The notes under the pieces were generated by a model. The model was not told the DNA's origin. It made no database searches and saw only the letters and a program-made list of their open reading frames with translations. DNA of 64,000 bases from Williamsia sterculiae. GTDB taxonomy: Bacteria; Actinomycetota; Actinomycetes; Mycobacteriales; Mycobacteriaceae. Positions 1-64,000 of this stretch are shown here, piece after piece. The translations under genes and the position numbers were made by a program. The stretch spans positions 372,001 through 436,000 of the forward strand of contig NZ_FTNT01000003.1 of the NCBI RefSeq assembly GCF_900156495.1. The letters run 5' to 3'. Numbering within the stretch: position 1 is the first letter of the stretch; each line of letters opens with the position of its first letter.

Positions 1-627
1 CAGTCCATAGCCGACCGCACCGCGACGCTGCGCGCGGACTTCGACCGCATCGTGGCCATCCTCGAGGAGCTGGGTTATCTGGTGCCCGGACCCGACGGCC
101 CCACGGTGGCGCCACCGGGTGATCTGCTGACCAGGATCTACAGCGAGAGCGACCTGCTGATCTGTGAATGCCTGCGATCGGGGGTCTGGGACGGGCTGCA
201 GCCGCCGGAGTTGGCCGGTGTGGTGGCCGCCGTCGTCTACGAATCTCGCCGTGACGCGTTCGCCGGCCCCGATCTCGCGGTGTCGGTGCCCCCGCTGCGG
301 ACCGCGCTGGTGGAGACACACCGTCGATGGCGGGACCTCAGCCGATTGGAGATGCGTCACTCGCTGGATCCGACCCGTGAGCCCGACGCCGGATTCTCGA
401 TGTCGATCCACCTGTGGGCGTCGGGACGCAGTCTGCCCGAATGCCTGGCCGTCGCCGGTGATCGCGGCAGGCCGCTGCCCGCGGGCGACTTCGTGCGCTG
501 GAGTCGCCAGGTCATCGACCTGCTCGAGCAGATCCGCATCGGCGCGGGGGAGGGTGACCTGGCCCGGACGGCCCGTCGGGCCGTGTCGGCGATCCGCCGC
601 GGGGTGGTCGCCGTGGAGCTCGGCTGA
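1..627 (+). CDS. helY: ATP-dependent RNA helicase HelY, C-terminal part (5' end outside window)
   Basis: The frame is open from base 1 to the stop at 627, so only the last 208 residues are present. The visible part matches the C-terminal DSHCT region of Ski2/Mtr4-like DExH helicases: a helical stretch starting ADFDRIVAILEELGYL, then LLTRIYSESDLLICECLRSG and ELAGVVAAVVYESRRD. The helicase motor domains lie upstream of the window. Ski2-like helicases unwind structured RNA during turnover; for HelY itself the substrate is not known to me. The next genes (a DUF4333 protein, an exonuclease, a dipeptidase) are in the order I recall downstream of mycobacterial helY, which supports the name. Confidence 0.88.
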   Translation, partial: QSIADRTATLRADFDRIVAILEELGYLVPGPDGPTVAPPGDLLTRIYSESDLLICECLRSGVWDGLQPPELAGVVAAVVYESRRDAFAGPDLAVSVPPLRTALVETHRRWRDLSRLEMRHSLDPTREPDAGFSMSIHLWASGRSLPECLAVAGDRGRPLPAGDFVRWSRQVIDLLEQIRIGAGEGDLARTARRAVSAIRRGVVAVELG

Positions 628-776
628 GCGCAGCCGGATCCCGGTGGCTCAGCGCGCCGCCGTGATCGCACCTCCGGGGCGGCGTAAGTTCGACTCCGGC
701 GCTCGGACGGTCGGGGTTCGACACGATCATGGACCTGAGCGGGGCCGACGACGGCAAGACGACGTGGAGGTGCGTG

Positions 777-1628
777 GTGAGTGGACCGCAGGAACCAGGT
801 CGGCCCGACGGCGCGTCCGACGGGTCCCAGCATGCCGAACCCACCCAGCAGCGCCGCCCGGAGTCCTCGGCGGGCACACCTCAGGGCGAGGTTCCCGGTT
901 CCAGCCCCTGGCAGGCCGCCCCTGGCGATCACGAGCCCACCCAGCCCGTCACACCTCAGACCGCCCCGCACCCAGGGCTCGGGCAAGGCCAGTACGGACA
1001 AGCGCCGTACGAGCAGCCACCCCAATTCGGACAACCCACCTATGGGCAATCGCAGCAGTACGGGCAGACGCAGGCCTGGCCGCAGCCCCAGTACGGACAA
1101 GCCGCGTACGGAGATCCGCAGTACGCACAAGCGGGTCCATGGCAGGGTCAGGCTCCGCCTCCGGGTCAGCAGTACGTCGGGTCTCCGCAGGGGTGGGGCC
1201 AGCAGTCCTACGGCCCGCCGCACCAGCAGGGCCAGCCGTCGTACTCGCCGCAGCAGCCTCCCGGTGACGACAAGTTCGCGGCGATGGGGGTGTCGCAGAA
1301 GCGGAAGCGCACGCCGCTGCTCATCGCCGCCGCCGCGTTGCTCACGGTGGCTGTCGTCGCGTTGCTGATCACGGCGTTCTGGGCGCCGGGCTTTGCGGTG
1401 AGCAAGGAATTGAGCGACACGGCTGCCCAGAATGGTGTGAAGACCGTGTTGCAGAACGACTATCAGGCCGCCAACGTCAGCGACGTCAGTTGCCCGTCCG
1501 GTCAGAAGGTCAAGAAGGATGCATCGTTCTTCTGCAAGGCAACCATCGACGGCGCGCAGCAGAACGTGAAGATCACGTTCCTCGACGACGACGGCAAGTA
1601 CGAGGTGTCGCGGCCCAGCGCCGGTTGA
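777..1628 (+). CDS. Pro/Gln-rich single-pass membrane protein with C-terminal DUF4333 domain
   Basis: GTG 777 is chosen as start because GGAGG lies at 766-770, six bases upstream; an ATG at 729 in the same frame has no such site. The first ~160 residues are low-complexity and cytoplasmic, rich in P, Q, G and Y with recurring QYGQ/YGQ units. One hydrophobic segment follows (LLIAAAALLTVAVVALLITA), then a ~75-residue domain with two cysteines (VSCPSGQ, FFCKATIDG) typical of DUF4333, an exported domain in Mycobacteriales. Function is unknown. It lies between helY and a 5'-3' exonuclease gene, as the proline-rich membrane protein Rv2091c does in M. tuberculosis (from memory). Confidence 0.8.
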   Translation: MSGPQEPGRPDGASDGSQHAEPTQQRRPESSAGTPQGEVPGSSPWQAAPGDHEPTQPVTPQTAPHPGLGQGQYGQAPYEQPPQFGQPTYGQSQQYGQTQAWPQPQYGQAAYGDPQYAQAGPWQGQAPPPGQQYVGSPQGWGQQSYGPPHQQGQPSYSPQQPPGDDKFAAMGVSQKRKRTPLLIAAAALLTVAVVALLITAFWAPGFAVSKELSDTAAQNGVKTVLQNDYQAANVSDVSCPSGQKVKKDASFFCKATIDGAQQNVKITFLDDDGKYEVSRPSAG

Positions 1629-1647
1629 TCGCCGACCTGATCGGTCA

Positions 1648-2646
1648 CTACTGGGCTCTGTCGGCGCCCGACCAGCCCAAAGCCGTTGCCAGACGGCCGA
1701 TCGAACTCCCGATGGCCAACTCCTCGGCGAGTCGATCGAGTTCCGTCTTGTCGGCAGGTCCGGTGGGCAACGCATCATCCGCGGAATCCCAGTCGCGTCG
1801 GGTGACCCAGCCGTGGTCGGTTCGGCCCTCCACGTCGGCGTCGGTGCGGACGAACACCACGGTTCGGGCGGCGCGCAGATAGTCGGCCGAGTCGAGAATC
1901 GACGTGCGAATACGTGGGGAGATCGATGCATTGCCGTCCCGCGCGGCGTGTTCCACCCCATCGAGGTCGCCGAACTCGGTGATCAGTCTGGCGCCGGTCT
2001 TCTCGCCGACGCCGGTGACGCCGGGCAGACCGTCTGACGGATCGCCCCGCAGGATGGCCAGTTCGGCATAGGCGCTACCCGCATGACGCGCCGGGACGCC
2101 GTATCGGTCGGCGATCTCGTCGGGCCCGTACAACTCGGCCTTGGCCAGACCCCGACCGACGTACAGGACCCGAACCGACACGGGATCGTCGGCTGCCACC
2201 TGCAGCAGGTCCCGGTCGCCGCTGACCACGACCACCGGATCGGCGGTCTCGGCGAAGGCCAGGGTGCCGATGACGTCGTCGGCCTCGCAGTCGTCGGCAC
2301 CGGCGCACGCGATTCCCGCCGCGGCGAGAACGTCGGCAATCATGTCCACCTGTGGACCCAGGGTGTCGGGTACCTCCTCGACAAGCCCCGAGGTGTCCTC
2401 CTCGTCCACTCGATGTGCCTTGTAGGACGGGATCAGGGCTGTGCGGAACGCGGGTCGCCAGTCGATGTCGAGGCAGACCACCAGGCGGCACGGTCGCTCG
2501 CGGGTCACCAGCGCCGCGATCATGTCCAGGAAGCCGCGGACGGCGTTCACCGGTCGACCGTCGGGTGCGGTCATCTTCTCCGGCAGGGCGTGAAAGGCTC
2601 GGAACCAGAGGCTGGCACCGTCGAGCAGCATCAGAGGCGCGTCCAT
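1648..2646 (-). CDS. 5'-3' exonuclease (DNA polymerase I N-terminal-domain family)
   Basis: A 332-residue stand-alone flap/5'-3' exonuclease, the size expected for the free-standing family without a polymerase domain. The acidic metal-binding motifs are in order: [11 protein letters not shown] near the N-terminus, [11 protein letters not shown], the [14 protein letters not shown] cluster and [10 protein letters not shown]. The helix-three-turn-helix DNA-binding region [18 protein letters not shown] follows. The expected role is removal of 5' flaps or RNA primers during DNA repair and replication. It converges on the DUF4333 gene with 19 bases between stops, and is divergent from the dipeptidase gene. 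ATG 2646 starts the conserved region directly. I see nothing missing. Confidence 0.9.
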
Positions 2647-2723
2647 GGGTGTTCAGCCTGCCAGACGGCAGGCCCGCGGGGATGGACACGGGATACGACC
2701 CGAGGTGATTAGGGTGGTGAACC

Positions 2724-3839
2724 ATGGCCGACAACCGTTTCCCGACGTCCGTGTACAGCTCCCGCGTCCACCGAGCAGCCGACCTCGCTGCGGCCGCCGG
2801 TCTCGATGCACTGTTCATCGCACCGGGGCCGGACCTGCAGTACTTCACCGGTTCTCGGGCGAGCACTTTCGAGCGATTGACCACGCTGGTCATCCCCGCA
2901 TCCGGGCACCCGCATGTGGTGGTGCCCCGGATGGAGCTCGCCGCCCTGCGTACCTCCGCGCTGGGGGAGATGCAGGTGGATCTCCGTGACTGGGTCGACG
3001 GTGACGATCCCTATGCGCTGGCTTTGGAGGGAGTGGGCGAGCTGCGACGTTTCGGGGTGTCCGACGCGCTGCCCGCGCTGCACATTGTGCCGCTGACCGC
3101 GCGGGCGGGCGTACCGCCCGAGCTGGCGACACCGGTGCTGCGCGAGCTGCGAATGATCAAGGACGAGGACGAGATCGAGGCGTTGCGACGAGCGGGGGCC
3201 GCCATCGACCGGGTGCACGCTCGGGTGGGTGAATGGTTGGTGGCCGGGCGCACCGAACGCGAGGTCGCCGAAGACATCGCCGAGTCGATCGTCGCCGAGG
3301 GGCACACCGCACCGGAGTTCATCATCGTCGGATCGGGACCCAACGGGGCCGACCCGCACCACGAGGTGTCCGACCGCGTGATCGAGACCGGCGATGTGGT
3401 GGTGGTGGACATCGGCGGTCCGGTGGAACCCGGTTACAACTCCGACAGCACCCGAACCTATTGTGTCGGTGCGGTCCCGGACGACGTGAGTGAGTCGTAT
3501 GAGGCTCTGCGTCGGGCACAGCAGGCCGCGGTGGATGCGGTGCGGCCCGGGGCCACCGCCGAGCAGATCGATGCCGCCGCCCGAGATGCCCTCACCGCGG
3601 CCGGTCTGGGGGAGTACTTCATCCACCGCACCGGCCACGGCATCGGCCTGTCGGTGCACGAGGAGCCCTACATCATGGTCGGCAACTCGGAGGAACTGCG
3701 TCCCGGGATGACGTTCAGCGTGGAGCCGGGCGTGTACTTCCCGGGCAAGTGGGGTGCGCGCATCGAGGACATCGTGGTGGTCACCGCAGATGGCTGCGAA
3801 CCACTGAACAAGCGACCGCACGAACTGGCCGAGGTCTGA
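2724..3839 (+). CDS. pepE: M24 family metallopeptidase (Xaa-Pro dipeptidase/aminopeptidase)
   Basis: A 371-residue pita-bread peptidase that releases or splits Xaa-Pro dipeptides in the cytoplasm. Residues 1-140 form the creatinase-like N-domain; the catalytic domain follows. All five dinuclear metal ligands are visible: D229 (VVVDIGG), D241 (NSDSTRT), H305 (GHGIGLSVHEEP), E334 (FSVEPGVY) and E348 (ARIEDIV). The start ATG 2724 gives a normal N-terminus. The gene follows the exonuclease gene divergently. The equivalent M. tuberculosis gene is called pepE, a name used here only by that synteny; E. coli pepE is an unrelated peptidase. Exact substrate preference cannot be read from sequence. Confidence 0.88.
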   Translation: MADNRFPTSVYSSRVHRAADLAAAAGLDALFIAPGPDLQYFTGSRASTFERLTTLVIPASGHPHVVVPRMELAALRTSALGEMQVDLRDWVDGDDPYALALEGVGELRRFGVSDALPALHIVPLTARAGVPPELATPVLRELRMIKDEDEIEALRRAGAAIDRVHARVGEWLVAGRTEREVAEDIAESIVAEGHTAPEFIIVGSGPNGADPHHEVSDRVIETGDVVVVDIGGPVEPGYNSDSTRTYCVGAVPDDVSESYEALRRAQQAAVDAVRPGATAEQIDAAARDALTAAGLGEYFIHRTGHGIGLSVHEEPYIMVGNSEELRPGMTFSVEPGVYFPGKWGARIEDIVVVTADGCEPLNKRPHELAEV

Positions 3840-3851
3840 GAGCCGCCGCCA

Positions 3852-4697
3852 TCACGGGCCTCGTCGCGGTTCGGAGGCGAAGTCGGCGATCAGAGCGGCA
3901 CATCGTTCGGGCTGGTCCTCGCCGAGGAGCGTCGACGAGTCCTGGACGATCTCCAGGCGTGCGTTCGGATACCACTGAGCCAGCCGGGGACCGTGCGCGG
4001 CAGGCATCAGCCGATCCTGCGCGGCCCACACCACCAACACCGGGCGCGTGAACTCGGGCCACCGCGCCTGTAGGGCATGCAATTCCGGTTCCGGGGGCGT
4101 TCCGACGAAGAACTTCACGAAGTCTCGGCGGATCTGCCGATCGTCCCGTGCCGGTCGGAACCAGTCGCTCAGCAGGTCGTCGGGAATACCGACGACGGAC
4201 ATGCCGCCGTAGCCGTTGCGCATTCGCCGTATCGGTCGTATCCGCATGCTCTGCAGCATCACCCACAAGATCGCCGGCACCCGCTTGCCCACCGCACTCA
4301 ACGGCTTCACCGGTCCCGGCGGGAAGTTGTCGAATGCCTCGCACGCCGCGAGGACCAACCGGCCGACACGCTCGGTGCGGTCGCTGCTGATCAGGAACTG
4401 ACCGCCACCCCAGTCGTTGAGCACCAGCGTCACGTCGCGCAGATCGAGCGCCTCGAGAAAGTCGGCGAGGATCACCGCCATCCCCGGTTGCGAGAGGTCC
4501 GCGTCCGGCCGTTGCGCCCGTCGGTGACCACCCATCGGCAGTGTCGGGGTGACCACCCGGTGTTCGCTGAGCAGGGGAACAACCTTGCGCCAACACCTGC
4601 TGTCCATCGGAACGCCGTGACACAACACGATCACCGGACCGGGCCCGCCCGTGTCCTCGTATTCGATGGGACCGCTCGACACCGTGACCACTGACAT
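3852..4697 (-). CDS. alpha/beta-hydrolase (haloalkane dehalogenase/epoxide hydrolase-like)
   Basis: A 281-residue alpha/beta-hydrolase. The oxyanion strand reads VIVLCHGVPMDSRCW and the nucleophile elbow LVLNDWGGGQ, with Asp as nucleophile, as in haloalkane dehalogenases and epoxide hydrolases. The acid region reads VVWAAQDRLMP. Near the C-terminus, where a catalytic His is expected, the sequence is DSSTLLGEDQPE, so I see no His there. This may mean a non-canonical or inactive enzyme, though the E-D-Q-P context occurs in related actinobacterial proteins. It ends 12 bases from the dipeptidase stop (convergent). Substrate unknown. Confidence 0.75.
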   Translation of the reverse strand: MSVVTVSSGPIEYEDTGGPGPVIVLCHGVPMDSRCWRKVVPLLSEHRVVTPTLPMGGHRRAQRPDADLSQPGMAVILADFLEALDLRDVTLVLNDWGGGQFLISSDRTERVGRLVLAACEAFDNFPPGPVKPLSAVGKRVPAILWVMLQSMRIRPIRRMRNGYGGMSVVGIPDDLLSDWFRPARDDRQIRRDFVKFFVGTPPEPELHALQARWPEFTRPVLVVWAAQDRLMPAAHGPRLAQWYPNARLEIVQDSSTLLGEDQPERCAALIADFASEPRRGP

Positions 4698-4716
4698 GGG
4701 GTCAGACTAGAACGCG

Positions 4717-4748
4717 GCCGTCCCCGATACCCGGGCGTTGGGGACGGC
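4717..4748 (-). terminator. Hairpin terminator downstream of the F420-type protein gene
   Basis: A perfect 9-bp inverted repeat, GCCGTCCCC at 4717-4725 and GGGGACGGC at 4740-4748, with a 14-base loop. It sits directly after the stop of the minus-strand gene ending at 4749 and before the next minus-strand gene. There is no U-tract, as is common for actinobacterial terminators. Confidence 0.55.
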
Positions 4749-5156
4749 TCAGGTCCTGTCCAACAGGCTCCGGGAGCCGAGCACCCGTGCCACGTCGATC
4801 TCGACGACCACTCGTCGCGGGTTGGGCCGGGGTTCGCGGTAGCGCTGTGCGTAACGTCGCTCTGCGATCTGTACATCGTCGGCGTCGCGCAGGATGCGGG
4901 CGGGGCCTTCGAGAGTGAGCCACCGCGGGCCGTCGACCTGGGTGACCGCCGCATACCCTGATCGGTCGACGTTTCGCACCTTCTGTTTGCCGTCGGACGT
5001 GATGACGCGGACGACCCGTCGTTCCTGGTCGTAGGTGAACCCGACGGCGACGCTGTGCGGAGTGCCGTCGTGACGGAGTGTGACCACCGACGCGAGGTGA
5101 CGTTCGGTGAGGAATTCGAGGGCGTCGGCGGTGAGGTCGGCAGCGGTGGTCGGCAT
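4749..5156 (-). CDS. F420-dependent split-barrel protein, Rv2074-type (biliverdin reductase-like)
   Basis: A 135-residue split-barrel (PPOX/flavin-reductase-like) protein starting at ATG 5156. It begins [18 protein letters not shown], continues [19 protein letters not shown] and [17 protein letters not shown], and ends [17 protein letters not shown] and [11 protein letters not shown]. This closely resembles my recollection of M. tuberculosis Rv2074, an F420-dependent biliverdin reductase, so F420H2-dependent reduction of a tetrapyrrole-like substrate is the best guess. The reading frame happens to be open back through the upstream DUF222 gene because that gene is frameshifted; the two should not be read as one protein. 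The assignment rests on remembered similarity. Confidence 0.78.
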
Positions 5157-5187
5157 GCGGCTCAGGGTAACGGGGCGGTGCGCGCCC

Positions 5188-6758
5188 TCACGCCGCGAGC
5201 GACTCGTCGGGTGGGTCGCCGACGGGTATGAGGTGGAGGTCGTGCTCCCAGCGGTGGCCTTCGGCGAGGTGGGCGCGTGTGAGCGTGAGTTGGTCCCGCA
5301 AGGTGTCGCGGAATTGTTGCGCGGTGCGCGCCTGACCGGTCTCGAGGGCGAGTTGTTCGCGGTTGGCGGTGGCGCGGGCAGCGATGGTGCGGTCCTGCCG
5401 CAGAACCGGGTTGGCTTGTAGTGGTTGATCGGTGCCGCGTTGTTTCCAGCCGACCCGGCCGACGAGGTCGGGTGGTCCGGTGTCGGGGGTGATGATCTCG
5501 GTGATCCACCCATGTTCGCTGTCACCTGCACGTGGTGCACGGCCACCCGGGTGTCGGGGTTGTCACACCCGGGGCGGGTGCACCCGCGTTGGGAGGCGAT
5601 CAACGCCATGCGTTGGTCGGCGGAGGCGAGGCGGCGTTGCCGACCGAAGAACAACGGCCGGTCTTTGTCGTCCAACAACGCGAGCAAGGGGCGTGACGTC
5701 CCGGCCAACGCTAGTGCGTCGCGGACGGGAGGGTGGCCGCCGGAGGCGGTGGTCGCAATCCCGGTCTCGGCTTCCAACTCGTCGAGGGTCATGGTGACGA
5801 TGACCTGCGCGGGTAGCCCTCGGTGCTGACCGAGCACCCCGGACTCGGTGATCGTTCGGAGCATCAGGGTGAACGCGTCATGGTTGCGTTGCGCCGCAGT
5901 GCGGGTGTCACGTTTCGCCGCCGCGGCGAGAACATCGGCGTGGACCTTGTCCGCATCACCAACCGGCGACTCCGGGTCGTCGGGGTTGTTCATGCCCGGT
6001 CGGGCCCATTTCTCTGCGAGCACATCCCACAACGCCCTGGTCACCGGATCCAACTCACCACGGATGCCGGACACGTGGTCCACACCCTGACGCCCCAGGG
6101 TCAACCCGCGCCGGCGTTTCCTATCGCGGTCGTCGTCATCGACCCCGTCGGGATCGAGGTAGGCCAGCAAACGTTGCACCGCTTTGGTCAACTGATCCGG
6201 ATCCAACATCGCCGCCAACTCTCCGAGTTGCTGTTCGGCGGCCTCCCACATCGGTCGGTCGTCCCGGACCGCGGACGGGAACTTAGCGATCACCGACCGC
6301 ATCACCCGCACATGCGCCGTCCCGATCGACCCCTCGCGTAACAGGGTGGCCATGGTCGGCGCGTACGGCGGCAACGTGTCCCCGGTCAACCCCACCAACG
6401 GGGCACAATGCTCAGTGTTCCCGACCCGGGCCGCTGCCTCGGACCCATTCAACCCCAGCACCTCCCGCAGGAACCCGTGACGCCGCAGACCCCGTTTCGC
6501 CGGCAACCCGCGCTCCAACATCTGGGTGGTCAACGCCACCTGCACCGCCTCATCCCGGCGGGTCTGCCGCTGCAACCGCTGCGCCGCGTCCACCACCTGC
6601 TTGTCGTCCAACTCCACGAAGGATTTGTCGACCAGCGTGTCCGACAGGGCCTCGCGCAGCGCGAGCAGCGCACTCATGTCCAGGTGATCGAGTGCTCCCA
6701 GCACCAGATCCAGATCGGGGACCTCTCCCGATTCGTCTGCTGCAGTGATGGGGAACAT
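5188..6758 (-). pseudogene. DUF222 / HNH endonuclease gene with its HNH core deleted and frame shifted
   Basis: From ATG 6758 a DUF222-type protein reads for ~411 residues, including [18 protein letters not shown] and the lead-in to the nuclease ([14 protein letters not shown]). Right after HHVQ (near 5526) the frame changes. A second frame carries the rest, starting [15 protein letters not shown] near 5518 and running through [19 protein letters not shown] to the natural stop at 5188-5190. The conserved stretch normally found between the first His and this tail, with the Asn and final His of HNH, is absent. The gene therefore looks like an internal deletion that also shifted the frame. The protein would lack nuclease activity. 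DUF222/HNH genes are multi-copy in Mycobacteriales and their role is unsettled. Confidence 0.82.
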
Positions 6759-6765
6759 ACATTCG

Positions 6766-6793
6766 ACTATACGCTGGTTTCGCTGTCCCGCAA
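6766..6793 (-). promoter_or_regulatory. Putative leaderless promoter of the DUF222 gene
   Basis: On the minus strand, TTGCGG (6793-6788) and TATAGT (6771-6766) are separated by 16 bases. The -10 ends 7 bases before ATG 6758, so transcription would begin at or next to the start codon, a leaderless arrangement common in this order. Confidence 0.4.
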
Positions 6794-6857
6794 CGTTTTA
6801 ACGAGAGACCACGCGCAACCGATGCCGGAACGCACCCGCATCATGGCACCCAGATGT

Positions 6858-6878
6858 GGATTCTGACAGTCTGAATCC
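6858..6878. promoter_or_regulatory. Inverted repeat abutting the start of the 6879 hydrolase gene
   Basis: GGATTC (6858-6863) and GAATCC (6873-6878) form a 6-bp inverted repeat with a 9-base spacer, ending at the base before ATG 6879. It could be an operator or an RNA hairpin covering the start. No regulator gene adjoins it. Confidence 0.3.
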
Positions 6879-7766
6879 ATGTCTGCGTTCCAGGTCGCCA
6901 CCACGCCACTGCTCGACATCGCCTATCTCGGGTACGGCAGCTCCGACGGGGAGGTCGTGGTGCTCTCGCACGGTTTCCCCTACGACGTGCGTAGTTACGC
7001 AGACGTCGCGCCCATCCTCGCCGAACGCGGTCTACGCGTGATCGTGCCCTGGCTGCGTGGGTACGGTCCTACGCGGTTCCGCGATCCGGCGATCATGCGC
7101 TCCGGGCAGCAGGCCGCGTTGGGACGTGACCTCGTCGATCTGCTCGACGCACTCGGCATCGAGAATGCGGTGGTCGGCGGCTATGACTGGGGTGGTCGAG
7201 CGTCGTGCGTCGCGGCGGCGCTGCACCCCGAGCGGATCAGAGGTCTCGTCACCGTCGACGGTTACAACATCCAGGACATCGATCAGCAGACCGCGCCGGC
7301 GGCCCCGCACGCCGAGAAGAACATGTGGTATCAGCAATACTTTCAATCCGACCGTGGCCGTGCGGGTCTCGTGATGAATCGACGCGAGCTGTGCCGACTG
7401 TTGTGGAACGACTGGTCGCCCTCGTGGGCGGGTGCGGACGATGCGTTCGAGGCCAGTGCGGACAGTCTCAACAATCCCGATTTCGTCGACGTGGTCATCC
7501 ACTCCTATCGTCATCGTCGTCGCGCCGCAGCGGGAGACACGCGCTACGACGACGACGAACGCGCCCTGGCCGCCACACCGGCCATCACCGTCCCGGCCGT
7601 CGTCCTGTCAGGTCGCGACAAGGGTATGGGTTTCAGCGACCCCGAGGACGACCGAAAACTCTTCGTCGGCGGTTTCGAAGGTCGCGTGCTCGACGGTGTG
7701 GGACACAACCCACCTCAGGAAGCACCGGCCGCGTTCGCCGACGCGGTTCTGTCGCTGTCTGACTAG
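6879..7766 (+). CDS. alpha/beta-hydrolase (epoxide hydrolase/dehalogenase-like)
   Basis: A 295-residue alpha/beta-hydrolase with a complete triad. The oxyanion segment is VVLSHGFPYDVRSY, the nucleophile elbow VVGGYDWGGRASCVA (Asp nucleophile), the acid lies in VVLSGRDKGMGF, and the His in VLDGVGHNPPQEAP. The cap region includes the tryptophan-rich LLWNDWSPSWAG. This combination fits soluble epoxide hydrolase or haloacid/haloalkane-type enzymes; substrate unknown. It starts at ATG 6879, directly after an inverted repeat. The convergent VOC gene begins at the next base after its stop. Unlike the hydrolase at 3852-4697, its catalytic His is present. Confidence 0.78.
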   Translation: MSAFQVATTPLLDIAYLGYGSSDGEVVVLSHGFPYDVRSYADVAPILAERGLRVIVPWLRGYGPTRFRDPAIMRSGQQAALGRDLVDLLDALGIENAVVGGYDWGGRASCVAAALHPERIRGLVTVDGYNIQDIDQQTAPAAPHAEKNMWYQQYFQSDRGRAGLVMNRRELCRLLWNDWSPSWAGADDAFEASADSLNNPDFVDVVIHSYRHRRRAAAGDTRYDDDERALAATPAITVPAVVLSGRDKGMGFSDPEDDRKLFVGGFEGRVLDGVGHNPPQEAPAAFADAVLSLSD

Positions 7767-8129
7767 TCAGACCATTTGCTCGAGAAACTCGAGGCGGTTA
7801 CCGAAGGGATCCTGGGCGTAGAAGCGACGGAACCCAGGAAAATCGTTGTCCCACGACACCTCCTGACCGGCTGCGCGCAGGGTACCCGCTATGCCGTCGA
7901 TGTCGTCGACGAGAATTCCTGGGTGTGCTTTGCGCGCAGGCTCAAAGTCGCGTTCCACTCCGAGGTGTATCTCCAGACCACCGGATCGGAACCAGGCACC
8001 ACCGCGGGACACCAGGGCAGGCGGCTTGTCGATCTCCGTCATTCCCAGCACACCGGCAAAGAAGTCTCGTGCTCGCTGTTCTTGTGCCACCGGCATTGCC
8101 AGCTGCACATGGTGCAGACGCGTGAACAT
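7767..8129 (-). CDS. VOC-family (glyoxalase/bleomycin-resistance) protein
   Basis: A 120-residue single VOC module, starting at ATG 8129: TRLHHVQLAMPVAQEQ, then RDFFAGVLGM, WFRSGGLEIHLGVE, HPGILVDDIDGI and FYAQDPFGNRLEFLEQ. The paired beta-alpha-beta-beta-beta units and the H and E metal-ligand positions (HHVQ, EIHLG, RLEFLE) are typical. VOC proteins bind or transform small molecules around a metal. The partner or substrate cannot be named. A longer frame exists upstream of 8129 but adds residues with no family character. It abuts the upstream hydrolase stop. Confidence 0.8.
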   Translation of the reverse strand: MFTRLHHVQLAMPVAQEQRARDFFAGVLGMTEIDKPPALVSRGGAWFRSGGLEIHLGVERDFEPARKAHPGILVDDIDGIAGTLRAAGQEVSWDNDFPGFRRFYAQDPFGNRLEFLEQMV

Positions 8130-8251
8130 GTGCTGAGTCCTAACGGGTGAGTGGGCCCTCCAGGCGGAACCTGGGACCGGTCGACCGTGAGTGCGCGTCG
8201 GGTTCGCGCGGCGCCGTCGCATACGCGCTGGTGGCTGACATGTCTGCATCC

Positions 8252-8257
8252 TAGGCT
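8252..8257 (+). promoter_or_regulatory. -10 element for a leaderless methyltransferase transcript
   Basis: TAGGCT at 8252-8257 ends six bases before ATG 8264, placing the expected transcription start at the start codon. No convincing -35 is visible, which is usual for mycobacterial-type promoters. Confidence 0.35.
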
Positions 8258-8263
8258 GCACGG

Positions 8264-8912
8264 ATGACCGAGACTGATCCTCTCGCCCGGACACGCCGCG
8301 ACTACGACCGAGTAGCTGACATCTACGACGACATGGTCCGGCACGGGCGAGAAGATGCGCTGGCGACCGGCATGATCACAGCGTTCGCCACCCTGGTGTC
8401 TGCCGAGTGTGACTCCGGTGTGGTCCTCAATGCGGGTTGCGGGCCAGGGCACTGGACAGACTGGCTGGACCGGTTCGGTGTGAGCGCGTCGGGTGTTGAT
8501 CTGTCGCCGGGGATGATCGACATCGCACGCCGCTATCGACCGGATCTGTCTTTCGAGATCGGCTCGCTCCTCGGCCTTCCCGCAGTCGACGCGACCGTGC
8601 AGGGCGTGTTGGCCCACTTTTCGGTGATCCCATACACCGCCTGACCTCGTCCCCATGGTGATCAGTGAATTCAGCAGAGTGCTCTCGCCGGGTGGAATAT
8701 TGTTGCTGGCCGGCCAGATCCTTGGATCTGGCGATGATGCCGACTGGCTGACCTACGACCACCAAGCGTCGCCGGCGTACCGGTGGAGGCTTGATGTGCT
8801 CGCGGAACTGACATGTGGACAAGGATTCACCGAGATCGCTCGCCTACACGTGCACGAATCACCACAAAATCGCGTTCCAGCGGGTTATCTCCTGCTGAGG
8901 AAGCTCGCGTGA
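8264..8912 (+). pseudogene. Class I SAM-dependent methyltransferase, broken by a +1 frameshift
   Basis: The 5' part from ATG 8264 encodes a Rossmann methyltransferase N-half with motif I GVVLNAGCGPGHWTDWL and the acidic motif II region SASGVDLSPGMIDIARR, then stops at 8644. The 3' part, in the next frame, encodes MVISEFSRVLSPGGILLLAG and ends PAGYLLLRKLA at 8912. Removing one C from the CCC run at 8629-8631 joins them: SVIHTPPDLVPMVISEF, the normal sequence between motifs III and IV. The full protein would be about 215 residues. It is either a recent pseudogene or a sequencing error in a homopolymer. Substrate unknown. Confidence 0.82.
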
Positions 8913-8948
8913 TCGATCCCGACCACCCCGCCCGATATCGCTCTGCGG

Positions 8949-10115
8949 CTACGGCGTTTCGGCGCTGCTGCGCGGATCGATGAGGATCTTCGCGTGTGCC
9001 TCGGGGTCGGACAGTGCATCGAATGCGGCTGCCACACCGTCGAGTCCCACGGTGCCGGTGATCAGGGGACTGACGTCGACTCGACCGTTCGCCATCATCG
9101 TCAGGGTGTCGTGGAATTCTCCTGGGTCGTAACCGAACACGAATCGGAAGTCGATCTCTTTGTTCCCCGCCATGGCCGGGAAGAACGTGTCCGGTTCCAT
9201 ACAGACCCCGACGACGACCACGCGTGAACGTAGGGGAGCAGCGTTGATGATCTGCTCGATCATCCCGGGTATGCCAACACATTCGAACACCACGGGGCCC
9301 TCGGGCACGGCGTGCAGCCGCTCGGCCAGTCGGAAGACCCGCCACCACGGAAATCGTGCCGGCAATCTGCGGAGTCGTCCCATCGTCTGCACGCCGAGCC
9401 CCAGCAGGTCCGACACCGAGCGCAGTTCGTTGCGGCCCGGTGAGTAGGCATCCCACGGATCTTCGACCCTGGGATCCACCACCACGTGCGCGCCCATCTT
9501 GGTCGCAAGCTCGCGCCGACCGGGGGAGAAATCGCTGGCCACGATGGTCTTGACCCCGCTGGCCCGCAGCATGGCGATCACCGCGAGACCGATGGGACCG
9601 CAACCGATCACGATGGCGGTCTGACCTCGACCGACCTCCGCGCGCCGTACCGCATGCCACGCGACCGCCATCGGTTCGGTGAGTGCTGCGTCCGCGTCGT
9701 CGAGTTCGTCCGGTACGGCCATGGTCATCGCCTCCTGCACCACCACGTGCTCGGCGTACGAGCCGGGCGCATGTGCGGAAAGCCCGACCAGGTGCGGCTT
9801 GTCGTCCACCGCGACCGTCGGCAACGACACCACGCGCGTACCGAGAGGCCACCGCTCACGACAGCCCGGGCCATACGCCGCGACGGTGCCGACGAACTCG
9901 TGGCCGAGTACTACGCCCTGGTTCATACGCATGAAGTCGGGATAACCCGCCCTCGCGGCCATATCGGCCACCGTGTCGGCGTGACGCCGGGCGTGCAGGT
10001 CGGAGCCACAGATCCCCGATCTGGTGACATCGAGGAGAACGTGCCCGCGCCCGGGTGTCGGTGTGGGGAGTTCTTGGACGGTCAGCCGTCCCTCAGCGCA
10101 CACGACTGCTCTCAT
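8949..10115 (-). CDS. Zinc-dependent MDR-family alcohol dehydrogenase
   Basis: A 388-residue medium-chain dehydrogenase. The catalytic zinc ligands are present: Cys in SGICGSDLHARR and His-Glu in VVLGHEFVGTVAAYG. The nucleotide-binding Rossmann motif is AIVIGCGPIGLAVIAML. The lobe that in classical alcohol dehydrogenases carries four structural-zinc cysteines here holds at most one Cys, so the structural zinc is probably absent. A NAD(P)-linked oxidation of an alcohol or polyol is likely; the substrate is not readable. It is transcribed on its own, followed by convergent spacing to the methyltransferase remnant. The start ATG 10115 begins directly with the conserved MRAVVCAEG. Confidence 0.85.
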   Translation of the reverse strand: MRAVVCAEGRLTVQELPTPTPGRGHVLLDVTRSGICGSDLHARRHADTVADMAARAGYPDFMRMNQGVVLGHEFVGTVAAYGPGCRERWPLGTRVVSLPTVAVDDKPHLVGLSAHAPGSYAEHVVVQEAMTMAVPDELDDADAALTEPMAVAWHAVRRAEVGRGQTAIVIGCGPIGLAVIAMLRASGVKTIVASDFSPGRRELATKMGAHVVVDPRVEDPWDAYSPGRNELRSVSDLLGLGVQTMGRLRRLPARFPWWRVFRLAERLHAVPEGPVVFECVGIPGMIEQIINAAPLRSRVVVVGVCMEPDTFFPAMAGNKEIDFRFVFGYDPGEFHDTLTMMANGRVDVSPLITGTVGLDGVAAAFDALSDPEAHAKILIDPRSSAETP

Positions 10116-10204
10116 CGACCTGCTTCACCTCACGTTGTGCGGGCCCTGTGACCACGAACCCACGGAACCGACCCGGGTGGGGCACATTGCTGCACCGCCC
10201 TTTC

Positions 10205-10236
10205 GGGTGACGCTACACGTGGCGTCGAGGTCACCC
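10205..10236 (-). terminator. Weak hairpin at the 3' end of the MFS gene
   Basis: GGGTGAC (10205-10211) pairs with GTCACCC (10230-10236) across an 18-base loop. The stem includes the stop codon of the minus-strand MFS gene. Short and without a U-tract, so only a candidate. Confidence 0.3.
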
Positions 10237-11487
10237 GTGCTGATCTGTGGACGGGGCCTTGTGTGGCGCCCTCTGTTGATGCGGATTTGTCCACACCACC
10301 ACCGTTCCGATCAGCGCCATGACGACGCCCACCCAGACGGGTGAGCGCCAGCCGAGGCCCGCGGCGATGGTGAGACCACCGAGGGCCGACCCGATGGCGT
10401 TGCCCAGGTTGAAGGCCGCGATGTTGGCTGCGGAGGCCATGGTGGGGGCGTCACCGGCGAAGCGCATCACCCGGAGTTGGAACGCCGGAGTGGTGGCAAA
10501 GCCGATCACTCCCATCACCAGCAACAGCACGGCGACCGGAACTCGCCACGCCGCGAGCAGCGCGTAGGCCAACAGCACGATCGGCAGCAGCACGGAGAGG
10601 GTGCGCAGTGTGATGGTCAGGTTGCGATCCGCGGCCCGCCCGCCCACGAAGTTGCCGGCGAACAGCCCGATACCGAACAGCACCAGCAACCACGGGACCG
10701 CACCTTGGCCGTACCCGGTGACATTGCGTACCAACGGTTCTACATAGATGAATGCCCCGAAGAGCCCGCCGAACACCGACATCGTCATCAGCATCGACAC
10801 GATCACCTGTCGGCGTCTCAACACCGAGAACTGGTTGCCCACGGCCACCGGCGGAGCGGGTAGCCGTGGCACGAGCGTCGCGACACCGACGATGGCAACG
10901 ATGCCGATCGCGCTGATCACCCAGAACGCGCTGCGCCAGCTGAGTTGTTGGCCGATGAACGTGCCGAAGGGCACCCCCAAGACGTTGGCCAGGGTGAGCC
11001 CGCCGAACATCACGGCGATGGCGCTGGCCCTGCGTTCCTTGGGGACCAGGTCACCGGCGACGACGGCGCCGATCCCGAAGAATCCGCCATGACACAGGGC
11101 CGTGACCACGCGGCCGAGGACCGCTATCCCGAACACCGGGGCGACGGCGGTCAGTGAGTTGCCGATCACGAACAGGATCAGGAGGACGAGCAGAGCCGTC
11201 TTCGGCGGTCGTCGGGACAGCACGGCGGTCACGGTGAATGCCCCGACCACCACGGCCAGGGCATAACCCCAGATCAGCGAGCCGGCGGTGGGGACGCTGA
11301 CGTGCAGGTCGGCGGCCACCGAGCTGAGCAGTCCGGCGATGACGAACTCCGTGAGTCCGATACCGAACCCGCCGACGGCCAGGGCCAGCAGGCCCGGGTG
11401 CATCCGTCGTGCCGAGGCGGGTGCCGACCGGACGACGACGCCGGCGCGCGGATGCGATGTTGATGTGGGCAGGGGTGAGCTGTCCAT
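10231..11487 (-). CDS. MFS transporter, drug/sugar efflux (AraJ/Cmx-like)
   Basis: A 418-residue, 12-helix major facilitator. The first helix and loop read LALAVGGFGIGLTEFVIAG, the hallmark of the AraJ/Cmx/CmlA DHA1 efflux group. Motif A-like LSRRPPKTALLVLL and the helix-5 glycine-rich stretch GGLTLANVLGVPFGTF (motif C-like) are also present. It likely exports a drug or small metabolite by proton antiport across the inner membrane. The XRE-type regulator gene lies 37 bases upstream on the same strand, suggesting co-transcription and local control. The start at ATG 11487 leaves a ~28-residue cytoplasmic lead before helix 1. Confidence 0.85.
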   Translation of the reverse strand: MDSSPLPTSTSHPRAGVVVRSAPASARRMHPGLLALAVGGFGIGLTEFVIAGLLSSVAADLHVSVPTAGSLIWGYALAVVVGAFTVTAVLSRRPPKTALLVLLILFVIGNSLTAVAPVFGIAVLGRVVTALCHGGFFGIGAVVAGDLVPKERRASAIAVMFGGLTLANVLGVPFGTFIGQQLSWRSAFWVISAIGIVAIVGVATLVPRLPAPPVAVGNQFSVLRRRQVIVSMLMTMSVFGGLFGAFIYVEPLVRNVTGYGQGAVPWLLVLFGIGLFAGNFVGGRAADRNLTITLRTLSVLLPIVLLAYALLAAWRVPVAVLLLVMGVIGFATTPAFQLRVMRFAGDAPTMASAANIAAFNLGNAIGSALGGLTIAAGLGWRSPVWVGVVMALIGTVVVWTNPHQQRAPHKAPSTDQHG

Positions 11488-11524
11488 GGGGGTCTCCCTT
11501 GGATCGGTGGTGGAACCGCGTGGG

Positions 11525-12376
11525 TTATCCGGTGATGGTGCTGCTGGCCAGCAGACTCATGGCGTGATCACTGCTCGAGCCGGGTTCGGCGTACTGCAGC
11601 AGCAGGAAGTGACCGTCGCCCTCCGGCAGGTGTAGGACCTCGAAATGCAGGTCGATACGTCCGACCGCGGGATGGTGGTAGAGCTTGGTGCCGTGGGTGC
11701 AGAGGACGACGGGGTGCTCCGCCCACAGACGTGCGAAATCATCACTGGCGACACTGAGTTCACCGACCAGGCGCTGCAGATCCTCCCTGCTCGCGTGCAC
11801 CGCGCCGACGTATCGCAGCGACGCCACCGCCAGGACGGCCTCGTACTCCCATTCGCGATACAGGCTGCGGGAGGCGGGATCTGTGAACAACAGAGCCACC
11901 TTGTTCGGTGGGTGGTCACCGTACGGGGCCATCGGATCGAGGTGCGAGGCCATCAGAGCGTGACCCAGCCGATTCCAACCGACGATCTCCTGCGAGGGCG
12001 ACATGGCCATCGCGGCGACGTCGGTCATCCGATCCAGCAGCGTGGCGATATCGGTGCGCAACCGCGGCCGGGCCGACTGCGCCGGAGCCGCGTGTCCCAC
12101 CGCCACCCGCTGTAGATGAGCTCGCTCCACATCGTCGAGTCGGAGCGCCCGGGCGATGGCGTCCAGAACCTGCGAGGAAGGGTTGGTCGCCAACCCCTGT
12201 TCGAGACGCGTGTAATACGTCAGCGAGACCCCGGCCGCTTCCGCGAGCTCTTCACGGCGCAGCCCGGGAACCCGACGCAATCCGAGGCCGGGTGCGCCCA
12301 GCGCCGACGGATCGGCGGCCGCGCGCCGGCTCCGGAGGAATCCGGACAGCTGCTCGGTGTCATGCGCGTTGGTCAT
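11525..12376 (-). CDS. XRE-family regulator with MmyB-like ligand-binding domain
   Basis: A 283-residue transcription factor. Residues ~10-80 are a helix-turn-helix of the type LRRVPGLRREELAEAAGVS followed by LTYYTRLEQG. The rest (ARLRTDIATLLDRM-like start, then MAMSPSQEIVGWNRLGHALM and KVALLFTDPASRSLYREWE) is the MmyB-like C-terminal domain, a PAS-like fold common in actinobacterial and Streptomyces regulators. The C-terminal end reads LHFEVLHLPEGDGHFLLLQY. ATG 12376 is chosen; the open frame further upstream adds unrelated residues. It precedes the MFS gene and probably controls it, inferred from position only. Confidence 0.85.
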   Translation of the reverse strand: MTNAHDTEQLSGFLRSRRAAADPSALGAPGLGLRRVPGLRREELAEAAGVSLTYYTRLEQGLATNPSSQVLDAIARALRLDDVERAHLQRVAVGHAAPAQSARPRLRTDIATLLDRMTDVAAMAMSPSQEIVGWNRLGHALMASHLDPMAPYGDHPPNKVALLFTDPASRSLYREWEYEAVLAVASLRYVGAVHASREDLQRLVGELSVASDDFARLWAEHPVVLCTHGTKLYHHPAVGRIDLHFEVLHLPEGDGHFLLLQYAEPGSSSDHAMSLLASSTITG

Positions 12377-12459
12377 GCCCTCATCGTGGCGCAGCCGGTG
12401 ACGATGTGCCTGTCCCCGTCGGTGACAGGCACGCGAAGGCATGGGTTGGACGATCCAGC

Positions 12460-13038
12460 TCAACCCAGAGTGGCAGTGGCCGCGCGAAGCTCATGGAGCG
12501 CGGCGATGGCGTGGTGAGCCAGATCCCGGGGGTCGTCGGGGGTCTGTTGAGTCCACGCGGCATAACCCTGTTTGAACGCCAGCAGTCCCAGCTCGGCCGC
12601 GAGATGCGCCGTGGTGGTAGGAACACCGCGCGTGATCAGGGCCTCGGCCATCGCGGTGGCCAGTCCGACACTTTTCAAGGCATCGCGCTCCTGCAGCTCG
12701 GCGCTGGCGGCGACCGCGGCCTTCAGCCGGGGGCCGAGCTCACGGTTCAGCGGGCCCATCTCCGCCGACGCCCGCCGGAGTCCTTCGGCGACGGCCTCGA
12801 GCGGTGTGCCGCCGGACGGTGCTGTGACGATGCCATCGGTGAGCAACTGGCTGAGTGTCTCCTGTCCGGCCACCAACACCTCACGCTTGTCGGCGAAGTG
12901 GCGGAAGAACGTGCTGCGCGTGACCCCGGCGCGCTCGGCGATCTGGGCGACGGTGGTCGCGTCGTAGCCCTGTTCGGTGAAGAGGTCGACGGCCGCGATC
13001 ACGAACCGTTCCCGTACACCCGGTTCCCATCGACCCAT
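12460..13038 (-). CDS. TetR-family transcriptional repressor
   Basis: A 192-residue TetR regulator. The N-terminal helix-turn-helix reads RERFVIAAVDLFTEQGYDAT then VAQIAERAGVTRSTFFRHFA. The C-terminal ligand domain is alpha-helical and unlike any family I can name. It is divergent from the NAD(P)-binding protein gene at 13129, with 90 bases between starts. Two near-identical palindromic sites lie in that gap, so it likely represses the neighbour and itself. The start ATG 13038 is directly preceded by the shared control region. Confidence 0.88.
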   Translation of the reverse strand: MGRWEPGVRERFVIAAVDLFTEQGYDATTVAQIAERAGVTRSTFFRHFADKREVLVAGQETLSQLLTDGIVTAPSGGTPLEAVAEGLRRASAEMGPLNRELGPRLKAAVAASAELQERDALKSVGLATAMAEALITRGVPTTTAHLAAELGLLAFKQGYAAWTQQTPDDPRDLAHHAIAALHELRAATATLG

Positions 13039-13061
13039 GCGTGCACTCTAACAATTGCCAC

Positions 13062-13109
13062 GAGACACATGTCGCATGACTTGCTACCGTGATGAGACAG
13101 ATGTCCCAT
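13062..13109. promoter_or_regulatory. Pair of TetR-type operators between divergent genes
   Basis: Two 16-base copies, GAGACACATGTCGCAT (13062-13077) and GAGACAGATGTCCCAT (13094-13109), differ at two positions and are spaced 32 bases, about three helical turns. Each contains the inverted repeat GACA-NN-TGTC. They occupy the promoter gap between the TetR gene and the gene at 13129. Confidence 0.55.
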
Positions 13110-13128
13110 CACTCGTCGAGGAGTTCTC

Positions 13129-14010
13129 ATGCACGTATTCGTCACCGGTGGCACCGGAACCATCGGGTCGGCTGTGGTCGACGAGTTGCTCGCCAACGAT
13201 CACACCGTCCTCGCGTTGGCGCGCTCCGATGCGTCGGCCGACGCGCTGGCGAGGGCGGGTGCCGAGGTGGTGCGCGGGACGATTGCCGACCTCGACACAC
13301 TCAGCACGTCGGCGGGGCGAGCCGACGGTGTGATCAGTCTGGCCTTCACCCCCGATTACGACACCCCCGACGGACTGGCAGCGGCTGTGGTCGAGGAGGG
13401 CGCGGCGCTGGCGTCCCTGGGGGAGGCCTTGCTGGGCAGCGGCCGGCCGATCGTGACGGTATCCGGGACACCATGGATTCCGGGCCGCCTGTCGACCGAG
13501 CGCGACCCGCTGCCGGAGGAAGGTCCGGTGGGAGGTCGCGCCGTGTCGGTGAACCGATTGCTGGAGTTGTCGTCCCGTGGCGTCCGTGCCGTCGCTGTTC
13601 GGATGCCGCGAACCGTCCACAATCGGGGCACGGGTGGATTCGCGGGTCTGTTGACCGAACAGGCGCGCCGGACAGGGGTCGCCGGGTATCCCGGTGACGG
13701 CGCACAACGCTGGCCGGCTGTGCACGCTCTCGACGCCGCGGTGTTGTTTCGGTTGGCGCTGGAATCCGCGCCTGCGGGAACCGCATGGCATGCGGTGGCC
13801 GACGAGGGCGACGCAGTCCGTGACATCGCCTCGGTGATCGGACGGCGGCTCGATCTGCCTGTGGAGTCCGTCAGCGAGCAGAGTCTCGGGCCCTTCGGAC
13901 CGGTGTTCGCGCTCGACCAGCCGGCGTCGAGTGCACACACTCGCGAGACCCTCGGGTGGGAGCCCGTTCATTTAGGTCTCCTGGAGGATCTGGAGAACAT
14001 CGAGCCCTGA
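13129..14010 (+). CDS. NAD(P)-dependent epimerase/dehydratase-like (atypical SDR) protein
   Basis: A 293-residue extended/atypical SDR. It opens with the nucleotide-binding motif HVFVTGGTGTIGSAVVDELL, followed by LALARSDASADALARAGAEVV. The central part reads SLAFTPDYDTPDGLAAAV. There is no clear YxxxK catalytic pair, so it may bind NAD(P) as a reductase or sensor rather than act as a classical dehydrogenase. Similar proteins next to TetR regulators are often stress-induced reductases. It is the probable target of the divergent TetR protein. A GAGGAGTTCTC purine-rich site lies just before ATG 13129. Confidence 0.78.
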   Translation: MHVFVTGGTGTIGSAVVDELLANDHTVLALARSDASADALARAGAEVVRGTIADLDTLSTSAGRADGVISLAFTPDYDTPDGLAAAVVEEGAALASLGEALLGSGRPIVTVSGTPWIPGRLSTERDPLPEEGPVGGRAVSVNRLLELSSRGVRAVAVRMPRTVHNRGTGGFAGLLTEQARRTGVAGYPGDGAQRWPAVHALDAAVLFRLALESAPAGTAWHAVADEGDAVRDIASVIGRRLDLPVESVSEQSLGPFGPVFALDQPASSAHTRETLGWEPVHLGLLEDLENIEP

Positions 14011-14022
14011 TCGCGATCCTCG

Positions 14023-14583
14023 TCAGCCGAGTCGTCTCAGTGCTGTGATCCGTCGTTCCGCCCGTGCCGGCAACGTCGCCTCGAATTCGGCCTGCTCCTC
14101 GGGTGTCATCGCGAAGCCCACCATCCACCGCGGTTCCACGCGGAAGATCGCGATGCCGTCGGCCATGTCGGACAGCGGCATCCCGTACACCTCGCTCAGA
14201 TAGGCGTCGATGCGCGTGAACTCCTGGCCGTGCACGGCGACCGCGTCACCGTGGGTCCAGATGCCGTATCCGTCGCGCGGCGTGTACGCGACGCTCACCG
14301 CCGGACGGGCGAGCAGGTCCCGGGCCTTCACCGCCGACGACGCCGTGGAGAAGTACCACGTCGCGTGGAGGAAGTGGCCGTCCACCGCGGACAATCGTGG
14401 GACACCCGCACGGCTGACGGTCGCGACGTCGAGGACGACGACGTCGTCGAGATCCGTACAGATGCGTTCGGCGGACAGCCGTCGCTCGGTGGAGACGATG
14501 TCGGTGAGGTGGCGTGTGCGCCCACCCGCGCTCCGGTCCAGCAGTTCCTGGAGGGCCTCGAGTTCGTCGGTGGTCTCGTTCAT
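14023..14583 (-). CDS. Pyridoxamine 5'-phosphate oxidase-family (split-barrel) protein
   Basis: A 186-residue split-barrel flavin/F420-binding protein. Typical segments are VVVLDVATVSRAGVPRLSAV near the N-terminus, FLHATWYFSTASSAVKARDL, RPAVSVAYTPRDGYGIWTHG and the late IFRVEPRWMVGF. The cofactor (FMN or F420) and substrate cannot be decided from sequence. It converges on the epimerase-like gene with 12 bases between stops, and lies just downstream of the broken MBL gene on the same strand. Confidence 0.78.
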   Translation of the reverse strand: MNETTDELEALQELLDRSAGGRTRHLTDIVSTERRLSAERICTDLDDVVVLDVATVSRAGVPRLSAVDGHFLHATWYFSTASSAVKARDLLARPAVSVAYTPRDGYGIWTHGDAVAVHGQEFTRIDAYLSEVYGMPLSDMADGIAIFRVEPRWMVGFAMTPEEQAEFEATLPARAERRITALRRLG

Positions 14584-14600
14584 GCGCTCATCATCGTGGG

Positions 14601-15332
14601 TCAGCGATCCCAGGGATTTCGGACGGGCTTGCCATGACCCGGCAGCAACGTCTCGATCGGCAGGTCTCGCAGCCGCCGCTCAGTCTGTGCCGCCGCCGCC
14701 CCATCGACGCAGCCGGGTGCGAACACCGGCCTCGTGTTCACGGTGATGATCGCGTCACCCGAGAGCAGTGTGCGGGTGGTGGGGTGCCAGAACGAGACAT
14801 GATCGTCGGTGTGGCCGGGTGTCGCGATGACGAACCACCCTCTCGCGCCGGGTAACTCGTCGCCGTCGTTGATCGGAGTGCCGGGTGGCTCGCCCCGCCA
14901 CAGCATTCCACGAAAGGTTCCGAAGCCCGACGTGGCCGCAGCATGCACGAATCCCGTTGCCGCACGGAGGTCGAACGGCTGTCTCATGATGATCGGTCAG
15001 GTCCGGGCAAGCTGGCGGACACTCGGCGTGCGAGGTGTGGCGCCGTCGAAATACGCCATCGTTGCCGCGGGTAGATGAACGGGGACGCCATGTCTGTCCG
15101 CCAACCAACTCGCACCTCCCACGTGGTCGGCGTGACCGTGCGTCGCGGTCACACCGGCGATTCGACCCGGCAACGACGGCAGCAGTTCGTCCAGGTCGGT
15201 GGTGATCCGCGGGATGCCGGCGTCGACGACGACGAGGCGACCGCCATCACCCGCTATGAGATACGTGTTGAAGCACCAGCGGGACAGTCTCAGGACACCG
15301 ATGTCGGACAGGTGCTCGGTGATCAAAGCCAC
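14601..15332 (-). pseudogene. Metallo-beta-lactamase-fold hydrolase interrupted by an in-frame TGA
   Basis: The first half, from GTG 15332 (preceded by GAGAGGAA), encodes LRLSRWCFNTYLIAGDGG, VVVDAGIP and the metal motif VTATHGHADHVGG, then stops at TGA 14997-14999. Three codons later, in the same frame, the second half continues with MRQPFDLRAATGFVHAA, the ligand-bearing VIATPGHTDDHVSFWHP, SGDAI and LLPGHGKPV. Both halves together are one normal MBL domain of ~243 residues. The stop follows LART and precedes PIIM; a TGG (Trp) to TGA change would explain it. It sits downstream of the flavodoxin gene. Substrate unknown. Confidence 0.8.
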
Positions 15333-15463
15333 GACGAATTCCTCTCGGTGATCCAGAGAACGGGCGGGCACGGACTCGGTGTCGGGATCGTGTTGATCGA
15401 CGGCACCGTGTCGGCTCAACGACCGATCGCCGCCCGCGGTTCCGACACGGCTTCCGTATCCAC

Positions 15464-15940
15464 TCACTCTGTCGCGTTCGCGCGGTGTTTCAAGCGCCGC
15501 GCCACATCATCCGCTCGATCCAGGTCCGCCGCATCCGGTCGATCTTTGTTGAGGCCGCCCACCACCCGCGTCGGCCCCCAGGTGTCGTAACCGCGGAGCA
15601 GCAACGTCTCCTCGACGGTGAAGCCCCTGCGTCGTAGCTCACCGGTGAAACGATCGACATATCGCCGAACAGGCGGCTGGGGCAATCCGCTGGTTGCGAA
15701 GACGAACGCGCGTCGCCCCGACATGTCGGACAGACGACTCACGCATTGCCGTAGTTCGGCCGCGAAATTCATGAAGTAGATGCCGCTGCCGAAGCCGACG
15801 AGATCGGCCGAGGCCACAACGTCGGGGGTCGCGTCCTCAGGGGTGATGATCGCCGCATCCAGCTCCTCTGCGAACACGTCGGCGACCCGCCGCGTGTTCT
15901 GATGCGGCGAGCGTGAGTGCGAGACGATGATCGTTGTCAT
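15464..15940 (-). CDS. Flavodoxin-domain protein
   Basis: A 158-residue flavodoxin-fold protein starting at ATG 15940 with GGAGAGG seven bases upstream. It opens TTIIVSHSRSPHQNTRRVAD, where the short loop is the FMN phosphate-binding site, followed by ADLVGFGSGIYFMNFAAEL and RRAFVFATSGLP. This matches actinobacterial flavodoxin-domain proteins resembling HemG-type protoporphyrinogen oxidase or stand-alone flavodoxins. It probably carries electrons on FMN in the cytoplasm; a partner is not evident. A longer ORF reaching 16123 is not used because it lacks family character. The downstream MBL gene is broken. Confidence 0.75.
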   Translation of the reverse strand: MTTIIVSHSRSPHQNTRRVADVFAEELDAAIITPEDATPDVVASADLVGFGSGIYFMNFAAELRQCVSRLSDMSGRRAFVFATSGLPQPPVRRYVDRFTGELRRRGFTVEETLLLRGYDTWGPTRVVGGLNKDRPDAADLDRADDVARRLKHRANATE

Positions 15941-16216
15941 GAGTGGTCCTCTCCGATAGCTGATGCGACTCCGACCCAATAGACACCGCTCGCACTGCTG
16001 GTGTGACAGCTTTGGTGGCATGCCTTGCGTGCAGCGGCTCGAACTGATCTGAAGGTCGGGACTCCGTCGGGTCCTCGGCGCTCGGTGACCACAACGCCCT
16101 CGAGTGAGGGGAATGGCGCCCACGGGTCACAGACAGCGACGGACAACTTGACCTCAACCACGGTTCAGTTGCTGAGGTAGCAGCATGACTATCGCACCCA
16201 CCTCGGCCGCACGACG

Positions 16217-16603
16217 GTGTGCCACGTGACCGTCGCATCCACCTGGGAGATTTTCCCGGACGATCTCGGTCCGGCGATTGATTTTTACACTCGAGTCCTG
16301 GGTTTTGACATCATCCGCGATTGTCGAGCCGACCCGGACCCCTACGCCGCACTCCGTCGTGGTGACGCCGTCATCGGGTTGTCACCGCGATCGCTTACCG
16401 GCGACCGACGGCACCGGCGACCACCCGTCGGCGTGGAGCTGGGGATCGAGGTGGATGATCTCGACGCGGCATACGCAAGAGTGCGCACCGAAGGCTGGCG
16501 CGTGGAAGAGCCGATAACCCAGCGCCCCTGGGGCGTGCGCGACTTCCGGATTCTCGACCCGGACGCCTACTACCTGTGTATCCGTGAGCACGAGTACTTG
16601 TGA
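16217..16603 (+). CDS. VOC-family (glyoxalase/bleomycin-resistance) protein
   Basis: A 128-residue VOC protein: TWEIFPDDLGPAIDFYTRVL, then GFDIIRDCRADPDPYAALRR, VGVELGIEVDDLDAAYARV and RPWGVRDFRILDPDAYYLCI. The closing pattern WGxRxFxxxDPxG-like and E-H near the end are typical of bleomycin-resistance-like VOC domains. The start could be GTG 16217 or GTG 16226; neither has a strong ribosome-binding site. It converges with 12 bases on the ABC gene at 16616. Substrate unknown; a resistance or dioxygenase-type role are both possible. Confidence 0.75.
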   Translation: MCHVTVASTWEIFPDDLGPAIDFYTRVLGFDIIRDCRADPDPYAALRRGDAVIGLSPRSLTGDRRHRRPPVGVELGIEVDDLDAAYARVRTEGWRVEEPITQRPWGVRDFRILDPDAYYLCIREHEYL

Positions 16604-16615
16604 ACCACAGCGTTC

Positions 16616-18415
16616 TCACTCGGCCAGCGTGCGTCCGCGCGACCACGCCTGCCACAGTCGGCTGTAGCGGCCTCCGGCCGCGACGAGGTGCTCGTGGGTT
16701 CCCGTCTCCACGATGCGGCCCTGATGCATGAACACGATGCGGTCGGCCGCGGCGGCCTGGCTGAGCCGGTGCGCGATGATCAACGCCGACCGCCCGGCGA
16801 GTACGGCCTCGGCCGAGGCCTCCAAGACGCCGGCACCCGCACTCCCCGCGTCGGCCGTCGCCTCGTCGACGATGACCACGGAGGGGTCCAGCAGCTCGAT
16901 TCTCACCAAGGCCAACTGCTGGGCCTGCATTGCCGACAACTGATGACCGTGTTCGCCGACATGGGTATCCAGATTGTCGGGTAGGGCACGCACCCAACGC
17001 GCCGCACCCGCCTTCTCCAACGCGGACCACAGGTCGTCGTCGGTTGCCTCGTCACGCACCAGACGCAGGTCGTCGGCCAGCGACCCCGAGAACACATGCA
17101 CTTCCTGCGTGAGTAGTGCAACGGTTCGAGCCCGCGCGGTCTCGTCGAGTCGCGCCAGGTCCACCGAGCCCAGCCGTACCGACCCGTGGGCGGGTGGATA
17201 CAGCCCGGCCAGGATCACCGCGAGTGTGCTCTTACCCGCACCGGACTGACCGACGAGCGCGACGTGCTCACCGGACCGGACGGTGAGGGAGACGTCATGG
17301 AGCACCTCGTGGTCGTGCAGATATCCGAAATCGATGCCGGTCCCCACCAGATCGGCGCCTCGAGGTGCGGTGTCGGTGGCGGACTCACGCTCCGGCTCGT
17401 CGATGACCCCGACGATGCGGCTCAGTGCCGCCCCGCCGGACTGCAGGTCGTCGAGCGTGTACAGCAACGCGCCTATCGGGTCGAAGAGATTGAGGAAGAA
17501 CAGCATCGCCGCCGTGGTCGCCCCGACGGTGACCTCGTCGGCGTTCACGAGGACGAAGCCGACGACGAGGATCGTCGTCATCCCGACGAACTCGCCGAAG
17601 TTGATCCGACCGCCGAGTCGGTTCTGCAACACCGATGCCCGCATCGCCCACCGCACCACATCCCACGAGTGCCGGTCGATGCGGTGCTCCAACGAATGCG
17701 ACAGTTCGAAGGCCCGCACGGTCTCCAGTCCACGTATCGGCCCGAGAACGTGATGGGCCCGGACGGCGTTGGCTTCCCGCTCGTTCGCGTAGAGCGCCGG
17801 TGCATACCGGATGTAGAGGCGTGCCCCGACGTAGTGGATCGGGAGCACAGCCACCGCGACCAGCAGGAAGCGCCAGTCCAGCGTGCCGAGTCCGATGATC
17901 GTCACGCCCACGGTGACCCCGGCCACCAACAGCGACGGCAGGGCACGGCCGATGGCGTCACTGACCACCGCGACGTCACCGGTCGCACGGGACACCAGGT
18001 CACCGCTACCCGCGGCTTCGATCCGTGCTACCGGCAAGCGCAGGGCTCGCGAGATCATCTCCTCGCGCAAACTCGCCAGGACGGACTCGAAGACCCCAGC
18101 CGCGAGAGCCATCCCGATGCCCGCGGCCACCGCTGCTCCAATGGCCGCCGCGACCATCCAGCCGGCGAGGCGCACCACGTCCCCGACGTCGCCACCGTCG
18201 GCGACGACGTCGACGATGTGACCGAACAGACGCGGCGTGACCAATCCAAGCGCCCCGGACACGATCATCGCGACGACGAGCGCGAGCAGCCGCACGCCAC
18301 GCGTGCGCAGCCCGCGCATCAGGTAGCCGACGGTCACCCGCCAGTCGGCGACCGGGAGCGGGTGGGTGGGCGACGCGTCGGGTGTCGGTTCCATCGGGGT
18401 CGAGGGCACGCTCAC
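16616..18415 (-). CDS. ABC exporter half-transporter with functional ATPase motifs (heterodimer subunit A)
   Basis: A 599-residue half-exporter: six-helix membrane domain at residues ~30-330 and a nucleotide-binding domain at ~355-595. Walker A is GQSGAGKST (389-397), Q-loop LLTQEVHVFSG, Walker B VVIVDE (513-518) with catalytic Glu, and the switch His is H549. Its signature motif, however, is LSAMQ (493-497) rather than LSGGQ. The upstream gene has the reverse pattern, so the two must form a heterodimer with one competent ATP site made of this Walker A/B and the partner's signature. The start overlaps the partner's stop by 4 bases. It likely exports a lipid, peptide or drug; substrate unknown. 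Confidence 0.88.
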   Translation of the reverse strand: MSVPSTPMEPTPDASPTHPLPVADWRVTVGYLMRGLRTRGVRLLALVVAMIVSGALGLVTPRLFGHIVDVVADGGDVGDVVRLAGWMVAAAIGAAVAAGIGMALAAGVFESVLASLREEMISRALRLPVARIEAAGSGDLVSRATGDVAVVSDAIGRALPSLLVAGVTVGVTIIGLGTLDWRFLLVAVAVLPIHYVGARLYIRYAPALYANEREANAVRAHHVLGPIRGLETVRAFELSHSLEHRIDRHSWDVVRWAMRASVLQNRLGGRINFGEFVGMTTILVVGFVLVNADEVTVGATTAAMLFFLNLFDPIGALLYTLDDLQSGGAALSRIVGVIDEPERESATDTAPRGADLVGTGIDFGYLHDHEVLHDVSLTVRSGEHVALVGQSGAGKSTLAVILAGLYPPAHGSVRLGSVDLARLDETARARTVALLTQEVHVFSGSLADDLRLVRDEATDDDLWSALEKAGAARWVRALPDNLDTHVGEHGHQLSAMQAQQLALVRIELLDPSVVIVDEATADAGSAGAGVLEASAEAVLAGRSALIIAHRLSQAAAADRIVFMHQGRIVETGTHEHLVAAGGRYSRLWQAWSRGRTLAE

Positions 18416-20184
18416 CGCCCGACCTCCTGGCTGTTCGGCGTGCGCCGCCTGACCACGTTGTCGGCGATGGTGATCACCTCGTCGGCGATCGCGATCAGCG
18501 CGGGCGACGTGGTGAACAGCACAGTCGCTCCGTCACCCCTGGCCACGCGCAACCGTCGCGCAATCTCGGCCTCCGTGACCGAATCGACCGCCGTGGTGGG
18601 GTCACTGAGCACCAGCACCGACGACCGCGGCACCAGCGCGCGCGCCAAGCCGACCCGCTGACGCTGGCCGCCGGACAAGGTGCGACCACCTTCGCCGACC
18701 GGGGAGTTCAGACCGTCCGGTAGTGACTCGGCGACGTCGTCGCACATCGCTGCGGTGATGGCGCGTGTCACCCGGTCGGACCCGATCGGGTGCCCGTCGA
18801 CGGCGATGTTGTCGATGACGCTGCCCTCGAACAGATGCGGCGTGTGCGGGACCACGCGCACGGTCTGACGGGCCGCATGGTGGTCCAGGTCGAACAGATC
18901 CACCTGTCCCACCGACACCTGTCCGTGGGCCGGCCGTTCCTCCCGCGCCAGCACCTCGCACAGCACGCTCGCGATCGCCTGATCGGTGACCACCGCAGTG
19001 ACGCCTGCACCGGGGATGTCCAGGTCCAGGTCGTGCGCCGTTCCGGCGCGCAACCCACGTATGCGGATCGTCGGGTGCCCCGAACCGATGTCCGTCGCAC
19101 CGCCCGACTGCACGGTGGGTCCGGCCTGCAATACCGAAAGCACGCGTGAGCCGCTGGGAATCGCGCCGTTCCAGACCGCACCGACGTTCTTGCCGATGCC
19201 GTTCAGCGGTCCCATGATGAACTGCGTCAGACCGACCACGGTGATCAGTTCACCCACGGTGAGGTGCCCCTGTACCGCCATCACACCGGCCGCGATCCCC
19301 ACCGCGACCACGAACAGCGACGAGGCCATCTGCAAAATCCCGATGTAGACACTCTCGGCGGTCGTCGCACGGATTGCCCCGTCGCGCGCCCGACGACTCA
19401 CCCGGCGGTATCGGTCGGCGGCGATCCGCTCGGCCCCGATACCCTTCAACACCCGCAATCCGGCCACCAGATCTGCGGCCGTACCGGCGGCGTCGCCGGC
19501 GAGCTCCTGTTCGCGTTCTGAGCGGGCGCGCAACGGACCGCCCAGGCGGTCGACCAACCACAGCAGCAGGGGGGCGCCGACCAGGACGGCAATGCCCAGC
19601 GGCCACGACACCCAGAGAAAGATGACACCGGCAACCCCGACGGCGAGCATCTCACCGACGGGGAACACCGCGAGCAGCACCGCCATCGACAATCGCATCA
19701 CGTCAGAGGTCGCGATGCTCAACGCAGTCCCCGGCAAGCGTGCCGGTCCCGCCATCCCACGTGGGTCGAGCATGCGATCGGTGACGCGCATCCGGAACTG
19801 ATGCTCGAGAACCTCTTTCGCGTACATCGCCAAACGGTCGCCGAACCGCCAGGTCAACGACAGCATCGCGAAGTCGACCGCGAGCGCGAGCACCCACCAC
19901 GACAGTTGCGCCAGATCGTGTTCACCGACGGCACGGTCGATGGCCAGACCCATCAGCACCGGCACCAACGCCTCACCCACGAAGTGCAGGATGACCAACA
20001 CCATCGCCGGAACCGTGTATTTGTTGACTCCCCACATGGTGCGCCACACCAACTGCCGGGGAGTGGTCGACTCGTCGATCGCCACGTATCGGCCGCGCTC
20101 GGGTTCGCGGTCGGCGACCATGAATCCCTCGAACCTCCACAGTCGGACCAGAGGATTGCGCGATCGCTCGAATGTCGCGCTCAC
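18412..20184 (-). CDS. ABC exporter half-transporter with degenerate nucleotide site (heterodimer subunit B)
   Basis: A 590-residue half-exporter with an N-terminal membrane domain (~50-340) and a C-terminal nucleotide-binding domain. The signature LSGGQRQRVGLARAL (503-517) is perfect. Everything else needed to bind and cleave ATP is lost: the Walker A position (~395-407) reads AVVTDQAIASV with no GxxGxGK, the Q-loop Gln is His (VVPHTPHLF), the Walker B Glu is Pro (VLSDPTT, D528-P529), and the switch His is Ser (FTTSPALI). It supplies only the signature to the active site of the partner encoded by the overlapping downstream gene. It is first in the operon. Confidence 0.88.
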   Translation of the reverse strand: MSATFERSRNPLVRLWRFEGFMVADREPERGRYVAIDESTTPRQLVWRTMWGVNKYTVPAMVLVILHFVGEALVPVLMGLAIDRAVGEHDLAQLSWWVLALAVDFAMLSLTWRFGDRLAMYAKEVLEHQFRMRVTDRMLDPRGMAGPARLPGTALSIATSDVMRLSMAVLLAVFPVGEMLAVGVAGVIFLWVSWPLGIAVLVGAPLLLWLVDRLGGPLRARSEREQELAGDAAGTAADLVAGLRVLKGIGAERIAADRYRRVSRRARDGAIRATTAESVYIGILQMASSLFVVAVGIAAGVMAVQGHLTVGELITVVGLTQFIMGPLNGIGKNVGAVWNGAIPSGSRVLSVLQAGPTVQSGGATDIGSGHPTIRIRGLRAGTAHDLDLDIPGAGVTAVVTDQAIASVLCEVLAREERPAHGQVSVGQVDLFDLDHHAARQTVRVVPHTPHLFEGSVIDNIAVDGHPIGSDRVTRAITAAMCDDVAESLPDGLNSPVGEGGRTLSGGQRQRVGLARALVPRSSVLVLSDPTTAVDSVTEAEIARRLRVARGDGATVLFTTSPALIAIADEVITIADNVVRRRTPNSQEVGR

Positions 20185-20443
20185 GGCGCGTCTCGCGGCG
20201 TCGTGGTCATCGTGACCTTTCGGTGGAGGTGTGGTGTCCGCCTGATCGGAGACGTTCTGCAGCAGGCTACCGGCCGATCAACCGACTTCCCCGTGCCAGG
20301 CGGTCGAGAGTTGGGTTGGCATCGTGCCAGTGGGCGCGGAACACGTACGCCACCTGCCCGTCGCGCGAATTGTTGATCGCGATCCGACACCATATGCGTA
20401 GAACGGCCAACTCCTTGCCTGTTCCACGTGACATAGTCCCGGC

Positions 20444-22429
20444 ATGGACGAAAATCGCGGAGACCGTACAGAACTATCGAAAGGAGAAAACAGGTCTCTC
20501 CCGGGAATTTCCCGTATGACCATCACAGTTCGTGTCGCATTCGACACGGACGACGTTGTGCGCCCGGACGTCAGCGCACTACTTCTCGACGATCAACGAC
20601 GCGTTCGCAACAGCGGGGATTTCGTCTTCTTCAACCAACCAACCGACGAGTCCGGTGCCGTTCGTATTGTCGATCCGAGCGCGCTCGAGATCGAGCCCGA
20701 ACAGCTCGGACAAGTCGATGCGCTTGCCATCGACCTCAGTAGAGTTGGCGGCGACGTCCACAATATCGTGATCTGTGCCAGCATCGATGACAGCACACCG
20801 CTGACATTCACCGACGCATCTGTTATCTCAGTTGTGGTCAACGACATCGACAATGCGGTCAGTCAGACGCTTGCAACCTATTCGATTAGCGCTCTTGATC
20901 GTGAACGCGCATTGATGTTCATGGAGTTCTACAGGCGTGGTGCGGAGTGGAAGCTCCGAGCGCTCGGTGAAGGATACGCAGAGGGCCTCGGTCCACTTGC
21001 TGTGAGCCACGGAGTAGAGATCGAGAACGAACCCGAGACCGTGGGCGATACCGGCACGGTGCCTCGTCCGGAGCCTCGTGGCGAGATATCAGCTGGGGAC
21101 TCGCAACCTGCTTCCACGCGGAAGGTGTCCACTGCCAGCACCAAGAAGCCGACACGGCCACCCAGACTCCCGCAGTGGTCACTTGGCCCTGACCTCGCCG
21201 AGGACGGCGAGTGGGACCGAGCTCGCCTGTTTTCCGTCAGTGCGATCGGCTCCGGGAACGAGCGTGAGCGCCGAGCGGTGTCGGCCCTTCTAGCTGTAAT
21301 CGGTGGTGTTCGTGAGTTCGGACGCGAGGTCACCCGTCGATGCGCCGCACCGACGGGGCAGATCGAGACCTTCATCGAGCCACAATTCCGGCACGATGAC
21401 GACACCGTTCGGCCAGACGGGTTGCTTCGTGTCCGCCGCGGAAGGAAAGAGTGGGTTGCTCTGGTGGAGGCCAAGACATTATCGAACCCTCTCAAGGCCG
21501 ACCAGGTCGAAAAGTACATAGATCTGGCGCGTGAACACGGTTTCGATGCTGTCGTCACCGTCAGCAATCAGTTGCCCGGTGCGCAGGACGACCATCCGGT
21601 TCTGATCGACAAACGTAAGCTCCGCAAGGTGGACCTGGTCCATATCAGCTGGGACGAGATCCGTTCAGTGGCGATTCAGATGTCGATGCATTCGCGAATT
21701 GAGGACTCCACCCAAGGCTGGGTCCTGCGTGAATTCGTCCGTTACCTTCAACATCCGAGTTCGGGGTTGCACGGATTCACCGATATGGGTCCGTTATGGG
21801 TGTCAGTGCGGTCCGCCGTCAAGGACAGGACACTGGGGCCCGCTGACAAATCCGCGGTCGAAGTGTGCAATCAGTTCGATCAGCTGATCAGGCACATCGG
21901 GCTCGACCTCTCGTGCTTATTGGGAGTCACCGTCACACCAATATTTCCGCGCGATCGGCCCGACAGAACTACGCGCACGCAGCAATTGGCCGATTCCGGC
22001 GTCATGTTCGGAAGCCTCCGCATTCCGGGCGCGACTGGTCCTGTCACGGTGGAGATGGATCTGCGCTCCGAGCGTGTCAGCTGCGCAATCAGTCAGGAGC
22101 TCCCCGGCACTAGCCGCACGCAGACCAAGGTGAAGAATCTTGTTCGCCAGATTCCTGACGCTCGGCCGGATACGCGCATTGACGCGTTCACCTCCTCTAG
22201 CAGTGGCACGACACCCGCGAGATCATCGCTGCTGAAATCGTTACGCGACGACCCATCGGGCCTCGATATCGACGATGGCCGATCCGCTCGGCGCTTCATC
22301 GTCACCCAGACTGGTCCCTTGGGCGGCCGGGGCGGCCAATCGCGGGGAAACGTCGTGAATGCGACCAACAAACTGGTGGCGCAGTTCTACAAAGAGATTG
22401 TCCAGAACATGCGTGTGGTCCGCGGTTGA
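20444..22429 (+). CDS. TerD domain fused to a PD-(D/E)XK nuclease-like domain
   Basis: A 661-residue protein. Residues ~9-193 are a TerD-family domain; the start ATG 20444 is chosen because LSKGENRSLP aligns with the N-terminal L.KG.N..L of TerD proteins, which a later ATG (20516) would remove. A polar linker (~194-245) follows. Residues ~270-405 resemble a PD-(D/E)XK nuclease: RPDGLLRV (D325), WVALVEAKT (E342, K344) and QVEKY (Q354-Y358, a QxxxY motif). The C-terminal ~250 residues, ending KLVAQFYKEIVQNMRVV, are unrecognised. The TerD part lacks the calcium loop, like the first half of the double-TerD protein at 41269-42525. Base composition is lower in GC than its neighbours (50% at 20881-20940), suggesting transfer. 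Confidence 0.72.
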   Translation: MDENRGDRTELSKGENRSLPGISRMTITVRVAFDTDDVVRPDVSALLLDDQRRVRNSGDFVFFNQPTDESGAVRIVDPSALEIEPEQLGQVDALAIDLSRVGGDVHNIVICASIDDSTPLTFTDASVISVVVNDIDNAVSQTLATYSISALDRERALMFMEFYRRGAEWKLRALGEGYAEGLGPLAVSHGVEIENEPETVGDTGTVPRPEPRGEISAGDSQPASTRKVSTASTKKPTRPPRLPQWSLGPDLAEDGEWDRARLFSVSAIGSGNERERRAVSALLAVIGGVREFGREVTRRCAAPTGQIETFIEPQFRHDDDTVRPDGLLRVRRGRKEWVALVEAKTLSNPLKADQVEKYIDLAREHGFDAVVTVSNQLPGAQDDHPVLIDKRKLRKVDLVHISWDEIRSVAIQMSMHSRIEDSTQGWVLREFVRYLQHPSSGLHGFTDMGPLWVSVRSAVKDRTLGPADKSAVEVCNQFDQLIRHIGLDLSCLLGVTVTPIFPRDRPDRTTRTQQLADSGVMFGSLRIPGATGPVTVEMDLRSERVSCAISQELPGTSRTQTKVKNLVRQIPDARPDTRIDAFTSSSSGTTPARSSLLKSLRDDPSGLDIDDGRSARRFIVTQTGPLGGRGGQSRGNVVNATNKLVAQFYKEIVQNMRVVRG

Positions 22430-22551
22430 CGAGCGCGATGTGCCGCCGCGAGCTCCTGGACGACGAAACCCGACGCAGCATGATGTTCGCCTTCACAGCG
22501 GCATGGCTACGCCGCACTCTGCGTTCGGTGGCGGATGCGATACTGACTCGC

Positions 22552-23331
22552 ATGCCCCTGCGACGCGCCAGACCGGACACCGACGGCACGCTGGTGGTCT
22601 TCGGCGGTCGCAGTGAGATCGGGCTGGAGGTCGCTTTGCGGCTGGCTGCGGGACGGGTGGTGGTCCTGGCCGCCCGCCGCCCGGACGATCTCGCAGGCGA
22701 ACGCGTGCGACTGCTGGAGGCGGGGGCCGTCACGGTGCACGCCGTCGAGTTCGACGCCGACGACCTCGACACCCATTCCGCCCTCATCGCACGGCTCGTC
22801 GCCGATCACGGGCGCATCGGCGTGGCCGTGGTCGCTTTCGGGATCCTCGGCGACCAGGCCCGGGCCGAGACGGACGTGACGCACGCACTGCAGATCGCCC
22901 ACACCGACTACCTGGCACAGATCAGTGTGCTCACCCCGCTGGCGTCCACCATGAGGATCCAGCAGTCCGGTGCGATCATCGTGTTCTCCTCGATCGCCGG
23001 CATGCGGGTACGACGCGCAAACTATGTCTACGGGTCCACCAAGGCCGGACTGGACGGGTTCGCCACCGGTCTCACCGACGCGTTACGGGGGAGTGGAGTG
23101 CAACTCCTTCTCGCTCGGCCGGGATTCGTGATCGGCACGATGACACGCGATCTGATGGATTCGGGTGTCTCACCCGCACCGTTGTCGAGTACCGCGTCGC
23201 AGGTCGCCGACGCCGTGGTCTCGGCGTTGCGCGCCGGTCGCACCGTGGTGTGGATCCCCCACACGCTGCGCGCCGCGTCGTTCGTGATGCGGTTGGTGCC
23301 GCAGGTGCTGTGGCGGCGGATGCCGCGGTGA
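22552..23331 (+). CDS. Short-chain dehydrogenase (DprE2-like SDR)
   Basis: A 259-residue classical SDR from ATG 22552. The nucleotide site is TLVVFGGRSEIGLEVALRLA, a variant of TGxxxGIG also seen in DprE2-type decaprenylphosphoryl-ribose epimerase subunits. The catalytic Ser and YxxxK are in IIVFSSIAGMRVR and YVYGSTKAGLDGF. In M. tuberculosis an SDR gene of this kind (Rv2073c, from memory) also adjoins cobL. Here it overlaps cobL by the GTGA junction, so it is translationally coupled to it. Whether it takes part in cobalamin synthesis or in cell-wall sugar chemistry cannot be decided. Confidence 0.8.
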   Translation: MPLRRARPDTDGTLVVFGGRSEIGLEVALRLAAGRVVVLAARRPDDLAGERVRLLEAGAVTVHAVEFDADDLDTHSALIARLVADHGRIGVAVVAFGILGDQARAETDVTHALQIAHTDYLAQISVLTPLASTMRIQQSGAIIVFSSIAGMRVRRANYVYGSTKAGLDGFATGLTDALRGSGVQLLLARPGFVIGTMTRDLMDSGVSPAPLSSTASQVADAVVSALRAGRTVVWIPHTLRAASFVMRLVPQVLWRRMPR

Positions 23332-24593
23332 CCCGGTCCACCCCCGTCGTCACCGCACCGTTCGTGGTGGTGGGTATCGGTGCCGACGGCTGGGACGGCC
23401 TCTCCGACAACGCACGTCGCGAACTGCGTTCGGCGACGAACATCTTCGGGTCCGCCAGACAACTCGACCTGTTGCCGGGGCTCGACGCCACGGTCACCGC
23501 GTGGACCTCGCCGATGTCACTCCACCTCGCCGACGTGCTCAACGCACCGCCCGCCGACACCATCCACATCCTGGCCAGCGGCGATCCGATGTTCCACGGG
23601 GTGGGGGCCACCATCAGTACCGCCGTCGGACGCGAGAACGTACACGTGATCCCGGCCGTGTCGAGCGCAAGCCTGGCCGCGGCCCGACTCGGCTGGGACC
23701 TGTCGACCACGACGGTGCACAGTCTGGTCAGCGACCCCGTCGGCAGCCTGACGTCGACCCTGAGCGACGGCCTGCGTGTCCTGGTTCTCAGTCGTGACCG
23801 GAGCACCCCGGCCGCGGTCGCCGAACACCTGTGCGACAACGGGTTCGGTTGGTCGTCGATGACCGTCCTCGAGCATCTCGGCGGCGACCGGGAACGCATC
23901 GACGCGGGGATCGCCCGTCACTGGGACGACCACACCGTCGGCGACGATCTCAACGTGATCGCGATCGACTGCATCGGTCCCGCCCGCAGCGCCGCCCCCG
24001 GTCGACCGGATTCGGAATACGACCACGACGGCCAGCTGACCAAGGCCACCATCCGCGCGGTGACCATCTCGGCCCTCCGCCCGGCGCCCGGGCAACTGCT
24101 CTGGGACGTCGGTGGCGGAGCGGGGAGTATCGCGATCGAGTGGTTGCGGACCCACCGATCATGCCGCGCCATCGTCTTCGAGAGCGATGCCCGCCGCCGG
24201 GAACGTATCGCCGACAACGCCGTGCGCCACGGAGTGGACCGCGCACTGACCGTCCGTGGCGAAGCACCCGATGCCTACGACACCGCTCCGGACCCCGATG
24301 CGGTGTTCATCGGCGGCGGGTTGACCGGGCGTGGGGTGCTGGCGGGCGCCTGGCACGCGCTGGTCGAGGGAGGCACGCTGGTTGCCAATGCCGTCACCAT
24401 CGAATCGGAGGCGGTCCTGCTGCGATGGCAGGGCTCGGTCGGCGGGTCCGTGCAGAGGCTCCGGGTGGAAGAACCCGCGGCGGTCGGGGGGATGACCGCC
24501 TGGCGGTCTGGATTGCCGATCACGCAGTGGTCGGTTTCCAAGGCGCGGACGCCGGACGACCAGCGGACCCCCACGCCGGCGGAGCCGACGTGA
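23328..24593 (+). CDS. cobL: Precorrin-6Y C5,15-methyltransferase (decarboxylating) CobL
   Basis: A 421-residue fusion of CbiE and CbiT. The CbiE half (1-~215) starts VVVGIGADGWDGLSDNARRE and contains the glycine-rich IHILASGDPMFHGVG. The CbiT half carries the SAM motif QLLWDVGGGAGSIAIEWLR and VFIGGGLTGRGVL. The enzyme methylates precorrin-6B (dihydroprecorrin-6) at C5 and C15 and decarboxylates it in the aerobic cobalamin pathway. GTG 23328 overlaps the SDR stop (GTGA), and its own stop overlaps cobM the same way. The full length matches the fused CobL of aerobic cobalamin producers. Confidence 0.93.
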   Translation: MTRSTPVVTAPFVVVGIGADGWDGLSDNARRELRSATNIFGSARQLDLLPGLDATVTAWTSPMSLHLADVLNAPPADTIHILASGDPMFHGVGATISTAVGRENVHVIPAVSSASLAAARLGWDLSTTTVHSLVSDPVGSLTSTLSDGLRVLVLSRDRSTPAAVAEHLCDNGFGWSSMTVLEHLGGDRERIDAGIARHWDDHTVGDDLNVIAIDCIGPARSAAPGRPDSEYDHDGQLTKATIRAVTISALRPAPGQLLWDVGGGAGSIAIEWLRTHRSCRAIVFESDARRRERIADNAVRHGVDRALTVRGEAPDAYDTAPDPDAVFIGGGLTGRGVLAGAWHALVEGGTLVANAVTIESEAVLLRWQGSVGGSVQRLRVEEPAAVGGMTAWRSGLPITQWSVSKARTPDDQRTPTPAEPT

Positions 24594-25348
24594 CCGTCTA
24601 CTTCATCGGGGCCGGCCCCGGCGCGCCCGACCTCATCACCGTCCGCGGAGCCGAACTGATCGCACGGTGCCCGGTGTGTCTGTACGCCGGATCGCTCGTC
24701 CCGGCGGAACTGCTGGACCGGTGCCCACCCGACGCGATGACGGTGAACACCGCGAAGATGCCGTTGGCGGAGATCATCGAGCACATGGCGCGCGCAGACG
24801 CCGCCGAACTCGACGTCGCGCGACTACATTCCGGTGATCCGTCCCTCTATTCGGCGGTGGCCGAGCAGACGCGTGAACTGGATCGTCGTGGCATTCCGCA
24901 GGTGATGGTGCCCGGGGTTCCCGCGTTCGCGGCCGCGGCGGCGGCGCTGGGTCGCGAACTCACCGTCCCCGGGGTCGGCCAGTCCGTGCTCATCACCCGG
25001 GTGTCGACGCTGTCGACGGACATGCCGGAGGGAGAGGACCTCGCCACCCTCGCGCGCACCGGGGTGACCCTGGCGCTGCATCTCGCGGTACATCGGGTGC
25101 GGGCACTGACCGACGACCTGATACCGCAGTACGGCTCGGAGTGTCCTGCGGCTGTGGTTGCCTTCGCCAGCCGCCGCGACGAACAGGTGCTGCGCTGTCG
25201 ACTCGCCGATCTCGCCGACCGCGTCGAGGCGGCCGGGATCGCCCGCACCGCGGTCATCTTCATCGGCAAGGTGCTCGCTGCCGCGGAATTCACCGACAGC
25301 TACCTGTACTCACAGGCCAGGATGACGACATTGCGGAACCACCCGTGA
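24590..25348 (+). CDS. cobM: Precorrin-4 C11-methyltransferase CobM
   Basis: A 252-residue tetrapyrrole methylase. It opens TVYFIGAGPGAPDLITVRG, then CLYAGSLVPAELL, ARLHSGDPSLYSAVAEQ and VPGVPAFAAAAAALGRELT, all hallmarks of the CobM/CbiF subfamily. It uses SAM to methylate C11 of precorrin-4. GTG 24590 overlaps the cobL stop and the stop overlaps the cobK start at 25345, so the three genes are one coupled unit. Earlier in-frame ATGs upstream belong to cobL sequence. Confidence 0.94.
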   Translation: MTVYFIGAGPGAPDLITVRGAELIARCPVCLYAGSLVPAELLDRCPPDAMTVNTAKMPLAEIIEHMARADAAELDVARLHSGDPSLYSAVAEQTRELDRRGIPQVMVPGVPAFAAAAAALGRELTVPGVGQSVLITRVSTLSTDMPEGEDLATLARTGVTLALHLAVHRVRALTDDLIPQYGSECPAAVVAFASRRDEQVLRCRLADLADRVEAAGIARTAVIFIGKVLAAAEFTDSYLYSQARMTTLRNHP

Positions 25349-26082
25349 CCGTCTTGATCCTCGGCGGTACCGGTGAGGCCCGCGACCTGGCGCGGCAATT
25401 GACCAGTGGTGACCGGCGCGTGGTGAGTTCGCTGGCCGGTCGCGTCCGCGATCCCGCACTGCCGCAGGGCGACGTCCGCGTCGGTGGGTTCGGCGGTGCC
25501 GACGGTATGGCCCGCTGGTTACGCGAACACCGTGTGGATGCCGTGGTGGACGCGACCCATCCGTTCGCGCAGCAGATCTCGGAGAACGCGACCGTTGCGG
25601 CGTGGATCACGGGTGTGCCGTTGGTGGTGTTACGCCGTCCACCATGGGAGCCACGGTCGGATGACCGCTGGTCGATCGTTCCGGACATCACCGCTGCCGC
25701 GTCCGCGGTGTCCGAACGCGGTGACATCAGGGTTTTCCTCACCACAGGTCGTCGTGATCTGGCGGTCTTCGCGGACAACGATCGCGCCTGGTTCCTCATC
25801 CGGGTGGTCGATCCGCCCGACGTGGTCCTGCCCCGACATAGTCGGGTGATCCGCGACCGCGGCCCCTACCGGCTGCCCGACGAACGACGGCTGTTGATCG
25901 ACAACAGGATCGACGTCCTGGTGACCAAGAACAGTGGTGGCACCCTGACCGAGGCCAAGCTGGACGCGGCCCGCGAGCTGGGTGTTCCGGTGATCATGGT
26001 CGCCCGCCCGGACGGTCCGAGTGGTGTCCCGCAGGTGGCGACGGTCGACGCCGCCGTCGAGTGGCTCGACACCGTCGGGTGA
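25345..26082 (+). CDS. cobK: Precorrin-6A reductase CobK
   Basis: A 245-residue NADPH-dependent reductase that converts precorrin-6A to dihydroprecorrin-6. Family signatures: TVLILGGTGEARDLARQL at the N-terminus, VVDATHPFAQQISENA, FLTTGRRDLAVF and LVTKNSGGTLTEAKLDAARE. GTG 25345 overlaps the cobM stop. It is the last gene of the plus-strand cob operon and converges on cobIJ with 9 bases between stops. Nothing unusual in length or motifs. Confidence 0.94.
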   Translation: MTVLILGGTGEARDLARQLTSGDRRVVSSLAGRVRDPALPQGDVRVGGFGGADGMARWLREHRVDAVVDATHPFAQQISENATVAAWITGVPLVVLRRPPWEPRSDDRWSIVPDITAAASAVSERGDIRVFLTTGRRDLAVFADNDRAWFLIRVVDPPDVVLPRHSRVIRDRGPYRLPDERRLLIDNRIDVLVTKNSGGTLTEAKLDAARELGVPVIMVARPDGPSGVPQVATVDAAVEWLDTVG

Positions 26083-26091
26083 GACGTCGGA

Positions 26092-27618
26092 TCAATAGCG
26101 ACGGGGAGTGAACACGACGGTGCCCCCGGATCGGTCGATGACCTCCGTGCGCGACGACCCGATCAGCAACATCGTTCGCATGTCGACCACGGCCGGATCC
26201 AGGTCGGCGATGCGGATCACCCCCACCTGCTGATGCGGACCGCCGACGTCGCGAGCGACCACGACCACCCGGTCGTCGGAGGTGGCGGATCGCACCAACT
26301 CCTTGAGCTTCTCCACCTGCCACGTCCGTGACTGCGACCCCGGATTGTAGACCGCGATCACCAGATCGGTCTGCAAAGCCGCGCGCACCCGCTGTTCGAT
26401 GACGTCCCAGCTCTTCAGCCGATCCGACAGCGACAACACCGCATAATCGTGACCCAGCGGCGCACCCACCGTCGCAGCAACCGCGTTGGCCGCGGTCACG
26501 CCGGGAACCACGCGAACCGGTACGTCGCGCCACTGCGATTCGGCGGCCACCTCCACGACCGCCGACGCCATCGCGAACACGCCCGGATCACCCGAGGACA
26601 CCACCGCCACCCGCGCTCCCCGTCCAGCGAGATCCAGTGCCATCGCGGCGCGTTCACTCTCCACCTTGTTGTCGCTGGAGTGGAGTCGTTGACCGGGTCG
26701 GGGCGTGACACGGGCGAGGTAGGTCTTGTACCCGACCAGGTCGGTGGCCCGAGCCAGTTCGGCGGACACCTCGGGAGTGGTCCAGCGGTCGGCACCGGGG
26801 CCCAATCCGACGACCACCACCTCGCCGACGTCGGTCCCGCCGGACGTATCCGGTTGGCCCACCGGGTTGTTGAGCAGCCCAGGGACCACGATCATCGAGA
26901 AGTACGGCACCGATGACGGATCGACCTCGTCGAGGGGGAGGACGCGTTGCGCGCTGGTGGAGGCCCGCTCCACGTACCACGCACGGTCGTAGCGACCGGC
27001 CGCACGCAGCGCGTCACGCACCTTGGTGAAGGTGCGGCCCAGTTTCATGATCGCCGCCGCGTCACTGTCGCGGAGGCGGCGGATCAGTTCGTCCCGGGGC
27101 AGGGTTCCCGGCAGCACCATGAGCGTCTCCTCCGCTTCCACCAGGGGGGTGCCCACGGCCGTGGACGAGGCGCTCACCGACGTCACCCCGGGGATGATCT
27201 CGGTGCGGAACCGCGGCGACAACCGCTTGTGCATGTGCATGTACGAGCTGTAAAAGAGCGGGTCACCCTCGGCGAGCAGTGCGACATCGCGACCCGCACG
27301 CAGGTGTCCGGCGAGCACCTCGGCACTGTCGCGGTAGAAGTCCTCCAGCGCGCCACGATATCCGCCAGGGTGGTCGGTGGACTCGGTGGTGACGGGGTAC
27401 ACCAGCCGCTCGTGCTGTTGCCCTTCGCCCAGATAGGGTCGGGCGACCGAGAGGGCGATGCTGCGCCCGTGCCGCGCCGAGTGATAGGCGACCACGTCGG
27501 CCGCGCCGATCACCCTGGCCGCCTTGACCGTCACCAACTCCGGATCGCCCGGGCCGAGGCCGATGCCCCACAGCTTGCCCGACGCAACTGAGTCGGCATC
27601 GGTCGACGCGGAGTTCAT
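26092..27618 (-). CDS. cobIJ: Bifunctional CobIJ: precorrin-2 C20- and precorrin-3B C17-methyltransferase
   Basis: A 508-residue fusion of two tetrapyrrole methylases. The CobI half (~10-250) reads LWGIGLGPGDPELVTVKAAR, LLAEGDPLFYSSYMHMH and IPGVTSVSASS. The CobJ half (~265-508) begins EVVVVGLGPGADRWTTPE and has AVVSSGDPGVFAMASAV and LVIAVYNPGSQSR. The first half methylates C20 of precorrin-2, the second methylates C17 of precorrin-3B with ring contraction. The I-J fusion is typical of Mycobacteriales. ATG 27618 overlaps the cobH stop (ATGA), so it is coupled to cobH. The longer open frame to 27879 lies inside cobH in another frame. Confidence 0.94.
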   Translation of the reverse strand: MNSASTDADSVASGKLWGIGLGPGDPELVTVKAARVIGAADVVAYHSARHGRSIALSVARPYLGEGQQHERLVYPVTTESTDHPGGYRGALEDFYRDSAEVLAGHLRAGRDVALLAEGDPLFYSSYMHMHKRLSPRFRTEIIPGVTSVSASSTAVGTPLVEAEETLMVLPGTLPRDELIRRLRDSDAAAIMKLGRTFTKVRDALRAAGRYDRAWYVERASTSAQRVLPLDEVDPSSVPYFSMIVVPGLLNNPVGQPDTSGGTDVGEVVVVGLGPGADRWTTPEVSAELARATDLVGYKTYLARVTPRPGQRLHSSDNKVESERAAMALDLAGRGARVAVVSSGDPGVFAMASAVVEVAAESQWRDVPVRVVPGVTAANAVAATVGAPLGHDYAVLSLSDRLKSWDVIEQRVRAALQTDLVIAVYNPGSQSRTWQVEKLKELVRSATSDDRVVVVARDVGGPHQQVGVIRIADLDPAVVDMRTMLLIGSSRTEVIDRSGGTVVFTPRRY

Positions 27619-28250
27619 TCGACCGGATCCGCGAGGGCGTTCAGTGCTGCGGCGGTGATCGCCGAACCACCGCGTCGACCCCGCACGGTGAGGAATTCGA
27701 CGTCGGTACGGGCGGCCAACGCCTCGGACGACTCGGCGGCGCCGATGAAGCCGACCGGGGCGCCGACGATGGCGGCCGGTCGAGGCGCGCCCGCGTCGAT
27801 CGCCTCCAGCAGCGCGAACAGAGCGGTGGGTGCGTTGCCGATCGCGACGACCGCGCCGTCGAGGTGGGGCGTCCACCATTCCACCGCCGCGGCGGTACGG
27901 GTGGTGCCCAGGTCGCGGGCCCGATCGGCCAGCCCGGGTTCGCCGAGAAAGCAGCGGACATCGTTGTCGGCGGGGAGTCGACGGCGGGTGACGCCGGACG
28001 CGACCATCCGGGCATCGCAGAGGATGGGTGCCCCGGCACGCAATGCCGACCGGGCACTGTCCACGATCCCCGGACTCGCGGCGACGTCGGTGGTCAGATC
28101 GACCTGCCCGCAGGCGTGGATCATCCGGACGACCACCGTCGCGAGATCGGGGGAGAACGACTGCAGATCCGCTTCGGCACGGATCGTCGCGAAGGACCGT
28201 CGGTAGATCTCGTCGGCGTCACGCAGGTACTCGTACATGGTGGCTGTCAC
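27615..28250 (-). CDS. cobH: Precorrin-8X methylmutase CobH
   Basis: A 211-residue methylmutase that moves the C11 methyl of precorrin-8X to C12, giving hydrogenobyrinate. The catalytic His lies in VVRMIHACGQVDLTTD, with other family segments AIGNAPTALFALLE and IVGAPVGFIGAAESSEAL. The start is GTG 28250, ten bases after the cobG stop; an ATG four codons in is an alternative. Its stop overlaps cobIJ. It belongs to the minus-strand cobG-cobH-cobIJ operon. Confidence 0.94.
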   Translation of the reverse strand: MTATMYEYLRDADEIYRRSFATIRAEADLQSFSPDLATVVVRMIHACGQVDLTTDVAASPGIVDSARSALRAGAPILCDARMVASGVTRRRLPADNDVRCFLGEPGLADRARDLGTTRTAAAVEWWTPHLDGAVVAIGNAPTALFALLEAIDAGAPRPAAIVGAPVGFIGAAESSEALAARTDVEFLTVRGRRGGSAITAAALNALADPVE

Positions 28251-28260
28251 GATAACCGGC

Positions 28261-29445
28261 TCACCGGTCGATGCTGTCGTGCACGTATCCGTCGGCGGTG
28301 GCGCGGATCAGGTCGTGCGACTCGCGGGGACTGCCGCACGCGCGGTCACAGCCCACCCAGTGGCGGTGACGGTCGGCGGGGAGTGGATCGTCGTGCACCG
28401 CGTCGACCGCGTCGGTGCGGACGTCGGCGAACGCTTTCGCGCAGCCCGGCGCACCGATGCATGCGGTGGTCGTCACCCATGGTGAGTCGGCATCGAAGAT
28501 GAGCCCCATCGGCGCCAGCACCCGGATCACGGTGTCAGCAACGCCGGGGGTGAGGTCACACAACAGGATCTCGCGATGAGGGGTGATGACGACGGGGTGG
28601 TCGACGGCGGCGACGAACCGGGCGAGGCGGGCGGGGATCCGGCCCAGTGGCACCACCGCCCCCAGCAGCACGCTTCCTCCGTCGCCGTTCCCCTCGTCGG
28701 AGTTATGACGGGGCGAATCCTGATCGAACCAGCCGACGAGGGGCGTGCGGTCCGGTGTCGGGGGAGAACCCGCGACGTCCCGACCACTGCCGAACCCGGT
28801 GGCGGCTTCGACAACCTGTACCCGCGCGCCGGCTTCCAGATCGGCGATCCGCCACGCCCCGTCGGCGACGTCGACGAATGCGGCGGCCACGGACATCAAT
28901 GCCTCGGGCACCTCGGCCCACTGGAGGCGCCTACCGACGGGCCGACCGCCGATCGCCAGGTCTGCGAACCGGTCGTCGACGGCGATCGCGACGAGATCGG
29001 GCCGCAGGGCGAGCACGTCACCGCGGCCGTCGTCGAGGCCGAACCAGAACCGCCCCGACAGGAGCGGCATCACCGGGTGGGCGCTCATCGAGGCGTCGAG
29101 GGCGTCGGCCACCGGACGCACATCGGCCAACCCACCGATTCGACCCGTCAGCGGTGAGACCACGAGATTGCGGGTGCGGTCGTGGTCGGCCGACGGCACG
29201 AGTTCCGCCGCGGTGATCGCGACCGCGACGTCGTCCACCGCTTCGTCGGGGAGGGCGCGGAGTTGCACGTTGCCGCGCGACGTCAGTTCCAGGTGCCCGT
29301 CACCGTGGTCGTCGGCCAACCGGGCCAGCACGTCGAGTTGGTCGGGACGCAGCCTGCCCCCGGGCAGCCGGATACGGGCCACCCGTCCGTCGGCGGCGCG
29401 GTGAGTGCTGAACACGCCCGGGCATCGGTCACTGGCGCGGGTCAT
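28261..29445 (-). CDS. cobG: Precorrin-3B synthase CobG
   Basis: A 394-residue sulfite/nitrite-reductase-like enzyme. It starts VARIRLPGGRLRPDQLDVLA, has LTSRGNVQLRAL, and the four cluster cysteines in ACIGAPGCAKAF and VGCDRACGSP. In the aerobic pathway CobG uses O2 and a 4Fe-4S cluster with a non-haem iron to convert precorrin-3A to precorrin-3B, so its presence marks this as the oxygen-dependent route. First gene of the minus-strand cob operon. The upstream lipase gene on the same strand ends 32 bases before it, with no riboswitch visible in between. Confidence 0.92.
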   Translation of the reverse strand: MTRASDRCPGVFSTHRAADGRVARIRLPGGRLRPDQLDVLARLADDHGDGHLELTSRGNVQLRALPDEAVDDVAVAITAAELVPSADHDRTRNLVVSPLTGRIGGLADVRPVADALDASMSAHPVMPLLSGRFWFGLDDGRGDVLALRPDLVAIAVDDRFADLAIGGRPVGRRLQWAEVPEALMSVAAAFVDVADGAWRIADLEAGARVQVVEAATGFGSGRDVAGSPPTPDRTPLVGWFDQDSPRHNSDEGNGDGGSVLLGAVVPLGRIPARLARFVAAVDHPVVITPHREILLCDLTPGVADTVIRVLAPMGLIFDADSPWVTTTACIGAPGCAKAFADVRTDAVDAVHDDPLPADRHRHWVGCDRACGSPRESHDLIRATADGYVHDSIDR

Positions 29446-29477
29446 ACCTCCAGGCTAGAGGCCCCGCCACACCGCGT

Positions 29478-30785
29478 TCAGCCACCCGGGACCGGCGCAG
29501 GCGCCAACGAGTTGCCGAGCGCGACGCTGCCGCAGTTGTCCCGCGCGGCGACGCCGGCGAAACGCCCGGCCAGGTAGCCGAACGCATCTGCCTCGAAACG
29601 TGGGAAGGCGCGGGCGTGATCAGCACCGGGGTAGGCGGTGAACGTGGTCCGTACTCCTCCGTCGCAGAGACGGTTCGCGAGTCCCTCGACGTCGCGCAGC
29701 ACCATCACCCCGTCACCGGTGCCGTCGTCGATGCCGTTGGCCAGCATCACCGGCGTGCGCGGGGTGCCCGCGCTCCCCATGATGTTGTCGTCGATCGCCC
29801 GGACCACGGCGGGAACGTCGAGGTACCCGCGGTACGGCGGTGCGGTCATCTGCGCGTCGGTGAGCCCGGGATAGGACGCGGCAAAGCTCGCAATGCACTG
29901 ATCGCGCACCTCGTCGACCACCTGAATACCCCGCGCGGAGAGGAACGAGTCGAGGTCCAGACCGTAGGCGCGTTGATAGGCGACGGTGAGCGCCGGGATG
30001 ACACCCGCCCAACCGCGGCTGCCGTTGATGTACGGCAGGTTGTGCGCGAGGTCGACCGGCAATCCGCCCGCTGCGGCGCCCACGATGTTCAACTCGGGTG
30101 CGTACGTGGGTGCGACCTCCGCACCGTATTCGGTGGGCACCGATCCGCCGGAGTAACCGACGAGTCCGACGGGGGTGGAGGCCGGCAGCCGCAGCACGGC
30201 CAACGTGGCGCGGACACCGTCGAGCGCGGCGTAACCGGACTGTCTGCCGATGGTCCACTCCAGGTCGGGGCCCTCGTAGTCGGGGACGCTGACGATGTAC
30301 CCGGCGGCGAGGTAGGCCGAGATGGCGGCCGACTCGGCGTCGGCGATCCGCCCGGGGTCATTACCGCTCAACGTGTACGACGGATCGCACTGGGATCCGA
30401 GCGCGTCGTAGGCCATGTGGAACGAGACCACACGTCCGGCCCGTGCACCGGCGACCGGTTGCAGGATCGTGGTCACGGTGCTGGAGGCCCGCCCGTGTTG
30501 ATCGGTGGTGCGGTACAGCACCTGGGTGGATGCGACCGGTGTGGCGATGCGTGCCGGGGCGAAACGACTCGGACGGGTGCGCAGCACACTGCCCGGAGTG
30601 CGGTCGGCCGCAACGGCGGGCGGTGTGTAGAACGGGTCGACCGAGGGCAGTGACGCGGCGGTCGCCCATCCCGTGCCGAGACCGGTGAGAGCGACCACGG
30701 TGAACGCCACGCAGGCCAACGACCAGAGCAGGAATGGACCCCGTCGTGGTGGGCCTTCGACGCTGGTCACGGCGTCAGTAAACAC
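29478..30785 (-). CDS. Secreted lipase-family (LIP) alpha/beta-hydrolase
   Basis: A 435-residue secretory lipase-like protein. A hydrophobic export segment LWSLACVAFTVVALTGLG ends at an A-x-A-like site (WATAA). The mature part contains the nucleophile motif VGLVGYSGGSVPTEY, an acid candidate in ANGIDDGTGDGV and a His in AYPGADHARAFPRF. This order and length match the fungal/actinobacterial LIP family of secreted lipases acting on triglycerides or other esters outside the cell. The start is GTG 30785, or GTG 30770 which gives a tighter signal peptide. It lies between cob genes but has no evident link to cobalamin. Confidence 0.8.
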   Translation of the reverse strand: MFTDAVTSVEGPPRRGPFLLWSLACVAFTVVALTGLGTGWATAASLPSVDPFYTPPAVAADRTPGSVLRTRPSRFAPARIATPVASTQVLYRTTDQHGRASSTVTTILQPVAGARAGRVVSFHMAYDALGSQCDPSYTLSGNDPGRIADAESAAISAYLAAGYIVSVPDYEGPDLEWTIGRQSGYAALDGVRATLAVLRLPASTPVGLVGYSGGSVPTEYGAEVAPTYAPELNIVGAAAGGLPVDLAHNLPYINGSRGWAGVIPALTVAYQRAYGLDLDSFLSARGIQVVDEVRDQCIASFAASYPGLTDAQMTAPPYRGYLDVPAVVRAIDDNIMGSAGTPRTPVMLANGIDDGTGDGVMVLRDVEGLANRLCDGGVRTTFTAYPGADHARAFPRFEADAFGYLAGRFAGVAARDNCGSVALGNSLAPAPVPGG

Positions 30786-30877
30786 CCCCGATCGGACATC
30801 GCGGAGGCGGTTCGTGGGACGACGACCGATCCTGTGACGGGTGGGATGTCAGGGACGGAAGAGCACGATCGTGACCG

Positions 30878-31588
30878 TCACTCCGGTGACACCAGCGAGA
30901 TGAACCGGAGCCGGCGGCGCAACCGGAACCCGAGACGTTCGTACAGCCTCACCGCACCGACATTGGATGCGGACGCGTGCAGAAACGGTGTCTCACCGTC
31001 GGCCTGGATGCCGGCCGCGACGGTCGCGGTGAGTCGCGCCGCCAGTCCACGGCCCCGATGGTCGGGGTGGGTGCAGATGGCACTGATCTCGCGAAACCCG
31101 GGGGCGTGCATGCGCTCACCGGCCATGGCGATCAACGTGCCGTCGGCCCAGACCCCGTGATACCGCCCGAGGTCGATGGTGCGGTCGAGGAACGGACCCG
31201 GCCGGGTCAGCGCGACCAGGTCCAACATCGCCGGGACGTCGTCGGTGGTCAGCCGCACGGCGTGCGGATCGACCATCCGGTCGGCGGCGAGGGTGTCGAC
31301 CATCTGCACGCCCGGCATCGACCACCCGATGGACCATCCGTCGGGCAGCACGTCGGCGGGGTCGGCATCGGGCATCCAGGGTAGCGCCGCGGACGAACCC
31401 GGGCCGATCAGCTCGGCGAGGTCCGCCCAGGCCGATGCGTGTGGATCGAGTGCCGCGTGGGGGTCGGCGAAACCGGCGAACGGACTCACGTCGGGCAGGT
31501 ATCGCACCGCCGACCCCTGCCACTGGGTCAGGTCGCGCTGCGGTCCGTTCGCCGCCGCGACGACGGGGTTGTCGAGAGGTGTGAGCAC
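30878..31588 (-). CDS. GNAT-family N-acetyltransferase
   Basis: A 236-residue acetyltransferase from GTG 31588. The C-terminal half is a GNAT domain of the FR47-like type: MAGERMHAPGFREISAICTH, the acetyl-CoA loop PDHRGRGLAARLTATVAAGI and ASNVGAVRLYERLGFRLRRR. The N-terminal ~120 residues are a second, weaker acyltransferase-like fold (LPDGWSIGWSMPGVQMVD). It acetylates an amine substrate I cannot name. It is divergent from cobN across the cobalamin riboswitch region and oriented with the lipase gene, 92 bases upstream of it. Confidence 0.82.
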   Translation of the reverse strand: MLTPLDNPVVAAANGPQRDLTQWQGSAVRYLPDVSPFAGFADPHAALDPHASAWADLAELIGPGSSAALPWMPDADPADVLPDGWSIGWSMPGVQMVDTLAADRMVDPHAVRLTTDDVPAMLDLVALTRPGPFLDRTIDLGRYHGVWADGTLIAMAGERMHAPGFREISAICTHPDHRGRGLAARLTATVAAGIQADGETPFLHASASNVGAVRLYERLGFRLRRRLRFISLVSPE

Positions 31589-31654
31589 GGTGTCATTGTC
31601 ACCACGTCGATCGGACCCGGACACGTCGCATACGCTGAGCGCGGACAGATCCAC

Positions 31655-31790
31655 CGTGGTCTGCCATCGACCACGTCGGTGGTCGTCGAGGAAGCCGGTG
31701 GGAATCCGGCGCGGTCGCGCCACTGTGGAACGACGTCCGGCCCTCACCGGCCGACGTCGTCGAGCCAGACCCTCGTCGAACCGGCCGCGC
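31655..31790 (+). promoter_or_regulatory. Cobalamin (AdoCbl) riboswitch upstream of cobN
   Basis: The core GAGGAAGCCGGTGGGAATCC at 31688-31707 is followed by a GC-rich hairpin arm and the B12 box GCCACTGTG (31719-31727), the conserved signature of cobalamin riboswitches. A further stem follows (ACGTCCGGCCC with later complementary GGCCGACGTCGT), ending in GAGCCAGACCCT. Boundaries are approximate. It lies 70-200 bases before cobN ATG 31859. It probably represses cobN when adenosylcobalamin is plentiful. Confidence 0.87.
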
Positions 31791-31858
31791 GCGGAGGACC
31801 TTCCGCCCGCGGCGCCGACACCACGACCCCGGGCGCGGATCCCGGCAGGGAGGACACC

Positions 31859-34800
31859 ATGATCCTGCTGTTGTCGACGTCGGACACCGACCTGATCACC
31901 GCCCGTTCCAGTGGTGCCGACTATGTGGTCGCCAACCCGGCCCGGCTGCTGCTCGACGACCTACCCGCTCTGCTGGCGCAGGCCGACCTCGTGGTGGTCC
32001 GGATCCTCGGCGGCAAGCGAGCCTGGCCCGAGGGTGTGGACGCGGTGCTCGCGGCGGGCAAGCCGACCGTCGTCCTGTCCGGCGAACAACTACCCGACCC
32101 CGATCTGATGTCCCTGTCGACGGTGCCCGGCGGGGTGGCTGCCGACGCACACAACTATCTCGCCCAGGGCGGCACCGCGAACCTGACCAACCTGCATGCT
32201 TTCCTCTCCGACACCGTGCTGCTCACCGGCCACGGGTTCGCCGCACCGGAGGAGGTGCCGCACTGGGGCGTGTTGGACCGCGACGCGGCGGAGATCGATG
32301 CGGATGCTCCCGCGGTCGCCGTCCTCTACTACCGCGCTCAGCACCTGGCCGGGAACACCGCCTACATCGACGCCCTGTGCGCGGCGATCGAGGCGAAGGG
32401 GGCCCGCGCCGTCGGCATCTACTGCGCGTCGCTGCGCACCGCCCCCGACGATCTGATCGAGACCCTGGGCACGACCGACGCGCTGGTGGTCACCGTGCTC
32501 GCCGCGGGTGGCACCACCCCGGCCACCGCGTCGGCCGGTGAGCAGGACGAGAACTGGAACATCGAGCGGCTGGCCGCGCTGGACATCCCGATCCTGCAGG
32601 GCCTGTGCCTCACCGGTTCCCGCGCCGACTGGGATGCCAACGACGACGGCATGTCGCCGCTGGACGTGGCCACCCAGGTCGCGGTGCCGGAGTTCGACGG
32701 ACGCATCATCACCGTTCCGTTCTCGTTCAAGGAGTTCACCGACGACGGCTTGCCGACCTATCGGCCCGATCTCGAACGGTGTGCGCGGGTCGCGGGCATC
32801 GCGGTACGGCACGCGCGGTTGGGCAGCATCCCGGCGGCAGATCGCCGAGTCGCGGTGATGCTCTCGGCGTATCCCACCAAGCACGCGCGCATCGGCAACG
32901 CCGTCGGCCTGGACACCCCGCGCAGCGTTGTGCACCTGCTGCGCGCGATGCTGAGCGCGGGTTATGACCTGGGCGACCCCGCCGACATCCCCGGCCTGGC
33001 CGAGGACGATCCGGATGCCCTGATGCATGCGCTGATCGCCGCCGGTGGTCAGGACGAGAACTGGCTCACCGAGGAGACCCTCGCCGCCAACCCGATCCGG
33101 CTCTCCGCCGCCGACTACCGGGCCTGGTTCGCCACCCTGGACCCGTCGCTGCGGGAGTCGATGGAGGAGCACTGGGGCCAGGCCCCCGGTGAGTTGTTCG
33201 TCGACCGGTCGCGCAATGCCGACGGTGACATCGTCATCGCCGCCATGGAGTTCGGCAACGTGGTGTTGATGGTGCAGCCGCCGCGCGGCTTCGGCGAGAA
33301 CCCCGTCGCGATCTACCACGACCCCGATCTGCCACCCTCGCACCACTATCTGGCCTGCTACCGGTGGTTGGCCGCGCAGCACCACGGCTTCGCCGCCGAC
33401 GCCGTGGTCCACGTCGGTAAACACGGCAACCTGGAGTGGTTGCCCGGCAAGACACTCGGGATGTCGGCATCGTGCGGCACCGACGCCGCACTCGGTGACC
33501 TGCCGATGATCTACCCGTTCCTGGTCAACGACCCGGGTGAGGGAACCCAGGCGAAACGTCGGGCGCATGCCGTCCTCGTCGACCATCTGATCCCGCCGAT
33601 GGCCCGCGCCGAGAGTTACGGCGACATCGCCCGGTTGGAACAACTGCTCGACGAACACGCCAACATCTCGGCCCTGGATCCCGGCAAACTGCCTGCCATC
33701 CGCCAGCAGATCTGGACCCTGTTGCAGTCCGCGAAACTCGACAGCGACCTCGGACTGACCGAACGTCCCGACGAGGACGTGTTCGACGAGATGCTGCTAC
33801 ACGTCGACGGCTGGCTGTGCGAGATCAAGGACGTGCAGATCCGAGACGGACTGCATGTGCTGGGTCAGCCGCCCGCCGACGACACCGAGATCGATCTGGT
33901 GCTGGCGATGCTGCGGGCACGGCAGTTGTGGGGCGGTACGCAGAGCCTGCCCGGTCTGCGCGAGGCGTTGGGACTCGACGAGGACGCCAACGACCGTGAA
34001 CGCACCGATGAGGTGGAGCGGGTGGCCCGCGCGTTGGTCGCGGATTGCGCAAAAGTCGACTGGGCGCCCGACTCGGTGGCCGACGTGGTCGCCGACCAGG
34101 GCGAGCCGGTGCGACAGATCATGCGGTTCGCGGCCACCGAGATCGTGCCGCGGCTACGGCAGACCACCCAGGAGATCCCCCGGGTACTGCATGCACTGGA
34201 CGGCGGCTTCATCCCCGCCGGTCCGAGTGGGTCGCCGTTGCGCGGGTTGATCAACGTGCTGCCCACCGGGCGCAACTTCTACTCGGTGGATCCCAAAGCG
34301 GTGCCGTCGCGGCTGGCCTGGGAAACCGGCCGGGCGATGGCGGATTCCCTGGTGGAGCGGTATCTGACCGATCAGGGCGAGTACCCGCGGTCGGTGGGTC
34401 TGTCGGTGTGGGGGACCAGTGCCATGCGGACCTCAGGTGACGACATCGCCGAGGTGCTCGCGCTGCTCGGTGTGCTACCGGTCTGGGACGAGGCGTCTCG
34501 CCGGGTGACCTCGCTCGAGGTCATCGATCTGACCGAGCTGGGCCGACCGCGCATCGACGTCACCATCCGGATCTCAGGTTTCTTCCGCGACGCGTTCCCG
34601 CATGTGGTGACCATGCTCGACGACGCGGTGCGGATGGTTGCCGCCCTCGACGAACCCGACGATCGCAACTATGTGGCCGCGCACGCCCGCGCCGACGCCG
34701 CCGAACAGGGTGAGCGTGACCCGGCGACGGTCGCGACCCGCGTGTTCGGATCTCGGCCGGGCACCTACGGAGCGGGGTTGCTGCAACTCATCGACAGCAA

Positions 34801-35455
34801 GCAGTGGCGATCCGACGACGACCTCGCCGAGGTGTACACGGCCTGGGGCGGATACGCCTACGGGCGTGGCCTGGACGGGGTGGCAGCTGTCGACGACATG
34901 CGCACCGCGTATCGGCGGATCTCGATAGCCGCGAAGAACACCGACACCCGCGAACACGACATCGCCGACTCCGACGACTACTTCCAGTACCACGGCGGGA
35001 TGGTCGCCACCGTGCGTGCGCTCACCGGATCGTCACCGGAGGCGTACGTCGGTGACTCCACCCGACCCGACTCGGTGCGCACCCGCACGCTGAGCGAGGA
35101 GACGCACCGCGTCTTCCGCGCACGGGTGGTCAACCCGAGATGGATCGGCGCCATGCAACGGCACGGATACAAGGGTGCCTTCGAGATGGCGGCCACCGTG
35201 GACTACCTGTTCGGGTATGACGCCACCACCGGAGTGGTCGACGACTGGATGTACGAGCGCCTGACCGAGGCCTACGTCCTCGACGAGAAGAACCGCGAGT
35301 TCATGACGGCATCCAATCCGTGGGCGCTGCACGGTATCGCCGAACGTCTGTTGGAGGCGGTGGGCCGCGACATGTGGAGCGAACCACCACCGGAGATGCT
35401 CGAGGAGCTGCGCGCGATCTATCTGGCGGCGGAGGGTGACATCGAGGGACAGTGA
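31859..35455 (+). CDS. cobN: Cobaltochelatase subunit CobN
   Basis: A 1198-residue magnesium/cobalt chelatase large subunit, the normal CobN length. It starts MILLLSTSDTDLITARSSG after a strong GGGAGGA site. Characteristic parts include VVVRILGGKRAWPEGVD, AVMLSAYPTKHARIGNAVGL, VVHVGKHGNLEWLPGK (a conserved CobN/BchH/ChlH segment) and the C-terminal region with GYKGAFEMAATVDYLFGYD. With CobS and CobT-type ATPase partners (not in this window) it inserts Co2+ into hydrogenobyrinate a,c-diamide. It is controlled by the upstream cobalamin riboswitch. No defect seen. Confidence 0.95.
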   Translation: MILLLSTSDTDLITARSSGADYVVANPARLLLDDLPALLAQADLVVVRILGGKRAWPEGVDAVLAAGKPTVVLSGEQLPDPDLMSLSTVPGGVAADAHNYLAQGGTANLTNLHAFLSDTVLLTGHGFAAPEEVPHWGVLDRDAAEIDADAPAVAVLYYRAQHLAGNTAYIDALCAAIEAKGARAVGIYCASLRTAPDDLIETLGTTDALVVTVLAAGGTTPATASAGEQDENWNIERLAALDIPILQGLCLTGSRADWDANDDGMSPLDVATQVAVPEFDGRIITVPFSFKEFTDDGLPTYRPDLERCARVAGIAVRHARLGSIPAADRRVAVMLSAYPTKHARIGNAVGLDTPRSVVHLLRAMLSAGYDLGDPADIPGLAEDDPDALMHALIAAGGQDENWLTEETLAANPIRLSAADYRAWFATLDPSLRESMEEHWGQAPGELFVDRSRNADGDIVIAAMEFGNVVLMVQPPRGFGENPVAIYHDPDLPPSHHYLACYRWLAAQHHGFAADAVVHVGKHGNLEWLPGKTLGMSASCGTDAALGDLPMIYPFLVNDPGEGTQAKRRAHAVLVDHLIPPMARAESYGDIARLEQLLDEHANISALDPGKLPAIRQQIWTLLQSAKLDSDLGLTERPDEDVFDEMLLHVDGWLCEIKDVQIRDGLHVLGQPPADDTEIDLVLAMLRARQLWGGTQSLPGLREALGLDEDANDRERTDEVERVARALVADCAKVDWAPDSVADVVADQGEPVRQIMRFAATEIVPRLRQTTQEIPRVLHALDGGFIPAGPSGSPLRGLINVLPTGRNFYSVDPKAVPSRLAWETGRAMADSLVERYLTDQGEYPRSVGLSVWGTSAMRTSGDDIAEVLALLGVLPVWDEASRRVTSLEVIDLTELGRPRIDVTIRISGFFRDAFPHVVTMLDDAVRMVAALDEPDDRNYVAAHARADAAEQGERDPATVATRVFGSRPGTYGAGLLQLIDSKQWRSDDDLAEVYTAWGGYAYGRGLDGVAAVDDMRTAYRRISIAAKNTDTREHDIADSDDYFQYHGGMVATVRALTGSSPEAYVGDSTRPDSVRTRTLSEETHRVFRARVVNPRWIGAMQRHGYKGAFEMAATVDYLFGYDATTGVVDDWMYERLTEAYVLDEKNREFMTASNPWALHGIAERLLEAVGRDMWSEPPPEMLEELRAIYLAAEGDIEGQ

Positions 35456-35539
35456 TGGCCCTCACGGGACGATCAGGGACCTCGGGAGAAGATCTGGTCG
35501 CTCGTTCGTTGGTCGATCGAGTGAGCGGGAAGGACCGAC

Positions 35540-36016
35540 ATGAAGCTGCTGCTGTTCGTGCTGTACCTCGTGGTGGAGGTGAGCGCCTTCGTCGGGCTCG
35601 CCTACCTGGTGGGGTTGCCCTGGACCATCCTCGCGACCATCGCGACGGTGGTGATCGGTTTCTGGCTGCTGGCCCGACGCGGGGCCTCGGTCGTCGCCGA
35701 CCTGCGGCGCACCGCCCGGGGTGAACTCCGGCCCACGTCGTCGCTTGGCGACACCGCACTGCTGGCGGTGTCGACCGCCCTGATGCTGATCCCCGGCCTG
35801 GTCACCACCGTCGCCGGGATCCTCCTGCTGATCAAGCCGGTCCGGGTGGCGTTGCGTCCGGTGGTCGCCGCGATCGGTGCGCGCCGGATGGCTCGGGCCG
35901 TCGACGGCAGCCGCGTCGGGTACCCAGGGTTCGGGCCCACCCGGGTCACCGTGATCGACGGTGAGGTGGTCGATCCGTCGGCCGGGACCGGGCCGTCGGT
36001 GCGCTCGCTGCGCTGA
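35540..36016 (+). CDS. fxsA: FxsA-family membrane protein
   Basis: A 158-residue inner-membrane protein with an SD site GGGAAGGA before ATG 35540. Three hydrophobic segments are visible: LLLFVLYLVVEVSAFVGLAY, TILATIATVVIGFWLLA and LLAVSTALMLIPGLVTTVAG. The FxsA signature IPGLVT and a polar C-terminal tail are present. E. coli FxsA suppresses F-plasmid exclusion of phage T7; the role in actinobacteria is unknown. An FxsA gene occupies the same place near ppm1 in M. tuberculosis (Rv2053c, from memory). Confidence 0.88.
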   Translation: MKLLLFVLYLVVEVSAFVGLAYLVGLPWTILATIATVVIGFWLLARRGASVVADLRRTARGELRPTSSLGDTALLAVSTALMLIPGLVTTVAGILLLIKPVRVALRPVVAAIGARRMARAVDGSRVGYPGFGPTRVTVIDGEVVDPSAGTGPSVRSLR

Positions 36017-36089
36017 CCGGCTACGGGGTCGGGCCCGGGGGTGTACCGGTGCGCCGGGTACCACGGGTGACAAGGCACACTGAACCCTC

Positions 36090-37715
36090 GTGACAACCCA
36101 ACTCCTGCTCGGTGGACAGGTCTACTCCCACGACGTCCCCGACGCGACGGCCATGGCGGTCACCGACGGGGTGGTGGCGTGGGTCGGTGTCGACCACGTG
36201 GGTCGGTCCCTGCATCCCGGAGCCGAGGTCATCGACCTCGACGGCGCGTTCGTCGCCCCGGCATTCGTCGACACCCACGTACATCTGACGTCCAGCGGGT
36301 TGTCGCTGGGCGGACTCGATCTCAGCGAGGCGACCAGCGCCACGGACTGTCTCGACCGACTCCGCACCCACGCGGCGCAGAGCGACGACGACATCATCTG
36401 GGGACTGGGTTGGGACTCGTCCGCGTGGGCGGATCCCACCGAGTTCACCACCTCCGACGTCGACGCCGCGGTCGGTCGTCGAGCGGTCTACCTGGCTCGT
36501 ATCGATGAGCACTCCGCGGTCGTGTCGTCGGCGCTGCGCGCACTCGCCCACGACGTGGACGAGGCCCCCGGGTTCGATGCCGAGGGAGCGTTGACCGCCG
36601 AAGCCCATCACCGTGTCCGGGGTGCCGCGCGGACGTTGCTCCGGGGTCGGCAACGCGAACGTGCACAACGCCGTGCCCTGGATTTCGCCGCCGCACACGG
36701 CGTGGTGGCGGTGCACGAGAACGGTGGCCCCGACATCAGCGGCCTCGACGACCTGCTCGCCCTGAGCGATCTCGGGCACCCGGTGCACATCCGGCGGTAC
36801 TGGGGTCAGGCGGCCACCGATGCCGACGAGGTGGCGTCGTTGATCGCCACGACCGGCGCCGACGGGTTGGCCGGTGATCTGTTCATCGACGGTGCGATCG
36901 GCTCGCACACCGCGTGGTTGACGGCGCCGTACGACGACGACCCCACCATGACCGGTGTCGCCTACATGGATTCCGACGCGGTGTACGCGCACCTGCGCTC
37001 GTGCACCGCGGCCGGTGTGCAGGCCGGGTTCCACATGATCGGCGATGCCGCCACCGCCTGTGTGGTCGGCGCGCTGCGTCGACTGGTCGACGAGTTCGGT
37101 GGTCCGGCGGTCGCCCGCTGCGGCCACCGACTCGAACACGTGGAGATGACCGACGCCGGGGACGCCGCCGTCTTCGCCGCGGCCGGGGTCATCGCGAGCA
37201 TGCAACCCCTGTTCGACGCCCTGTGGGGCGGTCCGGGCCAGCTCTACGCCCAGCGGCTCGGCGTCGATCGCGGCAGCAGGCTGAACGACTTCGCGACCCT
37301 CGCGCGCGCCGGGGTGGGGTTGGCGTTCAGTTCGGATTCACCCGTCACCCCCATCGATCCCTGGTCCACCGTCCGGGCCGCGGTGCACCACAACAACCCG
37401 GTCAGCGCCGTGTCGGCGCGGGCCGCGTTCACCGCCTGCACCCGCGGCGCCTGGCGCGCGGGCGGCGTGCGCGATGGTCTGACCGGCACCCTGACCCCGG
37501 GTGCCCCCGCGCACTACGCGGTCTGGGACGCCGATGACCTGGTGGTGGCCGGGTCGTCGGACGACGTGCAGCGTTGGTCAACCGACCCGCGATCGCGCGT
37601 GCCTGCCCTTCCCGACGTCGCGCCCGGTGGTCGACTCCCGCGATGCCTGCGCACCGTGCGCGACGGGCGCACCATCTACGACGCCGCCGCGGGGGTCGTC
37701 GAGGCCGACGCATGA
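36090..37715 (+). CDS. Amidohydrolase (YtcJ-like)
   Basis: A 541-residue amidohydrolase of the YtcJ/cytosine-deaminase-like superfamily. The metal-binding HxH is in VAPAFVDTHVHLTSSGLSLG; further ligand regions are VVAVHENGGPDI, IDGAIGSHTAWLTAPYDDD, VQAGFHMIGDAAT, HRLEHVEMT and VGLAFSSDSPVTPIDP. The reaction is hydrolysis of an amide or related bond in an unknown substrate. The GTG start at 36090 gives the usual LLLGGQVYSHD N-terminus. The stop overlaps the lnt start by ATGA, so it is translationally coupled to lnt, an odd pairing that need not mean shared function. Confidence 0.85.
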   Translation: MTTQLLLGGQVYSHDVPDATAMAVTDGVVAWVGVDHVGRSLHPGAEVIDLDGAFVAPAFVDTHVHLTSSGLSLGGLDLSEATSATDCLDRLRTHAAQSDDDIIWGLGWDSSAWADPTEFTTSDVDAAVGRRAVYLARIDEHSAVVSSALRALAHDVDEAPGFDAEGALTAEAHHRVRGAARTLLRGRQRERAQRRALDFAAAHGVVAVHENGGPDISGLDDLLALSDLGHPVHIRRYWGQAATDADEVASLIATTGADGLAGDLFIDGAIGSHTAWLTAPYDDDPTMTGVAYMDSDAVYAHLRSCTAAGVQAGFHMIGDAATACVVGALRRLVDEFGGPAVARCGHRLEHVEMTDAGDAAVFAAAGVIASMQPLFDALWGGPGQLYAQRLGVDRGSRLNDFATLARAGVGLAFSSDSPVTPIDPWSTVRAAVHHNNPVSAVSARAAFTACTRGAWRAGGVRDGLTGTLTPGAPAHYAVWDADDLVVAGSSDDVQRWSTDPRSRVPALPDVAPGGRLPRCLRTVRDGRTIYDAAAGVVEADA

Positions 37716-39436
37716 CGGTTCGCGACCGGTTGGCCGCGGCGCCGGACCGGGCCGCCGTGGTGCGCTGGGCGGTGCCGACCGTGATCGCCGCCGTCGCCGG
37801 TGTGCTGCTGTGGGCGGCCTTCCCGCCGCGCAACCTGTGGTACCTGGCGGTCTTGTCGACCGCGGCGTTCGCCGGTCTGTTGCGGTGGCGGCGACCGCGC
37901 GTCCGCACCGGCCTGTGGTGGGGGTTCGTCTACGGGTTGGGCTTCTACCTTCCGCTGCTGCCGTGGATCGGCGTCTATGTGGGGCCGCTGCCGTGGATCG
38001 CGCTCGCTGTTGCGTTGGCGCTGTACCAGGGATTTTTCGGCGTGGTCGCGACCCTGACCATGCGGCTGCCCGGCGCACCGGTCTGGTTCGGGTTGTCGTG
38101 GGTGGCGGTGGAATGGCTGCGGTCGAATTTCCCGTTCGGCGGATTCCCGTGGGGACGGGTCGCGTTCAGTCAGGTGGGCAGCCCACTGCTGCCGGTCGCC
38201 GCGCTGGCGGGTGCCCCAGGATTGTCGTTCGCGGTGGTGCTCACCGGTGCTAGCCTGGCCACGCTGGTGGTGACGGGGACACGACGGACCCGTTCGTCCG
38301 GCGACGTACGCGGCGCGGTGGTCGGTGTGGTCTGCCTGCTCGTCGGTCCGGTCTGCGCCGCGGTGATGTGGTCACCGGTACACGATCGCGACGAGTCGTC
38401 GGATACCGTGACCATCGCCGTCGTCCAGGGCAACGTGCCGCGTCTGGGCCTCGATTTCAACGCGCAACGACGCGCGGTCCTGGACAACCACATCGCCGAG
38501 ACGGCCCGTCTGGCCGCGTCGATCCGCGCTGGACGAGAGCCCCGGCCCGACGTGGTGCTTTGGCCGGAGAACGCCTCCGACATCGACCCCCTGCGCAACG
38601 CCGACGCCGCGGCTGAGATCGGGGCGGCATCGGCCGACGTCGGTGCACCCATCCTGGTGGGCACCCTCATCTACGGCGACGACCGTGACGACCGACCCAC
38701 CAACACGGTGCTGGTCTGGGATGGTGAGCGAGGACCGATCGGCCGCTACGACAAGAAGATCATCCAGCCGTTCGGCGAGTACCTGCCATGGCGCAGCTTC
38801 TTCCGGCTGTTCTCCTCCTACGCCGACCAGGCGGGCAACTTCCGGCCCGGCTCGGGGCCGGGCGTGTTGACGGTGCGTGCCGCGACCACCACCAGCGAGC
38901 AGCTCCGGGTGGGTGTCTCGACCTGTTGGGAGGTCGCCTTCGACCGGTCGGCGCGTGACGCGGTCCGCAACGGTGCGCAGTTGCTCGATGTGCCCACCAA
39001 CAACGCCACCTTCGGACGTACGCAGATGACCTACCAGCAGCTGGCGATGTCGCAGGTTCGTGCGGTCGAGCACGGTCGGACGGTCGCCGTGGCGGCGACC
39101 ACCGGGGTGAGTGCGATCGTCGCTCCCGACGGGTCGGCGACGCGACAGACCGACTTCTTCACCCCTGCGCATCTGACCGCGCGGGTGCCGCTGCAGACGA
39201 CGACCACCCTGGCCACCCGGATGGGTGCGGTGCCCGAGCTGCTCGGCGTGGTCGTTGCGGCGCTCGGGTTTTTGTTCGCGCTGGTCTTCCGTACTAGGTT
39301 CAGTGGACGCATGCGACGACACGCCGTGCCTTCCGGAACCCGCGACGGGTCCGGACCTGGTGTTTCATCGACACGAGCCGTGGTCGCATCGCCCACCGCA
39401 CAGAGAGCAAAGGAGCCCGATGGCAGCGGGGACTGA
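37712..39436 (+). CDS. lnt: Apolipoprotein N-acyltransferase
   Basis: A 574-residue integral membrane acyltransferase: about eight hydrophobic segments (e.g. [30 protein letters not shown]) around a periplasmic nitrilase domain. The catalytic Glu-Lys-Cys triad is visible in [30 protein letters not shown] and [14 protein letters not shown]. It adds the third acyl chain to the N-terminal cysteine of lipoproteins. ATG 37712 overlaps the amidohydrolase stop. Its end overlaps ppm1 by 17 bases. In M. tuberculosis the two activities are one polypeptide; here they are separate, as in several relatives. Confidence 0.92.
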
Positions 39437-40262
39437 CGAGTCGAACCCGGCTGGCGACAGCAGGGTGGCGGCCGACGCGACGGCCACCGACCCCACGCCC
39501 ACACCGGTGGTCGATCCGACCGGAACCGGGGCTCTGGTGATCATCCCGACGTTCAACGAGCGCGAGAATCTTCCGGTCATCACCGAACGCCTGCTGGGGT
39601 CCCTGCCCGGTATCACCGTCCTGGTGGTCGATGACGACAGCCCGGACGGCACCGGTGATCTGGCCGACCGACTGGCTGCGGACGACCCGGCCGGTCGCAT
39701 CAAGGTCATGCACCGGACCGGCAAGGGCGGCCTCGGTACCGCATACCTGGCCGGCTTCCGGCAGGGTCTCGACGACGGTTTTCAGGTCTTGGTGGAGATG
39801 GACGCCGACGGCAGCCATGCCCCCGAGCAGTTGTCCCGGTTGTTGGAGAAGGTCAACGAGGGATACGACCTGGTCATCGGGTCGCGCTATGTTCCGGGTG
39901 GCGAGCTGGTGAACTGGCCCCGCCGCCGCGAACTGCTCTCGCGTGGGGCCAATCTGTACGCACGGTTGGCTCTGGGCTCGAGCGTGCACGACATCACCGC
40001 CGGATACCGGGCCTACCGCCGCGCGGTGTTGGAGAAGATCGCCCTGGACACGGTCGATTCGCAGGGATACTGCTTCCAGATCGACCTCGCCTGGCGCGCT
40101 CTGCAGGCCGGGTTCCGGGTGGGCGAGGTACCCATCACCTTCACCGAGCGCGAGATCGGCGAATCGAAGATGAGCGGCTCGGTGATGGGCGAGGCATTCT
40201 TCAAGGTCGCCCGCTGGGGTCTCGACCATCGGCTGGAGAAGGTGGGCATCAAGCGGGTCTGA
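39420..40262 (+). CDS. ppm1: Polyprenol monophosphomannose synthase Ppm1
   Basis: A 280-residue GT2 dolichol-phosphate-mannose-type synthase. Motifs: [52 protein letters not shown] (DxD) and [20 protein letters not shown]. It transfers mannose from GDP-mannose to polyprenyl phosphate, the donor for lipomannan, lipoarabinomannan and protein mannosylation. It has no C-terminal membrane segment, so membrane recruitment may rely on Lnt, whose gene it overlaps by 17 bases. ATG 39420 has AAAGGAG upstream. A strong hairpin follows its stop. Confidence 0.93.
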
Positions 40263-40269
40263 ACGCGAG

Positions 40270-40304
40270 ACGGGTGGTCGGGGCCTGTGCCCGCGACCAC
40301 CCGT
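40270..40304. terminator. Bidirectional hairpin terminator between ppm1 and rbpA
   Basis: A perfect 11-bp stem, ACGGGTGGTCG (40270-40280) with CGACCACCCGT (40294-40304), and a 13-base loop. It lies between two convergent genes and can serve both strands. No U-tract. Confidence 0.65.
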
Positions 40305-40331
40305 GTCGGTGCGATCCAGAGAGTTCTTCGA

Positions 40332-40676
40332 TCAGCTGGTGAGGCCCTTGCGACGCTGCTTGAGCAGATCCATCCGCTCGTTCAGCAGCACCTCCAGCTC
40401 GTCCTCGGAACGCCGCTCGAGCAGCATGTCCCAGTGGGTACGCGGCGGTTTGGTCTTCTTCTCCTCGGGTTCGGCGCCCTCGAGGATGGTGCCTTCCATC
40501 CCGTTCTTGCAAGGCCACTTCGACGGGATCTCCGCGTCGTCCGCGAACGGGACCTCGAAGATCTCCCCGTTGTCGGTCCGGTACTGCACCAGTCGTCGAG
40601 GAGCCAGGTCGTGGTCACGATCGGTCTCGTAACTCACGGCACCCAGCCGGCTGCCTCGAAGTACTCGATCTGCCAT
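40332..40676 (-). CDS. rbpA: RNA polymerase-binding protein RbpA
   Basis: A 114-residue protein: MADRVLRGSRLGAVSYETDR, ARRLVQYRTDNG-like core PRRLVQYRTDNGEIFEVPF, WPCKNGMEGTILEG and the C-terminal sigma-binding region LLERRSEDELEVLLNERMDL. RbpA is an essential actinobacterial activator that binds RNA polymerase and group 1/2 sigma factors and stabilises the open complex. ATG 40676 gives the standard N-terminus. It converges with ppm1, as Rv2050 and Rv2051c do in M. tuberculosis (from memory). The usual core cysteine pair is reduced here to a single Cys (WPCKNG). Confidence 0.95.
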   Translation of the reverse strand: MADRVLRGSRLGAVSYETDRDHDLAPRRLVQYRTDNGEIFEVPFADDAEIPSKWPCKNGMEGTILEGAEPEEKKTKPPRTHWDMLLERRSEDELEVLLNERMDLLKQRRKGLTS

Positions 40677-40909
40677 TCGTGAAGTCCTCTCTCCTCGGTC
40701 TCGTCTCGACCCGGACCACCCCACAACGCGCGGACCCGGTCGGACATTCCCCGCACAGCCGATCGGGCCCGCGTCCCACCCGGCGGTGTGGTGACGATCC
40801 ACCGCGGTGCGGCCGCTACTGCGTGCCCGACGCCCCCTGCGCGGCGCTCAACAGGAACATTCTACGCGCCACACCTCCGCCGGTCACATCGCGGCGCTGT
40901 GGGTCGCGG

Positions 40910-40915
40910 TAGCCT
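40910..40915 (+). promoter_or_regulatory. -10 element for a leaderless transcript of the 40923 gene
   Basis: TAGCCT at 40910-40915 ends seven bases before ATG 40923, so the transcript would start at about the start codon. No clear -35 is visible. Confidence 0.35.
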
Positions 40916-40922
40916 CGGCGCC

Positions 40923-41264
40923 ATGACGACCGCAGACAGGCTCGGCACGCGTAAGCCGTACGCCTGTGCGTGGTGTGGCCGCGAGATCGTCGACAGTGGC
41001 TCCGGCCGCCGCCGCCGGTACTGCAAGCAGGCCTGCCGACAACGCGCCTACGAGAGCCGGTCGTCGGGTGACACGTCTGTCCCTGACGATGCGGTGGTGC
41101 TGAGTTCACATCAGGCGACCGATCTGCGCGACCGCCTGTTCGCTCTCCGCTGTGGGGTCGAGGACCTCGACACCGCTCTGCGGGAAGGCGCCGAACACGA
41201 CGAACTGACCGCGATGTCGCGCGACCTGCTGTCGATGGCGCGGGAAGCCGAACGGCTGCGCTGA
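40923..41264 (+). CDS. Small zinc-ribbon-like protein
   Basis: A 113-residue protein of unknown function. Its N-terminal third has two cysteine pairs, ACAWCGREIVDSG and RRYCKQACRQRAYE, in a basic context (GRRRR), fitting a small zinc finger that might bind nucleic acid. The rest is helical: ATDLRDRLFALRCGVEDLDT and MSRDLLSMAREAERLR. It is divergent from rbpA with a 246-base gap and converges with four bases on the double-TerD gene. The ATG follows a leaderless-type -10 element. Confidence 0.7.
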   Translation: MTTADRLGTRKPYACAWCGREIVDSGSGRRRRYCKQACRQRAYESRSSGDTSVPDDAVVLSSHQATDLRDRLFALRCGVEDLDTALREGAEHDELTAMSRDLLSMAREAERLR

Positions 41265-41268
41265 CGGG

Positions 41269-42525
41269 TCAGCGAGTGATGAAACGCTCCACCGGCGCGG
41301 GTGCGCCACCCGCGGATTTCACGGCCTCACCCGGGTGCCGCGCCGAGATGCCCTCACCGATCGCCTCGAGCTTCCAGTCCGGCCCGGCCCGATAGACCTT
41401 GGCCATGACGAGACCGGTGAACGGCATGCCGCCGGCGAGCGTGTACCGGGCCAGTTCGATGTCGGTGGTCGCGTCGACCAGACGGCAGAACGCGTTGTCG
41501 ATCTGTTCGAACGTCTGGCCCTGATACGAGGTCACGATGAACAGGATCTGGTCGACGCTCGGGTGTATCCGGGTGAGATCTACGTCGATCACCTCGTCGT
41601 CGCCCTCACCCTCGCCGGTGAGGTTGTCGCCGCGATGCCGGATGGAGGCGTCCTTGGACACCAGTTGTCCGTAGTAGGCGATGTCGATGACCCGTCCGCC
41701 GGACACCAGGATCGCCGACGCGTCGAGGTCGATGGCCGAGCTGCGCGCCGAGGAGAGAAACCCTCCTCGCTTGGTGATCGGATCCCAGCCGAGGCCCATC
41801 ATGATGCGGGTCAGCGCGACCCCGCCGTCCTTCTTCAACGACACCCGCTGCCCCTTGGTGAGGCTGATCGGGCGGTCCTTGGTCAGGCTGACCTCACCCG
41901 CTGCACCCGCTGCGAGGTCGGCGGTCCGCTGATGCTGCGGCGCCGCGGTGGGGCGCTCGTACCGCGGCGCCGCGGTGGCTGGCGGGGGTGGTGGTGCGGG
42001 TGCTGTCGGGGCTGCAGGAGGCGTCGGGGCGGGCTGATCGTCGACGGACACCCCGTGGTCGGTGACCAGGGCCGCGAATCCGCCCGCGTACCCCTGCCCG
42101 ACTGCGCGCACCTTCCAGGCACCACCGCGGCGATACACCTCGAGAGCGATGACGATCGACTCCGAGGACAAGCCGTCGATGGTGTAGTTGTAGAGCTCCT
42201 GACCGCCTGCGATCACATGCGCGACCGGTGCCGCGACGGCGCCGAACGTGCCGCTGTCGAGGGTGATGACCGCCCGTACCTGAGCGATGTCGGCGGGGAT
42301 GGCCGACAGTGTCAGCTCCAGCGTGCCGATACCCGCGCCGCCTCGGAGGGCCACGCCCGGACCGGTGGGTTGGTTGTAGAACACGAAGTCGGCGTCGGTG
42401 CGCACCGTGCCGTTCTCCGTCACCAGCAACGCGGACACATCACCGGCCGTGGCCAGGTCCACCGACACGGTGACCGCGTCTGTGTTCAGCGGGCCGTTCT
42501 GCCCCTTCGCCAGCGTCATCGTCAT
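41269..42525 (-). CDS. Double TerD-domain protein
   Basis: A 418-residue protein with two TerD domains joined by a Pro/Ala-rich linker (~164-205). The C-terminal TerD (~210-400) has the acidic calcium-binding elements AIDLDASAIL (265-273) and [13 protein letters not shown] (299-311). The N-terminal TerD (1-~163) lacks both, reading AGDVSALLVTENGT and DFVFYNQPTG instead. A KGQRVSLKKDGG lead precedes the second domain. TerD proteins are calcium-binding and linked to tellurite, phage and stress responses. ATG 42525 overlaps the HAD stop (ATGA); it is the last gene of the minus-strand Ter operon. Confidence 0.88.
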   Translation of the reverse strand: MTMTLAKGQNGPLNTDAVTVSVDLATAGDVSALLVTENGTVRTDADFVFYNQPTGPGVALRGGAGIGTLELTLSAIPADIAQVRAVITLDSGTFGAVAAPVAHVIAGGQELYNYTIDGLSSESIVIALEVYRRGGAWKVRAVGQGYAGGFAALVTDHGVSVDDQPAPTPPAAPTAPAPPPPPATAAPRYERPTAAPQHQRTADLAAGAAGEVSLTKDRPISLTKGQRVSLKKDGGVALTRIMMGLGWDPITKRGGFLSSARSSAIDLDASAILVSGGRVIDIAYYGQLVSKDASIRHRGDNLTGEGEGDDEVIDVDLTRIHPSVDQILFIVTSYQGQTFEQIDNAFCRLVDATTDIELARYTLAGGMPFTGLVMAKVYRAGPDWKLEAIGEGISARHPGEAVKSAGGAPAPVERFITR

Positions 42526-43490
42526 GTGTAGTGCCTCTCTCCGGCGTGTGCGCCCGGGTGATCGTGATGTGCGGACACGTCCATCGTGTCCCCGACGGAG
42601 TCGGTCTCGATGTCCCCGACGGAGTCGGTCTCGATGTCCCCGACAGAGTCTGTCCCGTTGTTACCGACGGAGTCGGTCTCCACCTGCTGCGTCAGCCATG
42701 TCAGCAGTTCCTCGGCCGCGGACGCCCCGTCGGAGTCGGTGACGGCGACCGACGGCGCCGACCAGCCCAGTTCCTCCAGTTCCCCGTGCCGGGGACGGAT
42801 GGCGCCGGCGGCGGCGGCCAGGACCGGGATGTCCAGGGCGCCGTCCCCGGCCGCGAACAGCCGCTCCCGAGACCCCCCGATGCGGTCGAGGATCTCGTCG
42901 ACGGCATTCATCTTGGTCAGCCCGTCGGGCATCAGATACACCTTGCGACCCTGCCGCGAGAGGTTCCAACCGCGGGCTGCCACCGCATCCCGCCATCGCG
43001 GTAGTCGGTCGTCGGGTAGGGCGGCGACGTCGACCACGGCGTAGCAGAACAAGTCGTCGGCGAGTCGGGTCGCGTGCATCCAGGCACTGCCGGCGTCGGC
43101 GGAGAAGAGCGCGGCGACCTCGGACAACGGCGCGGAGTCGCGCCGGAGGCGATCACGGACCCGTCGGTGCCACTGGGCGTCGGGCTCACCGTCGCACAGC
43201 AGGGTTCCACCATTGGCGGCCACCGCGTATCGCGGCATCGGCAGCGGCAGCCGTACCCGCCGGTACTGCTCGACGGTGCGGGTGGTGCAGGGGACCACGG
43301 TGGCCCGCGTGGTCAGCCGCTCGAGCAGACCCATCGCTGGCACCGTCATGAACGACTGCGGGTTGTCGCGGTAGACCTCGACGCACCGCAACGCGTCCTG
43401 CGACACCGCGCCTGCGGCCGCTCGCGAGTAGATCAGCGTGCGGTCCAGATCCAGCACGACCGTCGGGGGAACGAATCCGGCCGCGGTCAC
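42522..43490 (-). CDS. HAD-family hydrolase of the Ter operon
   Basis: A 322-residue haloacid-dehalogenase-superfamily phosphatase. All motifs are present: nucleophile PTVVLDLDRTLIYSRA, motif II Thr in VVPCTTRTVEQYR, Lys in VYLMPDGLTKMNAV and the acidic LFAAGDGALDIPVL. It likely dephosphorylates a sugar- or nucleotide-like intermediate. GTG 43490 overlaps the PRTase stop; the longer frame upstream is antisense-quality sequence. The last ~40 residues are not HAD but four near-copies of an ETDSVGDI-like octapeptide, encoded by a 24-bp tandem repeat, ending in a His-rich tail. Its stop overlaps the double-TerD gene. Confidence 0.87.
   Translation of the reverse strand: MTAAGFVPPTVVLDLDRTLIYSRAAAGAVSQDALRCVEVYRDNPQSFMTVPAMGLLERLTTRATVVPCTTRTVEQYRRVRLPLPMPRYAVAANGGTLLCDGEPDAQWHRRVRDRLRRDSAPLSEVAALFSADAGSAWMHATRLADDLFCYAVVDVAALPDDRLPRWRDAVAARGWNLSRQGRKVYLMPDGLTKMNAVDEILDRIGGSRERLFAAGDGALDIPVLAAAAGAIRPRHGELEELGWSAPSVAVTDSDGASAAEELLTWLTQQVETDSVGNNGTDSVGDIETDSVGDIETDSVGDTMDVSAHHDHPGAHAGERHYT
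42588..42683 (-). repeat. Four 24-bp tandem repeats inside the HAD gene
   Basis: Units at 42588-42611, 42612-42635, 42636-42659 and 42660-42683. The first two are identical; the third and fourth differ at a few positions. Being a multiple of three, copy-number change would keep the frame and only alter the number of acidic ETDSVGDI-like repeats at the protein's C-terminus. Confidence 0.9.
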
Positions 43491-45889
43491 GACACCGTCC
43501 TGATCAGACCGACGCAGGAATAGGCGAGGTCGTCGACCACGTCGATCGGGACGCCGCGGGCCTCGGCCAACGCCCGGATATGTGCGTGTTCGGGGTCGTC
43601 GGCGCGACGGACCAACACCCGCCACGGCACCCGCCGCAGCAGCACCCGCGTCGTCTCACCCACCCCGGGCTTGACGAAGTTGACCGACTCGATGCCGTAG
43701 TGCGCGGCAACGTCTTCGACCGATCGCCAGCCCGCCCAGGTGGGCAGGCGATCGCTGCCGCGGACCGCGGACACCGCCTCGGTCACGTCGTCTCCGATCG
43801 TCGGATACCAGGCGCTCACCGCGTCCAGGAGACGACCGGACACGTCGGCGTCGGCCAGGTCGGCGTAGAACTTGGCCCCGTGGAAATCGTCCGGCCCGAT
43901 CAGGTCGGCGTTGAGGACGGTGCGTGACACCAGACCCGAGACCGTGGAGTTCAGACATGCGGAGGCGATGAGGAAGTCGTCGCGGGTGCCGAATGTGCGC
44001 ACGCACGAACCGGGGTCGGCCAACACGGCGAGGTCGGGGTCGAACACCGGACCACCCGACGCGGACAGGTCGGCCAGTGCCTCCCGGAGTTCCCCGGCGA
44101 TCGCCCCCTTCCCGGTCCATCCGTCGACGAACACCACCCGGGAGGGGTCGTGATGGGCGGCCAACCAGCCCATCGCCACCCGATCGATCCCGCGGTCACG
44201 GATGATGGAGACCGCATAATGCGGCAGCTCCAGCCCATGCTGGGCCGCGGCCCAGCGTCTCATCAGGATGCCCACCGGCGTACCCGCTCGGGCCAGCGAC
44301 GCCAACACCACGTCGTCACCCCGTTCGGCGAGGACAAGCTCGGTGACCGCACCCACCGCCACCGCGAGCCGCCGGGCCGTGGCCTCGAGCACCTCGTCGA
44401 ACAACCGCCCATAGCGTTCATCCGGTTGGTACTCGACCGGCAACGATTCCGCGTAGTGCGCCACCCCGGATTGAATCCGCTGCTCTCGCAAGGCCACGTC
44501 GGCCTCGAGGTCCACGTGGGAGAGATCCGTGAGCAACCACCCGACCTCGTCGGGGGCGTAGGACCCGAAGTCCGGTCCCCGCAAGGGCTCCGGTGACGAG
44601 CTCGTGGCCCGGCCGCGAACCGCGGTGACCGCGGTGCCGCCGACCACCACGACCAGGGGGTCGTCACCCCCGGCCCGCAACGCCGACACCAGACCACCGG
44701 GTGCGGTGAGGGCGTCGGTGTCCGCGGCCGGGTCCACCAGCACCACGAGCCGCGCACCCGGGACCGCTGCTTCGGCGTTGTAGAGATACCGATCAGGCGC
44801 GACGTCGGTCTCCGGGGCGATGAACCGGTATCCGCGGCGCAACGGGTAACCGGGGTCGTCGACCACATAGGCGGGGGAGCGGGTGGTGGTCTGCGTGTAG
44901 ACGGGCGCGTCGAGCTCGGCGTCGAGAGCTGCGGCCACCCGCAGCGGCAGGTACATGAGTTCTTCGTGACCGACCACGACCAGCGGACGGTCGCGATCGA
45001 CGTGGTCGACGATGGTGGCCGCGATGCGGTCGACCTGTTCGGCGAAACGCCCCCGATCGTCGTCGCGGATGCCGTGACGTCCGCCGTCGGGCAGGTCCGG
45101 CGGCCAGGCACAACGAATCGGCTCGCACGCACCGGATTCCGTCCCGGTGATCAGCGACGGCCCGGGCAGCGCCGATACCCGCGAGGCGAGGTCGGCGGGG
45201 ATCTCGGCACGGCCGCGCACCAACGCCACGAAGTCCACCTGGGCTCCGAGCGCAGCCGCACGCGCTGCACAGCGCTCCCGATCGGGGCCCGAGCGCAGGT
45301 CGATCAGGGCCGAGACCACGTACCGCGCCCGTGGCGCCACCCGATGCAGTTGTTCGATCGCGTCGAACGCGGTCTTTCCGGTGCTGATCTCGTCATCCAC
45401 GAGCACCAGCGCAGACGAGTTGACCAGGATCGCCGGGTCACCAGGGGTGATGAGATGGTCGGTGGCATGCGAGTGCCCCTCGGTGAACCCGGTGAGTACC
45501 GTTGCCCCGGCCACCCGCCGCCGCGTCGAGTGCAGATATCGCGGCGCCCGTAACCGTTCGGCGACGACGTGCCCGAGACCGGTTGCCGTCTCGGCGAACC
45601 CGAACACCGTGACATCCGTTTCGGCGGCCAGCAGGGCGGCCACCGCGTCGGCGAGATCGTCACCCGCGGCGATCACCGCCGACGGTCGTGCGGGCACATG
45701 TTTGCCGAGGACCCGCGACACCCACAGGTGTCCGCGGCGCGGGTTGCGACGCAAGCCCGCGACGATGAGGTCATCGAGTTGCCACCCGCCGAAGCCCGGC
45801 CCCACCTGCGCGGCACGCACACCGAATCGTGCGGTGGCCCAGGCACGGTGATCGGACTCGACGACGTCGACGCCGCGTTCGTCGATCAT
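43487..45889 (-). CDS. Fused PRTase-TRSP / StiP-PELOTA protein of the Ter operon
   Basis: An 800-residue multidomain protein. Residues ~1-245 are an orotate-PRTase-like domain with the PRPP loop LVLVDDEISTGKTAFDAI (161-178). Residues ~285-430 are the TRSP domain, with the name-giving T-R-S-P at 336-339. Residues ~430-700 are a second PRTase-like domain (StiP type) with VVFVDGWTGKGAI (585-597) and conserved cysteines in ADPGSCVRTFG and ASACLNSTVSG. The C-terminus (~745-797) is a PELOTA-like RNA-binding fold. In many genomes these are two genes. Such proteins are predicted to make a nucleoside-like compound with the CitE-like and HAD enzymes. It overlaps both neighbours by four bases. Confidence 0.82.
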   Translation of the reverse strand: MIDERGVDVVESDHRAWATARFGVRAAQVGPGFGGWQLDDLIVAGLRRNPRRGHLWVSRVLGKHVPARPSAVIAAGDDLADAVAALLAAETDVTVFGFAETATGLGHVVAERLRAPRYLHSTRRRVAGATVLTGFTEGHSHATDHLITPGDPAILVNSSALVLVDDEISTGKTAFDAIEQLHRVAPRARYVVSALIDLRSGPDRERCAARAAALGAQVDFVALVRGRAEIPADLASRVSALPGPSLITGTESGACEPIRCAWPPDLPDGGRHGIRDDDRGRFAEQVDRIAATIVDHVDRDRPLVVVGHEELMYLPLRVAAALDAELDAPVYTQTTTRSPAYVVDDPGYPLRRGYRFIAPETDVAPDRYLYNAEAAVPGARLVVLVDPAADTDALTAPGGLVSALRAGGDDPLVVVVGGTAVTAVRGRATSSSPEPLRGPDFGSYAPDEVGWLLTDLSHVDLEADVALREQRIQSGVAHYAESLPVEYQPDERYGRLFDEVLEATARRLAVAVGAVTELVLAERGDDVVLASLARAGTPVGILMRRWAAAQHGLELPHYAVSIIRDRGIDRVAMGWLAAHHDPSRVVFVDGWTGKGAIAGELREALADLSASGGPVFDPDLAVLADPGSCVRTFGTRDDFLIASACLNSTVSGLVSRTVLNADLIGPDDFHGAKFYADLADADVSGRLLDAVSAWYPTIGDDVTEAVSAVRGSDRLPTWAGWRSVEDVAAHYGIESVNFVKPGVGETTRVLLRRVPWRVLVRRADDPEHAHIRALAEARGVPIDVVDDLAYSCVGLIRTVS

Positions 45890-47082
45890 CGGTCGACCAC
45901 CGCGGTGAGGAGTTCGATGATCCCGACGTCGGGCCGGGTCACCCCGAACACGCGGGCGCGGACCAGGGTGCGTCGCGCCCAGTTCGTGTGGGGCCGAACC
46001 TCGTTCATCTTGTTGCCGTATTCGCTGGCCTGCACACCACCGAGGTCGTCGGCGCCCGCGATGGCGGCCGCGTCGACGTACTCCTCGTGGGACACGGCGT
46101 AGGTGGAGTGGACCACGTTGACATGCGACGGATGTATGACCGTCTTTCCCTGCAGACCGTTCGCGCGGTCGAGCACCAGTTCGCGTAGCAGCCCGTCGAG
46201 GTCCCTGCTGACCAGGCGTTTGCGGAACCGGACAGCGTCGATCTCCTCGAAAGGCGTGTGCCGCAACATCGGTCGGAACATACGTTCATGCGAGTTGTAG
46301 TACTCCCAGACGGGCCCGGTGATGAGGAAGCCGGTGCCGTCGGCCCGACCCAGCACGTTGACGATGGCCGCGATGGCCGAGGCCACCGGATGCACGTCGT
46401 AGATGGTCAGGTCCGGGTCACGACGGATACCGAACGCCCCGCTGAGATCGGCGGCGCCGATCCGCACGGCGAGCACGCGTGACCGGTGCCGGTCCAGCAG
46501 GCGGTGGATCCCCGCCAGTTCCCGGTCGCGTGTCTCGAGGTGCAGGACCCGAGCCGACTCGATGATCGGCATCGCGTACAACCGTCGGCCCACCGTCACT
46601 TCTGCGCTGACGATCCGATCGAGGTATGCGGGTCCGGTCGCGGCCGAGAACTTGGGCACCACGAATCCGGTGAGGGCGGGGACGTCAGCGCCCGCGAGGT
46701 CGAGCAGTTCGTCGATCTGCTCGGGTCGACGCACCCGGACGAACAGCATCGGCGTACGCGGTCGCGTGTCCGCCTCGACCAGTGCCGCCGCGGCGTTACG
46801 CAGTCCGGCGACCACCTCGTGGTCGGCGACCGCATCCTCGAGATCGATGACCATCGATACCGAGCCCGCGGCACCGGCCTTGGCGATCGCGTCGACCAGT
46901 CGGGGCCGGGTTGCCGGTGTGTAGAGGGTGGCGCCCAACGCCACCGCGGTGACGTCTTTGTCGGCGGTGACGTCGACGACGTCGGGAACGCGATGGAACA
47001 ACCGTTCTCGGTCGTCGTGGTCGAGAACGGGGAAGTGCGCAACGGTCCTCGCGGCCGTGGACCGTTCGGCATCGGCCCCCAT
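45886..47082 (-). CDS. CitE-like (HpcH/HpaI aldolase family) lyase of the Ter operon
   Basis: A 398-residue TIM-barrel lyase. Its metal-ligand motif is SMVIDLEDAVADHE, with the substrate arginine region MLFVRVRRPEQID, a later LYAMPIIESARVLHLETRD and VLAVRIGAADLSGAFGIRRD. The end reads KTVIHPSHVNVVHSTY. The family cleaves or condenses C-C bonds in acyl-CoA or pyruvate-type substrates; in Ter operons it is predicted to act in nucleoside-like metabolite synthesis. ATG 47082 shares a base with the upstream stop (TGATG) and its own stop overlaps the PRTase start, so it is coupled on both sides. Confidence 0.87.
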   Translation of the reverse strand: MGADAERSTAARTVAHFPVLDHDDRERLFHRVPDVVDVTADKDVTAVALGATLYTPATRPRLVDAIAKAGAAGSVSMVIDLEDAVADHEVVAGLRNAAAALVEADTRPRTPMLFVRVRRPEQIDELLDLAGADVPALTGFVVPKFSAATGPAYLDRIVSAEVTVGRRLYAMPIIESARVLHLETRDRELAGIHRLLDRHRSRVLAVRIGAADLSGAFGIRRDPDLTIYDVHPVASAIAAIVNVLGRADGTGFLITGPVWEYYNSHERMFRPMLRHTPFEEIDAVRFRKRLVSRDLDGLLRELVLDRANGLQGKTVIHPSHVNVVHSTYAVSHEEYVDAAAIAGADDLGGVQASEYGNKMNEVRPHTNWARRTLVRARVFGVTRPDVGIIELLTAVVDR

Positions 47083-48251
47083 CAGCGACGCGCCCGCATC
47101 TTGTCCACCACGTCGGCCACGAATGCCGAGATCCGGTTGAGCTCCGTCAGATATGCCCAGTAGTCGGGATGTCGTCCCTGCAGGGCGGCGCCCGCGCGGT
47201 CCACCCGATCCTGTTGGGCGTCGAGTACCGATCCCCACTGCGCCACCTGACCCCGGCTCACCGCGAGCAACTGGGCGTCGCGGATCTGGAACCGCGTCCG
47301 TCCCGCGGGACCGTCCGGGTCGGCCCGCACCGCACGCAGCTCGTTGAGCCGGTCGGTCACCGAGTCGACGAGATCGTCGGCCACCCCGAGTTCGGAACGG
47401 GCCTCGGTGATCGCGTCGAGCGCCGCGTCCGGATCACCGGGTACCAGCGCGGCGGCACGCGCGATCAGTCGTTCGCCCGCTGCCATTCGCTCGGCGGCGC
47501 TGCGGTCGTGTCCGGCCAGGTCGACCGAACACGGTTCACTGAACTCACGTAACAGTGCCGAGTACGCCTCCGGCATACCCGCCGCCCGAGTCTGGGCCGC
47601 CGACAGCCGGGTGCGCACCGACGCCAGCGCGCGCCGCGCCGCCTCCGACAGTGTCGGGGCGGCGGCCGTCGCGGTGCGCAACGCCGTGGCGGCCGACTCC
47701 AACCGGGAGGTCGCGCCGCGGACGTCGGACGGGTGGCGCGCCGCGTCCAACTCCACCCGGGCCGCATCGACTGCCTCTGCCGCTCGGGTCACCGAACGGT
47801 ACGACCGCGCGGGTTCCGGCAGCGCGACCGCCGCACCCAGCTCGGCGTCTGCGGCCGTCCGCGCCGCCTGGGCCGCGCGTGGCACGTCGGCGAGTTCCCG
47901 CCGCGCGGTCTCCAGTCGCCCCACATGACGTCGCCGGAAGTCGTCGAGCGACTCGATGGCCTGATGAATGTCGTCGGAACACCGCGCGAACGCGGTCTCG
48001 TCCACCGGGTGGGCGTTCTCCCGGTTGGTCAACTCCAGGTACTCCTCGACGACCCGGTAGCAGTGTTCCCGCAACGGCGCGAAGTCCTGCCGCAAGGTGG
48101 CGTCCGGATGAAGGGCCTCGGACGCGTCGGCATCCTCAGCAATGGACGAAAGTCGTTGGTCCAGTTGCAGAAATGCCGCCACGAGGTCGGCCTGCGCGGA
48201 GGACACCGGGGCCTGACCGGTCTCGTCGTCCTGCCTGCGGAACCAGCGCAC
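47082..48251 (-). CDS. Coiled-coil protein, first gene of the Ter operon
   Basis: A 389-residue Ala/Arg/Glu-rich protein, mostly long helices and probable coiled coil ([51 protein letters not shown]). It starts [12 protein letters not shown], a charged cytoplasmic N-terminus, and ends [17 protein letters not shown] do not recognise a catalytic domain and it does not match TelA. It heads the minus-strand Ter operon, so a scaffold or regulator role is a guess only. GTG 48251 is used as start; TTG 48257 is an alternative. Its 153-base gap to the divergent TerD gene holds the shared promoters. Confidence 0.68.
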
Positions 48252-48404
48252 GCCCAAACACTACTGGGTCGTGGGCGATGGGGAACCCCGATGGCATCGA
48301 CGGATCGGCCGCCCGAATGGTCCACCGGCCGTCACTTCCTGGCAGTACCCCGGCGAATTCGTCTACCGTGGTCTCCGACAACCTCGGACTTCGAAAGGAC
48401 TGAC

Positions 48405-48980
48405 ATGGGTGTCAGCTTGAGCAAGGGCGGAAACGTATCGCTGACCAAGGCGGCGCCGAACCTCACGGCGGTGTCGGTCGGCCTCGGCTGGGATGTCCGG
48501 TCCACCACCGGAACCGACTTCGACCTCGACGCCAGCGCCATCGCAGCCGGTCAGGACAAGAAGGTGCTCTCGGACAAGCACTTCGTGTTCTTCAACAACC
48601 TGAAGTCCCCGGACGGTTCGATCGAACACACCGGTGACAACCTCACCGGCGAGGGTGAAGGCGACGACGAGGTCATCAACGTCGACCTCAGTGCCGTGCC
48701 GCCGGAGGTCGACAGCATCATCTTCCCGGTCTCGATCTACGACGCCGACTCGCGCTCGCAGTCGTTCGGCCAGGTGCGCAACGCGTTCATCCGCGTCGTC
48801 AACCGCGCCGACAACAACGAGTTGGCTCGATACGACCTCACCGAGGACGCCTCCACCGAGACCGCGATGGTCTTCGGCGAGCTGTACCGCAACGGTGCGG
48901 AGTGGAAGTTCCGTGCGATCGGCCAGGGTTACGCCTCCGGCTTGGCGGGAATCGCTCGCGACTACGGCGTCAACGTCTGA
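48405..48980 (+). CDS. terD: Canonical TerD-family stress protein
   Basis: A 191-residue TerD protein of standard length. It starts [19 protein letters not shown] and has both calcium elements: [12 protein letters not shown] and [19 protein letters not shown]. The end [20 protein letters not shown] is the family C-terminus. ATG 48405 has GAAAGGA upstream. TerD proteins bind calcium and are implicated in tellurite, oxidative and phage stress. A strong hairpin follows, then the DUF475 gene. It is divergent from the minus-strand Ter operon. Confidence 0.92.
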
Positions 48981-49003
48981 CGCCCACCCACACAACCCTC
49001 CCG

Positions 49004-49034
49004 GCGGACCCCTCCAGACTATGGTGGGGTCCGC
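49004..49034 (+). terminator. Hairpin terminator after terD
   Basis: A perfect 9-bp stem, GCGGACCCC (49004-49012) and GGGGTCCGC (49026-49034), with a 13-base loop, 24 bases after the terD stop. It suggests terD and the next gene are at least partly separate units. Confidence 0.6.
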
Positions 49035-49089
49035 TCTGGTCTCCGCGCCCTTCCGTTTGCGCCCACCCGTCTCCCGAGAGGTATGACCC

Positions 49090-50208
49090 GTGATCATCAG
49101 GATCTTCGGCATCTCCTTCGTGGTCACCATCCTGTCGCTGGTGGTCGCCTTCCTCTACGACAGCTGGGAAGGTGTAGCGCTCTGCGCCATCCTCGGCGTG
49201 CTGGAGGTGTCGCTGTCGTTCGACAACGCGGTCATCAACGCAACCGTGCTGGAGCGGATGAGCGACTTCTGGCAGAAGATCTTCCTCACCGTGGGCGTGA
49301 TCATCGCAGTGTTCGGCATGCGGCTGGTGTTCCCGCTGCTCATCGTGTGGATCACCGCGGGTCTCGACCCCATCCGCGCGTTCGACCTCGCGATGAACCC
49401 ACCGGCGGGTGGTGCGGAGACCTTCGCCGACGGGAGCCCCAGTTACGAGAAGATCCTCACCGACGCGCACCCGCAGATCGCGGCGTTCGGCGGCATGTTC
49501 CTGTTCATGCTGTTCCTCAACTTCATCCTCGAAGACCATGAGATCACCTGGTTGAGCTGGCTGGAACGTCCGTTGGCCAAGCTGGGCAAACTCGACCAGC
49601 TCGCGGTCATCATCGCGGGCGGCACCCTCGTGTTGGTCGCGGAATTCCTCGCCGACGACCAGCATCGGGCCACCATCCTCATCGCGGGCACACTGGGCAT
49701 GATCACCTACATCGCGGTGGACGGTCTGGGCTCGTTGTTCCACACCGAACAATTCGAGGAGGAACACGAGGGAGGTCCGAGCACGTTGGTGAAGGCCACC
49801 GGCAAAGCGGCCTTCTTCCTGTTCCTCTACCTCGAGGTGCTGGACGCCTCGTTCTCCTTCGACGGTGTCATCGGCGCCTTCGCGATCACCGCGGATCCGA
49901 TCATCATCGCGCTCGGTCTGGGCTTCATCGGTGCGATGTTCGTCCGCTCGATCACCGTCTACCTGGTGCGGGCGGGCACGCTCTCGGAATACCGGTTCCT
50001 CGAACACGGCGCCCACTGGGCGATCGGCGCGCTGGCGATCATCCTGTTCGTCAGTATCGAGTACCACATCAACGAGATCATCACCGGCCTGGTCGGGGTC
50101 GCATTCATCGGCGCCGCCTTCGTCACCAGCATCATCGCCAATCGTCGCGACGGTGGTGACGATGCGTCCGCGGACACCGACGCCGCACTGGCGACCGCCA
50201 ACGAGTGA
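49090..50208 (+). CDS. DUF475 / TerC-like integral membrane protein
   Basis: A 372-residue polytopic membrane protein. Two symmetry-related acidic motifs, VLEVSLSFDNAVINATVL and LEVLDASFSFDGVIGAFAI, are the TerC/DUF475 signature and probably bind a metal ion within the membrane. Around eight to nine hydrophobic segments are visible (e.g. IFLTVGVIIAVFGMRLVF, IILFVSIEYHINEIITG). TerC-type proteins are proposed metal exporters or chaperones for secreted metalloproteins. GTG 49090 follows a purine-rich GAGAGG. It sits 3' of terD, completing the membrane arm of the Ter module. Confidence 0.88.
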   Translation: MIIRIFGISFVVTILSLVVAFLYDSWEGVALCAILGVLEVSLSFDNAVINATVLERMSDFWQKIFLTVGVIIAVFGMRLVFPLLIVWITAGLDPIRAFDLAMNPPAGGAETFADGSPSYEKILTDAHPQIAAFGGMFLFMLFLNFILEDHEITWLSWLERPLAKLGKLDQLAVIIAGGTLVLVAEFLADDQHRATILIAGTLGMITYIAVDGLGSLFHTEQFEEEHEGGPSTLVKATGKAAFFLFLYLEVLDASFSFDGVIGAFAITADPIIIALGLGFIGAMFVRSITVYLVRAGTLSEYRFLEHGAHWAIGALAIILFVSIEYHINEIITGLVGVAFIGAAFVTSIIANRRDGGDDASADTDAALATANE

Positions 50209-50244
50209 CGTCGAGGTCGCCGCGAGTCGTGTCGGGTGTCGTCG

Positions 50245-50260
50245 GTGTACAGTCGTACAC
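50245..50260. promoter_or_regulatory. Inverted repeat upstream of the small ORF and cyclase
   Basis: GTGTAC (50245-50250) and GTACAC (50255-50260) form a perfect inverted repeat with a 4-base spacer, 27 bases before the small ORF start. It fits a dimeric regulator operator. Confidence 0.4.
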
Positions 50261-50287
50261 TGAATGCGCCGAGGGGAGGACAGCTCG

Positions 50288-50401
50288 ATGGGACGTGTGA
50301 GCCGGGACGACGTCGACCGGCGGGTGCCATCGCCTGTCGGCATCGACGACGCGGCAACCGACAGGGGTCGGGCGTCCGGACGGAATACACTGTCGTCGTG
50401 A
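50288..50401 (+). CDS. Small ORF coupled to the cyclase gene
   Basis: A 37-codon ORF from ATG 50288, reading GRVSRDDVDRRVPSPVGIDD and ending with TLSS. The strong SD GGGGAGGA lies seven bases upstream, and its TGA overlaps the cyclase GTG (GTGA, 50398-50401). This is the only good ribosome-binding site in the region, so ribosomes probably reach the cyclase through this ORF. The peptide is charged and not recognisable. It may be a leader that sets cyclase translation rather than a functional protein. Confidence 0.5.
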   Translation: MGRVSRDDVDRRVPSPVGIDDAATDRGRASGRNTLSS

Positions 50402-51231
50402 CCGGGCCCCGCCGTGACGGTGAGATCGAGCAGCGCGACGACAGCACCGTCGCTCCTGTCGAGAAGTCCGGTCGTCGTGACCGGGCGATCGCGCAGATGC
50501 TGTCGAAGACCGATCAGAACGCCACCGTGTTGCGCGCGGCGCGCGCCGCCCGTCGGATCGCGCCCGGCCCCGGCCCGACCGTGGACCTGCCCACCCGCGA
50601 CCGGATGTCCGATCGGGTGGCCGACGTCCTGAACGAGGGTGAGCGACCCAGTGCCTCTCGCGAGCTCGCGCTCACCGCGGTCCAGCTGTGGCAGTCGCTA
50701 CGGGCCGGCCGACGGTCGGGGACCGAGATCACCGACGTGACGATCCTCTTCACCGACCTCGTCGGGTTCTCGTCGTGGGCGTTGCGGGCGGGGGACGACA
50801 GCGTGCTCACACTGATCGGGAAGGTGAACTCGACCAGCGACGACATCATCTCCCGACACGGTGGTCGGGTGGTCAAGACGCTGGGCGATGGCCTCATGGC
50901 CGTGTTCGGCGATGCCTCCGAGGCGATCGCCGCCGCCTACGAACTGTGTGGTGCCGTCTCGGCGATCACCGTCGATGGGTACCGGCCGGCTCTGCGGGCA
51001 GGGCTGCACACCGGTACACCTCGCAAGGTCGGTGACGACTACCTGGGGGTGGACGTCAACGTCGCGGCCCGGGTGGCCGACGCCGCGTCGGACGGTGAGG
51101 TGTTGGCGACCAAGACCGCGCTCGATGCGGCGGATCCCGACAGTTATGTGCGTCGTCGGAAGCGGTTCCGTGCCAAGGGTGCGCCGCGCGACATCGAGGT
51201 GTTCTCGGTGGTCCCGCACTACGGCGACTGA
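50398..51231 (+). CDS. Class III adenylate/guanylate cyclase
   Basis: A 277-residue soluble protein from GTG 50398. The first ~110 residues are basic, without a recognised sensor domain. The catalytic domain has both metal aspartates (VTILFTDLVGFSSWALRAG and KTLGDGLMAVFGD) and the later DDYLGVDVNVAARVADA with Asn and Arg of the transition-state site. It makes cAMP or cGMP from a nucleotide triphosphate. It probably depends on translation of the overlapping small ORF upstream. An inverted repeat further upstream may regulate it. Confidence 0.85.
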   Translation: MTGPRRDGEIEQRDDSTVAPVEKSGRRDRAIAQMLSKTDQNATVLRAARAARRIAPGPGPTVDLPTRDRMSDRVADVLNEGERPSASRELALTAVQLWQSLRAGRRSGTEITDVTILFTDLVGFSSWALRAGDDSVLTLIGKVNSTSDDIISRHGGRVVKTLGDGLMAVFGDASEAIAAAYELCGAVSAITVDGYRPALRAGLHTGTPRKVGDDYLGVDVNVAARVADAASDGEVLATKTALDAADPDSYVRRRKRFRAKGAPRDIEVFSVVPHYGD

Positions 51232-51318
51232 GTGCGTCGACGCGGCCGTCGCCGCGAACGTCTTCCGGTCCCGACGTATCGTCGGATGCGACAACGGCGC
51301 GGGGCGGAGGAGGTCGCG

Positions 51319-52029
51319 ATGGCTCGGCGGGGCGCATCGCCGACGGTTCGACCAGGCTCCCGATTGCGGATCTGGTCGGCCGCCTGGCTCCGGTACATAC
51401 GTCGAGCCCCCGGCACCTTCGTGTGGCTCCTGATCCTCCTCGGCACGACCATCGCGGAGCACGTTCTCCCCGCCCATACCGTCACCCACCTGTTACTCGA
51501 ACGCTCCACCAACCTGCACCATCTGCGCACCGATCCGTGGCGGGTCCTCTTCGTCAGCGCCATGTGGGTGGACGGTGGGTACTGGCTGGTCTATCTGCTC
51601 TTCTACAACGCAATCCACGTCCCCGCCGAACGGTGGCTCGGTACCGTGCGATGGCTCGCGGTCGTCGTCATCTCCCACGTCGGGGCGACCTACATCAGCC
51701 AGGCGGTCCTGTACTGGGCGATCCAGCACGGGCGGGCGCCGGCGTCGCGCGCCGACGTCGTCGACATCGGTGTGAGTTATGCGCTCGTCGGGGTGGCAGG
51801 TGTGCTCACCTATCGACTCCCCATGCGGTGGCGACCGCTGTATGCACTTGCCTGGCTGGGGTTGCTGTCGATCCCGCTGTGGGGTTCCTTCACCTTCACC
51901 GACGTCGGTCACTTCACATCGATGCTCATCGGTCTGCTGTGCTATCCGATCACCCGCACCATGCGACGTCCGCGACCTGCTGCGACCGTCCCCGAATCGC
52001 GACCGGTACACACCGAGGCGGCGGGTTGA
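51319..52029 (+). CDS. Rhomboid-like membrane protein
   Basis: A 236-residue membrane protein of the actinobacterial rhomboid-like family, from ATG 51319 behind GGAGGAGG. About six hydrophobic segments: FVWLLILLGTTIAEHVL, WVDGGYWLVYLLFYNAI, WLAVVVISHVGATYISQAV, SYALVGVAGVLTYRL and GHFTSMLIGLLCYPI. A Ser in DIGVSYALVG and a His in VGHFTSM occupy the places of the rhomboid catalytic pair, so an intramembrane protease is possible but unproven. Polar C-terminal tail. It follows the cyclase gene by 87 bases on the same strand. Confidence 0.72.
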   Translation: MARRGASPTVRPGSRLRIWSAAWLRYIRRAPGTFVWLLILLGTTIAEHVLPAHTVTHLLLERSTNLHHLRTDPWRVLFVSAMWVDGGYWLVYLLFYNAIHVPAERWLGTVRWLAVVVISHVGATYISQAVLYWAIQHGRAPASRADVVDIGVSYALVGVAGVLTYRLPMRWRPLYALAWLGLLSIPLWGSFTFTDVGHFTSMLIGLLCYPITRTMRRPRPAATVPESRPVHTEAAG

Positions 52030-52074
52030 TTCACAGCCTCACCTCAGTCGGCCTGGCTAGGCTCACCTACATCG

Positions 52075-52794
52075 ATGTCGACGGTGAGGACGTGGCGGAT
52101 GAAGAAGTTCCTGCTGTGGGGTGGCGGGTTGCTCGTGGTGCTGGTCGTCGTGGGTGTGATCGCCGGGCCCTGGGTGTACAAGCACTGGATCGCCGGAGAA
52201 CCCGACAAGGCGCTGAGCCTGCCCTCGTCGACACAGGCGGCCAGCGTGGGACTCGACGGCACCTGGACCATCGGCGCCGGCCCGTCGGAGGCCGACACCC
52301 GGACCCAGGCGGGTTACCGGGTCGACGAGACGTTGCGCGGGCAGAAGATCACGGTCAACGGACGCACCACCAAGGTCACCGGACAGTCGACGGTGGCCTC
52401 CGGCAAGTTGGAGTCGGCCACCATCGACGTCGACGTCGCCTCCATCACCAGCCCGGAATCGCAGCGCGACAATCGCTTCCGAGGGTCGAGCATCATGGAC
52501 ACCGGCCGCTACCCGACGGCCACCTGGAAACTGGACGCACCGGTCGATCTCTCGTCGGTGCCCGAGTCCGGTGCTGCGGTACCGATCGCCGTGAACGGGA
52601 CCATGACAATCAAAGGCCAGGCTCGACAGATCTCGACCACCCTGAACGTGCAGCGTTCGGGCTCCACGCTGATCGCTCAGGGATCGGTGCCGGTCACCTG
52701 GACCGACTACGGCGTCACCCCGCCGTCGCTCGGATTCGTGGAGGTGCAACCGACCGGAACGGTCGAGTTCTTGGTCAACCTGACCAAGAGCTGA
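52075..52794 (+). CDS. YceI-family lipid-binding protein, membrane-anchored
   Basis: A 239-residue YceI protein. An N-terminal hydrophobic segment (FLLWGGGLLVVLVVVGVIA) anchors or exports it. The lipocalin-like YceI domain reads DGTWTIGAGPSEADTRTQAG, ATIDVDVASITSPESQRDNR, MDTGRYPTATWKL and ends GFVEVQPTGTVEFLVNL. YceI proteins bind polyisoprenoid or fatty acid molecules in the envelope. The start is either ATG 52075, near a TAGGCT -10 and nearly leaderless, or ATG 52099, with GAGGA upstream. Its place in a pathway is not clear from neighbours. Confidence 0.84.
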   Translation: MSTVRTWRMKKFLLWGGGLLVVLVVVGVIAGPWVYKHWIAGEPDKALSLPSSTQAASVGLDGTWTIGAGPSEADTRTQAGYRVDETLRGQKITVNGRTTKVTGQSTVASGKLESATIDVDVASITSPESQRDNRFRGSSIMDTGRYPTATWKLDAPVDLSSVPESGAAVPIAVNGTMTIKGQARQISTTLNVQRSGSTLIAQGSVPVTWTDYGVTPPSLGFVEVQPTGTVEFLVNLTKS

Positions 52795-52847
52795 CCGCCG
52801 GAACCACTGGTCGACCGGGCCGGACACCCGGTGAGTACGCTTGCCCG

Positions 52848-53330
52848 ATGGGAATTCTCACTCCACTCGCGGTCAAGATCGGTGCCACCCCGTGGATGCC
52901 CAAGCTGCTCCCGGTGATCGTCGCGGTCGACACGCGACTGCAACGGTGGTCACGGGACCGGGTGTCTCTGCTGGACCTCGCCGGTCTACCCAACCTGACC
53001 CTCCGGGTGGCCGGACGCAAGTCTGGTGCCGTGCGGGAGACGCCCCTGCTCTGCGCACCCCGTGGTGACGAGTTCGTCATCGCAGGCTCGTACTTCGGCG
53101 GTGACAAGAACCCTGTATGGGTGCTCAACCTGCGTGCGGCCGAGCGAGCCGAGGTGATCTGGCACGGGAACACCATCCCCGTGGCGTCGCAGGAGGTGAC
53201 CGGCGACGAGCGCACCGCACTGTGGGATGCGTTGCTGGCGGTGTGGCCGAACTACGCGGTGTACGAACAACGCACCACCCGCCACATCCCGGTGTTCCTG
53301 CTGACCCCGGTGGCCCCGGCGGGCCGCTGA
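52848..53330 (+). CDS. Deazaflavin (F420)-dependent nitroreductase-family protein
   Basis: A 160-residue split-barrel protein of the Ddn type from ATG 52848. Typical elements are NLTLRVAGRKSGAVRETPLL, FVIAGSYFGGDKNPVWVLNL (a conserved family segment) and a late TTRHIPVFLLTPV. The family uses F420H2 to reduce quinones or nitro compounds, and includes Ddn, which activates pretomanid in M. tuberculosis. The start follows the YceI gene by 53 bases. The GRKSG-type loop is the expected cofactor-phosphate contact. Substrate unknown. Confidence 0.85.
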   Translation: MGILTPLAVKIGATPWMPKLLPVIVAVDTRLQRWSRDRVSLLDLAGLPNLTLRVAGRKSGAVRETPLLCAPRGDEFVIAGSYFGGDKNPVWVLNLRAAERAEVIWHGNTIPVASQEVTGDERTALWDALLAVWPNYAVYEQRTTRHIPVFLLTPVAPAGR

Positions 53331-53335
53331 GTTCC

Positions 53336-54238
53336 ATGTCCGACGTCGACGCGCGACTGCGGGTGATCGCGCGGGACCTCTACGCCGGCGATCCGGCGGA
53401 GTTCGTCGACGTTCGCACGGCTCGGGTGGCGCAGGCGCGCGCGGCGGGTGACCGAGAACTCGGTACCGCCCTCGGCAGGCTTCGACGACCCACGCAGGTC
53501 GCGCGGTTGGTGAACCTCCTCGCGCGGGAACGCCCCGACGACGTCGCCGCCCTGCTCGATCTCGGGATCGAACTGACCGAGGCGCAACGTCGGCTGTCGG
53601 GGGATCGCATGCGCGAGTTGGCGCGCCGTCGATCCGCTGTCGTCGGCGCTCTGGCCCGGGCCGCGGTTGCGCTCGGCACCGACCACGGCATCACCGCCTC
53701 CGACGGCGCGGTCCGTGAGATCTCCCAGACGTTGCACGCTGCACTCGCCGATCCCGCCACCGCCGCACTCGTCCGCGACGCGCGGCTCAGCTCCGCCGTC
53801 CATTACGACGGACTGGGACCGGCGGGCCTGACCCTGGCCGGAGCCGGACCCGCCACGGACGGTCCCGGCGAGGATCGCGCCCGTACGGCCGCCGACGAGC
53901 GAACCGGACTCGCCGAGGAGTACGCGGCCGCGCAACGTCGACTCGACGGCGCGACGTCCGCCATGACCGACGCGGAGGCGGCGGCGCGCGACACGGAGGT
54001 GGCCGCGGGGGAGTTGACGTCCGAGCGGGATCGTCGGCGCGCCGACGTGGAGCGGTTACGCGATGAGCTACAGGTGAGTGAGGACGAACTGCGTGGCGTG
54101 GAGCAACGACTGCAGTTCGCCACCGCCTCCGCACGGGCCGCCGCGGCCGAGCTGGCAGCGGCGCACGACGATCTCGAGGCCGCGCGATCAGCTGTCAGGG
54201 CGTTGCGGTCCCGTCCGGACGGTGCTCCGGAATCGTGA
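53336..54238 (+). CDS. Coiled-coil protein of unknown function
   Basis: A 300-residue Ala/Arg/Glu-rich cytoplasmic protein. The N-terminal ~110 residues are a compact helical segment (RLRRPTQVARLVNLLARERP) and the C-terminal ~120 are strongly coiled coil (ERDRRRADVERLRDELQVSE, RLQFATASARAAAAELAAAH). No catalytic motif is visible and I do not recognise the family. It begins five bases after the deazaflavin-type gene stop and ends 13 bases before the guanine deaminase start, so the three genes likely form one transcript. Confidence 0.65.
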   Translation: MSDVDARLRVIARDLYAGDPAEFVDVRTARVAQARAAGDRELGTALGRLRRPTQVARLVNLLARERPDDVAALLDLGIELTEAQRRLSGDRMRELARRRSAVVGALARAAVALGTDHGITASDGAVREISQTLHAALADPATAALVRDARLSSAVHYDGLGPAGLTLAGAGPATDGPGEDRARTAADERTGLAEEYAAAQRRLDGATSAMTDAEAAARDTEVAAGELTSERDRRRADVERLRDELQVSEDELRGVEQRLQFATASARAAAAELAAAHDDLEAARSAVRALRSRPDGAPES

Positions 54239-54251
54239 TGTAGTAGTCGAT

Positions 54252-55664
54252 GTGACCAGCATCCACCGCGGCCAGATCTTCCACGTCGCCGGTTCTCCGG
54301 CGGTCACGGATGCGGTCGCGGCGCTCGAGTACATCGAGGACGGGGCATTGGTCGTCGACGGGAACGGTGTCATCGCATGGCTCGGCGAGTACCCGGACGT
54401 ACCCGACCACTTGCACCCCGATCAATCGGACGCGGTGTCCCTCCATGACCACCGACCGGGCTTCGTGTTGCCCGGGTTCGTCGACACCCACCTGCACTTC
54501 CCGCAGACCTACGCCGGTGACTGCTACGGCGGTGGGCAGTTACTGGAGTGGCTGGAGCGGTGCATCTTCCCCTCTGAGGCCCGCTACGCCGACGAGACGT
54601 TCGCCGTCGCGGCGGCCGAGGAGTTCACCGAACGCCGCCTCCGCGCGGGGACCACGGCGGCGATGGTGTTCGGCTCGGCGTTTCCGGTCGCCCAGGACGC
54701 GCTGTTCACCGCGACCCTGGACCGTGGGCTGCGCATCGTCAGCGGCCGGGGCATCCAGACCTGCGGTCCACCAGCCGCGGAACCGCTGATCACCGGCGAG
54801 GACGACGCCATCACGATGTCCGCTGCAGAGGTGCAGCGCTGGCACGGTGCCGACACCGGTGACGTCACCACCGCGCTGGTGCAGGTGGCCCTCGTACCCC
54901 GGTTCTCGCTGTCCGTGACCCCGAGAACGCTTGCGTCGCTGGGGGAGCTGTACGACGAGCTGCGGCCCGCCGGGGTGTATGTGCACACCCATCTCAACGA
55001 GAACAACCGCCCGGGGACGGGCGAGATGGATGCCACCAAAGCCGCATACGGAGTGGAGAGCTACCTCGACACCTACGACGGTCTGTTCCTGCCCGGGGGC
55101 CGACGCGGTGGCAGCAGTCTGCTCGGCAGACGCACCATCATGGCCCACGCGGTGCACTGTCTCGACAGGGAACTGAGTCGGATGGCGGAAACCGAGACCT
55201 CCATCGCGCATTGTCCGGTGTCGCAACTGTTTCTCGGTTCCGGGACGATGCCGTGGTTGCGCACCATCCGCTCCGGGGTGAATGTCGCGCTCGGCACCGA
55301 TCATGGTGCCGGTGACGAGTGGTCGATCGCCCGAGTGGTCAACGACTCCTACAAGGTGCACATCTCCGAACCCGATCACAGCGGTGTTGCGCTGCATCCG
55401 GCGGTACTGCTCTTCACCGCGACCCTCGCCGGTGCGCGAGCACTCGATCAGGAAACTCGGTTCGGCAACTTCGACGTCGGCAAGGAAGCGGACTTCCTGG
55501 TCATAGATCCCGAACGCTGGCCACCTCTGTACAACGCGATCAATCGTGCGGTCCGGTCGGACGACCCCCAGATGGCGCGCGACCAGATACTTTTCGCGGT
55601 TCTGATGCAGCTACGTGAGTCCGCGATCGCCGAGGTGCACGTCCGTGGCCACCGCGTCGGCTGA
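54252..55664 (+). CDS. guaD: Guanine deaminase
   Basis: A 470-residue amidohydrolase with the guanine deaminase arrangement: GFVLPGFVDTHLHFPQTYAG (HxH zinc ligands and the FPQ of guanine deaminases), YVHTHLNENNRPGTGEMD, TIMAHAVHCLDRELS, TSIAHCPVSQLFLGSG and VALGTDHGAGDEWS. It hydrolyses guanine to xanthine and ammonia in purine salvage. GTG 54252 is used as start, with no strong SD. The 3' end overlaps the convergent GGDEF gene by 54 bases. Length is normal for bacterial GuaD. Confidence 0.88.
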   Translation: MTSIHRGQIFHVAGSPAVTDAVAALEYIEDGALVVDGNGVIAWLGEYPDVPDHLHPDQSDAVSLHDHRPGFVLPGFVDTHLHFPQTYAGDCYGGGQLLEWLERCIFPSEARYADETFAVAAAEEFTERRLRAGTTAAMVFGSAFPVAQDALFTATLDRGLRIVSGRGIQTCGPPAAEPLITGEDDAITMSAAEVQRWHGADTGDVTTALVQVALVPRFSLSVTPRTLASLGELYDELRPAGVYVHTHLNENNRPGTGEMDATKAAYGVESYLDTYDGLFLPGGRRGGSSLLGRRTIMAHAVHCLDRELSRMAETETSIAHCPVSQLFLGSGTMPWLRTIRSGVNVALGTDHGAGDEWSIARVVNDSYKVHISEPDHSGVALHPAVLLFTATLAGARALDQETRFGNFDVGKEADFLVIDPERWPPLYNAINRAVRSDDPQMARDQILFAVLMQLRESAIAEVHVRGHRVG

Positions 55665-56669
55665 GACGGGCGCATCGAGCGTCGGCACGACCGGAACCTC
55701 GAACTGCGCCGCCGTGGACGCGACGCGTTTGGTGAGCTTGTCCTTGTACATCAACGCATCCGCGGTTCGCCAGGCACAGTCGAGTCCCTCGGCGATGCGG
55801 TACTGGGCACACCCGAGCGAGGCGCTGACCCCGGCGCGGCCGAACTCGTGCCGGATGCGTTGCTCCATCTCGTCGATCCTCACGCTCGATCGAGCGTCGA
55901 GCAACACCGCGAATTCGTCACCGCCGGTTCGGGCGATCACCGACGACTCATCCACCACACCGATGAGGATCTCCGCCGCACGACGCAACTGGTTGTCACC
56001 GGCATGATGCCCGAGTGTGTCGTTGACGTGCTTGAGCCGATCGAGGTCCACGACCACCACCGCACCCGGCTCACCGAACCGGCGAAACCGTGCCTCCTCG
56101 TCACGCAGCAGTTGTTCCCAGCCATTGCGGTTCAGCAGACCCGTGAGTGAGTCGGTCTCCGCATGCCGACGGGCCGCCTCCAGGTCGCGATGTACCGCGG
56201 TGGCGATGAGATCGGCTTCGAGGACGTTGGCAAGCAAGGACACGACCAGCGGCAGCAACCCGTCATGGTCCAGTTCCTCGGCCGTCCGCGCCCTCGGACC
56301 GAAGCCGCACACGGTCCCGAACAACGTCCCGTCCGAGGTACGTAGCGGATAGCCCACGTAACAACCGACATCAACACCCCGCCGCTGGACCAGGGCGGCG
56401 TACTCCGGGACATCGCTGACGTCGTGCGCGATGTGCGGCGCTCGACCCGTCGACGAGTACTGGCACATCGAATTCGACCACGCGATGAAGTCACCGGATG
56501 TCAGGCCGTAATGAGTGTCGGCGACGGTCAGATACACCTGCCGTTCCCCGTCGTACCGGGTGACGGCCCAGGTCTCGAGGGGCATCCTCCGACGGAGGTG
56601 GGTGATCACGTCACGAGATGCCGCGTCGAACCGCGGCGGAGACACCGGCGTGGGCGGTTGGAAAGGCAT
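55611..56669 (-). CDS. GAF-GGDEF diguanylate cyclase
   Basis: A 352-residue signalling protein. ATG 56669 is chosen over ATG 56714 because GGGGAGGA lies six bases upstream. Residues ~15-165 form a GAF-like sensor (ASRDVITHLRRRMPLETWAV, VDVGCYVGYPLRTSDGT). The GGDEF domain follows: DSLTGLLNRNGWEQLL, AVVVVDLDRLKHVNDTLGH and SVIARTGGDEFAVLLD, with an intact GGDEF active-site motif. It should make c-di-GMP from two GTP. The 3' end overlaps guaD by 54 bases, tail to tail. Confidence 0.88.
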   Translation of the reverse strand: MPFQPPTPVSPPRFDAASRDVITHLRRRMPLETWAVTRYDGERQVYLTVADTHYGLTSGDFIAWSNSMCQYSSTGRAPHIAHDVSDVPEYAALVQRRGVDVGCYVGYPLRTSDGTLFGTVCGFGPRARTAEELDHDGLLPLVVSLLANVLEADLIATAVHRDLEAARRHAETDSLTGLLNRNGWEQLLRDEEARFRRFGEPGAVVVVDLDRLKHVNDTLGHHAGDNQLRRAAEILIGVVDESSVIARTGGDEFAVLLDARSSVRIDEMEQRIRHEFGRAGVSASLGCAQYRIAEGLDCAWRTADALMYKDKLTKRVASTAAQFEVPVVPTLDAPVSADAVATDVHLGDRGLT

Positions 56670-56864
56670 TCCATGTCCTCCCCACGCGGTTCGCGAAACG
56701 TTCGATTCGGTCATCCTACCCGGGCGGGGTCGCCGATATGCCTGACAAAGCGTCCAGCGCCACGTGTTCTCGGCCGGCGATGACTGGTGCGCTGTCGGAC
56801 GGTCGATACCGTCATACCCGGACACGGGACGACACATGAAACCCGATCGAACAGGGAGCAGAGC

Positions 56865-57410
56865 ATGGGCAGCATCGTGGTACACGAGTTCATCAGCCTC
56901 GACGGGGTGTACGAGAACCCCGGTTGGACCGCCGAGTTCGGTTTCACCGAAGCGCTCGGCGCCGCGATCGGCCGGATGACCACCGGGTCCACCGCGATTC
57001 TGCTCGGCCGCAACACCTTCGACATGTTCGGTCCGGCCTGGTCCGAGCGCACCGCCGAGGACGACCCCGGCGCACCATTCTTCAACGACACCGCCAAGTT
57101 CGTGGTGTCGACCTCATCGGCGTCGGTGAACGGGTGGGCCAACTCACGACTGCTCGGGCCGTACGACGCCGACGCGATCCGGTCACTGAAGTCCGATCAC
57201 GAGAAGATCTACGTGAGCGGCAGTGGGACCCTGGTCCGCGCGCTGATCGCCGACGGCCTCGTCGACGAACTACATCTGCTGGTCTACCCGATCGTGCTCG
57301 GCTCCGGCGCGCGCCTGTTCGCCGCGGACGGCGTCCAGACACGCCTACGACTGTCCGAGACGGAATCGTTCGACAACGGGGTCGTACACCTGACCTACGG
57401 CCCGCACTGA
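56865..57410 (+). CDS. Dihydrofolate-reductase-family (RibD C-terminal) protein
   Basis: A 181-residue reductase of the RibD/DHFR-like superfamily from ATG 56865 behind GGGAG. It opens VVHEFISLDGVYENPGWTA, has the substrate loop AILLGRNTFDMFGPAW, the NADPH site KIYVSGSGTLVRALIADGLV and the closing DELHLLVYPIVLGSGARLF. The order matches stand-alone RibD-C proteins that reduce an unknown pyrimidine-like or other substrate with NADPH. Transcribed alone, divergent from the GGDEF gene. Confidence 0.87.
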   Translation: MGSIVVHEFISLDGVYENPGWTAEFGFTEALGAAIGRMTTGSTAILLGRNTFDMFGPAWSERTAEDDPGAPFFNDTAKFVVSTSSASVNGWANSRLLGPYDADAIRSLKSDHEKIYVSGSGTLVRALIADGLVDELHLLVYPIVLGSGARLFAADGVQTRLRLSETESFDNGVVHLTYGPH

Positions 57411-57424
57411 TCCCGCGGGCAGCC

Positions 57425-57844
57425 TCAACGCGTCCAGGGTCCGACGCCGCCGATCTTGTCGATACGGATCCTGGTGACGAATCCGGGCGGAGCATCCGGC
57501 GGCGGGAAATCCGCGTCCGGTGCCAGCGAGGCGGCCAGCTCGCGCAGCAACTGTGGGGCCCCGCCCTCGACGATGTGTGCGGTGCCCGCGACAGACAGGT
57601 ACGGGGTCATCACCGGAGCAGATCGATCGGACAGGATTGTCAGCGCCACCCGTTCGTCGCGCCGGACGTTGCGCACCTTCTGGTACTCGCCCAGATGGGC
57701 GGTGAGCAGTTCGTCACCGTCGGCGGTCTGGCGTAGCGCGACCCAGACCACGCTCACCTGCGGACTTCCGTCGGTATTGATCGTCACCAGGGTGGCGTTG
57801 GCACCCGATCCGATGAGGCCTCGAGCGGCTGCGGGTAATTCCAT
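57425..57844 (-). CDS. PPOX-class split-barrel (F420-dependent) protein
   Basis: A 139-residue single-domain split-barrel protein. Segments: LIGSGANATLVTINTDGSPQ, SVVWVALRQTADGDELLTAH, YQKVRNVRRDERVALTILS and YLSVAGTAHIVEG. The KVRNVRRD cofactor-phosphate motif is typical of F420-dependent PPOX proteins. ATG 57844 is used; GTG 57850 gives two more residues. It converges with 14 bases on the RibD-like gene. This is the third PPOX-type gene in the window besides those at 4749 and 14023. Substrate unknown. Confidence 0.82.
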   Translation of the reverse strand: MELPAAARGLIGSGANATLVTINTDGSPQVSVVWVALRQTADGDELLTAHLGEYQKVRNVRRDERVALTILSDRSAPVMTPYLSVAGTAHIVEGGAPQLLRELAASLAPDADFPPPDAPPGFVTRIRIDKIGGVGPWTR

Positions 57845-58000
57845 GTCCACGTACTACCTCATGAACACCCGAATTTGTTCCCCGGCGGGTGGCTTGCGGC
57901 GGCAGACTCTCTGCTCTAGCGTTAGAGTCAGTCGTGTGTATGACTTAGTTGCTCGGACGCGCGCCCCAAACCCATCACCGCCCAGTTGACGAGGCCGACC

Positions 58001-59326
58001 ATGACGCCAGACCACAGCCGTGTTCCGCCGGGCACCGACGTGGCGATCGTGGGCGCCGGTATCGCCGGGTTGGTCACCGCCGACAGATTGGGCACCCGCG
58101 GAATCGATGCTGTGGTTCTCGAGGCGGCCGACCGCGTCGGCGGTCGTCTGATGGCCCGGACCTCGGTCCTCGGGTCCGCGGTGGACCTCGGCGGTCAGTG
58201 GATCGGGCACGGACATCACCGCTTCGAGGAACTGGCCGACGAACTCGGTGCGAGACGGTTCCCGATGCACAGCCCCGGTACCCCCGCAATGGTCACCGCC
58301 GTCGGACCGATCTCGGCGACGAACCCGTCGATGTTGGCGGCCACCGTCGGGTTACTCGGGTTCGAGGTCGCGTCGCGCCTGCCCGAACGCGACACCTGGA
58401 CCACGACGAGCGTCCGAGAATGGATCGACAGGATCCCCTCGCGCCGCGCCCGCCGCATCGTCGACGTGATCGTCGCGGTCACCTGCTGTGCAGACACGTC
58501 GACACTGTCGATCGCGGCGTTCCTGCGGCTCATCCGGTTCCAGGGTGGCTTGTCCACCATGATGAAGACGACCGGCGGCGCCCAGGACGCACTGGTCGTC
58601 GAGGGCGCCGGAGCCCTGGCGGAGAGACTCGCACACCGCCTCGGTGATCGGGTGCACACCGGTGTTCGCGTGACCGCCGTCGACCAGACCGACCGTGGCG
58701 TCACCGTCGCGACGCCCACCACCACGATCAGGGCACGACGGGTGGTGATTGCGGTGCCGCCCCCGATGGCCGCGCGGATCGCCTTCCGCCCACCGCTGCC
58801 CGACAACCGAGTCCGATCGCACCACAACACGCGGATGGGCGAGGTGTACAAGGCGATCGCCGTCTACGAGACACCTTTCTGGCGTCAGCGTCGTGACGCC
58901 GAAGCGATCATGCTCGGTACCCCCGGCTGCGCGGTATTCGACACCACGCCGCCCGACGGCCCGGGTCATCTGACGATGCTCGTGGGCGGTGCCGATGCCG
59001 CCCGCATCGGCCAGTTGTCCGTCGGACGACGTCGAGAGACTCTCCTCGACCACCTCGAACCCCACCTCGGCCGGGAGGTACGACGTCCGGCCGGGTGGTA
59101 CGACAAGGTCTGGCATCACGATCCGTATGTCGGTGGGGGATATGCGTCACTACCGGTGATGGGTACCCGCGAGGGGTACTACCCCGTCGAGCACACTCCC
59201 GCCGGCCGCATCCACTGGGCGGGAACCGAAACCGCCGCGGAACACGCCGGATACGTCGAAGGTGCCATCGAATCCGCGGAACGCGTGGTCACCGAACTGG
59301 TCCGGACGCTCGGGGAGACCGGGTGA
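58001..59326 (+). CDS. FAD-dependent amine oxidase
   Basis: A 441-residue flavoprotein from ATG 58001 (GACGAGG upstream). The dinucleotide-binding motif VAIVGAGIAGLVTADRLGTR is followed by the GG doublet AADRVGGRLM and the conserved GGQWIGHGHHRF. The C-terminal FAD segment is RIHWAGTETAAEHAGYVEGA. This matches flavin monoamine oxidases, which deaminate amines with release of H2O2. Its 3' end overlaps the convergent glycosyltransferase gene by 38 bases. Substrate amine unknown. Confidence 0.86.
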   Translation: MTPDHSRVPPGTDVAIVGAGIAGLVTADRLGTRGIDAVVLEAADRVGGRLMARTSVLGSAVDLGGQWIGHGHHRFEELADELGARRFPMHSPGTPAMVTAVGPISATNPSMLAATVGLLGFEVASRLPERDTWTTTSVREWIDRIPSRRARRIVDVIVAVTCCADTSTLSIAAFLRLIRFQGGLSTMMKTTGGAQDALVVEGAGALAERLAHRLGDRVHTGVRVTAVDQTDRGVTVATPTTTIRARRVVIAVPPPMAARIAFRPPLPDNRVRSHHNTRMGEVYKAIAVYETPFWRQRRDAEAIMLGTPGCAVFDTTPPDGPGHLTMLVGGADAARIGQLSVGRRRETLLDHLEPHLGREVRRPAGWYDKVWHHDPYVGGGYASLPVMGTREGYYPVEHTPAGRIHWAGTETAAEHAGYVEGAIESAERVVTELVRTLGETG

Positions 59327-60218
59327 CGGCGGCGGCGCCCAGGCCGTCACCCGTCGGCGTTGTGTCCCTGGGCTCGACGATCTCGATGCCGCGCGCCGAC
59401 CGACGTATCAGTCCGGCGGTCTCGAAGGCCTCGAGCCATCCGGTCATCGGCCAACGATCCCAGCGTCGGTGGAACACCTCGGCGTTGCGGACGATGTCGT
59501 CGAGGTGTTCCACCGGTGGTGCGGACACCGGATGATGCTGGTGATAGGCGTCGGCACCCCCGACCCATACGACCGGGATGTCGAGAGCGGCCGCTGTACT
59601 CGCGAAGTCGGTGTCCTCGCCCCCGTAACCGCGGTAGTCCTCGTGGAACCCGCCCACGCGCGACCACGTCTCGCCGGTCACTGCGAAGGACAGGGACCAG
59701 AACAGGTCGGGGTCGGCACCGACCTCCAGCACGCCGTCGGGCGGGTCGGGGCGCGCCGAATGGGGTTGGCGGTGGGCCCGCAATTCCGCAGCCGTCCAGT
59801 CGGAGTCGCGCGGCGGCAGATAGGTGACCGGTCCACACAACAACACCGGACCCGTGGTGCGCCGCGCAGCCTCCCGATAGCGGCCGATCATGGCGGGATC
59901 GGGTATGCAGTCGACATCGAGGAACACCAGGAGGTCCGCGTGCGCAGCGAGCGCGGCCTCGGCCCCGCGGTTACGGGCGCTCGCCAACGGGAGGCCCCCA
60001 CGGACACGGGAGACCTCGATCACCATCGCCCGCGGATCCGCGGATGCGACCAGCGGTCGGATGTGGGGATCGTCCATCGCCACCACGACATGGGTGTCGA
60101 CGGGCGTTGTCGATGCCTGCAGTCCGCTGAGCTGTGCGGTCAGGTGTCGATGGCGCCCGGACACCACGGTGATCACCGCCGTGCGTGTCACCGGCGGCGG
60201 CACACCATCGGCGGTCAC
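59289..60218 (-). CDS. GT2-family glycosyltransferase
   Basis: A 309-residue nucleotide-sugar glycosyltransferase from GTG 60218. The DxD-type segment LLVFLDVDCIPDPAMIGRYR and the N-terminal TAVITVVSGRHRHLTAQLSG fit the GT-A fold. The acceptor side includes ETWSRVGGFHEDYRGYGGED, the galactosyltransferase-like GGxDxD element. The GTG overlaps the stop of the preceding glycosyltransferase gene (GTGA). It is the last of four coupled glycosyltransferase genes. Confidence 0.85.
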   Translation of the reverse strand: MTADGVPPPVTRTAVITVVSGRHRHLTAQLSGLQASTTPVDTHVVVAMDDPHIRPLVASADPRAMVIEVSRVRGGLPLASARNRGAEAALAAHADLLVFLDVDCIPDPAMIGRYREAARRTTGPVLLCGPVTYLPPRDSDWTAAELRAHRQPHSARPDPPDGVLEVGADPDLFWSLSFAVTGETWSRVGGFHEDYRGYGGEDTDFASTAAALDIPVVWVGGADAYHQHHPVSAPPVEHLDDIVRNAEVFHRRWDRWPMTGWLEAFETAGLIRRSARGIEIVEPRDTTPTGDGLGAAAVTRSPRASGPVR

Positions 60219-61210
60219 CGTGCCGCCACGTCCGCTATCACGGCGGCCGCTCGACGTGCGGCGCCTTCCACCTGCAACCGACGCCATGACAGACGGTCGA
60301 GGCTCTCGGCTCGGTGCAACACGTCGGGCCAGGAAGATGGCTCGGGCCACCTCCGTGTCACACACGCCACCTCGTGTGTCCGCAGGGCCTCCGCCGTCGC
60401 ATCCTGTTCACCGAACGGTCGTCGTTGCGGGGTGACGACGGCGGCGGCACCTGCGCAGGCGACATCGGCGATCGCATTCTGCCCCGCATGAGTGACGATC
60501 ACGGAGGCCGAACACAGCAGTGGCCAGACGTCGTCGACCCACCCCGAACCGGCGACACCCGCCGCGACCCATCGGCGCCCGGGTGTCGTGGCCCGTGCCG
60601 CCGCGACGTCGTCATCGGTGACGATCGAACCGCCCGCTCCACCGAGGATCACCACCGGAGCGTCTCCATCGGCCCGGCCACACCGAGCTCGCCCGTCGAA
60701 ACGGCTGATCGCACCCACGTAGTGCGTGGTGTCGTCGAACGGGTGCAGATGTGCCGGCCGGTATAGGTCCGCCGACCACGGCGCGACGATGGCGTCGGCG
60801 AGTCGGTGGGCCAACAGATGCGGGGGATCGTCACGCACGCCGGGCATGGCCATGATCACCACCGGGATGCCCATTGTGCGTACGAACAGTGCAACCTCCA
60901 CCGAGACGTCGACGACCACGACCGACGGACGGGTTCGCCGGATCCAGTCGGCGATGATGCCCATCCGCTCGGTGAGCCCGGGTACGTCGATCGGCGCCCA
61001 GTGCAATGTGTCGTGTGCTGACGGCGCACGCACCGTCGCGTCGGGCGGATCCGGTACGTCGAGCGGCAACGGCAACCAGGAGCCGGCCGCGTGTCCGTCC
61101 TGCGGTCGACGTGACGACAGCACCGTGACCGGCTCGTCGAGTGACGCGGCGATCGAATGCGACCGCATCATGTGTCCACTGCCCTGATGGTGGACGTAGT
61201 AACCGATCAC
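60215..61210 (-). CDS. GT-B glycosyltransferase (MurG/UGT-like)
   Basis: A 331-residue GT-B enzyme. It starts IGYYVHHQGSGHMMRSHSIA, where the GSGHMMR loop is typical of MurG-like acceptor domains. The donor half contains VVILGGAGGSIVTD and SASVIVTHAGQNAIADVACA, the conserved nucleotide-sugar site. GTG 61210 overlaps the stop of the upstream gene at 61207. Probably adds a sugar to a lipid- or protein-linked glycan; donor and acceptor unknown. Confidence 0.83.
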   Translation of the reverse strand: MIGYYVHHQGSGHMMRSHSIAASLDEPVTVLSSRRPQDGHAAGSWLPLPLDVPDPPDATVRAPSAHDTLHWAPIDVPGLTERMGIIADWIRRTRPSVVVVDVSVEVALFVRTMGIPVVIMAMPGVRDDPPHLLAHRLADAIVAPWSADLYRPAHLHPFDDTTHYVGAISRFDGRARCGRADGDAPVVILGGAGGSIVTDDDVAAARATTPGRRWVAAGVAGSGWVDDVWPLLCSASVIVTHAGQNAIADVACAGAAAVVTPQRRPFGEQDATAEALRTHEVACVTRRWPEPSSWPDVLHRAESLDRLSWRRLQVEGAARRAAAVIADVAAR

Positions 61211-62289
61211 CCGGCCACCGCGGTCACCGGCCGCGTGTAGACGTCGATGTACCTCTCGACCATGCGGTCCGCCCCGCAGAACTCAATCGCCCGTCGCCGT
61301 GCGGCGTGGCGCGACAGTCGACCGGCATCCACCAGGGCCGCGGTCAGCGCGGACACGTCACCCGCGGGTGCGAGGCGGCCGCAGTCGGCGGTGATGATCT
61401 CCGGGATCCCGCCACGAGCGAAGGCCGCGACGGGAGTCCCGCAAGCCAATGCCTCGGCGACGACGAGACCGTACGGCTCGTCCCAGACCGGGGTCACGAT
61501 GGCCACGGAGGCGGACCCGACCACCCGGGCCAGCTCCTGTTGCCGCAGGTGACCGAGGTAGCGGTGGGACCCTCCCAGCAACGGTCGCACCTGGCGGTCG
61601 TAGTAGTCCGGATCGGCGATCGGCCCGGCCAGACGAAGTCCGACGCCGGCACGGGTCGCCGCGTGCAGCGCCAGGTGGGGCGCCTTCTCCGGAACGATCC
61701 GGCCGGACCAGACGGCATGGCCACCACCCGGGCCCACCGGCCATTCGTCCGGCGATATCCCGTTGTGGACGACGTCCACGTCTCCCGCCACCCGACGCCA
61801 CTGTCGGGCGGTGTGGTCACTCACCGCCGCGAAGCCCGACGCCGAACCCGCACGCACCACCGGTTCGAGCCACGGCAGGGGCGGGGTGTGCAACGTGGTC
61901 AACATCGGACGTCGCAGGGACGAGGACATCGCGATCGGCAGCGGATGCAGGCTGTGGTTGTGCACCACATCGAACTCATCGGGTCGTCCCGCCAACTCGG
62001 TCATCAACGAGAGATACGCGTGGTCTTCGGCCAGGGTGGGCATCATCCCGAGGTCCGGGCCGTGGTCGGCGACCGACGGGCTGCGAGCGATGTCGAGATG
62101 TCTGACACGGATCTCGTCGCAGGGCCGAGGTGTCGACGACCCTTCGGCTGCGAACAACGTGACCCGGTGGCCGCGATCGGCCAGTGAGGTGGCCAGGGCA
62201 TGGACATGCGCCTCGAGCCCGCCGGCGAACGGCTCGACGATGGGGAATCGCGACGGTCCCAGCAGCGCCACCCGCAGGCCGGCCGTCAT
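61207..62289 (-). CDS. GT4-family glycosyltransferase
   Basis: A 360-residue GT-B glycosyltransferase. The N-domain includes PFAGGLEAHVHALATSLADR (GGxE/H acceptor loop) and EFDVVHNHSLHPLPIA. The C-domain has AVWSGRIVPEKAPHLALHAA, the catalytic EPYGLVVAEALACGTPVAAF (E-x7-E) and RGGIPEIITADCGRLAPAGD. It transfers a sugar with retention. The start overlaps the upstream gene stop and its stop overlaps the next start, so the locus is one coupled operon. Confidence 0.88.
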   Translation of the reverse strand: MTAGLRVALLGPSRFPIVEPFAGGLEAHVHALATSLADRGHRVTLFAAEGSSTPRPCDEIRVRHLDIARSPSVADHGPDLGMMPTLAEDHAYLSLMTELAGRPDEFDVVHNHSLHPLPIAMSSSLRRPMLTTLHTPPLPWLEPVVRAGSASGFAAVSDHTARQWRRVAGDVDVVHNGISPDEWPVGPGGGHAVWSGRIVPEKAPHLALHAATRAGVGLRLAGPIADPDYYDRQVRPLLGGSHRYLGHLRQQELARVVGSASVAIVTPVWDEPYGLVVAEALACGTPVAAFARGGIPEIITADCGRLAPAGDVSALTAALVDAGRLSRHAARRRAIEFCGADRMVERYIDVYTRPVTAVAG

Positions 62290-63368
62290 ACGGCCACGCC
62301 GACGCGGCGGTCGAGCACCTCGCGGTAGATCCGTTCGTGCGCCGCGGCGATCTGTTCGCGCTGGGATCGACGCGCCGCAGCGCTCACCTGCGGTGGCCTG
62401 TCACGCATCTCGTAAGCGCTGCGTAGCGCCTCCCGCAAGCTCTCCGGGTCGAACCGGCGCGCGCCGAAACCGAATGTGCGGCAGGCCTGCTGCGACCGGT
62501 GGTGTCCGCAGTCGGCCACCACCGCGGTCACGCCGAGATCATGGCATGCCTCCAGCCAACCCGAATGCGTACCGAAGCGATACGGCATCACCGATACGTC
62601 GATGTCGGACAGGTACTCCCACAGCTGATCATCGGAGAAGCGTGGATGGACACGAACGTCGACACCGCGGACCGCCCGCCGCCGCAGCAGCGCGTGGGCG
62701 ACGTCGCGGCGCGATGCGTCGGCGGCGTCGTCCAACACGTGGCTGTCCAGGTCGATGCGGACCGTCGCCGTCGGCAGGTCGCGTACCGCGTCGATCACGG
62801 TGTCGACGACGGTCAGGGGATCCAGATTCGCTCGCAGACTCTTCGCGTGCAGACCGACGACGAACTCCTCCCGCGGCCGTCGGGCCATTCCGATGAGGTG
62901 CAACGGGGCCACGTGTGGGTGCGCGATCACGGTCGCCGATCTCGACCATCGCCGCTCGATCTCGTCGGCCGCGGATGCGGTGAGGGTGATCAGCGCGTCT
63001 GCAGCCGGTATCAGCACGTCGAGTTGGGCGAGATGTGCGGTGTCGTCGGCGAAGTGGGGATTGTGCAGGTCGTGCACGGTGAACACCAGAGGTTTGCCCA
63101 GTCCACGCAACACCGTCACGAGCGAGGTCAACTCATCGGTCGAATAGTGTTCGAACCCGAAGTGCAGATGGATCAGGTCGAAAGTGTCCTGCTGTGAGAC
63201 AACGTATTCAGGTTCCAACCAGCGCGGGGGCCACCATTGTTCGGCGGTGAGTGCATCCGGCGGTACCGGGTCGGGAAGGCGGACGACGGCGACGTCAGCG
63301 AGATCACCAGGGACGCGCAGATGCGCGACATAGGCGTGTCCGGTGGGCACCGAGGCCACGGAGATCAC
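62286..63368 (-). CDS. Glycosyltransferase, first gene of the operon
   Basis: A 360-residue GT-B-type protein from GTG 63368 (GGAGG upstream); the longer frame to 63479 adds unrelated residues. N-domain: FDLIHLHFGFEHYSTDELTS and PLVFTVHDLHNPHFADDTA. C-domain: FVVGLHAKSLRANLDPLTVV, LWEYLSDIDVSVMPYRFGTH and a late GVTAVVADCGHHR. The catalytic E-x7-E motif is weaker than in its neighbour, so assignment to a GT family is tentative. Divergent from the WcbI-like gene with 145 bases between. Confidence 0.78.
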   Translation of the reverse strand: MISVASVPTGHAYVAHLRVPGDLADVAVVRLPDPVPPDALTAEQWWPPRWLEPEYVVSQQDTFDLIHLHFGFEHYSTDELTSLVTVLRGLGKPLVFTVHDLHNPHFADDTAHLAQLDVLIPAADALITLTASAADEIERRWSRSATVIAHPHVAPLHLIGMARRPREEFVVGLHAKSLRANLDPLTVVDTVIDAVRDLPTATVRIDLDSHVLDDAADASRRDVAHALLRRRAVRGVDVRVHPRFSDDQLWEYLSDIDVSVMPYRFGTHSGWLEACHDLGVTAVVADCGHHRSQQACRTFGFGARRFDPESLREALRSAYEMRDRPPQVSAAARRSQREQIAAAHERIYREVLDRRVGVAV

Positions 63369-63513
63369 AGGCGGGGGTCCTCCATCGACAGACGGGGTGT
63401 GAGGCAAGCGAGATATAAAGGGGTGTGTCAACCACCCGGCCCGACTGTTCGAGAGGGGGAATCGTGCTTCGGGTACCACCTTATCGTGCCCCTACGACGG
63501 CAGGCATCACCAC

Positions 63514-64000
63514 GTGACCGACATCGACCCGAGAACCCGCCATTTCGGGTCTTTTTACCGCCTGGACCAGCCACGACGTGACGAGCGCCCGCTGTGGGTC
63601 ATCTGGGGCAACTGCCAGGCCGAAGCCCTACGGGTACTCCTCGCGTCGGCACCCGACGTCGGCATCCGCACCGTCCGCGTCCCTCCGGTCCACGAACTCG
63701 AAGCCGGCGACATCCCCTTCGTCCGCGAGTTGCTCGCCGACACGCAGGTATTGCTGTCCCAACCGGTCCGCGACGGTTACCGGGAACTCCCCATCGGAAC
63801 CGCGGACGCCATCGCGATGATGCCGGTGACGTCGCGGGTGGTCCGTTGGCCGGTGGTGCGCTACGCGGGGCTACACCCGTTCCAGATCATCGTGCGTGAC
63901 CCGGCGGACATGTCGTCGAATCCACCCGTGGTCCCGTACCACGACCTCCGCACCGTGCTCTGCGCCCGCGATGCCGTGCGCGACCGTCGGATCTACGACT
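63514..64000 (+). CDS. WcbI-family polysaccharide biosynthesis protein, N-terminal part (cut by window end)
   Basis: From GTG 63514 the frame stays open to the window end, giving 162 residues. The N-terminal WcbI hallmark LWVIWGNCQAEALRVLLASA is clear, followed by ELEAGDIPFVRELLADTQVL, VRDGYRELPIGTADAIAMMP and YAGLHPFQII. WcbI was first seen in capsule synthesis in Burkholderia and is a putative acetyltransferase or esterase acting on polysaccharide. Divergent from the four glycosyltransferase genes, which supports a surface-glycan role. Confidence 0.82.
   Translation, partial: MTDIDPRTRHFGSFYRLDQPRRDERPLWVIWGNCQAEALRVLLASAPDVGIRTVRVPPVHELEAGDIPFVRELLADTQVLLSQPVRDGYRELPIGTADAIAMMPVTSRVVRWPVVRYAGLHPFQIIVRDPADMSSNPPVVPYHDLRTVLCARDAVRDRRIYD

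Follow-up and report, generated by a model that had tools for sequence, protein, structure and literature searches.

The window, a 64,000-nucleotide stretch of the Williamsia sterculiae genome, carries two adjacent ABC exporter genes whose products, subunits B and A, have decayed in complementary ways. As a sequence-only reading had proposed, alignment of the window pair leaves one full ATP site (site 1) and another (site 2) with nothing canonical left. On sequence grounds, it appears rather likely that the pair is an obligate heterodimeric exporter whose only ATP site is site 1, site 2 serving as a nucleotide-free hinge, and that its cargo is probably siderophore-like.

The two minus-strand open reading frames overlap by four bases, with the start of A lying within the stop codon of B. 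A domain search placed ABC_membrane followed by ABC_tran in each protein, above the Pfam cut-offs, and none of the 25 NCBIfam models listed exceeded its cut-off for either. The closest solved folds to B are chains of TM287/288, TmrAB, IrtAB and MsbA, the best Foldseek match being 3qf4_A (TM287/288). The B-then-A order, with the genes adjacent, recurs in 40/40 related loci, and the distance matrices of A and B correlate across 41 pairs (r = 0.94, with 0/2000 permutations as high). Two different adjacent halves whose signature and Walker B/switch His states complement each other fit the pattern of heterodimeric exporters, and A and B would be expected to assemble as one. The features are as follows:

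18412..20184, minus strand: subunit B, ABC exporter half-transporter of 590 aa, its signature intact but its nucleotide-binding half degenerate
18967..18990, minus strand: Walker A place of B (residues about 399-406), without Gly-rich loop or Lys, from alignments and the predicted model
18844..18846, minus strand: B His447 at the Q-loop Gln position; His in 41/41 main-set pairs
18655..18678, minus strand: B signature LSGGQRQR; 41/41
18580..18618, minus strand: B VLVLSDPTTAVDS, with the Walker B Asp replaced by Ser527, the catalytic Glu by Asp528, and the D-loop Asp534 retained
18502..18510, minus strand: B T559-S560-P561 at the switch His motif; His in 0/41
16616..18415, minus strand: subunit A, ABC exporter half-transporter of 599 aa, its ATP-binding half intact but its signature and D-loop degenerate
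17321..17323, minus strand: A Tyr365, the aromatic A-loop residue; 41/41
17225..17251, minus strand: A Walker A GQSGAGKST; G, G, G and K invariant in 41/41
17105..17107, minus strand: A Gln437, Q-loop; 41/41
16925..16939, minus strand: A signature LSAMQ
16841..16879, minus strand: A VVIVDEATADAGS, with the Walker B Asp and Glu (D517-E518) intact in 41/41 and the D-loop Asp replaced by Gly in 41/41
16769..16771, minus strand: A His549, switch His; 41/41

The register of B was set by alignment to ABCB1 and to 40 homologues. The perfect LSGGQ, the missing Walker A and the Q-loop His that had been read from the window alone were all borne out, but the Pro and Ser assigned to the catalytic Glu and the switch His were not. 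The B segment LVLSDPTTAVD aligns without gaps to LLLDEATCALD, so that Ser527 takes the Walker B Asp position and Asp528 the catalytic one; Pro529 is one residue on, at the Ala that follows. The switch His position is Thr559, with Ser560 next to it. Across the 41 pairs, the Walker B Asp position of B is His in 37, the catalytic position is Asp in 36 and Glu in 5, and the D-loop Asp is always present. In 18 further rows the Q-loop position is H, N, Y or T. The A-loop position of B is non-aromatic, but the alignment is loose here, with a Tyr two residues earlier in 12/41 B rows. Several degenerate positions are conserved as new residues (Q-loop His in 41/41, the S-P of the switch motif in 40/41 and 41/41). 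This suits a hinge, though it would suit another bound ligand as well. A P-loop displaced to elsewhere in B was ruled out, as GxxxxGK[ST] occurs anywhere in 0/71 B rows.

Subunit A had been described as intact apart from its signature. This stands for Walker A, the Q-loop Gln, the Walker B Asp and Glu, the switch His and the LSAMQ signature; overlooked was the loss of the D-loop Asp, replaced by Gly524 in a D-loop that reads ATADAGS. Across the family the A signature is mostly LTPAQ or LTAAQ, and LSGGQ is found in 0/57 A rows. The pattern is not a chance one: every retained position is invariant across the 41 pairs, and all of them have lost Walker A, the Q-loop Gln, the Walker B Asp and the switch His in B, and the signature and the D-loop Asp in A. 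The exception is the catalytic position of B, where Glu is lost in 36.

Could the loss be recent decay, a pseudogene or a sequence error in one genome, the only one of its genus in our collection? We give this practically no chance, and reject it because the homologues carry the same loss. The main analysis used 40 loci (41 pairs with the window), to which 14 and then 12 more were added. There were 67 distinct B matches including the window, and 59 plus 12 B rows make 71. The P-loop is missing in 71/71 of these, including all 67 matches at E <= 1e-60 and four more, and in the tree these B rows fall into a single broad group. It is present in 57/57 A rows and in 12/12 further ones (four of the last 12 loci break off in A after its Walker A), in each of the nine remaining exporter half-units that this genome encodes, and in 22 of the 24 lower-scoring exporters examined across five genomes, these being the 24 of 42 matches that were assigned loci. 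Both frames in the window are open, with a third-position GC of 0.84 in each gene. Since all 67 matches and four more lack the P-loop while most lower-scoring exporters keep it, the Walker A loss is, from these alignments, neither decay nor sequence error; the proposed check on relatives yielded no homologue of B with an intact Walker A.

The rest of the decay of B is incomplete in places. The 14 added loci together with six found with a DEATAEAG D-loop pattern, 20 in all, gave 18 B and 16 A rows (L130 had neither subunit and L134 only A). The catalytic Glu of B is kept in 9/18 of these rows as well as in the 5/41 of the main set, the Walker B Asp of B in 3/18 and in L053 and L055, and the D-loop Asp of A in 6/16. 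An intermediate branch, L199, has lost Walker A and kept the Walker B Asp and Glu. In a tree of 74 hand-picked rows, built by a quick method with SH-aLRT and no bootstrap and in which two long control branches join, B and A each form a single group with 100% SH-aLRT against the nine other exporters of the genome. The DEATAEAG pattern was found in 13/396 genomes of the phylum, in 0/200 in the phylum of the Aquabacterium locus and in 0/3 in a further search, counts that are too low because the window A reads ATADAG and is missed by the pattern. A contig search with B alone returned only three loci, whose best segments are 24-32% identical.

We infer the heterodimer, the nucleotide-free site 2 and its hinge role, the one ATP per cycle, the export direction and the cargo from the gene pair, its motif states, their fixation and distribution and the gene neighbourhood, which are read from the sequences themselves. 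B and A would form a type IV (MsbA/TM287-288 fold) obligate heterodimeric exporter, in which the complementary losses would leave A-A or B-B dimers each without a working site. Because A keeps the ATP face and B the signature, site 1 would be complete, with the A-loop, Walker A, Q-loop, Walker B and switch His coming from A and the LSGGQ and D-loop from B, and would bind and hydrolyse one ATP per cycle. Site 2, between the nucleotide face of B and the signature and D-loop of A, would hold no nucleotide, and its faces would remain in contact as a protein hinge, in place of the ATP "glue" proposed for other degenerate exporters. B would provide its signature in trans, along with one half of the translocation path.

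The heterodimers TM287/288, TmrAB, BmrCD, TAP and MsRv1273c/72c resemble the window pair in fold, in having paired halves and in combining a consensus with a degenerate site, and they share a degenerate partner signature and a Glu-to-Asp change in the degenerate half. The window family differs from them in that Walker A, the Q-loop Gln, the Walker B Asp, the switch His and the partner D-loop Asp are gone. In TM287/288, TmrAB, BmrCD and TAP the degenerate site retains its Walker A and binds ATP. Pdr5-type transporters and ABCG5/G8, which belong to another ABC subfamily, are like the window pair in having one site with several degenerate motifs, Walker A among them, with Pdr5 keeping the glycine-rich loop. 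In excerpts of the published accounts, Walker A of MsRv1273c/72c binds ATP in the degenerate site, the Walker A Lys of Pdr5 is Cys and its degenerate site still holds ATP, and Walker A of ABCG8 is GSSGCGRAS with the glycine-rich loop kept. The earlier statement that most heterodimeric exporters keep Walker A agrees with this comparison, since MsRv1273c/72c uses its Walker A and the motifs of Pdr5 and ABCG8 are altered but recognisable.

These occupied degenerate sites, in Pdr5 and MsRv1273c/72c, speak for an alternative in which a non-canonical pocket of B still holds nucleotide in site 2, so that both sites are occupied, as does the fairly conserved remainder of the B nucleotide-binding domain (mean pairwise identity 0.48, vs. 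0.57 for A). We regard this as improbable. The B loop has neither a Gly-rich stretch nor a conserved Lys or Arg, the Walker B Asp, Q-loop Gln and switch His occur in 0/41 B, and LSGGQ and the D-loop Asp in 0/41 A. In B the Walker A loop is no better conserved than the transmembrane part (0.44 vs. 0.43), in A far better (0.76 vs. 0.44). The loop also appears collapsed in the predicted B, where a 2-residue turn joins strand 394-399 to helix 402-412, whereas in A, modelled alike, the loop from strand 384-389 to helix 395-402 has five residues; these single-subunit models are of modest confidence (pLDDT 75 and 73, pTM 0.49 and 0.46). Still less probable, to the point of being a long shot, is a repurposed site 2 that may bind a transition metal, iron or zinc, gating siderophore export. 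The Q-loop Gln and Walker B Asp are Mg2+-ligand positions, and their replacement by His in the main, siderophore-linked set (41/41 and 37/41), beside a conserved Asp/Glu, is what suggests a metal. Against it, at the Walker B Asp position the window pair has Ser and its two closest relatives Asn and Val. In the L140-like branch the first of these positions is Asn or Thr and the second Val. A nucleotide-free hinge remains our preferred reading of site 2.

The cargo is suggested by gene neighbourhoods. Siderophore or iron genes lie near 29/40 relatives vs. 3/36 control regions (p = 7e-9), with neighbour-count thresholds chosen after the results of the 13 queries were in view and applied equally to cases and controls. 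A match to the iron-box consensus is found somewhere in 21/40 relatives' loci vs. 0/36 controls (p = 5e-8). Four of the 40 loci (L059, L082, L091, L094) had no control region, and of the three controls that scored positive, L153 is ~4.5 kb from a case locus on the same contig and may share its cluster. Among the 40 relatives, 11 lack an iron or siderophore neighbour and 19 lack a box. Three annotated homologues sit inside siderophore gene clusters with biosynthesis genes adjoining. In L147 and L138, B adjoins a long NRPS-like frame without an A turning up next to it, a gene order like that of the coelichelin cluster with its exporters CchG/CchI. Export of siderophores or their precursors is the most likely function of the main clade.

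The same iron link would suit a pair that imports ferric siderophores with an exporter fold, like IrtAB, the mycobacterial siderophore transporter. IrtAB is a heterodimer with a siderophore-interaction domain fused to one half, and YbtPQ is also an exporter-fold ferric siderophore importer. Excerpts of published work describe IrtAB as an importer; its chain B is among the nearest folds to B, and iron-uptake genes stand beside 20/40 relatives. We nevertheless find import quite unlikely. Unlike IrtAB, neither A nor B has a siderophore-interaction domain in the Pfam search, which found ABC_membrane and ABC_tran only; the L121 cluster already has its own import set adjoining the pair (two permeases, an ATPase and a binding protein); and biosynthesis genes adjoin the pair in the three annotated records.

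The window pair itself had no match to the 13 siderophore/iron query proteins within 64 kb, and no iron box within three mismatches in the window, including upstream of B (the best has five mismatches, at 41878). It might then be a general drug or lipid exporter unrelated to iron, the more so as a second family pair in the same genome, L075, is the one beside NRPS-like and SidA-like genes, and the deeper branches without Walker A (L140-like, L199) showed no adjoining siderophore genes on inspection by eye. The genome gave no close DHB-ligase, the best match being 32%. We hold a role unrelated to iron to be the less likely case, though one with appreciable weight. Both nearest tree relatives of the window pair are siderophore- or iron-linked: L058 (61% identity) has a DHB-ligase-like and a SidA-like gene near, and L059 (52%) a FecCD-like permease. 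A homologue with 52.7% identity sits in a siderophore cluster with isochorismate genes. The window pair is a stand-alone copy with a probably siderophore-like cargo.

No description of an exporter family of such build was found in the literature at the level of titles and abstract openings. A family named Drug/Siderophore Exporter-3 (TC 3.A.1.119) appears in a table excerpted from PMC3924187, and is set beside the family here on the strength of its name. In the passages available, according to a review (PMC7756269), the ATP bound at the degenerate site in asymmetric exporters seems to be a hinge, and the conservation of this site shows retained function; elsewhere, indirect evidence is cited for ATP as glue in this site (PMC12038006). 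The family described here would be a natural experiment in which the nucleotide face of site 2 was dropped and the matching elements of the partner were lost too. If it transports with one ATP, the second-site ATP would be dispensable and one consensus site enough. It would also define a class of probable siderophore exporters recognisable by sequence.

The exporter pair is encoded by two overlapping open reading frames, which lie where the sequence-only reading had placed them:

18412-20184, minus strand: subunit B, first gene of the pair
16616-18415, minus strand: subunit A, GTG start, downstream of B

The GTG of A and the TGA of B share four bases. Both proteins contain ABC_membrane and ABC_tran domains (Pfam), and neither scored above the cut-off of any NCBIfam model among the 25 models listed. 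The motif register of B was set by HMMER alignment to ABCB1 together with alignment with 40 homologous pairs. In this register, B has an intact signature (LSGGQRQR) and D-loop aspartate (Asp534), no Walker A, and substitutions at the Q-loop glutamine (His447), the Walker B aspartate (Ser527), the catalytic glutamate (Asp528) and the switch histidine (Thr559). The sequence-only reading was thus right about the LSGGQ, the missing Walker A and the Q-loop histidine of B; its proline at the catalytic position was one residue out of register, and the switch position aligns as Thr559, with the serine (Ser560) directly after it. Subunit A has the A-loop tyrosine (Tyr365), Walker A (GQSGAGKST), Gln437, Asp517-Glu518 and His549, with LSAMQ as its signature and a D-loop, ATADAGS, in which the aspartate is replaced by glycine. 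That A is intact except for its signature therefore holds for the motifs originally claimed, with the D-loop glycine an additional, overlooked loss. In an NBD dimer, each subunit's signature and D-loop sit opposite the Walker A of its partner. Because of this geometry, the retained elements map to one site (site 1, the nucleotide face of A with the signature and D-loop of B) and the lost elements to the other (site 2, the nucleotide face of B with the signature and D-loop of A), which agrees with the proposed complementary decay leaving one full site.

Genome searches with B as query (E <= 1e-60) returned matches in 15 of 41 relatives' genomes and in 40 of 197 genomes sampled from the class, the own genome included in each, with 67 distinct matches over both searches together. 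Forty loci were fetched, the own genome's second pair among them, and A directly follows B on the same strand in all 40. Across the resulting 41 pairs (the main set), the three glycines and lysine of Walker A, the Gln, Asp, Glu and His, and the A-loop tyrosine are invariant in A; its signature is never LSGGQ (0/41) and its D-loop always has the glycine (41/41). LSGGQRQR, the D-loop aspartate and the Q-loop histidine of B are each found in 41/41, and the switch histidine in none. The A-loop position of the window's B is not aromatic, although it aligns only loosely, 12/41 B rows having Tyr two residues before it. The Walker B aspartate of B is replaced by His in 37/41 pairs and by N, V, Q and S once each, while the catalytic position is Asp in 36 and Glu in five, so loss of the glutamate is not universal. 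Twenty additional loci, more diverse than the main set, gave 18 B rows and 16 A rows, with the Walker B aspartate retained in 3/18 B, the catalytic glutamate in 9/18 B and the D-loop aspartate in 6/16 A. Gene order is not constant among these loci: A precedes B in L139, and L141 ends at a contig end. In L138 and L147, B directly adjoins a long NRPS-like frame and no A was found beside it; a large gene may lie between the two halves.

The pattern GxxxxGK[ST], sought anywhere in the protein, occurs in 0/59 B rows and 57/57 A rows, and among the last 12 of the 67 matches in 0/12 B and 12/12 A. Homologues with an intact Walker A in B, named by the sequence-only reading as the case against its claim, thus did not appear in either set. 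Walker A is present in all nine other exporter half-units of the own genome and in 22 of 24 lower-scoring exporters read from five genomes; the two without it, L199 and L200, are among the three top-scoring of those 24. The main-set motif HDPTTAVD was found, as raw motif matches, in 50 of 394 class genomes. Five plasmid records carry a match (Tsukamurella, Rhodococcus, Embleya and two Streptomyces).

A tree built without the motif columns (quick method, unrooted) placed 33 B rows in one group and 32 A rows in another, each with 100% SH-aLRT. The inner branching orders of the two groups are broadly alike, and the A and B distance matrices correlate at 0.94. In the L140-like branch, B lacks Walker A and has Glu at the catalytic position, and its A has the D-loop Asp; L199 lacks Walker A and retains the Walker B Asp and the Glu. 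Because these lineages keep such elements, the sequences suggest an early loss of Walker A, followed in the main set by erosion of the Walker B Asp and of the partner's D-loop. The L199/L223 branch may represent an intermediate stage of the loss. Its neighbour genes, read by eye, are not siderophore genes.

Single-chain AlphaFold2 models from small alignments (B: pLDDT 75, pTM 0.49; A: pLDDT 73, pTM 0.46) predict a P-loop strand-to-helix gap of five residues in A (390-394) and two in B (400-401). The solved chains closest to the B model in a structure search were TM287/288, TmrAB, IrtAB and MsbA.

On three annotated plasmid records, the homologues sit among siderophore genes: isochorismate synthase, isochorismatase and AMP-ligase (Tsukamurella tyrosinosolvens and Rhodococcus), SidA-type monooxygenase and formyltransferase (T. 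tyrosinosolvens and Streptomyces), and NRPS and iron-uptake genes (Streptomyces). Using 13 plasmid siderophore/iron proteins as queries over up to 7 kb, at least one match over threshold was found in 29/40 loci versus 3/36 control regions of the same genomes (p = 7e-9). By query, loci versus controls gave 20 versus 2 for FecCD or binding protein, 11 versus 1 for NRPS, 8 versus 0 for SidA, 5 versus 1 for formyltransferase and 1 versus 0 for DHB ligase. An iron box (IdeR/DmdR consensus, <=4 mismatches, anywhere in the locus) was present in 21/40 loci and 0/36 controls (p = 5e-8). Against an iron link count the absence from the 64 kb window of any match to the 13 queries and of an iron box by this consensus, the 11/40 loci in which no query matched a neighbour above threshold, and the deeper branches inspected, whose neighbour genes, read by eye, have no apparent iron link. 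The window pair's nearest relatives are both siderophore/iron-linked, L058 (61% identical) with DHB-ligase-like and SidA-like genes nearby and L059 (52%) with a FecCD-like permease. The own genome's second pair of the same exporter family (L075, contig 4; 46% identity in A, 36% in B) adjoins NRPS-like and SidA-like genes and has an iron box at 4 mismatches.

Elsewhere in this genome, contig 20 carries a very large NRPS-like gene, whose open frame (about 78-109 kb) spans 11265 residues and has numerous adenylation-type matches. A 661-residue protein (20444-22429, plus strand), encoded divergently from the exporter pair, carries a TerD domain at its N-terminus (residues 9-187); its long C-terminal region has no Pfam match and by eye is restriction-type nuclease-like, so that the protein is a possible TerD-nuclease fusion. 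A metallo-beta-lactamase-fold gene (14601-15467, minus strand) is split across two ORFs, one matching positions 7-91 of the Pfam profile and the following one positions 100-196; either the gene is disrupted or the sequence contains an error.

Annotated records name the homologues plain ABC transporter ATP-binding proteins. Among the titles and abstract openings listed, mostly of open-access journal papers, none described exporters whose degenerate site lacks any Walker A, a weak indication that such exporters are absent from the literature. According to PMC7756269 and PMC12038006, degenerate exporters elsewhere retain ATP in the dead site, and this ATP is proposed to act as a hinge; PMC8421411 reports ATP retained in the degenerate site of Pdr5, and PMC7756502 describes the degenerate-site motifs of ABCG5/G8.

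Across the main set, the Q-loop His and switch Ser-Pro of B vary hardly more than catalytic residues do, so its degenerate half, judged from sequence, is not simply drifting. Conservation of the Walker A loop versus the membrane part is 0.44 versus 0.43 in B and 0.76 versus 0.44 in A. Since an A-A dimer would lack a functional signature and a B-B dimer would lack Walker A, we infer that only the A-B heterodimer can function. One ATP would be bound by A and closed in by the B signature. Unlike in other degenerate exporters, the hinge at site 2 would then operate without ATP, formed by protein alone or by another ligand.
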